A DNA stretch of 39,076 nucleotides from Candidatus Fermentibacterota bacterium (lineage in GTDB: Bacteria; JAFGKV01). The notes beneath the pieces are model-generated. The model saw only the letters and a list, made by a program, of their open reading frames with translations, had not been told where the DNA came from and did not search any database. This document shows positions 1-39,076 of this stretch, piece by piece. Position numbers and translations under genes: made by a program. The stretch spans positions 1-39,076 of the forward strand of contig JAUXFG010000014.1 of NCBI GenBank assembly GCA_030620115.1, read 5' to 3'. Numbering within the stretch: the first letter of the stretch is position 1; the number at the start of each line of letters is the position of its first letter.

Positions 1-1774
1 ACCCCTAAAGATCAGGACCTGGTATCGCCGGCAAAGGTTACCGCTCGGTTGCCCCACAGAGGGATTCTGAGACCTTGAAACTGTTCCATAGCCATGAGCT
101 GGAGGGGCAGCATCCGTTTCTTGTTGAGCCTTATGATTACCTGCTTCGGGGTTATCTGAACGGATCCGGCATTGAGAAGAAACTTGTTGAATAGGGGAGG
201 AGCCGTACTGTGTGAGTATCCCGGCAGGTCCCTGGCAAACAAGCGGAAGAGATTGTGAGCGAGGATAGACATGGTGAGATCAAAATCAACCTTTATGACC
301 ACCGATGAAGAGAGCTTGTTGAGGTGAAAGAATTCGATCTGCTCCGAGATCTCCTTTTCGACAAGCCATCGTCGCGCGTAAGCATGAATGATGGATTCCA
401 GAGCCCTTTCAAAGTCATTGGTGATGATGAGTGCGGGCTTTATCCTACCATGACCGCTGAGAGCAATCTGTCGGATCTCCTTACCATAGGTTTTGAGGAC
501 GAAGCGTGAATCATTGACACGCAAGGTTCGGCCTTTTCCATCGGCTGCAGGAACGTGCACTCGTTTCCAAGCGGAACCCGGCAGGGCTTCGAGATCCTCA
601 ACGATCTTCTTTCCTCGCCGCCTGATGGTAATGAACTTCACATCGGGATCCAAGCGGGCCAGGTTCTCGTAGGTGGTGAACTTGCTGTCGAAGACGAGGT
701 AGGACAGGTTTTTGGCTCCATTGCTGCGGTAGAAATCGAGGAACTCGAGCACGACATCTGACTGGTGGTCGTGGCGGATGCAGGTATCCCCGTAGGTAAT
801 GATGCCGGAGTCAGGATCTTGCGCCAGTACCGCGAGCATGCTGGCCATGCCTTTGTGGCGGGTACCGGACCAGTTGTTTTCAAGATGGGAAGCATCTCCC
901 CAGTAAGGGATAGTGGTGAAGTCCAAGTTCGCGGTATCAGACAGCAGTCCATGTTCCTGCCAGATAGTTTGCAGCCCTTTGAGGAACGAGCGGTTCATGG
1001 ACTGCGTTACGCGGTGGGAGTAGGAGGTGAACCATGCAGCTTTGGGCAGCACGTTCAACTTCGCGAACAGGCCTAACCCACGATCCATGCACCATACGTC
1101 ATCTGCGGTATAGCGTCTGACATTGGAGAGTTTGAGGGCCACAAAGCTGAGGATAGAACACAGTCTGTCGAGGGCTGAGGTTTCAGGGAAGGAAGATTGT
1201 CCAATGAGCGTATCGATACCATAGGCATGGATATAGGGGACCAAACACAAGATGCCGAGGGCATTCTGTGAGGAGAAGGTTTCGGGATCGAACTGAAGCA
1301 TCGTTGCCTGGGGGGCTTCTAAGGTGATGGTCCCGGCAGCCTCAGCTTTGCCGGCTCTGGTGCGCCTGGGAAGGCGTGCAAAGCCGTCTTTGCTGATGAC
1401 ATTATAGACATACTTCTCCGAGCAGGAGAGGTCTTTCACATCAAGGGCGGCTTTGATGTCTGGTACTGAGAGGTACTTCTTCCTCAGGGAAATGATCTGC
1501 TCATTGAGTTCCCCGGTAGGGTCCTTGGGTTTTCTTCCAACCTTTCGCGTGATGAAGAAAGGCTCCTGGAAATCATCGTTCGCGATTCGCTGCTTGAAGT
1601 CACGAACGAGTGAATAGAATGAACTCGACGTGTAGCCAAACTCGGTCGAAGCATCTTCAGCGGAAAGACCATCGACGAAAAATGCCCTCAGCGCCTCGTA
1701 TTGCTTGTGGAGTACGTGGGTGGGAGAAGAGAAGTAGGTTTTAGGGTCCATGACGGGCTCTCAGTTAGGGTCTC
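1..1774 (-). mobile_element. Probable insertion sequence, left end outside window
   Basis: A single-gene element is inferred from the transposase. The sequence just left of the stop codon (ACCCCTAAAGA from position 1) resembles, read inward, the sequence just right of the start (ACCCTAACTGAGA on the minus strand, about 1760-1771). This could be a pair of imperfect terminal inverted repeats, but the left end is cut by the window and no target duplication can be tested. The right boundary is therefore only an estimate. Confidence 0.35.
12..1751 (-). CDS. DDE transposase, IS4-superfamily-like
   Basis: This 579-residue protein looks like an intact cut-and-paste transposase. The N-terminal part (about residues 10-75) resembles a helix-turn-helix region for binding element ends. 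A long central region follows, then an RNase H-like core. Candidate catalytic acidic residues are the Asp in PYWGD, the Asp in YLVFDSKF and the Glu in YARRWLVEKE. The last fits the Y-x2-R-x3-E signature of IS4-type transposases, although the usual downstream Lys is not at the expected spacing. The trailing NLFRLFA segment is also typical. The ATG at 1751 is preceded by a weak GAGAG and a perfect TATAAT box. No frameshift or internal stop is seen. The exact IS family cannot be fixed without a database. It is the only mobile-element gene in the window and lies downstream of mutL. Confidence 0.85.
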   Translation of the reverse strand: MDPKTYFSSPTHVLHKQYEALRAFFVDGLSAEDASTEFGYTSSSFYSLVRDFKQRIANDDFQEPFFITRKVGRKPKDPTGELNEQIISLRKKYLSVPDIKAALDVKDLSCSEKYVYNVISKDGFARLPRRTRAGKAEAAGTITLEAPQATMLQFDPETFSSQNALGILCLVPYIHAYGIDTLIGQSSFPETSALDRLCSILSFVALKLSNVRRYTADDVWCMDRGLGLFAKLNVLPKAAWFTSYSHRVTQSMNRSFLKGLQTIWQEHGLLSDTANLDFTTIPYWGDASHLENNWSGTRHKGMASMLAVLAQDPDSGIITYGDTCIRHDHQSDVVLEFLDFYRSNGAKNLSYLVFDSKFTTYENLARLDPDVKFITIRRRGKKIVEDLEALPGSAWKRVHVPAADGKGRTLRVNDSRFVLKTYGKEIRQIALSGHGRIKPALIITNDFERALESIIHAYARRWLVEKEISEQIEFFHLNKLSSSVVIKVDFDLTMSILAHNLFRLFARDLPGYSHSTAPPLFNKFLLNAGSVQITPKQVIIRLNKKRMLPLQLMAMEQFQGLRIPLWGNRAVTFAGDTRS

Positions 1775-1780
1775 ATTATA
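1775..1780 (-). promoter_or_regulatory. Possible -10 box of the transposase gene
   Basis: Read on the minus strand this is a perfect TATAAT, 23 bases upstream of the transposase ATG. No good -35 TTGACA lies 16-18 bases further upstream. If the element ends near 1774, this box is in flanking DNA, so the start would use a hybrid or chance promoter. Confidence 0.35.
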
Positions 1781-2016
1781 CAATGAAAGGCTATTCTGCC
1801 AGCCATTAAATACAGACATGCGTCAGATGTCAAGGGGAAAGATCATTGTTTTTGGGGCAAAACACATCAGCGGGGATGGTGGCTACCCATTTAGGCTAGC
1901 TGAGAGACATCTCTTGTGGTATGAAATAACCCTACTTGACCGATACAAAAACACGCATCAAGCACAGCCTGACCTGGTATAGAGATGAGCCCCCGGCAAG
2001 AATTCGTGTTGAAGAT

Positions 2017-2110
2017 GAAGCAATCTCACTGCGAGCCACCAGTCGCATGACGGAAAGGAAATCGTTTCGCACAGCCTATACTGAGCTTGCCGAAGTACTC
2101 GCGATGACTG
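2017..2110. repeat. Degenerate intergenic repeat (GAAGCAATCTC ... CTCGCGATGAC)
   Basis: The segment begins GAAGCAATCTCACTGCGAG and ends CTCGCGATGACTG. These phrases match a family of short intergenic repeats that I recognise from many bacterial genomes. Only one degenerate copy is present here, so the call rests on that recognition and on its lack of coding character. Confidence 0.4.
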
Positions 2111-2458
2111 TGCTCGTCAGGGAATCAGTAGGATGGGCGATGGCTGCATCTGGTCATGCCACACAAGGGATTTCCGTCATCATTGCGGTGGGCCACCATC
2201 GATGATCAGTACAGATTCCGAAGAAGGGCATCTCATTGAGCAGGATGAGCAGGTCATGCGAACCTGGGGCCTCGCTCGCGGCGAATCCTCGTATTGTCCC
2301 GCGTGCCTCGCCCAAGAGCCCCGACGAGGCGGGGATTTTGCCGAGAAGGCGCAGGGAGATCGATCGCCGACTGATCACTTAGATCTGGCGGGCTTTAGGG
2401 GTAGTTGTTTACCATGAAATTCCGTGGGGGTGGTGCGCAGAAGGACGTGCCACTGCCT

Positions 2459-2492
2459 GTCATTCTGAGGGAGCAAAGCGACCGAAGAATCT
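2459..2492 (+). repeat. 34-base dispersed repeat, copy 1
   Basis: It starts GTCATTCTGAG and ends CGAAGAATCT. The same 34-base framework occurs at 20397-20430 (reverse), 20463-20496 and 22999-23032. The ends are conserved and the middle 12-14 bases vary. It lies just beyond the stop codon of mutL. Confidence 0.75.
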
Positions 2493-2534
2493 GGGTGGAG
2501 GGAGGGGAAGGAATGCAAAATGCGAAATCTCGGG

Positions 2535-4295
2535 TCAAGTCCTCTTGAAGCGGCGTTGGAGTTCTTGGGGAGTGATTTGAATGAAGGTTGGGCGGCCGTG
2601 GGGACAGGAGTGGGGCAGGTCGGTGGCAAGCAATCGATCGATGAGGCCACGCATCTGCTCGGGCTTCAACTCCTCGCCTGCACGAATTGCCGAATGACAT
2701 GCGATGGAGCTCGCCACACGGTGATGGCGTGGGGCCATGGATCCGGAATCTTCGCCCAGGCCCGCAATGATCCGTCGCATCAGTTCTTCATCCGCTCCCT
2801 CCACCATGTCCGCGGGGACCGCTTCAACGATGTAGGTGGTCTCCCCGAAACGCCGAAGCTCGAAGCCCACCCGTCTCATCTCTTCCTCAAACTCCTCGGC
2901 TAATGCGGCTTCTCGTGCGCTTAGTTCCACGGTTAGCGGAAAGAGCAACTGCTGCGCCATGGCCCGCGCGCCGGAAAGGCGTCGCAGGGTCTCTTCGTAC
3001 AACACACGCTCGTGGCACGCATGCTGATCGAAGATGATGACCGAATCGCCCAAGGGGGCAACGATATAGGTTCTCGCGATCTGCAAGAGAGGGACATCAC
3101 CGGGCCTAAGCTCGAGTTTCTTGCGCCCTTCATCTCCCTCCGTCAGGCCCCGTTTCTCCCCTGCCCTGACCGGGGGGAACTCCCATGTCAACTGTTCTTC
3201 CCGCACCTCGCCGTGCTGTGCCGCTTTCGTAGTGAGGGGGGAGACTCCGGGATGCAACACCACACGACCCGACCCCGGCGCCAGTTCCTCTGCCAGCTCT
3301 TCGCCGGCCGTGGTTGCGGCCTGGCGGAGCGTGGTGATCAGCGCGCTCCGGATCCTGCCTGGATCTCGGAATCGAACCTCTCTCTTCGAGGGGTGTACGT
3401 TGACGTCAACGGTCCCCGGGTCAATGGTGACCAGGAGGTAGGCTTGAATCCGTGCGCCGGGAGCTACTGCACCCTGGAATGATCCCGCCAAGGCCGCACG
3501 AATCGCCGGCGACTCGGCGGGCCGCCCATTGATGGAGATGACTTGTTGCCTCCGCCCCGGTTTTGCCTCGCCGGGTGGCTGTACCCACCCCTCGATCTCA
3601 ATGCCTGGGAGAAAAGCCCGCACGGGGAGCAACCCATCCACGCGTTCGGCGCCAAGAAGCTGGGAAAGGCGAGCCTTCAGCCCCGAGGCGGGTGGAAGGG
3701 TCCATACCTTCCGCTTGTCCACCGTGAGGGTAATCCCAATGCCGGGGCGAGCCACGGCAAGTCGAAAAAGCGTGTCCACCAAAACACGCGTCTCGGTCTC
3801 ACGGCTTCGCAGATAACCCTTTCTGACCGGAACATTGTAGAACAAGTGCCGAACCGCCACCGTGGCGCCGGGAACGCGAGCCAGATCCTCAACCAGCTCC
3901 ATCTTCCCCCCCGAAAAAAGAATCCTTGTTCCCACATCAGAGCCTTGTGCGCAGGTCTTCAGCTCCACACGGGAGACCGCGGCAATACTGGCAAGGGCCT
4001 CTCCCCTGAAGCCGAGGCTGCTCACGGAGAACAGGTCTCGTGCGGATTCAATCTTACTCGTGGCGTGACGCTCGAAACAGATCAGGGCATCCTCCCTGGA
4101 CATGCCGATGCCATCATCACTCACGCGAATCAAACGAACTCCACCCGCCTCGACATGCACATCGATAGTACGGGCGCCGGCATCCATGGCATTTTCCACG
4201 AGTTCCTTGACCACGGAAGCCGGGCGCTCCACCACCTCACCCGCGGCAATCTGATTCACCACAAGATCATCGAGCACCTTAATCCGGGCATGCAT
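2535..4295 (-). CDS. mutL: DNA mismatch repair protein MutL (endonuclease type)
   Basis: MutL is recruited by mismatch-bound MutS and starts strand removal. The N-terminal GHKL ATPase motifs are all visible: ELVENAMDAGA (31-41), SDDGIGM (59-65), ATSKI (78-82) and GFRGEAL (95-101). The C-terminal dimerisation domain carries the nicking-endonuclease metal motif DQHACHERVLYE (423-434, fitting DQHAx2Ex4E), ACHSAIRAG (532-540) and SCPHGRP (563-569). It therefore belongs to the MutL class that nicks DNA itself, as in organisms without MutH. At 586 residues its length is normal. The start lies 3 bases after the mutS stop with an AGAAAGAAG Shine-Dalgarno-like stretch, so the two genes are translationally linked. 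No damage is seen. Confidence 0.97.
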   Translation of the reverse strand: MHARIKVLDDLVVNQIAAGEVVERPASVVKELVENAMDAGARTIDVHVEAGGVRLIRVSDDGIGMSREDALICFERHATSKIESARDLFSVSSLGFRGEALASIAAVSRVELKTCAQGSDVGTRILFSGGKMELVEDLARVPGATVAVRHLFYNVPVRKGYLRSRETETRVLVDTLFRLAVARPGIGITLTVDKRKVWTLPPASGLKARLSQLLGAERVDGLLPVRAFLPGIEIEGWVQPPGEAKPGRRQQVISINGRPAESPAIRAALAGSFQGAVAPGARIQAYLLVTIDPGTVDVNVHPSKREVRFRDPGRIRSALITTLRQAATTAGEELAEELAPGSGRVVLHPGVSPLTTKAAQHGEVREEQLTWEFPPVRAGEKRGLTEGDEGRKKLELRPGDVPLLQIARTYIVAPLGDSVIIFDQHACHERVLYEETLRRLSGARAMAQQLLFPLTVELSAREAALAEEFEEEMRRVGFELRRFGETTYIVEAVPADMVEGADEELMRRIIAGLGEDSGSMAPRHHRVASSIACHSAIRAGEELKPEQMRGLIDRLLATDLPHSCPHGRPTFIQITPQELQRRFKRT

Positions 4296-4298
4296 GGA

Positions 4299-6935
4299 TT
4301 AGCTTCTTTCTCGTTTCGACAAACGCTTGAGTTCATGGAGCACATTCATTGCCTGCAAGGGAGTCATCTGTTCCACCACCAATGCATCAAGCTTCTCCTT
4401 TACGGGATCTCCAGGCGCGCCGAAGAGTTCGAGCTGAGCCGCTTCCCGGACGCTCGGTCGTTTCCGAGCCTCGATGGCGGGAATCCCGTGACCCTCGAGT
4501 TCTTCCAGAATTTCAGCCGCCCGCGCAAGTACGTCTTCAGGCAACGAAGCCAAGCGTGCAACTTCTATCCCATACGAGCTGTTCGCGGCGCCAGGTCGGA
4601 TCCTATGAAGGAATAAGACCCGGGAGCCCTCTCTCTTCACCGCGACATTGTAGTTCTTGATACGGGGAAACATTTTCTCAAGTACCGTCAACTCATGATA
4701 GTGCGTCGCGAAAAGCGTCCAGGGATGCTCCCGGGGGCCTTCGTGGAGCTTCTCCGCCACCGCCCATGCAATGGAGAGGCCATCGTATGTGCTGGTACCC
4801 CGCCCAATCTCATCGAGAAGCACAAGGCTGCGCGTGGTGGCATGATGCAGAATATTGGCCGTCTCTATCATTTCCACAAGGAAGGTACTCTGCCCACGGG
4901 CCAACCGATCGCTGGCCCCAACCCTGGTAAACACGCGGTCCACAAGGCCGATCTCCGCCGCGTGCGCCGGGACGAATGATCCCATCTGCGCCAAGAGCAC
5001 CAGGAGACCCGCCTGTCGAAGATAGGTGGACTTGCCCGCCATGTTGGGGCCGGTCAGAAGAATAATCTGCTGGCTCTCACTGTCTAGCAGGAGGTCATTG
5101 GGAACAAATGGCTCAGGGCTGAGCGCCTCCACCACCGGGTGCCTGCCTTGTATGATCGCCAACCTCGAAGAGCGATCTACCGTTGGTCGGCAATAATTCC
5201 GTTCGTGGGCGACCTGGGCCAACGAAACACTCACATCCAACCGGGCCATTGCGCCCGCCACACAGAGGATGATCTCCAATCGTTCTTCCAACCAGGAGGT
5301 GAGTCTCTTGAAAAGCTCGCTCTCCCGCTGCAAAGCTCTCTCCTCGGCCCCCAGGATCTGGGATTCCTTCTCCTTGAGTTCCGCGGTAAAGAATCGCTCC
5401 GCGTTGGTGAGCGTCTGCTTTCGAATGTAGTCCTCCGGCACTTTGGCCAGATGAGGCTTCGTGACCTCGAGATAGTATCCAAAAACCCTATTGTAGCCTA
5501 CTTTGAGATTCGGTATGCCGGTTCTCTCGCGCTCCTGTTGTTGAAGGGACGCAAGCCAGCTTTTGCCTTCTTTCGCCGCGGATCGCATCCGGTCGAGTTC
5601 CTCATCATGCCCCCTCCTGATATACCCGCCGGGACGCAACGTAACTGGTGGCTGATCGGCGATTGTCTCCCGTATACGGTGGACTATGAGTTGTTCATCC
5701 ACCAGATCGGCATGGACATCTTGGAGAAACTTCGCCCCAAAAAGCTCCAAGACCGGCTTGATACGCGAAATCCCCTCAAGAGACGCGGCCAATGACAAGA
5801 GATCCCTGGGGCCGATGGCGCCGCAGCCCACCCTGCCGGCCAGCCGCTCGATATCCCCCATTCTCGACAGCTCATCCCTGATCGCGGCCCGATCGATCTC
5901 CGCTCTCTTGAGCTCCTCCACCGCATCAAGCCGCTCGTCAATTGGGCCTACCGCAACCAGTGGTTCAAGAATCCATCTCCTCAAGAGTCTGCTGCCCATG
6001 CGGGTACCGCATCTGTTGAGTATGGAAATAAGCGTGGCTTCCTTATCCTCAGGATCCATGGGCTCCACGAGCTCCAGATTTCGTCGAGTGTGCCGATCGA
6101 GGTGCATAAACTCCGAGACGCGATAGACTCTCAGACTTCGGATATGACTCAGCTCGGATTTCTGTGTCTCCTGGAGATAATGCAACACGGCCCCCGCGGC
6201 GCCTATCGCGGATCCCATCCCGTGGAGACCGAATCCGTCCAGAGTCACCGCACCGAAATGTCTCTGCAGTGTTTCTTCACCAATCTCCTGTTCGAAGAGC
6301 CATGCATCTCGACCCTCAACAGCGGTCCCCATAAGATTGCCCATTTTGGCCAGGGATTCCTCTCTCTCCATCACCCAATGTGGCGCCAAAAGCTCCGCGG
6401 GCGCCAGGCGCTCGATCTCCTCTGAGACCTGATGAGATTCGAGCTCCGTGGCCCTGAACTCGCCGGTGGAGAGATCGACCACGGCAAGACCCCAGATCGA
6501 GCTCCCCGGATTGAGAGCCGCGAGGTAATTGGGCCGGTTTGCTTCCAGGAGTCGCTCACTGAGCATGGTACCTGGAGTGACCACCCGTACCACATCCCGC
6601 CGCACGATTCCCTTTGCCTTTGCCGGGTCTTCGAGCTGTTCACAGATCGCCACCTTGAAGCCCGCAGCCACCAATCGATCAATGTACGGTTCCACGCTAT
6701 GGAACGGGATCCCCGCCAGAGGAATCGGGCTCCCGGCCTCTTTGCCCCTGGAGGTGAGGGCGATCCCCAATGTCCGGGCAGTCTTCACCGCATCTTCACC
6801 AAAAGTCTCATAGAAATCGCCCAATCGAAAGAGCAAGAGCGTTCCCGGATACCGATTCTTGATGGCCCAGTACTGCCGCATCATGGGCGTCGTAGCCTGG
6901 GAGGAGTCTATTGGTTTAGAGGGTGAAGCGCTCAT
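4299..6935 (-). CDS. mutS: DNA mismatch repair protein MutS
   Basis: MutS recognises base mismatches and small loops and signals to MutL with ATP. With the start at 6935 it has 878 residues. The mismatch-reading motif GDFYE is at 39-43 (Phe41 and Glu43). The connector, lever and clamp regions follow. The ATPase domain has the Walker A motif GPNMAGKS (629-636), the signature loop LDEIGRGTSTYDG with Walker B (about 707-719), and FATHYHE (742-748). The open frame extends to an ATG at 7025, but I prefer 6935: the resulting MSASPSKPID... leader puts the conserved PMMRQY segment at the same place as in E. coli MutS, and the upstream 30 residues look like untranslated leader. It is followed at once by mutL. 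Confidence 0.97.
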   Translation of the reverse strand: MSASPSKPIDSSQATTPMMRQYWAIKNRYPGTLLLFRLGDFYETFGEDAVKTARTLGIALTSRGKEAGSPIPLAGIPFHSVEPYIDRLVAAGFKVAICEQLEDPAKAKGIVRRDVVRVVTPGTMLSERLLEANRPNYLAALNPGSSIWGLAVVDLSTGEFRATELESHQVSEEIERLAPAELLAPHWVMEREESLAKMGNLMGTAVEGRDAWLFEQEIGEETLQRHFGAVTLDGFGLHGMGSAIGAAGAVLHYLQETQKSELSHIRSLRVYRVSEFMHLDRHTRRNLELVEPMDPEDKEATLISILNRCGTRMGSRLLRRWILEPLVAVGPIDERLDAVEELKRAEIDRAAIRDELSRMGDIERLAGRVGCGAIGPRDLLSLAASLEGISRIKPVLELFGAKFLQDVHADLVDEQLIVHRIRETIADQPPVTLRPGGYIRRGHDEELDRMRSAAKEGKSWLASLQQQERERTGIPNLKVGYNRVFGYYLEVTKPHLAKVPEDYIRKQTLTNAERFFTAELKEKESQILGAEERALQRESELFKRLTSWLEERLEIILCVAGAMARLDVSVSLAQVAHERNYCRPTVDRSSRLAIIQGRHPVVEALSPEPFVPNDLLLDSESQQIILLTGPNMAGKSTYLRQAGLLVLLAQMGSFVPAHAAEIGLVDRVFTRVGASDRLARGQSTFLVEMIETANILHHATTRSLVLLDEIGRGTSTYDGLSIAWAVAEKLHEGPREHPWTLFATHYHELTVLEKMFPRIKNYNVAVKREGSRVLFLHRIRPGAANSSYGIEVARLASLPEDVLARAAEILEELEGHGIPAIEARKRPSVREAAQLELFGAPGDPVKEKLDALVVEQMTPLQAMNVLHELKRLSKRERS

Positions 6936-7048
6936 GGCGAGCAAGACCCCTACGTGAGCAAAGTGGACCCCGCCGGAGGCGGAGTTGTTGGTTTGCAGAC
7001 TTGCCAGGAGCTTGACATCGAACATCGAAGGAAGAGTCGCACCTCTTG

Positions 7049-8053
7049 CTAGTGCTCCGAGCTTGGTCCGAGTACGAGGATCCCCGTTATCCCCAGTGAG
7101 GTTACCAGACGTTCCTTGGCCGATTCAGCGGTACGTAAAGTGGAAAACGGCCCCACGAGAACTGCAAAAAGGGGCCCTGATGGAGCCTCGATCTCACGGA
7201 CGGTCACCTCCAGACCATACTGTTCAATCTTGTGGTGCAGGTCGATCGCCTTTGTCGATCCCGTGAACGAACCCAGGTGAAGCATGTACTGCTCTCCGGT
7301 CCTTGGTTCATTTTCAATGGATTTCTCATGTGCAGGCTCCTGAAATCGGGTCTCGAGACATTCCTGTGCATACGCAGCCTCCGGGGTTCCTGGATAGGAA
7401 TCCGCCAACAAACGCCACGTGTCGGAGGCCGCCTTTGTCTCCCCCTGTTCTTCATACGCCAACGCCAGATCGTATAGTACCAGTGGGAGAAGATCGTCGG
7501 AACGGGATCGCCTGACAAATCGTGTGGCCTTCTCAATGGCCACCGACGTCTCGCCCACGCCGCGCAGGCTGCAGATGAGAAGTTCAGCTGCCATGTCGTG
7601 AGAATAGGAATCTATCTGCGATGCTGATTGTGGGGACAGGGCCGTCCGGAGCAGCTCCATGGCTTCAGAGGTTTCTCCCTCGGCCAGTAAGGTCAAGGCA
7701 AACCAATACAAAAACCGGGCATCGGTGGTGATGTGGGGATCGTCCGCCAACCAAGCTTCCCAACCGCCCCGTGCCTCCTGCGTTCTCCCTAATGAGTACA
7801 GACCTTTCAGCCATTGAAAGCGAGCCAAGGCCCCAAGGGAATCATGCGGAAGCGCCGTGGCCACGCGAAAGTAGGCCGACATACTCTCTTCGGCATCGCG
7901 GGAGGACGTCGCCTGGGCCCACCACTGCGGTGGCGTCCGGGCATCGACCCCCTCATTCCCCTCATCAGCTTCGCCAGCATGGAATCCAAGACCGAGAAAC
8001 AAGAGAGCAACAAGGAAAATGCCACGGGAAAACAAGACGGGGCTCACCCTCAC
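7049..8053 (-). CDS. SPOR-domain envelope protein with TPR-like region
   Basis: With the GTG start chosen here the protein has 334 residues. A signal peptide or N-terminal anchor (VLFSRGIFLVALLFLGLGF) is followed by a helical repeat region resembling tetratricopeptide repeats. The C-terminal 80 residues form a SPOR domain (QYMLHLGSFTGSTKA ... FAVLVGPFSTLRTAESA). SPOR domains bind septal peptidoglycan lacking stem peptides, so a periplasmic division or envelope role is inferred. The GTG overlaps the lapB stop in a GTGA arrangement. An ATG at 8086 in the same frame would give a longer start inside lapB, but neither start has a strong ribosome binding site. It sits between lapB and mutS in the same operon. 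Confidence 0.85.
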   Translation of the reverse strand: MRVSPVLFSRGIFLVALLFLGLGFHAGEADEGNEGVDARTPPQWWAQATSSRDAEESMSAYFRVATALPHDSLGALARFQWLKGLYSLGRTQEARGGWEAWLADDPHITTDARFLYWFALTLLAEGETSEAMELLRTALSPQSASQIDSYSHDMAAELLICSLRGVGETSVAIEKATRFVRRSRSDDLLPLVLYDLALAYEEQGETKAASDTWRLLADSYPGTPEAAYAQECLETRFQEPAHEKSIENEPRTGEQYMLHLGSFTGSTKAIDLHHKIEQYGLEVTVREIEAPSGPLFAVLVGPFSTLRTAESAKERLVTSLGITGILVLGPSSEH

Positions 8054-9213
8054 TTTCTGATAGCAAATGCAGCCGCTGTGCCGCATTCAGGACAATGCCA
8101 CCGGTACTCCGCAGACACCCACCCGCATCCAGGACAGACAAAACCAGCTCGATGCTTCTTTACCAACCGGACAATTTCGCGGGCCTCTGAAGCAGCCTCA
8201 ACACAGCGCTCCAGCTCATCAAGGTACTGCGCCGTCGCCGCTCGGGCGTGAATCGATTCAGGATCCGATTCCGCCGCCTGCCGGCATCTCTCCAATGCGC
8301 CATCGAGATCCCCCTTGCGTTCCTCATGTCGCGCCAACCGGAGCAGTGCCGCAGGGTCTCCCGGTCTCTTCTCGAGAACCGCACTATAGACTTCTGCGAT
8401 TTTCCCGTATTCCCCCGCGTCGTACAAGGCTTTCTCGATCTTTTCATAAACAGCGGGAGCAAACTCAGATGCACCTTCCGCAAGACTCCGCCATTCGCTC
8501 ACCGCCTTGTCTACCTGCCCCTCCTGCATAGCCATATCCGCCAAGACAAGCCGCGCGGGTGCACAGGCCGGATCGGCTGACAGCGCTCTCTTCAGTTCAC
8601 CCCTGGCCTTTCTCTTGTTTCCCGCACTCCGTGCATGCTCGGCAATGAGAACCCGGAGAATCGCCTCTTGGGGACCTATGGTTTTTCCAGTGAGTTTAGC
8701 TAGTCTCTCCGTGATCTCGATAGCCTGCTCCCAGCGACCTGCTTTCTCGAGAGCCTTCAGGAACTGGCGAAGCAACATCTCATCTGAGTGAACATGGGAG
8801 AACTCCTCGTTCAGCATACCCGCGGCAAGCTCGGGGCTGCCTGCGTCAATGTAGTCTTTGGCCAACGAGATGAGCACGTCCCGTATGAACGAGTCTGTGA
8901 GTGCCGGAATGGCCAGCATGGCCTTGTGTACCTTTGCAGCCTGGACCGGCGCACCCCGCTCCCGCAGAAGATCACCCAATCGAAGCCGAGCCTCCAGCCG
9001 ATACGGCCCCTTTTCCGCGGCTTCCCGGAACGCTTTGGCCGCTGCCACCTGTCTCCCCTCCAGCAGCAGATGGAGCCCTGCCACATACGGTATATGCCTT
9101 TTCTGGTCCGTCTTGTCCCGGCGCCGGGCGCCCTGGTAGAGGAGCAGAAGCCCGGCAAGCACGGCCGCGACGACCAAGAAAATCAGAGCCCACTGTGTAC
9201 CATCAAGATCCAT
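8050..9213 (-). CDS. lapB: LapB (YciM)-like TPR protein, LPS assembly regulator
   Basis: This 387-residue protein has one N-terminal membrane helix (about 8-27), nearly continuous TPR repeats, and a C-terminal rubredoxin-like metal knuckle with two CxxC pairs (CPGCG and CPECG). That is the layout of LapB/YciM. In E. coli LapB directs FtsH to degrade LpxC and so limits LPS synthesis. The neighbouring LapA supports the same assignment. An AAGGAG site lies 8 bases before the ATG. It overlaps lapA by 11 bases and the SPOR gene by 4 bases. The regulatory role here is inferred from the family; LpxC and FtsH genes are not in the window. Confidence 0.9.
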   Translation of the reverse strand: MDLDGTQWALIFLVVAAVLAGLLLLYQGARRRDKTDQKRHIPYVAGLHLLLEGRQVAAAKAFREAAEKGPYRLEARLRLGDLLRERGAPVQAAKVHKAMLAIPALTDSFIRDVLISLAKDYIDAGSPELAAGMLNEEFSHVHSDEMLLRQFLKALEKAGRWEQAIEITERLAKLTGKTIGPQEAILRVLIAEHARSAGNKRKARGELKRALSADPACAPARLVLADMAMQEGQVDKAVSEWRSLAEGASEFAPAVYEKIEKALYDAGEYGKIAEVYSAVLEKRPGDPAALLRLARHEERKGDLDGALERCRQAAESDPESIHARAATAQYLDELERCVEAASEAREIVRLVKKHRAGFVCPGCGWVSAEYRWHCPECGTAAAFAIRK

Positions 9214-9550
9214 TCCCGGTCTCCTTACTCCCAGAAATCACATCAAATGCTTCGTCGATCTGATCAAGGGGTATCTTCTGGAGCGAGTTGATGCGGGCAA
9301 GAAGCTGGTCCCGTTCTTTGGTGATGCCTCGAAGCTTCGAGAGAAGTTTGAAGTGCTCCACAGCAGCAATCACAAACATGACAACCAGACCAAGCAGGAA
9401 CGCCGCCAGCAGCACGAGGAGAAGAGGCGCCTCGGGGAGCACGAATGACCCCATGCGTAGCCCGTGTACCACAAGCCCGGCATTCTGGAAGCCGAAATAC
9501 AGCAAGACCATGAACACAATAGCCAAAACCAACCATCTCAGGAACCACAT
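9203..9550 (-). CDS. lapA: LapA-domain inner-membrane protein
   Basis: This 115-residue protein has two hydrophobic helices (about 3-22 and 40-64) joined by a short loop containing the FxxQN segment typical of LapA (YFGFQNAG). A charged, probably coiled-coil tail follows (about 66-95). LapA is the usual partner of LapB in the envelope. The start has a strong AGGAGGAG site 7 bases upstream. The gene overlaps the 3' end of miaB by 13 bases and the start of lapB by 11 bases, so the three are almost certainly co-transcribed. Confidence 0.88.
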   Translation of the reverse strand: MWFLRWLVLAIVFMVLLYFGFQNAGLVVHGLRMGSFVLPEAPLLLVLLAAFLLGLVVMFVIAAVEHFKLLSKLRGITKERDQLLARINSLQKIPLDQIDEAFDVISGSKETGNGS

Positions 9551-10836
9551 GACTGATCTCCTCCTGCTCGAACGTGAGCTGCATGCAGCGTATGCCCCCT
9601 CAATCCGATAACCCTCGCAGAAACCTCATCTCCCGAGGCGAAATCACCTTCCAATATAACGACTCGACCATTGGAGGTCTTGCCCATCATGAATCGGGGA
9701 TCTTTCCTATCGGGTCCCTCGACAAGTACCTTGACCATGGCGCCTACCTCTTCCTTCCGCTTCTCCGCCAAAACCTCGTGGTGAGCGCTGACCAGCCGCG
9801 CCAATCGCTCTTGACTCACCTCTGCGGGAACCTGGTCTTGCAACGAAGCGGCAACAGTCCCAGGTCTTGGAGAGTAGGCAAATGTAAACGCCGTGTCAAA
9901 ACCTACGGTTCGAACTACCGCCAGCGTGGCCCCGAAATCAGCCTCTGTTTCGCCGGGAAATCCCACAATAAGATCGGTCGAAAGCCCAAGACCAGGGATG
10001 AGAGCCCGCGCGCGTTCCACGAGATCGAGATAGCCTGTGATGGTATACTCTCTTCTCATGAGCTTCAGCACACGATCGGATCCCGATTGGAGCGGCAGAT
10101 GGAGACGCTTCTCCACCACATCCGTTGACGCCATGACCTCGAGCAGATCGTCGCCGATATCAGAGGGATAGGGAGCCGTAAAACGAATACGACGAAGTCC
10201 GGGAAGAACAGCGAGCTGTTTGAGGAGCGCGGCAAATGAAATACCTCGATAGGAGTACGCAGATACTCGTTGTCCGAGCAGCACGAGCTCGATGTATCCA
10301 GATTCCAAGGCGTCAACGGCCCTCTCCATCACGAATGAAGGCGGAAACGACACCTGCGTGCCCCGCGTCGCTGGCACCACGCAGAAACTGCAGTTCCGGT
10401 CACATCCTCGCATCACAGGAATCCATGCACGGATGCCCATACCCCTCCTTGGTTCCGTCCGCTCCGCACCCCACATCGTGTGCCCTAATGCAATACCGCC
10501 GGCTTGGGCTAAATCAGGCAGTTCATTGAGCCGGGCGGGCGAAACCATGAGATGGAGCCCCGGCAGTGTGCTCAAGAGCTCCTGTCCCCGCCATTCCGCC
10601 ACGCAGCCGATGAGCGCCACTTTGGCTCCCGGATAGGTGCGCACATACTCGCTTGCACGATTCACCGCGCGCTTCTCCGCCTTCAATCGAACCGCACAGC
10701 CGTTCACGAGAATAAGCTCCGCGTCACTGGCAGCCTGTGTTTCCTTCCATCCGTGCGCCAGAAGAAGCCCGGCAACTCTCTCGCTGTCGGCCTTATTCAT
10801 CTGGCAACCGAGGGTCTCAACATAGAAGGATCTCAT
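9538..10836 (-). CDS. miaB: tRNA-i6A37 methylthiotransferase MiaB-type
   Basis: The product is a radical SAM methylthiotransferase that adds a methylthio group to modified adenosine 37 of tRNA. The first iron-sulfur cluster is bound by Cys11 (GCQMN), Cys47 (NGCAVR) and Cys78 (GCVAE). The radical SAM cluster is bound by Cys145, Cys149 and Cys152 (GCDRNCSFC). A TRAM-like C-terminus follows. The usual NTCSVR is NGCAVR here, a small departure that keeps the cysteine. At 432 residues it fits MiaB, although a related methylthiotransferase (RimO or MtaB type) is not fully excluded. The ATG at 10836 overlaps the upstream gene's TGA as ATGA, which settles the start against an in-frame ATG at 10899. 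miaB, mutS and mutL are often neighbours. Confidence 0.88.
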   Translation of the reverse strand: MRSFYVETLGCQMNKADSERVAGLLLAHGWKETQAASDAELILVNGCAVRLKAEKRAVNRASEYVRTYPGAKVALIGCVAEWRGQELLSTLPGLHLMVSPARLNELPDLAQAGGIALGHTMWGAERTEPRRGMGIRAWIPVMRGCDRNCSFCVVPATRGTQVSFPPSFVMERAVDALESGYIELVLLGQRVSAYSYRGISFAALLKQLAVLPGLRRIRFTAPYPSDIGDDLLEVMASTDVVEKRLHLPLQSGSDRVLKLMRREYTITGYLDLVERARALIPGLGLSTDLIVGFPGETEADFGATLAVVRTVGFDTAFTFAYSPRPGTVAASLQDQVPAEVSQERLARLVSAHHEVLAEKRKEEVGAMVKVLVEGPDRKDPRFMMGKTSNGRVVILEGDFASGDEVSARVIGLRGHTLHAAHVRAGGDQSCGS

Positions 10837-12080
10837 GACGCCATATCCGCCGTTGTAGTAGAAGGCTGGTGAGAAATCCGGGCTTGTCCCGCAAGCCACC
10901 CCAGAAGACTCCAGAAGAATATCTGCTGCGAGTAGTCGCGCCAGGTTACATCAACAAGGCCGTGAACAAGAATCCCGAGAAGCAATGCCGTAGTTCCCAG
11001 CCCGACCCCCACAAAGGTCGGATCGTCCCGCATGAGAAGTCTACGGGTTTGGCGTAGAGCAGCTATGAACACCCAGACTAGTGCCGCGAGACCGAGGATA
11101 CCCAACTCCGCCCAGGTGTGCAGCAAGAGATTATGTGCATGCCTGCCCACCAGGACAGATCGCTCACTCCCCAGTCTCCCCGCTGCCGCAAACCAGAGAC
11201 TATCGTATCCACATCCCCCCCACGGGTTTTCTGCAATGATGCGTGCGACTTCGCGCCACAACTCCACCCGGAACAGGTTCGTGGCAAAATGCGGATCTAT
11301 CCCTGCTCGCGCCCTGATACCAATGGCCCCAGGAAAAAGCATGACAAAAAGAACCATAACCATTGCCACCACAAAAGCCCGTCTCCATCCCCATCTCAGA
11401 CCTGCCATCACGCCTACGCCACATGCCAGGGAAAACCACGCGCCACGAGAAAAGCTGGTCATCAGCGAGAGAAAGAGCAAGACGAGGACAACGCTTGCGG
11501 CAAGCCATACCCGCGCACCCTTCTTGGATACGATTCCCAAAACCAGGAGAAAGACCAGGAGTTCGTATCCTGCGCGACTGTTCGTGTGCCCCATGATATC
11601 AAGCCTCGTTTCAAGTCCATCCCGAAGAGATGAGAGACGCGCAAGACCGCGAGCCGCACTCACCAGAGCCCACGAACTCCAAACGGGAAGCAGCACGAAT
11701 AGCAGCCTTCTTGGCTCTTTTCTGGATAGCCACATGGTCACGAGGAAAATAGAGGAAAAGGTTATGAGCGTCGCGATCTCCATCCGTACATAATTCAGAC
11801 CCAAAGTCGGAACCCGTAGCAGGGGCAGGACAGAAATTATGCAGAGGGCAAGGTAAAGGAGAGGGAGCTCCTCCAATAGCATACCACGGCGCCTCAGCAG
11901 GCTTAGGCCTACCGGGATCGAAGCGAGCAGAAACCCACCAACCAACAGATCGTGACTCAGGTTCCAGGCACCCTCCAGGCATGTCCCGCGAGACAGCAAG
12001 GACACTGTTGGATGCCACAGGAGGAGAAAGACTCCACAGGCCAATGCCCCCAAAAAAACCCGGCGCCCGTATCCCTCCAT
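10833..12080 (-). CDS. O-antigen ligase / polymerase-like membrane protein
   Basis: This 415-residue protein has about ten hydrophobic segments and a large periplasmic loop. The motifs TSFSRGAWFSLACG, ENPWGGCGYDS and HAHNLLLHTWAELGILGL are those of the Wzy_C / WaaL family. Such proteins transfer or polymerise lipid-linked glycans on the periplasmic face. Ligase and polymerase cannot be told apart by sequence at this level, so I give no symbol. The gene starts 14 bases after the upstream membrane glycosyltransferase-like gene and overlaps miaB at its stop. It therefore bridges the glycan cluster and the miaB-lapAB-mutSL run. Confidence 0.85.
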   Translation of the reverse strand: MEGYGRRVFLGALACGVFLLLWHPTVSLLSRGTCLEGAWNLSHDLLVGGFLLASIPVGLSLLRRRGMLLEELPLLYLALCIISVLPLLRVPTLGLNYVRMEIATLITFSSIFLVTMWLSRKEPRRLLFVLLPVWSSWALVSAARGLARLSSLRDGLETRLDIMGHTNSRAGYELLVFLLVLGIVSKKGARVWLAASVVLVLLFLSLMTSFSRGAWFSLACGVGVMAGLRWGWRRAFVVAMVMVLFVMLFPGAIGIRARAGIDPHFATNLFRVELWREVARIIAENPWGGCGYDSLWFAAAGRLGSERSVLVGRHAHNLLLHTWAELGILGLAALVWVFIAALRQTRRLLMRDDPTFVGVGLGTTALLLGILVHGLVDVTWRDYSQQIFFWSLLGWLAGQARISHQPSTTTADMAS

Positions 12081-12094
12081 TTGCAGTATGGCGC

Positions 12095-14929
12095 TCAGGG
12101 GGCCTCCAGATGGATCTTGATCTCTTCCTCGACAAGATCGACCTTATCGATGATGAGATTCCGGTCCTCACCGGTGGCCCTATTCACGTAGTCATTAGGA
12201 AACCTGAGCCTGACCGACCTCAGACCAGGGCTGGAGGTGACTGAGACCGTGTATGTGCGCCACTGCCGATCGCTCACAGTGAATTCTTTGACTCTGTGCC
12301 CCCCGAGATCCAGAATCATCTTCGGCCATTGCCCTGCAGCGGGCGTTCCTCTGGCCACGATCTCAAGCCGAACGGCTCCTCCTGGAAATCGGAACTCATG
12401 CATGATGCCTTGCTCGGTGACATTGATTCCTTGGGGTACCTCGAAACCAGGATGTTGATCCATCTCTTCTGCTTCCACCGAGAGGCGTCTCTCGGCAGGC
12501 TCTCTGCGGGCCACAATCCGCGCAATGACCGCATCGGGCAGCCGGCTTCCGGACAGGTCCGAGATCGGCAATGGCTCACCGTCATTTTCATAGAGCTCCA
12601 TGCATAGCTGGGCTCGGTCGGGGAAATGCTCCGGGAGTCCAGCATAGACAAGACGAAGAGGCAATGCATCTACCGCGGTGGCCCCCAGCTCACACCCCGA
12701 GTCGGGCATGCTCAGGTGCCAGCCTCCACGCGGCGGAGCAAGAATCATCTTCCCTGTACCCTTGAGGTAGAAATCGGGTCGCACCCCTCCGGTCATGGGT
12801 CTGATACAGGCCCACTTCAGTTGCACCTCGACCTCTTCCCCGGGATTCCACACCCCCATCGGCAGCTCCAGCGAATGTAACGCAACCGCTCGGCCGAACT
12901 CATAGCTCAGGCTGATCCTACCCCCCAACGACTCGATCCGGCGCTCCAACTCCTCATATTCCTCTGTGCGCCCCAAACCTCTGTACGTGGCTACCAGAAG
13001 CTGAGCCGCAGTCAGATGATCAGGGTCAAGAACCAGTGTCCGCTCAAGGTTTCTCGCGGCTGCCGGAAGCCTGTTTGTTTGAAACAGAAGCTTCCCCAAC
13101 CCAAAGTATATCACGGCGTTGGCGGAATCGATCTTCGATGCTCGTGTGTACAGATCTACGGCCTCCCCCATCCTCCCCTCATCTGCAGCGACGGCTGCCA
13201 ATTCGAGCAGCCCGACGATACGATTCGGCTCTCTTGCCAATACATGCTGAAGCTCCTGCCGTGCATCAGCGGTATTGCCGATGTTTGCATAAAGATGAGC
13301 CAGGGCAAGCCGCGCTTCAATTTCCTGTTCGCCGCCCATGGCGACCTTCTCCTGTTCTTCGCTCCACTGCGATTCTGAAACATGAAGCCAGGAGGTGGCC
13401 ATTATCACGACTTCTGTATATTCGGGCCCTTTGAATCGAGCCACCTGCTCGAAGTCCCTATCAAGCGCCTGTCGTACGCCGGCGGGAACCGCTGGGTAGG
13501 CCTCACTCTGGTAGACCACAGCCCACGCTGATGACCATTCTCGTGCAAGGCTATCCACTTGGCTGCCGCGTTCAGGCACGACAAAGGGAAGATCACCCAG
13601 CACATTCTGGAGCTCCGAGCGCATCAGCGCGCCGGCCCACTGGGGTGCGACGATCAGGCCATGTCCAAGCCGCATGCGCGGTTTCAGGAACTGCGCCGCC
13701 TCGGCCCAGTAGTTATGAATCTCCTTCTGCACACGATATCCTCGGTAGAGTTTCCGTCCGACGCCTTGACCAAACCAAGAAAACAGGCCTACCACCACCA
13801 AGATGCCTGCCAATACCGGCACCCTGAGTCCGACCATACGCCGCAATGCCCGGAGCAGACCCTCGACGATCATGACCATGCCGCTCGCCGCCATGAGAAG
13901 GAATGGAAGGTAGAGGGGATTGAGAGTCGACGGTTTCTGGGGTCTATACGCGTTGAAGAGAAGGAGATTGATCGCAGGTATGCCCAGAAGAGCCCAAAGG
14001 ATCAGGAGTATCATAGGTCTTCGATACCGCTTGTCCACGTATACACGTCTCAGCTTTTCTATTCGGGTCACTCTCTTCCTTATACAGCCTATAATTCCTA
14101 CCACCATGGCGATCCCCAGAATCGGCAACGCCCAGGTAACATGGCCCCATAGATACTCGTGTACAAAAAGGACATACTTGACATGCATGATGGGTGGCCG
14201 TGGGATGGGGGGGTTGACCCCTCTGCTCGCCAGAACCCACGACACAACCCAAACAACCGATAGAACCAGAACCACGGGAACTGTTGAGAGATATTGCCAC
14301 AATGGCAATGCTGGAGGAGCCACGTCTCTCCTGCCTTCCCTTCTGCCTGGATTGTACAGATAGGCAGCCCCCATGATGGTGATCACCACCAGAGGAATGA
14401 ACCCCTGAAATCCGGAGAGCGCCAAAAGCAACCCCGCGAAGAAAAGTCCAATCCATATCACCCATTTGCCCGTTCGCAACCCAACACAGAAGAGGACCAG
14501 CGTCAGGCCCTGACTGGCCAGAAGAAACGAATCAGGCCCCACGCTGTGTGCCGCCGAGAACATGCGGACAGAGCCAAGAGCCAGGAGGCCGGCAGCCAAA
14601 GCCTCAGCAGAGGAGAAGAGCCCCCACGCCGCAGCCATGGCAGCTCCCAGCGCCAGGACTGCGGCGGCCCACGAGAGGGTCCTTGCGCGGGACATATTCA
14701 TCGGTCCGGCGTCCACAGCCCGCAGTGCCCCGACATACGCGGGACTCCGATATTCAAGATGGGGGAGTGGTGGTTCGCCCGGCTGTTTCAGGCTTTCCGC
14801 GGCAATGGCCAGCTCTTCGCCCCATACGTTGATGTCGGCCAAATCCTGGTGAAACATCCACGCACCAGCGAACAGGATCACGATACACACCGAAACAGCC
14901 AGTCTTGCCGGGATTTGTTCTCTACTCAT
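12095..14929 (-). CDS. Large membrane glycosyltransferase-like protein with TPR and CBM60-like domain
   Basis: This 944-residue protein has three parts. Residues 1-390 form a polytopic membrane region like the GT39/GT83 (PMT/ArnT) transferases, with a first periplasmic loop containing the acidic GEE (37-39). Residues about 530-690 are TPR repeats. Residues about 815-935 look like a CBM60-type xylan-binding beta-sandwich, with RFPNDY (909-914) and EDRNLIIDKV (921-930) as the calcium/ligand-loop-like signature. A role in moving sugars from lipid carriers to an extracytoplasmic acceptor is inferred. The catalytic acidic pair is less clear than in typical members, so enzymatic activity is not certain. 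The ATG overlaps the stop of the lipoprotein gene before it, which carries a similar C-terminal signature. No frameshift is seen. Confidence 0.75.
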   Translation of the reverse strand: MSREQIPARLAVSVCIVILFAGAWMFHQDLADINVWGEELAIAAESLKQPGEPPLPHLEYRSPAYVGALRAVDAGPMNMSRARTLSWAAAVLALGAAMAAAWGLFSSAEALAAGLLALGSVRMFSAAHSVGPDSFLLASQGLTLVLFCVGLRTGKWVIWIGLFFAGLLLALSGFQGFIPLVVITIMGAAYLYNPGRREGRRDVAPPALPLWQYLSTVPVVLVLSVVWVVSWVLASRGVNPPIPRPPIMHVKYVLFVHEYLWGHVTWALPILGIAMVVGIIGCIRKRVTRIEKLRRVYVDKRYRRPMILLILWALLGIPAINLLLFNAYRPQKPSTLNPLYLPFLLMAASGMVMIVEGLLRALRRMVGLRVPVLAGILVVVGLFSWFGQGVGRKLYRGYRVQKEIHNYWAEAAQFLKPRMRLGHGLIVAPQWAGALMRSELQNVLGDLPFVVPERGSQVDSLAREWSSAWAVVYQSEAYPAVPAGVRQALDRDFEQVARFKGPEYTEVVIMATSWLHVSESQWSEEQEKVAMGGEQEIEARLALAHLYANIGNTADARQELQHVLAREPNRIVGLLELAAVAADEGRMGEAVDLYTRASKIDSANAVIYFGLGKLLFQTNRLPAAARNLERTLVLDPDHLTAAQLLVATYRGLGRTEEYEELERRIESLGGRISLSYEFGRAVALHSLELPMGVWNPGEEVEVQLKWACIRPMTGGVRPDFYLKGTGKMILAPPRGGWHLSMPDSGCELGATAVDALPLRLVYAGLPEHFPDRAQLCMELYENDGEPLPISDLSGSRLPDAVIARIVARREPAERRLSVEAEEMDQHPGFEVPQGINVTEQGIMHEFRFPGGAVRLEIVARGTPAAGQWPKMILDLGGHRVKEFTVSDRQWRTYTVSVTSSPGLRSVRLRFPNDYVNRATGEDRNLIIDKVDLVEEEIKIHLEAP

Positions 14930-15414
14930 GTCTGGGCCCTCAACAGAACCACCTTTCGGATAAAGAGGTTGATGTCCTCATTCCTCGTGAGACGATCGTT
15001 CACAAATGCGAGCCTGAGTTCACCATTGCGCTCCTCGAACGCTGCGGGGACCACATACCAAGCCCAATTAGAGGACGTCACCGCGACCCCGCCGATGCGG
15101 TGTCCATTCCACGCAAGGTCCACAAGAGGCCAGGTTCCTTGACACGGGGACCCCTTGGCCAGAAATGCAACTGCCGTCACCCCAGGTTCTATGGAAAGAG
15201 TTTTGGCCAGCGCACAGTTCCGCCAGAGAGCCCAATGTGGATGCTGGAGTTCGGCGGTGTCCAGCTTGAATGAGACTGCCTCCATCTCATGAGCAATCGG
15301 CTGAGGGAGTTCTTGGAAAGGACCAAACGATGACCGGTCTTGGCCGCACCCGGATACAATAGCCCCCAGCAGGAGTGCCAGCTGGATCAAAACGAATGGC
15401 TTCTTGATCAACAT
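14926..15414 (-). CDS. Small lipoprotein with CBM60-like C-terminal pattern
   Basis: From the ATG at 15414 the protein has 162 residues and a clear lipoprotein signal: MLIKKPFVLIQLALLLGAIVSGC with the acylated cysteine at 23. The frame stays open to 15723, but the lipobox and a GAGGT site 6 bases upstream favour 15414. The C-terminal half has the pattern VDLAWNGHRIGG ... FVNDRLTRNEDINLFIRKV. This is close to the FPND ... EDRNLIIDKV pattern at the end of the next protein and is reminiscent of CBM60-type carbohydrate-binding domains. It overlaps that gene as ATGA, so the two probably work together in glycan assembly or display. This is inference; the family is not one I can name with certainty. 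Confidence 0.7.
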   Translation of the reverse strand: MLIKKPFVLIQLALLLGAIVSGCGQDRSSFGPFQELPQPIAHEMEAVSFKLDTAELQHPHWALWRNCALAKTLSIEPGVTAVAFLAKGSPCQGTWPLVDLAWNGHRIGGVAVTSSNWAWYVVPAAFEERNGELRLAFVNDRLTRNEDINLFIRKVVLLRAQT

Positions 15415-15501
15415 GAATACCTCGGTGGGTTTCTTTACTTCCCTGCAGGCCGACTCAGCCACATTGCGGTAATGGCGATAGGCTCCTGTGTGGGACTCGG
15501 T

Positions 15502-15527
15502 CCAGCACTCAGCGCGCTGAGTGCTGG
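15502..15527. promoter_or_regulatory. Perfect 26-base palindrome
   Basis: The left half is CCAGCACTCAGCG and the right half is its exact reverse complement, with no spacer. It lies in the 145-base gap between a GT4 gene and the lipoprotein gene, within a minus-strand transcription unit. No T-run follows on either strand, so it is not a typical terminator. It could be a dimeric regulator site, an mRNA processing hairpin, or an inverted relative of the AACGCTC/AGCGCTG heptads found at 20523-20550. Confidence 0.55.
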
Positions 15528-15559
15528 GAGCCGACAGTATATCGTTCAATGGGTGGGGG

Positions 15560-16744
15560 TCAACAAACACGATTCGCCATAACCTCACGGTAGAGTTCAA
15601 GCAAAAGCCCTCCAAAATGGCGCCAGTTGAGAGAGCCCTCTGCAACCTCTCGAGCCTTTGCTCCAAGCCTTTGTGCGAGCTCTGGATTCCGGAGAAGACG
15701 AAGCACTTCCCGACCAAACTCATGCGGCTTCTCTCCGGCTAGCAATCCAACCTGCTCTCGCTGTAACAGATCCCCGATCTCGCCCACAGGATTCGTTACG
15801 ATCGGCCGGCCGGAGGCAAGGTAGTCTCCTAGCTTGATCGGTCCCCTTCCACGGTTATAGAGGGTATCTTGATAGGGCAAAAGCAATACGTCTGCGGCGC
15901 CCAACCAGGTTTCCATGGTCCCGGGCGGTTGGACACCGGTCACCATCACGCCTTCAGAGATGCCAAGTCTCTGGACCAGATGATCGACCTTCCTGCCACC
16001 AGGGCCAACCAAAAGGAACCGGGCGGCGGGCATCTCTCTTCGGACGAGGGCAAACGCCTCCAGGGCAAGCGCAATATCATATTGCACAAATCCCATATAT
16101 TCGATTATGGGCACACCATGGGGGAGCCCTAGAGTGTTCCTGGCAGCTTCTTTTGCCACAGGCCGAATCCGCTCGGCATCGGCCCCAGAAGGAATGTAGT
16201 GAACCTTGTGCCTTGGGAGACCGAGATCAAGGGCGCGACGCTCCAATGCCCGTGATGTCACTGTTACGAGATCGGCATACTTCCTGAAATGCTCCTCGAA
16301 AAAGGTCTCGACCCCTCCGAACAATAGCTTCACAGGCCACGGGCGTGTGGCACTGATCACCCCTCCCCTCCCCCACCAATCGGCCCAGTCAGAACAGAGA
16401 GGAATGCCCATCTTCCTGGAGAGCGCCAGTCCAGGAAAAATCACTGCGGGTCGACTGTCGAAAGCGTGAACTATGTCGATTGGACCTATCCTCTTCCCTA
16501 AGAAGTATCGTCTAACCGTATCCCATGGGTCCCATCCCGTTCTCAGGCTTCCCCAAAGGAGGTCGGGAGATTCTAGAACCATAACCCCATTGTCGTTGGA
16601 TTCGTGCACTCGAAAGCGGGAGCGGGACGAGATGGTCATGATGGTGACGGTCTCACCGGCCCTCACGAGCTCTCTCGCAAGGCCCATGGCACGGAAATAG
16701 GTACTTCGTCCTCTCACATTATGATTGAGCATCAGCACGTGCAT
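15560..16744 (-). CDS. GT4-family glycosyltransferase
   Basis: This 394-residue protein has a GT-B fold layout. The N-terminal Rossmann domain begins MHVLMLNHNVRGRSTYFRA. The C-terminal nucleotide-sugar domain includes LLVGPGGRKVDHLVQRLG, the LLLPYQD loop and GPIKLGDYLASGRPIV. The classic E-x7-E motif is altered here (KLGDYLASG in place of the usual KLFEYMA type). The donor and acceptor are unknown. It would act in the cytosol on a lipid-linked surface glycan, given the neighbours. The ATG is 18 bases downstream of the preceding GT4 gene, so the two are probably co-transcribed. The next gene begins after a 145-base gap with a perfect palindrome. Confidence 0.85.
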   Translation of the reverse strand: MHVLMLNHNVRGRSTYFRAMGLARELVRAGETVTIMTISSRSRFRVHESNDNGVMVLESPDLLWGSLRTGWDPWDTVRRYFLGKRIGPIDIVHAFDSRPAVIFPGLALSRKMGIPLCSDWADWWGRGGVISATRPWPVKLLFGGVETFFEEHFRKYADLVTVTSRALERRALDLGLPRHKVHYIPSGADAERIRPVAKEAARNTLGLPHGVPIIEYMGFVQYDIALALEAFALVRREMPAARFLLVGPGGRKVDHLVQRLGISEGVMVTGVQPPGTMETWLGAADVLLLPYQDTLYNRGRGPIKLGDYLASGRPIVTNPVGEIGDLLQREQVGLLAGEKPHEFGREVLRLLRNPELAQRLGAKAREVAEGSLNWRHFGGLLLELYREVMANRVC

Positions 16745-16762
16745 ATCCGGTGTCCGCGCCCC

Positions 16763-17881
16763 CTATTGTTGCCTATGTTTGTCCGAAAGCCCCATATAGA
16801 GCTGAGCGTATGCGGAGGTCATGATGTCAGCCCTATATTCGGTGTGAATCCTTCTCCTACCCGCACGGGAAAGTGCCGCCTTCAGATGATCATCGGTCAT
16901 GATGCGAACCATGGAGTCCGCCAGCGCGGTGACATCTCTCGGAGGGATGAGGATTCCATCCTTGCCGTCTCTGATGAGTTCCGAGAGACCACCTACTTGA
17001 GATGCCACCACAGGAACCCCACTGGCCATGGCCTCCATGGTCGCAAATGGCATACCTTCCCAGAGAGACGGCTGAACATATAGATCGAAGAAAGGAATAT
17101 ACTGCTCCACCGAGTCTCGCCATCCAGCGAACCGAATCCGTGCAGCCAGAGGTCCGGACCCTGCACGCCTCTTCAATGCTTTCTCATGGGGCCCGGATCC
17201 CAGAATCATCAATTCCGCTCCGTCAAGCTGCGTGGCACACCGACGAAACGCTTCGATGAGATAGCGCTGCCCTTTTTGTGTTGCCAAACGCCCCACGCAG
17301 CCGATGATTCTCTTCTCCTTTGGAAAGTCCTTTGGAATAGGAAGCGCCCACCGGGTCCGAAAACGAGCCGGATCAATTGCATTGGGTATTACTTCCACGT
17401 TCTCTGGATGAACGCCCTGGTATTTCTCAACGAAAAGACCCAATGCCCGGGAAACAACGACCACACGATCTGCGTGCCCAAGCGCCCACCGTGAGAGCAG
17501 AGCCTTCAAGGGATTCTTACGCAGAACCCTGTACGGATCCTCATTCTGAACTGTGCAGACAACTGCGGTGCGCGGAACATTGAGGGCAGATAGGGCCCCC
17601 ACCACTTCACCGCGAAGAAGCTGGCAGTGCAGGAGATCGATCTTCCGATCCGCCAGGAAACGCCCTACCCGCCGCGCCATAGTAAACAGGCTTGGACCTG
17701 GCTTCCCAAAATAGACGGTAGGCACATCGATCCTCCGATACGCCGCTTCCATGGCGCCACGTCCCGTCAACGCTCCCGCACATATCTCGATCTCCATATC
17801 CCGGGCTCTTCTCGCGATCTCCAGGAAGGTATTGTTCGGACCTTCAGCCCGAAACGATGTATTGAGAAGTAATACGCGCAT
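16763..17881 (-). CDS. GT4-family glycosyltransferase
   Basis: This is a 372-residue retaining glycosyltransferase with the MRVLLLNTSF start. VIPNAIDPARF lies between the domains, followed by GCVGRLATQKGQRYLIEAF. The E-x7-E motif is intact in PSLWEGMPFATMEAMASGVPVV. A GGLSELIRDGKDGILIPP segment follows. All this is typical of GT4 enzymes that use nucleotide-diphospho sugars. The sugar is unknown. The start has a GAGAG site, and the gene follows another GT4 gene after 75 bases and precedes a third by 18 bases. Three adjacent GT4 enzymes plus an O-antigen ligase suggest stepwise building of a repeat unit, although no initiating phosphoglycosyltransferase or flippase is in the window. Confidence 0.88.
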   Translation of the reverse strand: MRVLLLNTSFRAEGPNNTFLEIARRARDMEIEICAGALTGRGAMEAAYRRIDVPTVYFGKPGPSLFTMARRVGRFLADRKIDLLHCQLLRGEVVGALSALNVPRTAVVCTVQNEDPYRVLRKNPLKALLSRWALGHADRVVVVSRALGLFVEKYQGVHPENVEVIPNAIDPARFRTRWALPIPKDFPKEKRIIGCVGRLATQKGQRYLIEAFRRCATQLDGAELMILGSGPHEKALKRRAGSGPLAARIRFAGWRDSVEQYIPFFDLYVQPSLWEGMPFATMEAMASGVPVVASQVGGLSELIRDGKDGILIPPRDVTALADSMVRIMTDDHLKAALSRAGRRRIHTEYRADIMTSAYAQLYMGLSDKHRQQ

Positions 17882-17956
17882 GTGTTCTCTCGTGTTGCGC
17901 AGTCCTACTCGATGCCCAACGAGGTGGAAAGAACCGCCAACAGTCTGTCCCTGGCG

Positions 17957-19036
17957 CTAAGAATTCTCAGCAACGGAACGCAAGAGATCCACCATTTCTC
18001 TTCTCATTCTCTGAGCCGAGTAGAGCTCCTGTTGTTTCCTGCGGGCCGCCTTGCCCATTCGTACCCGGAGCTCCCGGGACTGGGCCATTCCGGCCAGCGC
18101 CTCTGCCAGCGCCTCCATGTCACCTGATGAGAAAAGGATTCCCACGTCAGGGGTTACCACTTCGGCCATGGATCCCACGTCGGTCGATATGATCGGAAGA
18201 CCCTCGGCCATGGCCTCGAGAACAGCCATTGAGAGCGTCTCTACGCCCCGTTCCGAGGGCAATACGAAAATGTCCGCCTGACGAAGTACCGAGCCCACCT
18301 CGGTGCACCACCCGAGCCACTGTACTCTCTCCGAGATTCCCAGGCGCTGTGCCTTTCCTCTGAGCTCCTCCTCGTGATCCCCCTTTCCAGCAATACAAAG
18401 ACGCAGGTTGGGGACCCGATCCTTCACCCGAGCCAAAGCCTCCAGGAGAAGATCTACTCTCTTGTCGCGACGCAGAACACCGATGAAAACTCCAACAACC
18501 TCTTCTCGCTCGGACTTATCTGTGGAGACTCCGTCTCCATCAGGAACGCCATTGTACACGACGGCGATCTTCTGCTCCGGAATACCCAGCCGCCCAAGAA
18601 GTTCCTTCTGTGTTTCTGAGACAGCTACGAAAAAATCCGCCAGACCCAGAGTTGCCCGATCCCACCATGGCAAAGACCCGCCCTCGGGGCTGGAATGGAT
18701 GGCATGGATGACGCGGCCGCCCGCCAAAGCGCCCACCAGCCGGGAAAGGATCGCGGCGTTCCTTTCATTGATTGAGAAGACAATATGCGGTCGCCAGGCT
18801 ACTGCTTGCACGATCAGGCGAATGGCCCCAAAAGGATCGAGTCTCCATCGAAAGAGACCGGGCGCCACGGTCGCGCCATCAGGCCTGAGGGCTTCCCCCA
18901 GTGGACCCAGCTCCCGGAGGAAGACGATCCTGGTCTCCCAGACGGATGCGTCGAGAGAGGGCATCCATAGGGAAAGCTGACGAATCGCACCATTGTACGC
19001 ACCGGAGTTCAGAATAACCAGAAGGCGCAGTCTCAT
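17957..19036 (-). CDS. GT4-family glycosyltransferase, first gene of the glycan run
   Basis: This 359-residue protein has the GT-B layout. VVYNGVPDGDGV lies at the domain junction, followed by GVFIGVLRRDKRVDLLLEAL and FVLPSERGVETLSMAVLEAM with an intact E-x7-E. The N-terminal domain includes ILNSGAYNGAIRQLSLW, typical of GT4 acceptor domains. The substrate cannot be read from sequence. It is the most upstream gene of the minus-strand cluster that runs down to mutL. The 146 bases before it separate it from the DUF362 gene and contain a hairpin repeat, so the promoter of the cluster may lie there. A GAGAG sequence precedes the ATG. Confidence 0.87.
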   Translation of the reverse strand: MRLRLLVILNSGAYNGAIRQLSLWMPSLDASVWETRIVFLRELGPLGEALRPDGATVAPGLFRWRLDPFGAIRLIVQAVAWRPHIVFSINERNAAILSRLVGALAGGRVIHAIHSSPEGGSLPWWDRATLGLADFFVAVSETQKELLGRLGIPEQKIAVVYNGVPDGDGVSTDKSEREEVVGVFIGVLRRDKRVDLLLEALARVKDRVPNLRLCIAGKGDHEEELRGKAQRLGISERVQWLGWCTEVGSVLRQADIFVLPSERGVETLSMAVLEAMAEGLPIISTDVGSMAEVVTPDVGILFSSGDMEALAEALAGMAQSRELRVRMGKAARRKQQELYSAQRMRREMVDLLRSVAENS

Positions 19037-19090
19037 AGAAACACGCTCTCACGTAGGGAAATCGTCACATGCCAATAGATCCGGGTTAAC

Positions 19091-19128
19091 TCCTCCCCCT
19101 TTTTCAAAGGGGGATTGAGGGGGATTTC
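19091..19128 (-). repeat. Hairpin repeat CCCCCTTT / AAAGGGGG
   Basis: Stem CCCCCTTT (19095-19102) pairs with AAAGGGGG (19106-19113), and GATTGAGGGGGATTT follows. This is a common intergenic repeat form in bacteria. It lies 70-90 bases downstream of the DUF362 stop in the direction of transcription, so it could help end that transcript, though the uridine tract is poor. Confidence 0.5.
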
Positions 19129-19182
19129 CACGATACTACCTGCGTCTAGTGAAAAGCTACGAGAATTGCAAAGGAATGCGGG

Positions 19183-20301
19183 CTACTCCCCTCCAAGATG
19201 CCCTTGCGATTCGTACTGAGAAAAAAGCTGACCCCATCCCGTCTCTCTCTTCCACTGTTGGTAGATCTTTTTCTCCTTGAGAGGCCAATGCAGATAGTCA
19301 TGATTGAACTCGGAAACAAAGATGGGAATCGCCACCAGCGGCGTGCGAAAAATAAGCTTCTGGAGCACCCGTGTCGGACCGTACCAGGAAAGCCATCCGA
19401 GGAATCTGTGAAATGACCGCCCCACGGAGAATTCCCAGTTCTCTCCGGAGATATCATCGCCCACCACCTCGATATCCCGGGGATCACCACATCCAAGCCC
19501 ATGTTGATGCGCAAGATTGATGTACTTGATGCTCAAAGGATCCATGCCCATCAGCTTCGCGGCAACGGCATCAATGGCCACCTGATCCTTGCTGGCCAGG
19601 ATCATATTCTTGACCACCGGCGTCATGGTCCGTGGCCCTGGGCCGTTGCCGGCCGTGGTGCCGTCCATAACCGCGAAGATACCCGAATGGATCTCCTTCT
19701 GTATTGCCAGGAGATCAACCAGTGTCTCGTGTATCCACGAATGCGTGTAATGGCGGAATGTGCTGAGCAACCCACCAAAGGCGTTCTTCATCGCGCCGGT
19801 GGTAGTGGTATAGATATGGCATTTCACTGTCGGCAAATGAACGATATTCTTGCCGAAGAAGTACTCGGGTATCCTGATCCCGTCGGGGTAGATGTGGTCA
19901 AGCGCAAGCATCTTGGCTTTGGGTTCGAACGGGATCCACTTCATATCGGATTTCTTGAAATTGTAGAGCACGGGAATATCGTAATGCTTGAATATGGGCA
20001 CGTAGAGATTCAGATCTTCACCTTTGAAGGCATTGATCACCACCGTCTTGTTCTGAACGCATACAATCTCATTGAGGCCATGAGCCCTGAGGGAGCGAAT
20101 CGTACCCTCGAGCTGCCACGGCGTAGTATTGGCGCTGGGAAACGGGTAATGCCATGAGATATTGTCTTTGAGAATGGTAGGCGCACTCTGATCAAGCGCC
20201 CCTTGGATACCCGCCAGATCTAACAGCTTTTCGTAATCGGTAAGCGCCTTATTGGGACTCGTTCTCAAGACCGCAACAACAGATTTTCTTGTCACACCCA
20301 T
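19183..20301 (-). CDS. DUF362-domain protein
   Basis: This 372-residue protein matches the DUF362 pattern. FGKNIVHLPTVKCHIYT (149-165) is followed by GAMKNAFGGL (169-178), then a GNGPGP loop (218-223) and DQVAIDAVAAKLMGMDP (239-255). DUF362 proteins are uncharacterised, and many carry an added 4Fe-4S ferredoxin segment. None is seen here: there is no CxxCxxC cluster. The start has AGGAGG 5 bases upstream. It is flanked by repeat-rich spacers on both sides, so it is probably transcribed alone. A function cannot be given. Confidence 0.8.
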   Translation of the reverse strand: MGVTRKSVVAVLRTSPNKALTDYEKLLDLAGIQGALDQSAPTILKDNISWHYPFPSANTTPWQLEGTIRSLRAHGLNEIVCVQNKTVVINAFKGEDLNLYVPIFKHYDIPVLYNFKKSDMKWIPFEPKAKMLALDHIYPDGIRIPEYFFGKNIVHLPTVKCHIYTTTTGAMKNAFGGLLSTFRHYTHSWIHETLVDLLAIQKEIHSGIFAVMDGTTAGNGPGPRTMTPVVKNMILASKDQVAIDAVAAKLMGMDPLSIKYINLAHQHGLGCGDPRDIEVVGDDISGENWEFSVGRSFHRFLGWLSWYGPTRVLQKLIFRTPLVAIPIFVSEFNHDYLHWPLKEKKIYQQWKRETGWGQLFSQYESQGHLGGE

Positions 20302-20396
20302 TCCGCCTCCTCTTGGATTCCAGAGTCTTCAGTTTCTTCTTCTCTTTTCCGAGCATTCAACCTATTAGCCATCAGCTCCCCCTCCTCTTTTCCCCC

Positions 20397-20430
20397 AGAT
20401 TCTTCAGTCACTCCGCTCCCTCAGAATGAC
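20397..20430 (-). repeat. 34-base dispersed repeat, copy 2 (reverse)
   Basis: Read on the minus strand it starts GTCATTCTGAG and ends CTGAAGAATCT. It faces copy 3 at 20463-20496 across 32 bases, so together they can form a large imperfect hairpin. Confidence 0.75.
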
Positions 20431-20462
20431 ACGCATTGACATATCCAACGTCAAGCATCCCT

Positions 20463-20496
20463 GTCATTCTGAGCGACTGCAAGAAGCGAAGAATCT
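20463..20496 (+). repeat. 34-base dispersed repeat, copy 3
   Basis: It starts GTCATTCTGAG and ends CGAAGAATCT. The similarity to copy 4 (22999-23032) continues rightward through CTCC and a four-heptad block into ATCTTCT, so these two belong to a composite repeat of roughly 100 bases. Confidence 0.8.
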
Positions 20497-20522
20497 CTCC
20501 TTCCTCCTTGTTCCGTCATCTG

Positions 20523-20550
20523 AACGCTCAGCGCTGAACGCTGTACGCTA
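20523..20550 (+). repeat. Four-heptad block of the AACGCTG type
   Basis: The block reads AACGCTC, AGCGCTG, AACGCTG, TACGCTA. The matching block at 23059-23086 has the same length and flanks but a different order of variant heptads. It ends 25 bases before the stop of the GroES-like gene. Confidence 0.7.
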
Positions 20551-20574
20551 TCTTCTCCCCATTTCCCCATTTCT

Positions 20575-20940
20575 TCAAATCTTATCCCGAAGCAGCACCA
20601 GAATCGCCGATTGAGGAACTACCAGATATCCCTTGCCTTCGATACGAATCTCCACCGCCGGCTTTCGGAGAAAGACCGCATAGTCGCCTTGGCGCGCCTG
20701 CATGGGAACATGTCTTGTGCTTGGCTCCGAACTCCGCCATGGTTCATTCTCCACCGACGAGGGGTCAGGAAGCGAGAGCCCAGGCCCCACTTCGATCACG
20801 GTGCCGCCAATCACCGTTGTTTTCTCCGTCGCCGGCCGGGGAAGATAGAGCCCCACTTCGGTTCGCTCCTCACCCTTATCGGGGTCGATCAATACCCTAT
20901 CCCCTACAATCTCGATCTGTCGGTCCGAACCCAATATCAT
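20575..20940 (-). CDS. GroES (Cpn10)-like co-chaperonin, orphan and enlarged
   Basis: The Cpn10 landmarks are present over 121 residues: IVGDRVLIDPDKGEE (11-25), a mobile-loop segment TEVGLYLP (27-34), GGTVIEVGPG (45-54), and the C-terminal VEIRIEGKGYLVVPQSAILVLL (96-117). In GroES these make a heptameric lid for GroEL. The usual length is about 95-100 residues; the extra roughly 25 lie at about 57-82, rich in Pro, Ser and Glu, in the part that forms the roof of the lid. There is no groEL next to it. It may be a second co-chaperonin or a GroES-fold protein with another partner. GGGAGGAG lies close upstream of the ATG. Confidence 0.8.
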   Translation of the reverse strand: MILGSDRQIEIVGDRVLIDPDKGEERTEVGLYLPRPATEKTTVIGGTVIEVGPGLSLPDPSSVENEPWRSSEPSTRHVPMQARQGDYAVFLRKPAVEIRIEGKGYLVVPQSAILVLLRDKI

Positions 20941-21168
20941 CTGGCTCCTCCCTCATAGAAGGCGCATGGTCCTCTATCATCCCCCGTGAAAGCTATGGGG
21001 TGGCCTCTTTAATTCATCCGAAGATCGCCCGTGGACCATCTGTTGTCCAGCCCGTCGACCACAAGAAGCGAAGAATCTCTCTCTGGTCGTAATCCCTTTC
21101 CCTACAATTCCCTATCCCCATCTCCCCTCTCCTCCTGCCCAACAGCTCAACCGCTTATCAACTACCCC

Positions 21169-21183
21169 GTTCGATGTTCGATG
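21169..21183 (+). repeat. GTTCGAT heptad pair
   Basis: Two exact tandem GTTCGAT units (21169-21175 and 21176-21182). The same unit, in another phase, recurs at 21338-21358. Confidence 0.55.
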
Positions 21184-21317
21184 TTTCTCGAGAGAGCCCT
21201 CAGCCGTCACCCGGAGAAATACTGCATCTCTGGAGGGACGCGCTCCGTCGCGTCCGTCGTATCGAGCGCCAACGACTACGACGAATCATGCCCTTCCATC
21301 ATCCTCACTTCAACGTT

Positions 21318-21333
21318 TCCGCCAGCTGGCGGA
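21318..21333. repeat. Palindrome TCCGCCAGCTGGCGGA, copy 1
   Basis: A perfect 16-base palindrome identical to the one at 22640-22655. Both are intergenic and both are followed by GAT-like sequence (TTGAATG or TCGAGGAG). Confidence 0.65.
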
Positions 21334-21337
21334 TTGA

Positions 21338-21358
21338 ATGTTCGATGTTCGATGTTCA
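21338..21358 (+). repeat. ATGTTCG heptad triplet
   Basis: Three tandem heptads read ATGTTCG, ATGTTCG, ATGTTCA. They start 4 bases after the palindrome at 21318-21333. Confidence 0.6.
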
Positions 21359-21367
21359 TTCCTGCAA

Positions 21368-21418
21368 TCCAGCATTCCCCCAATCCCCCATTCCAGCAAT
21401 TCAGCAATCCCCCAACTC
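21368..21418 (+). repeat. Heptad block CCCCCAA/TCCCCCA/CAGCAAT
   Basis: The segment is built from 7-base phrases such as CCCCCAA, TCCCCCA, TTCCAGC and CAATCCC. It overlaps the last codons and stop of the dcyD gene, so the final residues of that protein are encoded by repeat sequence. Confidence 0.5.
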
Positions 21419-22393
21419 CTCCGCATATCCAAAGAGCGCAGGCGGCCCACCGGTGTGCCAGAATAGAACTGTCTCTCCTCGCGAAAACCTCTTATGGTGG
21501 ATGAGGTCAATAAGAGCGCCCATAGCCCTGCCCGTGTACACCGGATCCAGTAGTAGCCCTTCACTTCGTGCGGTGAGTGTGATGGCCTCTCGTTCAAGAG
21601 CACCAAGCACACCATAGCCGCCTCCAAGATAGTCGTAGTTGATGACGAAATCCTCCGGTGAGAACTCCATGGCAAGACCGAGACGAGCAGCCGTCTTGTT
21701 GCTGAGGTTGCTCAGGTGCACCTGATACGGCACGTCGCTCCGTTCTCCCTTGTCAATACTGATCCCTAATATTGAGCCTTCATAGCCGGTCAAGGCGGCT
21801 CCGACCATGAGACCCGCCTGTGTGCCGCCGGAGCTGGAGGCAAACACGATATGATCTACACTGATGGCTTCCCGGCGAAGCTGATCCATGAGCTCTTCCA
21901 TGGCGACCACGTATCCAGTGGCTCCTATGGCGTTCGATCCTCCGTACGGGATCACATAGGGCCGGCGCTCCGCTTCCCGGAGCCGGGCCGCCACCTCATC
22001 AAGGCGCTCTCCCCGCCGATCCCGTGCGCTCCAATGGATGGCGGCACCCAGGAGGCCATCCAACAGGAGGTTTCCATTCGGTACCTCGGGCGGCTCACCA
22101 CCAAGGATGAGCTCACAACGCAATCCCACATGTGCCGCGGCAGCCGCCGTTTGCCGGCAGTGGTTTGACTGAGCCGCACCTGCGGTGAGCACGGTATCGG
22201 CGCCTCGACGGAGGGCGTCCGCGATCAGGAATTCGAGCTTGCGGGTCTTGTTCCCACCAAACGCAAGCCCGGTCTGATCATCCCGTTTGACAAGGATACG
22301 CGGTCCACCCAGGAACTTGGATAACCGTTCCATCTTCTCGATGGGGGTTGGCAATTGCGCCAATCGGACACGTTCGTCTCTCCAGTGGTGCAT
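21401..22393 (-). CDS. dcyD: D-cysteine desulfhydrase / ACC deaminase family PLP enzyme
   Basis: This 330-residue fold-type II PLP enzyme has the cofactor lysine at Lys49 in GGNKTRKLEF and a substrate loop AGAAQSNHCRQTAAAAA (71-87). SSSGGTQAGLM forms a phosphate-binding loop, and FWHTGGPPALFGY is near the end. In this family SNHxRQ favours D-cysteine desulfhydrase (D-cysteine to pyruvate, sulfide and ammonia), while 1-aminocyclopropane-1-carboxylate deaminase is the main alternative. I lean to the former without certainty. The last few codons (GDC) fall in a repeat block. The gene stands apart from its neighbours by 460 and about 1000 bases and faces away from fusA. Confidence 0.82.
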   Translation of the reverse strand: MHHWRDERVRLAQLPTPIEKMERLSKFLGGPRILVKRDDQTGLAFGGNKTRKLEFLIADALRRGADTVLTAGAAQSNHCRQTAAAAAHVGLRCELILGGEPPEVPNGNLLLDGLLGAAIHWSARDRRGERLDEVAARLREAERRPYVIPYGGSNAIGATGYVVAMEELMDQLRREAISVDHIVFASSSGGTQAGLMVGAALTGYEGSILGISIDKGERSDVPYQVHLSNLSNKTAARLGLAMEFSPEDFVINYDYLGGGYGVLGALEREAITLTARSEGLLLDPVYTGRAMGALIDLIHHKRFSRGETVLFWHTGGPPALFGYAEELGDC

Positions 22394-22580
22394 GATGATA
22401 CCTGCGTCCCAGTCTTGGGCATCTTAATAAATCCGGCCATGCGATCTGAATGGCACTTCCCGGTCATTGTCCGGATTCGAGCAGCGCACTCAAGAAACCC
22501 AAGACACCCGCGCCTCGCAATTGATCTTGCCCGCACTTCTCACCGGACTTCGTCGCAAAGCGGTGCTGTTGGCTGTGGCT

Positions 22581-22610
22581 GTCCCGCATCCAACGCTTTG
22601 GGTGCGGGAC
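22581..22610 (+). repeat. Hairpin GTCCCGCATCC / GGGTGCGGGAC
   Basis: Ten of eleven bases of the two arms pair across an 8-base loop. It is the first of a group of hairpins in the dcyD-fusA gap. Confidence 0.55.
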
Positions 22611-22639
22611 GACCGAGGACCCCGCAGGCGTATCCCCTG

Positions 22640-22655
22640 TCCGCCAGCTGGCGGA
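22640..22655. repeat. Palindrome TCCGCCAGCTGGCGGA, copy 2
   Basis: A perfect 16-base palindrome identical to 21318-21333. It is followed by GAGTCCGAAGAAGCGTAACG, part of which recurs near 26109-26124 as TCCAAAGAAGCGTAAC. Confidence 0.65.
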
Positions 22656-22684
22656 TCGAGGAGTCCGAAGAAGCGTAACGAAGT

Positions 22685-22701
22685 CCCGCGGCGGACGCGG
22701 G
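22685..22701 (+). repeat. Hairpin CCCGCG-GCGGA-CGCGGG
   Basis: A six-base perfect stem with a five-base loop, flanked by AAGT and ATGAGAAATG. No T-run follows. Confidence 0.5.
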
Positions 22702-22786
22702 ATGAGAAATGCGGGTTAGCATGTTCCAGCACGCATCTCGGCTGGTTCCGCGATCAGTGGGCCAATTCAGTGGGGCAGGTCAGTGG

Positions 22787-22806
22787 CGCAGGCGTCTCTG
22801 CCTGCG
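22787..22806 (+). repeat. Hairpin CGCAGGC-GTCTCT-GCCTGCG
   Basis: A perfect seven-base stem with a six-base loop. It is of the (G)CAGGCGTCT-GCCTG(C) intergenic hairpin type seen in many bacteria. Confidence 0.55.
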
Positions 22807-22998
22807 TTTCCCCCCTGCCTGCCATTCTATCCCCTGCCTGCCATCTCGAGGAGGACCCTCCTCATCCCCCCAGCTTCGTCTCGAGCTTTGTCCCGAACTT
22901 CCCCCATCTCTTCTCCCCAAAACCTCGTCGGGAACCTTGTCGGGAGCTTCGTCGTATCTGTCATTCTCCCCTCACCGGCTCATCCGTCCACCACCCCT

Positions 22999-23032
22999 GT
23001 CATTCTGAGCGACCGCACGGAGCGAAGAATCT
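22999..23032 (+). repeat. 34-base dispersed repeat, copy 4
   Basis: It starts GTCATTCTGAG and ends CGAAGAATCT. It is the left part of a composite repeat shared with 20463-20560. Confidence 0.8.
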
Positions 23033-23058
23033 CTCCTTAGTCCCGGGTCCATCATCTC

Positions 23059-23086
23059 AACGCTGAACGCTGAACGCTCAACGCTA
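23059..23086 (+). repeat. Four-heptad block of the AACGCTG type
   Basis: The block reads AACGCTG, AACGCTG, AACGCTC, AACGCTA. It is followed by TCTTCT as in the partner block at 20523-20550. Confidence 0.7.
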
Positions 23087-23117
23087 TCTTCTTCCCAATC
23101 CTCCAATCTCTTTCAGG

Positions 23118-23138
23118 CTGATAGCAGACAGCTGATGG
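23118..23138 (+). repeat. GCTGATA heptad triplet
   Basis: Three heptads read GCTGATA, GCAGACA, GCTGATG. A reverse-strand pair of the same type (TATTAGC, CATCAGC) lies at about 20363-20376. Confidence 0.5.
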
Positions 23139-23263
23139 CGAAAAGCTCCTCCACATTCATCTTGATTTTTCCCAACGGACGTGTAATCTGCGCCGGCCGC
23201 AGTGGCGGGGATGTATAGACAGACGTAAGGGGTCGCAGGCTATCAAATACCTCATGCACCCTC

Positions 23264-23364
23264 GAATGGTTACAAGGTTCAGAATTGTGAGGTGAACCTA
23301 CAACCTCTGAACCCTGAACCCCTGAACCTCCGAACCCTGAACCCCGAACCCATGAACGGTTACA
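23264..23364 (+). repeat. GAACCCT array flanked by GAA(T/C)GGTTACA direct repeats
   Basis: The array is made of 7-8 base units such as TGAACCC and CGAACCC (23303-23353). It is flanked by GAATGGTTACA (23264-23274) and GAACGGTTACA (23354-23364), direct repeats matching in 10 of 11 bases. It ends 26 bases before the fusA ATG. An open frame through the array (reading LNPEP repeats) joins fusA but is not part of the protein. Confidence 0.7.
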
Positions 23365-23390
23365 GAAAAACGACAGACAAGGGAGGCCCC

Positions 23391-25481
23391 ATGGCCCGGA
23401 ATACGAAGATCAACCATGTCCGCAATATCGGACTCATGGCTCATATAGACGCGGGGAAAACAACAATCACTGAACGTATGCTCTTTTTCACCGGCAAGAG
23501 CCATAAGATAGGTGAGGTCCACGACGGACAGGCCACCATGGATTGGATGATTCAGGAGCGCGAACGTGGTATTACCATCACATCCGCTGCCACCACCGCC
23601 TATTGGAGAGATCACAAGATCAACATCATCGATACTCCAGGTCATGTGGATTTCACTGCCGAGGTGGAGCGATCGCTCCGCGTTTTGGACGGCAGCGTGG
23701 TGCTCTTCTGCGCGGTAGGTGGTGTGCAGCCCCAATCGGAGGCCGTGTGGCGCCAAGCGGAGAAGTACCGCGTGCCCCGGATCGCCTTCATCAACAAGAT
23801 GGACAGAGCAGGCGCCGATTTCCATGGCGTGGTTGAGGAAATCAACGAGGAACTTGGGGCCAATGCAGTGCCAGTGGTCATCCCCATCGGCAGCGAAGCT
23901 GATTTCCGGGGGATCATCGACCTCGTGGACATGAAGGCCATCTACTATGACGATTCCGACCAGGGCATCCTTCTGCGTGAGGAATCGATACCGGAGGAGA
24001 TGATCGAGAGAGCCCACGAAGCCGAAGCAATCATGATCGAGCGCACCAGCGAGCAAGACGACACACTCATGGAGAAATTCATCAACGGGGAAGTCCCGGA
24101 ACGCCATGAACTCGTCGCGGCTCTTCGGAAGGCCACAATCAATGGGCGCATTACCCCCGTGCTCTGCGGGGCGGCGTTCAAGAACAAGGGTGTACGCCGG
24201 CTGCTCAACGCCATAGTCGACTACCTCCCCTCTCCCGCAGATCTACCCCCGGTAATCGGCACGCATGATCGCGCAAACCAGAAGATCATTCACAAGCCGG
24301 CAGACACCTCGCCACTGGCGGCTCTGGCATTCAAGATTCAAACTGACAAACACATGGGCAAGCTGACATATGTCCGTGTCTACTCGGGCATTCTCGGAGC
24401 CGGCCAAGTTGTATACAACTCGAACCGTGAGAAGAAGCAGCGAATCGGACGGCTCTTCGAGATGCACGCAGACAGGCGCAACCCCGTACAAGTGCTCCAC
24501 GCCGGCGATGTCGGCGCAGTGGTGGGACTTGCCGATACCCGTACCGGGGACACGATATGCAGTGAGCAACACCCCATAATCCTTGAATCCATCGACTTCC
24601 CTGTTCCGGTGATTGGTGTTGCCATGGTGTCTGAAAGCCGGCCCGAGCGCGAGAAACTCGGGAGAGCTCTTATGCGACTCGCTGATGAAGACCCCACATT
24701 CACGGTGAGCACCAACGCGGAGACGGGCGAGGTGATCGTCTCGGGCATGGGGGAGCTACACCTCGAGATCATCATCGACCGGCTCAAACGCGAGTTTGCG
24801 GTCGATGTTCTGGTCTCACCGCCGCAGGTCGCGTACCGCGAGACCATCATGCAATCAATCGAGCATGAGTATAAACACGTAAAACAAACCGGGGGGCATG
24901 GCCAATACGCACACATGGTTTTCAGAATCGAACCCGGTGAATCAGGGTCCGGGCTGCAGTTCGAGAACCGCGTGGTGGGAGGAAGGATACCTCGGGAGTA
25001 CATCCCCGCAATAAAACGCGGGATGGTGGAGGCCATGGCCAAGGGCCCTTATGCGGGCTTCCCCATGGTCGATATCAAAGTGACGGTTCTGGATGGCTCG
25101 GCCCACGATGTTGACTCCTCCGAGCACGCCTTCCGTACATGTGGCTCCATGGGCTTCCGCGAGGCGGCCAGGAAAGCGGGGCTCGAACTCCTGGAACCCA
25201 TCATGTGTGTAGAGGTTGCATGCTCTGAGGACTGCACCGGCGCCATCGCGGGGAGCTTCTATTCAAAACGGGGTAAAATCGTGCAGATGGAATCAAAGGG
25301 GAAAATAAGTCTGATTACCGCGCTGGTACCCTTGGGTGAGATGTTCGGTTATGCCTCGGAACTCCGCAATCTGACCAGCGGTCGCGGGGAGTTCACCATG
25401 CTCTTCGAACGATACCAAGCAGTCCCCTACGAACTCGCCGAGGACATCGTCAAAGCCCGACGCACGCCCGGGAAAGGTTAA
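23391..25481 (+). CDS. fusA: Translation elongation factor G
   Basis: EF-G is the GTPase that drives ribosomal translocation. G-domain motifs are AHIDAGKTT (17-25), the effector segment [11 protein letters not shown] (59-69), DTPGHVDF (81-88) and NKMD (135-138). Domains II-V follow to the usual length of 696 residues. The ATG at 23391 has GGGAGG 4 bases upstream and matches the normal N-terminus, so the 33 residues that could be read upstream are repeat sequence and not protein. The gene lies alone, away from any str operon (rpsL-rpsG-tuf). The phrase [12 protein letters not shown] in the G domain suggests a divergent or second EF-G type, which is an inference. No paralogue is in the window for comparison. 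Confidence 0.95.
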
Positions 25482-25579
25482 GGTTTCGCGCAAGAATAAG
25501 CTACATCGAGTCCCTGGAAAAGAGAGCGGGTTAGTCCAATCAATGATGTGACGAATAACGACTCTGACACCGCAGGGGA

Positions 25580-26074
25580 TCAGCTCCGCCGGTCTGTACG
25601 CTTATTCCAGAAACGAATCACTGCTGGATCCATGGTTTGGAGAACGACCGCGGTCTCACCGGTCACCAGAGCATATTCGTTCTCTCCTTCTCCGCGGGCC
25701 TCAATAATCGCCAATTCACCGCCGGAGAGCCCCCGGATTGATGGATCGCCAAGCTCCAGGAATGGGATTCTACCTTCCCGATCCACAAAGTAGAACCTCC
25801 TATTCCCCGGAGATGGACGTACGACACCAGCGGCGATGATCCGCTGCAGAGAATCACCTGCTGAGGCCCCCTGAAGATCCCGCTGCCGCCTTCGTTCCTC
25901 CTCCTTCAGTTCCTCTTCCTCCTGTTGCCGCTGTAGCCGTATCCTCTCCTGCTCACGGTGGACCGAGACTTTGCCCTTTCTCTTCTTCTGCGCCCGCTCA
26001 GCACGTTTCATATCCTCTGTCGTCCGTCGGTCGATAAGCCCCGACTTGAGCAATGCATCTTTGAGATCAGCCAT
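25580..26074 (-). CDS. DUF2058-family protein
   Basis: This 164-residue protein begins MADLKDALLKSGLIDRR, the typical N-terminus of DUF2058 (YaiL-like) proteins. A highly charged helical segment rich in Lys, Arg, Glu and Gln follows (about 20-70), probably a coiled coil. The C-terminal domain includes RRFYFVDREGRIPFLEL and LSGGELAIIEARGEGENEYALV, matching the family. DUF2058 proteins are nucleoprotein-associated in enterobacteria but have no settled function. AGGAGG lies 6 bases before the ATG. It converges on fusA with a 98-base gap that shows no terminator. Confidence 0.82.
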   Translation of the reverse strand: MADLKDALLKSGLIDRRTTEDMKRAERAQKKRKGKVSVHREQERIRLQRQQEEEELKEEERRRQRDLQGASAGDSLQRIIAAGVVRPSPGNRRFYFVDREGRIPFLELGDPSIRGLSGGELAIIEARGEGENEYALVTGETAVVLQTMDPAVIRFWNKRTDRRS

Positions 26075-26120
26075 AGTGCGCCTCCTGCCATCTGATATCT
26101 TAAAACATATCCAAAGAAGC

Positions 26121-26258
26121 GTAACCGTTCATAGGTTCAATGCTCAGAGGTTCGGGCGAACAAGATCACCGACTGAAAGGAACCCTTGAACCCCGAACCC
26201 CTGAACCTTTGTACCCTGAACCCTGAACCCATGAACCTTTCAACCCGCGAACGGTTAC
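26121..26258. repeat. 138-base element with GTAACCGTTC inverted ends and GAACCCT arrays
   Basis: The left end GTAACCGTTC (26121-26130) and right end GAACGGTTAC (26249-26258) are a perfect 10-base inverted repeat. Between them, the left arm has GGTTCA/GGTTCGGG units and the right arm has GAACCCT-like 7-9 base units. The right end includes the TAA stop codon of the radical SAM gene (26255-26257, minus strand). The same decamer occurs at 23354-23363 upstream of fusA. This looks like a small insertion-type element. Confidence 0.65.
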
Positions 26259-27571
26259 CGGAATGCATCGCGGTCTTCCCGCACTTCGGCCCTTTCGGGC
26301 AATTCCCACCGATTGAAATATCCTAATTCAACATCAGGAAGCTCTGCCCTCAAGTAGTCGACCAGGCGCTCCATGCCTATGCCGGGTGCCCAGGAACAAG
26401 CACCCAATTTCGTGAGGTAGAACGCCGGATCTATGTTCAGATTCTTGAGATGGATGAATCGAACGCGATTGCGGCGTGCAAGTTCCACCAGCGCGTGCAT
26501 CTCCTCGGGCTGATCGCTTACCCCCGGAAACACGAGATAATTGATCATAGTATACACTCCGGCTCTCTCCGCCACTCGTAGCGCCTCGGCAACATCGCGG
26601 AGTGAGAAATCAATTGGTTTGTGGTACGCATCATAAATCCCCTCCCGGGCGCTGGCAAGGCTGACACGGAGCGAATCCAAGCCCGCCGAAGCCAATCCTA
26701 GGATCCGTGTAGGAGAATACCCATTCGAATTGAGATTGATCACCCCCGCCGAGGTTTGAGATCGTATCTCTTGGATGCTAGCCTCAAGGAGCGCCGCCTC
26801 GGTGAGCGGCTCACCTTCACAACCCTGTCCAAAACTCACGATGGGCTCTCGCGCCGCCTCGAGGTGATGCACGGCAATCTCGGTCACCTCGCTCACCGTA
26901 GGTGTGAAACCTATGCGCTCGTGTGAAGCCACACAGCCATCCGGGGACTGGAATGAGAGGCAACCAAGACATGCTGCATTGCACCGCCGGCTCACTGGCA
27001 ACGGGGCCTCCCAACGCTCCAAGAAGAGGTTCTTCGCTGCAAAGCAATGATACTCTGTTGCACATCTGATGAGATGGTGCATGAGCCGGTTCTCTGGCAT
27101 GATCCGCCGAAAGGCTTCGATGGCGGGGAGGAGCGCCCGGTCATCGTAGTTCTTGGGGTTCCATCTGCTGCTCTTATCCAGCACGATAAGAGGTGCGACC
27201 ATCTTGCCTGACATCCAGCCCACGGCAGAATAGGCCCAGAGAGGAAACGGCTCTGATCGGGCACTCCAGTCAGCCGCAGGGACCAGAAGCCGAAGATACC
27301 CGGGAGGAAGGAAGGCAGCCACCGCATGTACCCGCTTCCCTTCAATGGATTCCACTTCCACCACACCACCGCTCTTTGGATCAAATCCAAGAGCTATACA
27401 GCCGGGAAGGAAGAACAGACGGCTATATGGCGGCAGAGGCGCTATCGTTGCGGGCTCGGGAATCACAGGGTGGAGCCCGCTGGCGCCTGCCATGGCGAGG
27501 CGAGGATGCTCGAACACATTCGCGTCATCGTCCGCCAGCAGCAGCCTTGGATATGCCTCACGACGTTTCAT
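26255..27571 (-). CDS. Radical SAM protein of unknown substrate
   Basis: From the ATG at 27571, with GAGGAG 5 bases upstream, the protein has 438 residues. The radical SAM cluster is Cys197, Cys201 and Cys204 in SRRCNAACLGCLSF. The GQGCEGEPL segment and INLNSNGYSP follow the usual radical SAM core order. The first 190 residues are a separate domain without a motif I know (PYSRLFFLPGCIALGFDP, PPGYLRLLVP). The reaction is unknown. The frame is open to 27676, but the ribosome site decides for 27571. The stop codon lies in the inverted end of a repeat element, so the C-terminus may have been changed by insertion. It is divergent from dnaE. Confidence 0.82.
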   Translation of the reverse strand: MKRREAYPRLLLADDDANVFEHPRLAMAGASGLHPVIPEPATIAPLPPYSRLFFLPGCIALGFDPKSGGVVEVESIEGKRVHAVAAFLPPGYLRLLVPAADWSARSEPFPLWAYSAVGWMSGKMVAPLIVLDKSSRWNPKNYDDRALLPAIEAFRRIMPENRLMHHLIRCATEYHCFAAKNLFLERWEAPLPVSRRCNAACLGCLSFQSPDGCVASHERIGFTPTVSEVTEIAVHHLEAAREPIVSFGQGCEGEPLTEAALLEASIQEIRSQTSAGVINLNSNGYSPTRILGLASAGLDSLRVSLASAREGIYDAYHKPIDFSLRDVAEALRVAERAGVYTMINYLVFPGVSDQPEEMHALVELARRNRVRFIHLKNLNIDPAFYLTKLGACSWAPGIGMERLVDYLRAELPDVELGYFNRWELPERAEVREDRDAFR

Positions 27572-27978
27572 TGCGCTCCTCGGAACCTCTTCCTTCCGCC
27601 AACGGCGGGAGGACCGCGTCGGAAAGTTGAAGATAGCTCCTTGCATTTCGATTGTATGAGTAGATGAGTCTAACAAGTTCGATTGGGCATTGCAAGGTAT
27701 AGGCGTTATGGGAGTTCAGGGTTCAGTGTTCAGATTTCAGGGGGGATCGGCCAAGGACCAGATTCTTCCTGAACCCTGAACACTGAACCCTCCTAACCCT
27801 TACAAGCAATGCAACAACAAGCATTGCGCTCCCAGGGAGGTCAACGTAATCTATTAAGCCTGATTCGACTCTCCTACCGGGGTATGGTGTCACGGGTCAT
27901 GTTGCCGTAGCCCTCAAATCCGGCTATCTTTTCGCTCATGTCAGCTACTTCTTGATATGCCCTTCCAGTGAGGAGCTT
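27572..27978. other. Divergent spacer between radical SAM gene and dnaE
   Basis: The spacer should hold the promoters of both genes, though no clear -35/-10 pair stands out. Its main feature is the inverted heptad structure at 27715-27791. A short open stretch before dnaE beginning at a TTG (27952) is not thought to be translated. Confidence 0.55.
27715..27791. repeat. Inverted TTCAGGG / CCTGAAC heptad hairpin
   Basis: The left arm reads TTCAGGG, TTCAGTG, TTCAGAT, TTCAGGG (27715-27742). The right arm reads CCTGAAC, CCTGAAC, ACTGAAC, CCT (27768-27791). AGGGTTCAGTGTTCAG (27718-27733) and its exact reverse complement (27776-27791) give a 16-base perfect stem with a 42-base loop. Confidence 0.75.
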
Positions 27979-30900
27979 ATGGATTCCCGACCGTTTGTGC
28001 ACCTGCATACGCACTCATGTTATAGCCTGCTGGATGGCGCGATACCAGTGAAGACTCTGATCGAGGCCACCAAGAACTTGGGCATGGATGCCTTGGCGCT
28101 CACCGATCATGGCAACATGTTTGGGGCGGCTGAGTTCTACTTGACGGCCGGCAAAGCCGGCATCAAGCCGATTGTCGGCTCAGAAGTATACGTCGTCCCC
28201 GGACCCAAGGCGGACAAAAGCAACGGGCAGAAGGACATTCGACATCTGATTCTCTTGGCAAAAAACCTTGAGGGATACCGCAATCTCGTCAGGCTCTCCT
28301 CCATTGGCTACTTGGAGGGATTCTATTATAAACCACGAGTTGATCACCACGATCTAGAGGAACATGCCGCGGGTCTTATCGCGCTCTCTGCATGCCTCAA
28401 GGGTGAAATCCCTCAGCTCATTCTTTCTGAGAGATATGGAGAAGCCGAGGAGCGCGCATGCTACTACCGCGACATCTTTGGTGACGGAAACTTCTATCTC
28501 GAGATACAAAACCATGGGATCGCCGAAGAGCTGAAGGTTACGCCGCATCTGGTGGAGCTATCTCGGAAAACGGGGATACCTCTTGTCGCGACCAATGATG
28601 CACATTACCTGCTTAAGGAACATGCCGACTCCCATGAGATCTTGCTTTCAATAGCCACTGGGAAGACACTGGATCAAACCCACGACAGGCTCAAATTCAG
28701 CTCCTCCGAGAATTATCTGAAATCGGCGGAACAGATGTGGGAGCTATTCGCGAACATCCCTGAAGCACTGGAGAACACGGCCCATATCGCCCAACAATGT
28801 GATCTATCCCTGCCTATGGGAAACGTGCTCTTGCCGAGCTACCCGCTTCCATCCGATGCCGGAACGCTGGATGACCATCTTGCTCGATTGGCCCGGGCGG
28901 GCGCGGAGAAAATCTACGGTGCCGTTTCCCAGGATGTCAAGGAACGCCTCGATTACGAGTTAGATGTCATGAAGAAATTGGGAATGGCCGGCTATTTCCT
29001 CATCGTTCAGGATTTCATAAAAGAAGCTCACGAGAAAAACATTTCCGTCGGCCCCGGCCGCGGATCGGCGGCATCCAGTATGGTCTGCTACTGCCTCGGC
29101 ATCACCAGGGTTGACCCCCTCCATCATGGTCTGACTTTCGAGCGCTTCTTGAACCCTGAACGCAGCTCCATGCCTGACATAGATCTGGACTTCTGCCAGG
29201 AACGCCGGGGAAAAATCATCGACTATGTAGTGGAGAAATATGGAGAAGAGAATGTCGCTCACATCGCCAGCTTCGGAACTCTTCGCGCCAGAGCGGCGGT
29301 GAAGGACGTCGCACGGGTCATGGGCTTGGCGTTTGATGAGGCGGACTCCCTGAGCAAGATGGTTCCCGAACGAGGAGATGTTTCTCTGGCCGACGCATTG
29401 CAGGCCAACTCGGAACTCAGGAAACGTGTTGAGGAGAACCCGGTCTATGGGGAGCTTTTCAGGCATGCCCAGGTGCTGGAAGGCATCGCTCGCCACCCAT
29501 CCACTCATCCTGCGGGAGTAGTGATCGCTCCCATGCCCCTTCAGGATGTGGTCCCTCTCTTCAAACCTGAACGGGATACGGGAACCATCGCCACAACCCA
29601 ATACGATATGAAATCAGTCGAGAAGATCGGCCTTCTCAAAGGTGACTTCCTAGGGCTGAGAACGGTGACGGTGATCGACCGCTGTTTAGAGCTCATTCAG
29701 CAGAACCAGGGAACAGTTCTCGATCTGGAAGGAGTTGGGCTCGATGACGCCGAGACTTATGCTTTGCTGTCGAGAGCCGAGACTATCGGCCTTTTCCAGG
29801 TGGAAAGCGGGGGCATGACCGACCTTCTCAAGAGAATCCAACCGGACACATTCCGCGACATTGTTGCGGTGAACGCCCTGTTCCGGCCTGGCCCCATGGA
29901 CTGGGGTAATGTCTATGTTGAATGCAAACACGGGAGGCAGAAGCCCAGCTATCCACACCCCCTACTGGAACCGGTTCTCGAGGAGACTTATGGCGTCCTG
30001 CTCTACCAGGAGCAGGTAATGAAAACAACGCAGGTGCTCGCGGGATTCAGCGCCGGTCAAGCCGACGAGATGCGCAGGACGATGTCCAAGAAGGATGACG
30101 AGTCCATGGACCTGGCGAGAAAACAATTCGTGTCGGGCGCGGTGGCGCGGGGCGTCGAAAAACGCATTGCCGAGGAGGTCTACAATCAGATCCAGCCTTT
30201 TGCGGGATATGCCTTCAACAAAGCTCACTCCGTGGCCTATGGCCTGCTCATCTATCAGACAGCATACCTCAAAGCTCATTACCCGTCGGAGTTCATGACT
30301 GCCAATCTGTCGTCATTCGTCGACAATCCTGACCGGCTGCAGCCCCTTATCGATGAATGCCGCCGCCTGGATATTGAGATTCTCCCCCCTGACGTCAATG
30401 CCTCAGGAGTCCTCTTTTCTGTCCGGGAGAATAGAATCCGTTACGCATTCGCCGCGCTCAAGAATCTCGGGCGTCAGGCGGCGGAATCCATCGTCGCGGC
30501 CAGAGAAAAGGACGGTCCGTTCAATTCCATCTTCGATTTCGCCCGCCGAGTGGATCTCAGATTGGTAACAAAGCAGGCCTTGGAATCTTTGGCAAAGGCA
30601 GGCGCCTTCGACTCCATAACTCCAAACAGGGCTGCAATGATGGAGGCGACGAGCTCGGCCATAGAGGAAGGGAGAAGATTCAGGAAATCACAGCAAGAGG
30701 GGCAGCTCTCTTTATTCGGAGAAGACGACCATGCATATGCCGTGGTTGATCCTCAGATGCCCCAGGTCCCTCCATGGACACCAGAAGAGAGGCTAAAGAG
30801 AGAGCTGGAGGCCATCGGCTTCTACCTATCGGGACATCCCCTCGATCGGCACCATTGGGTTTTCTCTCCCTTCGGGCTCCGAACCGCTTCACAGGCCGCT

Positions 30901-31416
30901 CAGATGCGGGAGGATGAATCGGTGGTCGTCGGCGGACAAGTGGGCCGGGTCAATAGGGTCCATAAGGAAGGAAGCGCCCCCTTCTGTTTCTTGGATCTGG
31001 AAGACCAGCAAGGCGGCAAGCTCACGGTAGCGGCCTTCTCAGAGGTCTATGAATCCGGCCGCGAAGTAATGGAACCGGGCACCCTGGTGGCGATAAAGGG
31101 GCGCCTCAGGCGGAGAAAGGGCGAATTGCAGCTCATCGCCTCCTCCATGATTCCACTCAGCAATGCCGGCTCATGGTTTCTCAGCCTCACGGTCGAAATC
31201 GATAGTGCATCAGATGGTCAGATGGTTTGTCATGACCTCGATGAGGCATTCTCATCCTTCCCCGGTTCGGGAACAGCATACATTGAAGTTGCCATGCCAG
31301 ATGGAGAAGCTATTGTTGTCCAGCTAAGGAATCGAGAAATCGAACCCAGTGAGAAGCTGGCTCAACGGCTCAAGGAGTTGCCATTCGTGATGAATGTGGA
31401 GCCGGGTTTGGGTTAG
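27979..31416 (+). CDS. dnaE: DNA polymerase III alpha subunit
   Basis: This is the catalytic subunit of the replicative polymerase, 1145 residues from the ATG at 27979. The PHP domain opens with FVHLHTHSCYSLLDG (6-20) and LTDHGNMFG (41-49). The palm carries the catalytic aspartates in PDIDLDF (399-405; E. coli equivalents are Asp401 and Asp403). FRPGPMD and FNKAHSVAYG follow, then a helix-hairpin-helix region and an OB-fold near the C-terminus (VVVGGQVGRVNRV, FCFLDLEDQQGG). PHP residues look largely preserved. An in-frame TTG at 27952 exists, but ATG after GAGGAG gives the canonical N-terminus. It is followed by accA after 34 bases, as in many proteobacteria. Confidence 0.97.
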   Translation: MDSRPFVHLHTHSCYSLLDGAIPVKTLIEATKNLGMDALALTDHGNMFGAAEFYLTAGKAGIKPIVGSEVYVVPGPKADKSNGQKDIRHLILLAKNLEGYRNLVRLSSIGYLEGFYYKPRVDHHDLEEHAAGLIALSACLKGEIPQLILSERYGEAEERACYYRDIFGDGNFYLEIQNHGIAEELKVTPHLVELSRKTGIPLVATNDAHYLLKEHADSHEILLSIATGKTLDQTHDRLKFSSSENYLKSAEQMWELFANIPEALENTAHIAQQCDLSLPMGNVLLPSYPLPSDAGTLDDHLARLARAGAEKIYGAVSQDVKERLDYELDVMKKLGMAGYFLIVQDFIKEAHEKNISVGPGRGSAASSMVCYCLGITRVDPLHHGLTFERFLNPERSSMPDIDLDFCQERRGKIIDYVVEKYGEENVAHIASFGTLRARAAVKDVARVMGLAFDEADSLSKMVPERGDVSLADALQANSELRKRVEENPVYGELFRHAQVLEGIARHPSTHPAGVVIAPMPLQDVVPLFKPERDTGTIATTQYDMKSVEKIGLLKGDFLGLRTVTVIDRCLELIQQNQGTVLDLEGVGLDDAETYALLSRAETIGLFQVESGGMTDLLKRIQPDTFRDIVAVNALFRPGPMDWGNVYVECKHGRQKPSYPHPLLEPVLEETYGVLLYQEQVMKTTQVLAGFSAGQADEMRRTMSKKDDESMDLARKQFVSGAVARGVEKRIAEEVYNQIQPFAGYAFNKAHSVAYGLLIYQTAYLKAHYPSEFMTANLSSFVDNPDRLQPLIDECRRLDIEILPPDVNASGVLFSVRENRIRYAFAALKNLGRQAAESIVAAREKDGPFNSIFDFARRVDLRLVTKQALESLAKAGAFDSITPNRAAMMEATSSAIEEGRRFRKSQQEGQLSLFGEDDHAYAVVDPQMPQVPPWTPEERLKRELEAIGFYLSGHPLDRHHWVFSPFGLRTASQAAQMREDESVVVGGQVGRVNRVHKEGSAPFCFLDLEDQQGGKLTVAAFSEVYESGREVMEPGTLVAIKGRLRRRKGELQLIASSMIPLSNAGSWFLSLTVEIDSASDGQMVCHDLDEAFSSFPGSGTAYIEVAMPDGEAIVVQLRNREIEPSEKLAQRLKELPFVMNVEPGLG

Positions 31417-31450
31417 TGCCCACGTGGGAAATCTTGGGAGATTCTGAACT

Positions 31451-32431
31451 ATGAATCATGGTCAGGTGCTGGACTTTGAGCGTCCTCTGGTAGAGCTTCG
31501 GCAGAAGATTGCGGAACTCCGGGGATCCTCTGAGGGCAATGTGGCGATCACGCGGGAGGTCGAAGGGCTTGAAGGCCATCTCCAAAAACTCGAAGCCGAG
31601 GTGTTCAATAGCCTTACGGCATGGCAGAAGGTCCAGCTGGCAAGACACCCGAAACGACCTTATACCTTGGACTACATCGGTCATGTATTCGACGATTTCA
31701 CAGAGTTGCATGGCGATCGGCTGTTCGGCGATGATCAATCGGTCGTCTCGGGATTCGCGTGGCTCAGTGGAAGGCCGGTAATGGTGATCGGCCAACAGAA
31801 GGGACGAACCACCAACGAGAAGCTGCAGAGGAACTTCGGCATGCCGCATCCTGAAGGTTACCGCAAAGCCATGCGGCTCATGGAACTTGCATCCCGATAT
31901 GAGAGACCGATCATCACCTTCGTGGATACACCGGGTGCTTATCCTGGAATCGGCTCTGAGGAACGAGGCGTGGCAGAGGCCATTGCCAGGAACCTAAGGA
32001 TCATGATGGAATTGCCGGTTCCTATTCTTGTGGTGGTTATTGGAGAAGGTGGGTCGGGTGGCGCATTGGGTATCGCGGTCGGAAACGTAGTACTCATGTT
32101 CGAGTATTCTATCTATTCAGTCATAAGCCCGGAGGGCTGTGCCGGAATCCTGTTCAAGGATGACCTGACGAATCCCGCATATGTCGCGGACATGGCTGAG
32201 CATCTTGGTCTCACCGCCCCCACCTTGTTGAAGTTGGGCATCATTGAGGAGATTCTCCCCGAGCCCCCCGGAGGTGCGCACACCGATCCCTCTGCTGCGG
32301 CTGCCATAGTCAAGTCAGCTCTCGAGAGACATCTTGGTTTGCTCGACAAACTCTCAGGCGAGGAGCTTATTCGCCAGAGGATGGAGAGATTTGCGCGATT
32401 GGGAGTGTATGCGGATGAGCACACGGAATAG
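31451..32431 (+). CDS. accA: Acetyl-CoA carboxylase carboxyltransferase subunit alpha
   Basis: AccA and AccD form the carboxyltransferase that moves CO2 from biotin to acetyl-CoA in the first step of fatty-acid synthesis. The 326-residue sequence has the AccA N-terminal helices (FERPLVELRQKIAELR) and the crotonase-fold core. Recognisable segments are VIGQQKGRTTNEK, FVDTPGAYPGIGSEERG, GEGGSGGALGIAVGN and YSVISPEGCAGILF. Length is normal for the family. It lies 34 bases after dnaE and overlaps the next gene by 17 bases. accD is not in the window. Confidence 0.97.
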   Translation: MNHGQVLDFERPLVELRQKIAELRGSSEGNVAITREVEGLEGHLQKLEAEVFNSLTAWQKVQLARHPKRPYTLDYIGHVFDDFTELHGDRLFGDDQSVVSGFAWLSGRPVMVIGQQKGRTTNEKLQRNFGMPHPEGYRKAMRLMELASRYERPIITFVDTPGAYPGIGSEERGVAEAIARNLRIMMELPVPILVVVIGEGGSGGALGIAVGNVVLMFEYSIYSVISPEGCAGILFKDDLTNPAYVADMAEHLGLTAPTLLKLGIIEEILPEPPGGAHTDPSAAAAIVKSALERHLGLLDKLSGEELIRQRMERFARLGVYADEHTE

Positions 32432-33131
32432 ACCGAACTCCAAATCCGCCGCTCCCCCGGCGAGAAAACGCAGCTTCCGGAGCAGCAGTGCTTTCAGAAC
32501 GTTCGAAACCCTGCTCTCATCCCTGCTCATTGCGCTCCTGGCGAAACAGTTCGTCATCCAAGCGTTCCGCATTCCTTCGGGATCTATGGAGGATACGCTT
32601 CTAGTAGGCGATTTCCTCTTCGTGAACAAACTTCTGTATGGACCTGAAATCCCTTTCGTGAATTGGCGGTTCCCGGCACTGCGAGTTCCCCGACGGGGAG
32701 AAATTATTGTCTTCAAGGCGCCTCATGTTGATAAGGATTTCATTAAGCGATGCGTTGCAGTGGAGGGAGACACGATACGCTACGTCAATAATGTTCTCTA
32801 CGTCAATGGAGAGCGAATCGAAGAGGACTACAAGCATGTCAAGCGAAACCCAATTGGTCCTCGTGGATATCACAAGAATTTCCCCGATCAACGTTACCAG
32901 GGCAATATCCCCGAGCAGTACAGATTCGTATCAGCCAACGGCGTTTGCTTTATCGTTCCAGAGGGCCACATCTTCATGATGGGCGACAATCGGAACAACA
33001 GTCAGGATTCCAGATTCTGGGGTCCGCTTTCCCTCGACCGCATAAAAGGGAAAGCCATGGTGATCTACATGTCGGTTGATCTGCCTGCAAGGCGGCTTCG
33101 GCTCTCCAGGGTAGGCCGCATCATCACTTGA
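32415..33131 (+). CDS. lepB: Signal peptidase I
   Basis: This membrane protease removes signal peptides from exported proteins. From the ATG at 32415 it has 238 residues, with one N-terminal membrane helix (about 30-50). The nucleophile Ser57 lies in IPSGSMEDTL, the general-base lysine region is DKDFIKRCVAVEGDTI, and the C-terminal box is MGDNRNNSQDSRFWGPL. The start overlaps the end of accA by 17 bases with GGGAG upstream; an ATG two codons earlier is also possible. Longer upstream reading would run within accA. Only one membrane helix is clear, as in Gram-positive and many non-enterobacterial types. Confidence 0.95.
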   Translation: MSTRNRPNSKSAAPPARKRSFRSSSAFRTFETLLSSLLIALLAKQFVIQAFRIPSGSMEDTLLVGDFLFVNKLLYGPEIPFVNWRFPALRVPRRGEIIVFKAPHVDKDFIKRCVAVEGDTIRYVNNVLYVNGERIEEDYKHVKRNPIGPRGYHKNFPDQRYQGNIPEQYRFVSANGVCFIVPEGHIFMMGDNRNNSQDSRFWGPLSLDRIKGKAMVIYMSVDLPARRLRLSRVGRIIT

Positions 33132-33184
33132 GACCACCCTTGCCGGCGACGGGCCCATGATGCACATTGGGAGTGTATTGTTAT

Positions 33185-33207
33185 GCGTGATCTCGACAAG
33201 ATCACGC
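33185..33207 (+). promoter_or_regulatory. Perfect hairpin GCGTGATCT-CGACA-AGATCACGC
   Basis: A 9-base perfect stem with a 5-base loop lies 54 bases after lepB and 110 bases before the next lipoprotein start. There is no T-run, so an operator or mRNA leader structure is as likely as a terminator. Confidence 0.5.
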
Positions 33208-33316
33208 TAGACATGTAACCTGCCTCTCTCCCAGTCCATCCTCATAGTCGAAGAGGATCATCTCGGCCATTGCGGTGGGTGGGTGGTGAGAGGCATGAAC
33301 CCACAGGGAGGTGTGT

Positions 33317-34189
33317 GTGAGCCGAGTAGCAAAGCTGCTATTGCCGGCAGTGATCATCCTTGGCGCATGTTCAGGCCCAAGCGCCGGCCCGGATGCCATC
33401 GTACAGGACCTTGCGAAATCCCTCGATGAGGGTCATCCTGAAGCACTATGGGATGCATTACCCGCGAGCTATCAGACCGACATCAACGAGGTTATCGGTC
33501 TATTTGCCGCCAACATGGACAAGGATGTCTACAATAAGGGCTTCCAAGTGGCAGACAAGCTTGTCTCGGTCCTCAAGAACAAGAAGCAGTTCATCCTCGG
33601 CCATCCTATGATTGCGGGGATGAGCCAGGGGAGACTGAACGACGAGACATACGACGCCGTCATCTCAACACTCGAAACATACACAACAAGTGAGATTTCA
33701 ACACTTGACGGCATGAAGAATCTCAACGTGAGGTCGTTCCTCACCAAGACAGGCGGCAATGCCGCCAAAGACATTAAGACCCTCTCGGAGCTGAGCAATA
33801 GTGAAGCGGTTCCCTTCGAGAAGTTGCAGGATATAGAAGTCAATCTGGTGAGCCACTCCGGTGAAAAAGCAACCATTTCAGTGAAGGCTGGCGATGAGAC
33901 TGAGGAAGTCGAGCTGGTGATGGTGGAGGGCAAATGGGTGCCGGCCAAGATGGCCAGCGGCTGGAAGGATGGCGTGGCAGAAGCAAAAACCAAGATGACC
34001 GAGCTCTCCTCGCAGATGTCCGGTGAGCAAAAGACACAAGCGTTAATGAGCATGGATATGGCGCTGGCGGCATTAGGTCAGTTTGAGGCCGCTTCAACGC
34101 AAGAAGAGTTCAACACCGCCCTCGGCGGCATCATGGGTATGGCCATGGGCGGCATGGGCGGCGGTGCACAGCCTCCCATGGGCGAATAG
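33317..34189 (+). CDS. Lipoprotein of unknown function with Met/Gly-rich tail
   Basis: With GTG at 33317, five bases after a GGGAGG site, the protein has 290 residues. A GTG six bases earlier is too close to that site. The signal MSRVAKLLLPAVIILGAC gives acylated Cys18. The mature part is mostly helical and charged (DALPASYQTDINEVIGLFAANMDKD, VEVEL-type strands, GKWVPAKMASGWKDG). It ends in a flexible tail MGMAMGGMGGGAQPPMGE. No family is recognised. It is followed by a clear terminator, so it is probably a single-gene unit unless read-through reaches the membrane genes downstream. Confidence 0.8.
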   Translation: MSRVAKLLLPAVIILGACSGPSAGPDAIVQDLAKSLDEGHPEALWDALPASYQTDINEVIGLFAANMDKDVYNKGFQVADKLVSVLKNKKQFILGHPMIAGMSQGRLNDETYDAVISTLETYTTSEISTLDGMKNLNVRSFLTKTGGNAAKDIKTLSELSNSEAVPFEKLQDIEVNLVSHSGEKATISVKAGDETEEVELVMVEGKWVPAKMASGWKDGVAEAKTKMTELSSQMSGEQKTQALMSMDMALAALGQFEAASTQEEFNTALGGIMGMAMGGMGGGAQPPMGE

Positions 34190-34558
34190 TCGGACATTTC
34201 CGCAAATCTTCATTCAAGGAGCGCCGGAGAAACCGGCGCTCCTTTTCTCTGCCCTCTATCTTGAACGCTGCGCACAAATTCCGCGCCATGACATACTTCA
34301 CCCCCAAAACTCACGCAGGCACTCAACAAGCCCTTGACAGGAAGCTCGTCGGGGATGTTCTTCGCGCTATCTTGACAGTAGGGAATTCCCACAATCATGA
34401 GAATAGTGCAATGGAATAGGTAGCCCGTACCTGTAGCGAGATCAGGACGACATTCTTCAGAAACCCACAGTCCGGTGAATCCATAGGTCCGAGAAATCAG
34501 GCCATATTTTCGACCAGGAAACAGCCCCGGGTGGCAACGTAAAGGGATCAGCCAGAAG
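34190..34558. other. Spacer after the lipoprotein gene
   Basis: Apart from the terminator at 34218-34250 nothing else is recognised. No gene is supported on either strand. The promoter of the membrane-protein set should lie in the right half. Confidence 0.55.
34218..34250 (+). terminator. Rho-independent terminator
   Basis: A perfect 10-base stem GGAGCGCCGG / CCGGCGCTCC (34218-34227 and 34233-34242) with loop AGAAA is followed by TTTTCTCT. It lies 28 bases after the lipoprotein stop. It is the best terminator in the window. Confidence 0.9.
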
Positions 34559-35239
34559 ATGAAGAAGACCATTCCTCTCCTCATCACGTTTGTGGTCGGT
34601 CTCGCACTGATCCTCGCCATATTCATTCCCCCCGAGCCTTTTCATACCATGAATCGCGAATTCAGCGTCTACTTCGACATCATCGCCGTGTTTGCGTTCA
34701 TCCTTGGAGGCGGCAACCTCATACGCGTTCATGGGAACAAAATCTCCCGGAAGAAAAAGGACTACAAGTACAGCTTCGTGACCTTGCTTGGCTTCTTTGT
34801 CACACTCTTTGTGGGCCTCCTGAAGATCGGGGGTCCTCCCGGAATCCAAGGTGAGGTCATGGCTTCCGGCTCCTGGTTCCTGTTCATCTTCAACGCCATC
34901 CTGACGCCGCTCACTGCCACCATGTTCGCTCTTCTCGCCTTCTATGTGGCCTCGGCCTCATTCAGGGCATTCAGGGCAAAAACCACGGAAGCAACTATCC
35001 TACTGCTCGCAGGCTTCATCATCCTCCTCGGGCGCACATTCTTTGGCTACTACATCACTAGTTGGCTGCCCGATTCGCTCTCGTTCTTGGAGATTCCGAA
35101 CCTCGCAAATTGGATTATGGCCTGGCCCAATACGGCAGGACAGCGCGCCATCGTCATCGGCATCTCGCTGGGAGTCGCGGCCACGAGTCTCCGTATCATA
35201 CTGGGAATCGAACGAAGCTATCTCGGGTCAGGGGAATAG
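34559..35239 (+). CDS. Polytopic membrane protein, unrecognised (module gene 1)
   Basis: This 226-residue protein has about six hydrophobic helices (near 5-24, 38-55, 72-91, 104-133, 145-166 and 196-216). A strongly basic loop HGNKISRKKKDYKYS (58-72) probably faces the cytosol, and a conserved-looking SWLPDSLSFLEIPNLANWIMAWP segment (168-190) lies between helices 5 and 6. No catalytic motif is seen. It is followed after 6 bases by the next gene and is part of a three-gene set. Function is unknown. Start choice is moderate: AGAAG lies close and AAAGGG farther upstream. Confidence 0.8.
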   Translation: MKKTIPLLITFVVGLALILAIFIPPEPFHTMNREFSVYFDIIAVFAFILGGGNLIRVHGNKISRKKKDYKYSFVTLLGFFVTLFVGLLKIGGPPGIQGEVMASGSWFLFIFNAILTPLTATMFALLAFYVASASFRAFRAKTTEATILLLAGFIILLGRTFFGYYITSWLPDSLSFLEIPNLANWIMAWPNTAGQRAIVIGISLGVAATSLRIILGIERSYLGSGE

Positions 35240-35245
35240 AAAAAG

Positions 35246-36100
35246 ATGCCATTGCTTGAACGCCTGCAGACCCTCGACCGTCGGATCATCTTCCTATTCA
35301 TTGGGCTTTCCGTTCTTGTCCCCCTTCTCTTTCCGATCACCTTCCCCGAGCATCCAAGCCCTATCGTGACGGCGATATATGACGGTATAGAAAGCCTCCC
35401 CGAGAGATCCATTGTGCTCATGCCCTTTGATTATGATCCTTCCACCGCACCTGAACTGGATCCCATGGCTACGTCATTGATGAGGCACTGCATGACGCGG
35501 AATCTGCGGGTCTGCACCATGGCGCTCTGGCCGGAAGGCCAGGGAATGGCCAATAACATCATGAGCATTGTAGTAGAGCGGGAGTTCCCCGACAAGGTGT
35601 ACGGCGAGGATTACGTGAATCTGGGATACAAGGCCGGCGCACAGGGCCTCATCAATACACTCCTCTTGAGCATGAGATCAATGTACACCACCGATGCCGC
35701 AGGCACCCCTGTCGACGAAATCCCGCTGATGAAGAACATCCACACACTCCGTGATTTTGCTTTTATCATGAATCTCTCTGCCGGTAGACCGGGCACCAAG
35801 GAGTGGATACAATTTGCCGGCGACCCGGGTGATATCCCGATAGCGTCAGGCTCCACCGCGGTGCAGGCACCCTTGATGTACCCATACTATCCTTCACAAA
35901 TGGTAGGGATGATGGGTGGTCTCAAGGGTGCGGCGGAGTATGAGGCTTTGCTTGTGAAGGGATACCCCCAGTTCAAGAATTCCAGTGCAGTGGCCACTGG
36001 GCTCATGGCCCCACAAGCATTTGCACACCTTGTAATCATGGTCTTTATCATTATCGGCAACATTATCTTCTTTGTTGAGCGGAGGCAGAAGGACCGATGA
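35246..36100 (+). CDS. Membrane-anchored protein with large extracytoplasmic domain (module gene 2)
   Basis: This 284-residue protein has one membrane helix at each end (about 14-33 and 257-277) and a domain of about 220 residues between them, predicted outside the cytoplasm. The domain begins YDGIESLPERSIVLMPFDYDP, has ALWPEGQGM and YVNLGYKAGAQG segments, and closes with YPYYPSQMVGMMGGLKGAAEYEALL, a glycine-rich stretch next to aromatic residues. Alternating strands and helices suggest an alpha/beta fold. I cannot assign a family or activity. It overlaps the next gene as ATGA, which supports a joint complex. Confidence 0.8.
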   Translation: MPLLERLQTLDRRIIFLFIGLSVLVPLLFPITFPEHPSPIVTAIYDGIESLPERSIVLMPFDYDPSTAPELDPMATSLMRHCMTRNLRVCTMALWPEGQGMANNIMSIVVEREFPDKVYGEDYVNLGYKAGAQGLINTLLLSMRSMYTTDAAGTPVDEIPLMKNIHTLRDFAFIMNLSAGRPGTKEWIQFAGDPGDIPIASGSTAVQAPLMYPYYPSQMVGMMGGLKGAAEYEALLVKGYPQFKNSSAVATGLMAPQAFAHLVIMVFIIIGNIIFFVERRQKDR

Positions 36101-36783
36101 ATCTGAGCCCCTTGGAGCTGACCATCAACGGCATCCTTACGCTCATGATTTTGAGCTTTCTCTACAAAGACAACCCATTCTACAAGTTTGCCGAGCACCT
36201 CTTTGTGGGTGTTTCCGCGGCCTACTGGATGGTCCAAGGCGTATGGCAGACCTTGATGCCGAATCTGATTGCCAGGATCTTTCCCGGGGCGGTTTCTTCC
36301 TTTCTTCCCGATGCAGTGGGAAAAAGCCCTGACTACTACTTCCTCATTCCGGCGGCGTTTGGCCTTCTCCTTCTCACCAGGTTGCTGCCCAAGGGGAACT
36401 GGCTTTCCCGATGGGCACTGGCCTTTGTGGTGGGATACGCAGCCGGCACCAATTTCGTGCGGTATCTCCAATCCGACTTCGTGGCACAGATCCGGAGCAC
36501 CATGGTGCCCCTTGTCGTGCTCAAGGACTCGGGCGGTCTTGATCTGGGCCAGAGCTTCTCTCACCTCGTGCTCATTGTGGGAGTACTGAGCGGCCTCGTT
36601 TACTTCTTCTTTTCCAAGGAGCACAAGGGAACCACCGGCCGCATCTCCCGTGTGGGCATATGGATACTGATGGTTACCTTTGGGGCCTCATTCGGGTATA
36701 CCGTCATGGCGCGGATCTCCCTTCTTCTCGGCAGAATGCAGTCCCTCAGGGATTGGGTCGAGCATCTTATCGGCCTTTTTTGA
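36097..36783 (+). CDS. Polytopic membrane protein, unrecognised (module gene 3)
   Basis: This 228-residue protein has about six hydrophobic helices (near 8-22, 33-50, 80-97, 104-120, 153-171 and 185-205). A short motif FLYKDNPFYKFAEHLFVGVSAAYW (21-44) mixes charge with aromatic residues and is the most distinctive part. The start shares four bases with the stop of gene 2. No family is recognised. With genes 1 and 2 it would make a membrane complex having about 14 helices and one large outer domain. Confidence 0.8.
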   Translation: MNLSPLELTINGILTLMILSFLYKDNPFYKFAEHLFVGVSAAYWMVQGVWQTLMPNLIARIFPGAVSSFLPDAVGKSPDYYFLIPAAFGLLLLTRLLPKGNWLSRWALAFVVGYAAGTNFVRYLQSDFVAQIRSTMVPLVVLKDSGGLDLGQSFSHLVLIVGVLSGLVYFFFSKEHKGTTGRISRVGIWILMVTFGASFGYTVMARISLLLGRMQSLRDWVEHLIGLF

Positions 36784-36865
36784 GCCGTCCCATTCTCGTC
36801 TCATGCCGGCTCGGAACCCGCTCCGGTGGCGCGATCATATGCCACGCTCCTGCCAATAGACAAAA

Positions 36866-37654
36866 ATGCGAGCCCTAAGACCACCGGGGTTGTTCGGCAC
36901 CGCTTGGCTGACTGTGCGGTATCGCTCGCCATTGGCCGGAAGAGGAAAAACCCTTGTTCCGCACTTCCTGCTCCTTCTTGCGCCAGTGCTTCTCTCCGCG
37001 GCATACCTACTCAAAAACCCAGATGCATCAGGCTCCCAAATCTTCTGGACCATGGCCCGCTCCTATTATCTTCAATTCGCCATCGGCGTGGTCATGCTCG
37101 GCGTGGGGCTCGGCGGCTTTCCAATGGAGGAGTCCGCGGGCACCATGATGTTCCTGCTCTCCAAGCCGAGCTCCCGCACAGGCGTGCTACTGGGGAGGAT
37201 CGTTTCGGCCGGCATTATGGGGATCTTGCTCGTGCTGCTCAGCGTCACCGCATCAGGGCTCCTGCTGAAAGTGGCAGTTCCCGACATCCTCCGCGCATGG
37301 CCCGGGCTTGCGGCTGCGACGCTGTTCTACGGAACGGTCTTCACGGTCATCCCTCTGCTCACGAAACGCGCCACCGCCATCGGCCTCGTGTACGTGCTCA
37401 TATGGGAAGGGTTCATCTCCATGGTTCCGGGTGCCATCAACAGTCTCACGGCATCGCGATATCTGCGGGCTTTGCTCCCTGGAGAGGGTCTGATCTCCCC
37501 TGCGATGTTTCTCTCACACTGGTCAACACCATCCCACGGCGTCGCGTTGACAAGGCTGGGATTGACGTTATGTGTCGTCATAGGAACAGGAATCATGGTC
37601 ATGCGTTCAAAGGAGTACGCCATCGCCCAGAGCCGAGCCGCCGGGGAAGTATGA
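36866..37654 (+). CDS. ABC-2-like permease without adjacent ATPase
   Basis: This 262-residue protein has about six helices. Between helices 2 and 3 it has GGFPMEESAGTMMFLLSKPSSRTGVLLGRI, which is like the E-E-x-x-G-T-x-x-x-L-x-x-x-P-x-S-R motif of ABC-2 permeases of the ABC-type multidrug/lipid exporters. A nucleotide-binding partner would be expected beside it, but none is in the window. It starts 82 bases after the three-gene membrane set, and no good ribosome site is visible before the ATG. It may be part of the same transcript. Substrate is unknown. Confidence 0.72.
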   Translation: MRALRPPGLFGTAWLTVRYRSPLAGRGKTLVPHFLLLLAPVLLSAAYLLKNPDASGSQIFWTMARSYYLQFAIGVVMLGVGLGGFPMEESAGTMMFLLSKPSSRTGVLLGRIVSAGIMGILLVLLSVTASGLLLKVAVPDILRAWPGLAAATLFYGTVFTVIPLLTKRATAIGLVYVLIWEGFISMVPGAINSLTASRYLRALLPGEGLISPAMFLSHWSTPSHGVALTRLGLTLCVVIGTGIMVMRSKEYAIAQSRAAGEV

Positions 37655-37697
37655 GCTCCCCACCGGAATGAGAGAATCCTGGGGTTGAGCTCGGGCA

Positions 37698-38984
37698 ATG
37701 GAGAATAGACAACGGCTCTGCATACGCGGCGGCCGGGTCATCGACCCGACAACGGGAACGGATGACCGGAGAACTCTCTGGATCGAGAGTGAAACCATCA
37801 TACCCCAGCCCCAAGAGATCTCGGGTGACCGGTTCGACGTCCTGGATGCCACAGGATGCTGGGTGCTCCCGGGAATCGTGGACATGCACGTCCATCTCCG
37901 GGAGCCGGGCAATGAAGAGGCCGAAACCATCGAGTCCGGTGTCCATGCGGCAGCGGCAGGTGGCGTGACCACACTGGCGTGTATGCCCAATACAACCCCT
38001 CCGTTGGATGAGCCTGAGCAGATCAAATTCGTGCTGCACAAGGCCAGGCGTCTGGACAGTGTCTCAGTCCACCCCATTGGAGCGGTATCCAAAGGCAGAG
38101 CAGGTGAGATTTTGGCCCCGGTTGCCGACTTGCACAGAGCAGGTGCGGTCGCCATCTCTGACGACGGTTCCCCGATTCGTTCGGCTGCTCTTCTCCGTCA
38201 GGCGCTCGATATATGCAAAGAGCTGGACATTCCGGTCATCGACCACTGCGAGGATATGTCTCTTTCAGTCAATGGTGTCGTGCGTGAAGGACCCGTCTCT
38301 CGCCGCTTGGGCGTTCCGGGCATCCCGGCCATGGCGGAGGAGGTCATGGTGGCGCGAGACATCGTGGTGGCGCGGCACACAGGTGGAAGATTACACCTCG
38401 CCCATCTGAGCACTGTGGGAAGCGTCCAGCTTCTGCGGCAAGCTCGCGAAGAGGGTCTCTCCGTGACCGGCGAGGTTACGCCCCACCACCTGGCGCTCAC
38501 CCACGAATCTCTCCTGGGCGAAGATACGAACTTCAAGATGAATCCGCCCTTGGGTACACAGGAAGATCGAGCCGAGTTGATTCGGGGACTGGCGGATGGA
38601 ACCATGTCGGTCATCGCTTCCGATCACGCGCCCCATCGAGCGCAAGACAAGCGCCACGGGCTCAACGCAGCGGCCTTTGGAGTCATCGGTCTCGAAACCA
38701 TGCTCGCCGTGGTAATCACCGAACTGGTGAAGCCTGGACATCTGTCGCCTCTTCAAGCCGTGGCTTGTCTTACCTCGAATCCTGCGGAGATTCTCGGTCT
38801 CGACGCTGGAACTCTGCGCCCGGGGGCCAGAGCTGATATCGTGGTCGTTGATCCCAAGACATGCTGGACCGTAGATCCTCAAGACTTCTTCTCCAAGAGC
38901 AAGAACACGTGCTTCGCAGGGCGAGAGCTTTTTGGAAAGGTCAAATACACGCTCGTGGGGGGACGGGTGGTCTTCCAAACATGA
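37698..38984 (+). CDS. pyrC: Dihydroorotase, class I
   Basis: Dihydroorotase closes carbamoyl-aspartate to dihydroorotate in pyrimidine synthesis. The 428-residue protein has the metal motif DMHVHLREPG (62-71), GAVSKGR, AISDDGSP (with the bridging Asp of class I enzymes), IDHCED, HLAHLST and SDHAPH (308-313). NPAEILGLDAGTLRPGARADIVV marks the usual amidohydrolase end. It starts 43 bases after the permease. pyrB, its common upstream partner, is not present before it. Allantoinase and hydantoinase are relatives, but the DMHVHLREPG and SDDGSP pattern favours PyrC. Confidence 0.93.
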   Translation: MENRQRLCIRGGRVIDPTTGTDDRRTLWIESETIIPQPQEISGDRFDVLDATGCWVLPGIVDMHVHLREPGNEEAETIESGVHAAAAGGVTTLACMPNTTPPLDEPEQIKFVLHKARRLDSVSVHPIGAVSKGRAGEILAPVADLHRAGAVAISDDGSPIRSAALLRQALDICKELDIPVIDHCEDMSLSVNGVVREGPVSRRLGVPGIPAMAEEVMVARDIVVARHTGGRLHLAHLSTVGSVQLLRQAREEGLSVTGEVTPHHLALTHESLLGEDTNFKMNPPLGTQEDRAELIRGLADGTMSVIASDHAPHRAQDKRHGLNAAAFGVIGLETMLAVVITELVKPGHLSPLQAVACLTSNPAEILGLDAGTLRPGARADIVVVDPKTCWTVDPQDFFSKSKNTCFAGRELFGKVKYTLVGGRVVFQT

Positions 38985-39047
38985 GAGAAACAGATCCCCG
39001 GGATCTATCGGCCTGCAAGGACATGCGGTGACCGCGGGAGAGGACTC

Positions 39048-39076
39048 ATGAGTCCGCTTCTTGCGGTGCTCGTGCT
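39048..39076 (+). CDS. Start of a gene cut by the window edge
   Basis: ATG at 39048 is preceded by GGGAGAGG at 6 bases distance and codes MSPLLAVLVL before the window ends. After pyrC, a carA (carbamoyl-phosphate synthase small subunit) start is plausible, since that protein often begins with such a short hydrophobic stretch. Ten residues do not prove it. Confidence 0.45.

Follow-up and report, generated by a model that had tools for sequence, protein, structure and literature searches.

Evidence for a conserved seven-gene system of DUF6754 membrane modules and a GlmL-like ASKHA protein in bacteria and one archaeal class

A 39,076-nucleotide contig of a Candidatus Fermentibacterota bacterium (assembly GCA_030620115.1, contig JAUXFG010000014.1; hereafter the window) carries three tightly packed genes for membrane proteins, raising the question of whether they encode a complex and what it might do. 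The original prediction, made from the window alone, read them as a stable, undescribed membrane complex with a large outer domain. All three genes lie on the + strand: A (34559–35239; 226 aa), B (35246–36100; 284 aa), and C (36097–36783; 228 aa). The open reading frames and spacings are as claimed, with 6 bases between A and B and an ATGA overlap between B and C. Hydropathy analysis likewise agreed with the predicted helices: six in A; two in B, on either side of a 233-residue loop; and six in C, four of them strong and two weaker, the latter read by eye. Positive charges are found at both the N-terminus and the C-terminus of B, so the domain between its helices is predicted to lie outside, as had been proposed. 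Sequence alignments show the motif S-A-x-R-A-F-R-A-R in the A family, conserved Asp/Glu positions and a C-terminal G-L-x-G-A-A-E-Y-E motif in the B family, and the motifs Y-K-D-N-P-F-Y-K and F-G-A-x-F-G-x-T-V-M-x-R in the C family.

Set against the orthologous locus L028 of a sister genome, A, B, and C gave dN/dS values of 0.07, 0.12, and 0.10, respectively, which are rough because dS is saturated at ~2. A, B, and C are real, intact, and coupled genes under strong purifying selection. None of the three matched a family in Pfam, NCBIfam, PADLOC, or PHROG, in keeping with the earlier statement that they hold no recognizable motif, and profile searches with them gave no known complex. The B domain was modeled as alternating strands and helices in a Rossmann-like arrangement (pLDDT 69, pTM 0.69, from a very shallow alignment). 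For this model a Foldseek search gave no confident structural relative (best E 3e-3, TM-scores ~0.3). Assigning a function from this generic fold was rejected on the strength of those scores.

Loci fetched from other genomes show that the triad normally has a fourth member. This gene, D, usually lies just upstream of A and encodes a membrane protein with the Pfam domain DUF6754 (PF20539; 345–398 bits in Pfam scans, cut-off 27). The order D-A-B-C is strict at 98 of the 109 B genes in the fetched loci, whole-module tandem repeats included, and spacing is close in 300 of 305 adjacent gene pairs of the modules. D consists of a variable outer N-terminal part, one helix, the highly conserved DUF6754 domain, and a closing helix; the outer part is often fibronectin type III (FN3)-like, and 1 to 719 residues precede the cytosolic domain. 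From hydropathy and charge, the DUF6754 domain of D is predicted to be cytosolic and the B domain to lie outside. By eye, B and D resemble each other in the predicted order of strands and helices, but the D model (pLDDT 47) is of too low quality to interpret, the alignments used for structure prediction being very shallow (4 and 3 rows). Profile comparison of the two domains was not significant (E 0.12–0.16), and the idea that B and D are outside and inside copies of one domain was rejected. Three loci of the window's own family (L053:6266–9585, L027, and L034) hold a divergent module subtype whose DUF6754 match scores low; at two of them, L053 and L027, the subtype is preceded by an SH3-domain protein (tested in L053) and followed by a large histidine kinase. 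Another locus, L166 (G123:C38), has one D-A-B-C module followed by three more B genes without D, A, or C of their own.

This order is broken in the window and in its orthologue L028, both of which lack D. Its usual place is occupied by a gene for a lipoprotein-like protein (33311–34189, + strand) present only in these two loci, and the triad is followed by a gene for an ABC-2 type permease (36866–37654, + strand; PF12679, 30.9 bits, cut-off 27.2) that had been put forward as a possible further member. Between the window and L028, the lipoprotein-like protein is 51% identical (dN/dS 0.20) and the permease 44% (dN/dS 0.33), both ratios being rough since dS is saturated; the two flanking genes are under looser constraint than A, B, and C. 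Among the other fetched modules, the permease adjoins A-B-C only at L028, which makes it a neighbor rather than a subunit and removes it from the proposed complex. Both flanking proteins were rejected as subunits, since they are found only within the window's own family.

Examination of the window's own genome (G000) points to where its D has gone. A, B, and C are each present there in seven copies, always together and with every A adjoining B, and there are seven D genes for the seven triads, all scoring above the DUF6754 cut-off. One of these D genes stands alone on contig C207 (L068:7646–8821). Over 61 loci, the tree distances of this orphan D correlated with those of the window B with a Spearman coefficient of 0.856, a higher value than for any of the other six D genes (0.77 for the second best, at most 0.34 for the rest). 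The loci closest to it on the D tree are also mostly those nearest the window B on the B tree. Correlation and shared tree neighbors make it very probable that this D, relocated to C207, is the missing fourth subunit of the triad. In two of the family's three genomes, the orphan D adjoins two large proteins with no Pfam match, membrane-like by eye (L068:3122–7566, L070:9097–12509).

A second gene set, c6-c5-c4, recurs directly before D in many genomes, and a contiguous c6-c5-c4-D-A-B-C arrangement is found in 21 loci. c6 is a small protein. c5 is a GlmL-like, ASKHA-type ATP-binding protein (PF13941, MutL; 400 bits) that carries all three ATP-site motifs (ATDCGSTTTKAIL, GVDIGGATTDVFSVF, and GSGGVLSHAP); with DCGSTTTK, DIGGATTD, and GSGG in its ASKHA core, it is predicted to bind ATP. 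c4 contains a barrel-sandwich hybrid stretch and a C-terminal SH3/KOW-like end. Like A, B, and C, neither c4 nor c6 matched a named family, and a sequence search of solved structures with B, c4, and c5 gave nothing useful. In the window's genome, c6-c5-c4 (L073:5717–9167, contig C105) is unlinked from the modules and lies in the order gcvT-gcvH-gcvPA-gcvPB-lplA-c6-c5-c4, with the glycine cleavage neighbors at L073:466–5766 and a histidine kinase also neighboring c4. The window triad thus has its D and its c6-c5-c4 set within the same genome.

Several variants and neighbors of the second set were seen. On contig C160 of the same genome (L074:4635–7601), c5 and c4 are fused in one 989-aa protein. 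A c4-like stretch also occurs in frames of ~960–1050 aa in G001, G002, G083, G117, G242, G254, G353, and G381, fusion being shown for L074 alone, and such fusions or frames occur in addition to separate c5 and c4 genes. A pairing of the fusion with the divergent D subtype was rejected, since the fusion is also found in families without that subtype. In 11 loci an eighth gene recurs directly before c6, encoding a small membrane protein (~120–265 aa) with a weak bacterial PH-domain match (L084:3770–4258, L085:2900–3322, L119:4102–4632, L121:2900–3370, L122, L123, L124, L126, L132, L117, and L169). Downstream of the operon and on its strand, L116, L117, L121, L122, L124, and L130 encode a TonB-dependent receptor-like outer membrane protein of ~900–950 aa. 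Glycine cleavage genes lie beside c6-c5-c4 or the whole operon at L073, near L116, L121, L122, L124, L130, L133, L136, and L139.

The two sets also go together across genomes. Among 386 bacterial genomes, B was present in 103, D in 102, and c4 in 99, with all three in 97 and any of them in 106. The phi coefficients were 0.967 for B-D, 0.947 for B-c4, and 0.967 for D-c4, vs. 0.27 for the control gcvPB. The sampled genomes share ancestry, so p-values for these associations are not to be read literally, but the gap to the control is large. The sets co-occur even though c4 often lies apart from the module. Positive genomes span 88 of 326 genera and make up ~27% of the sampled bacterial genomes; the fetched loci include Zixibacteria (L001) and Culexarchaeia (L002). 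Seven modules and a single c5-c4 pair are encoded by the archaeon Candidatus Culexarchaeum nevadense (L002, G386), and B was found in 5 of 151 genomes sampled around Culexarchaeum. Gene order and co-occurrence in the 386 genomes make it almost certain that a conserved seven-gene system (D-A-B-C plus c6-c5-c4) exists. The original prediction of a coupled module survives, since searches linked none of the three proteins to a known complex and the set recurs, strongly conserved, in other bacteria and in one archaeal class; its outline has changed, the module comprising four genes rather than three and belonging to a larger system. An ABC exporter could account for the permease that does follow the triad, but this permease is absent from modules outside the window's own family and the module holds no ATP-binding cassette gene. 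Gene order and co-occurrence across bacteria and an archaeon refute a chance grouping of membrane genes and also speak against the exporter, leaving either explanation with negligible probability.

The neighbors of c6-c5-c4 in the window's genome fit another proposal, a membrane-bound complex for cofactor or enzyme maturation tied to glycine cleavage and lipoate, with c5 as a GlmL-type reactivase. gcvPB lies near the set in nine loci and lipoate ligase in five, and gcvPB is present in 99 of 103 system-bearing genomes vs. 199 of 283 others. At the genome level, however, the association is weak, as the phi for gcvPB indicates, and most loci lack such neighbors. No target enzyme for a reactivase is found nearby, and it is hard to see what an outer domain would contribute to cofactor loading. 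This proposal appears quite improbable.

Copy numbers differ between the two sets. c4 is a full-length single copy in every positive genome except G314, and at least two B genes are present in 50 of the 103 B-positive genomes, in a survey where B counts per genome are capped near six. In the window's genome, seven ancient paralogous modules stand beside a single full c6-c5-c4 set. In the B tree, six of its seven B genes are nearest a sister-genome copy and the seventh is nearest another family, none being closest to another copy from the same genome, while the archaeal B copies form one group. Because B paralogues are nearest the copies of other genomes and c4 remains single, the modules must have diversified long ago and been kept apart, with a single engine throughout. 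In the 21 loci with single complete sets, mean pairwise identity was 62% for c5, 58% for the cytosolic part of D, and 49% for c4; the same type of comparison over the 21 complete loci gave 43% for C, 42% for A, 38% for B, and 31% for c6. The most conserved parts belong to the predicted cytosolic face and the outer domain is less conserved, as expected if a common engine meets different outer specificities; c6, the least conserved part, departs from this pattern. A defense system or mobile element was rejected, since no PADLOC model matched A, B, C, D, c4, c5, or c6, D had no plasmid match, and B had no viral-contig match.

The best mechanism we can offer, largely inferred and given a probability of roughly 0.35, is an ATP-driven transport machine with one shared cytosolic engine and several substrate-specific membrane modules, as suggested by the shared-engine ratio, the twelve predicted helices of A and C, and the two-sided anatomy. 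The seven proteins would form one machine, in which A and C would provide the path through the membrane and cargo would be selected outside by B together with the outer region of D. c5 would dock on the DUF6754 domain of D, with c4 as the adaptor linking c5 to D, and ATP hydrolysis by c5 would drive a conformational cycle by which cargo crosses the membrane, in either direction. One engine would be shared among modules of differing specificity, in an ECF-like logic carried out by unrelated proteins. Several observations count against transport: A and C match no cargo, channel, or transport family; the contact of c5 and c4 with D is presumed; c6 is poorly conserved; the module neighbors are mostly unrelated housekeeping genes that indicate no single substrate; and the D model is unreadable and B is without a confident Foldseek relative. 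For ASKHA proteins of the GlmL type, moreover, work as a reactivase or chaperone is more familiar than a role as a transport motor.

The presence of conserved domains both outside and inside, and of several paralogues that share a cytosolic partner, would also suit a sensor or signaling complex. In such a complex, a ligand outside would be bound by B and by the outer part of D, the signal would be relayed by A and C, and DUF6754 would regulate c5 in the cytosol. Histidine kinases or other signaling proteins adjoin L053, L027, L026, L040, and the c4 of the window's genome, but these neighbors vary and most modules have none. The twelve helices exceed what signaling needs and c5 is not a known signaling output, making this role unlikely. 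We give about as little weight to a scaffold for envelope assembly or anchoring, a membrane platform organizing a surface layer or secretion site in which c5 would resemble the actin-like assembly ATPases. The FN3-like outer part of D with its very variable length, the several modules per cell, the ASKHA fold, and the occurrence in bacteria and an archaeon are consistent with such a platform; c5, however, resembles GlmL and not FtsA, MreB, or PilM, some lineages, the archaeal L002 among them, have a D without a long outer part, and no envelope genes recur as neighbors except that for the TonB-dependent receptor-like protein (six loci).

Returning to the transport machine, it is possible, if on balance doubtful, that the system represents a new class of ATP-driven transmembrane machine of bacteria and an archaeal class, with one GlmL-like ASKHA engine serving up to ~7 modules, each with a Rossmann-like domain outside and DUF6754 inside. 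It appears to be new as a described system, although its function may prove to be a familiar kind of transport. Although it is common in the sampled bacteria, reaches one archaeal class, and is often multi-copy, five of its seven proteins belong to no named family, and the other two are a protein with a domain of unknown function (D) and a distant GlmL relative (c5). DUF6754 is absent from all 14 well-known control genomes, which would explain how the system escaped study. A search of an open-access library (subscription journals lying outside it) gave no paper naming DUF6754 or PF20539 and no description of the system, and a paper on Culexarchaeia (PMC9723716) makes no mention of MutL, glutamate mutase, or DUF. 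With its parts listed, its ratio of engine to modules defined, and an orphan subunit at hand, what the system does can be tested directly.

Comparison with known systems places D and c5 nearest to described families. D is a full member of DUF6754, to which Pfam assigns no function, and curated models gave no match for its partners A, B, C, and c4. c5 is homologous over the whole ASKHA core to GlmL/MutL, the accessory protein of glutamate mutase (PF13941, TIGR01319, NF040745). It reaches about half of the cut-off for the GlmL equivalog NF040745 (224 and 237 bits vs. 475), falls below that of the TIGR01319 subfamily (171 and 184 bits vs. 204), and, unlike GlmL, has a C-terminal extension. Its context also differs, since c5 sits with a membrane module and not in a recognized mutase operon: no glutamate mutase subunits lie beside it in the window's genome, where its neighbors are glycine cleavage genes, lplA, c6, c4, and a histidine kinase, and elsewhere its neighbors are c4, c6, and D-A-B-C. 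A stretch of c4 resembles the RnfC/NqrA barrel-sandwich hybrid (PF13375, PF05896; 24.8 bits, cut-off 25.6, and 29.6 bits in the fused form). The remainder of c4 is unlike RnfC: the Zixibacteria c4 (L001) had no NCBIfam match, the fused form scored 19 bits against an RnfC cut-off of 246, the c4 alignment has no invariant Cys for Fe-S clusters, and no other Rnf subunit was seen nearby. A, B, C, and D matched no ATP-binding cassette or transport family, which sets them apart from ABC transporters. In ECF vitamin transporters, a shared energizing unit serves several membrane modules. The system described here has no ABC ATPases and no sequence relation to these transporters; the analogy is one of logic, several membrane modules being combined with one shared cytosolic unit.
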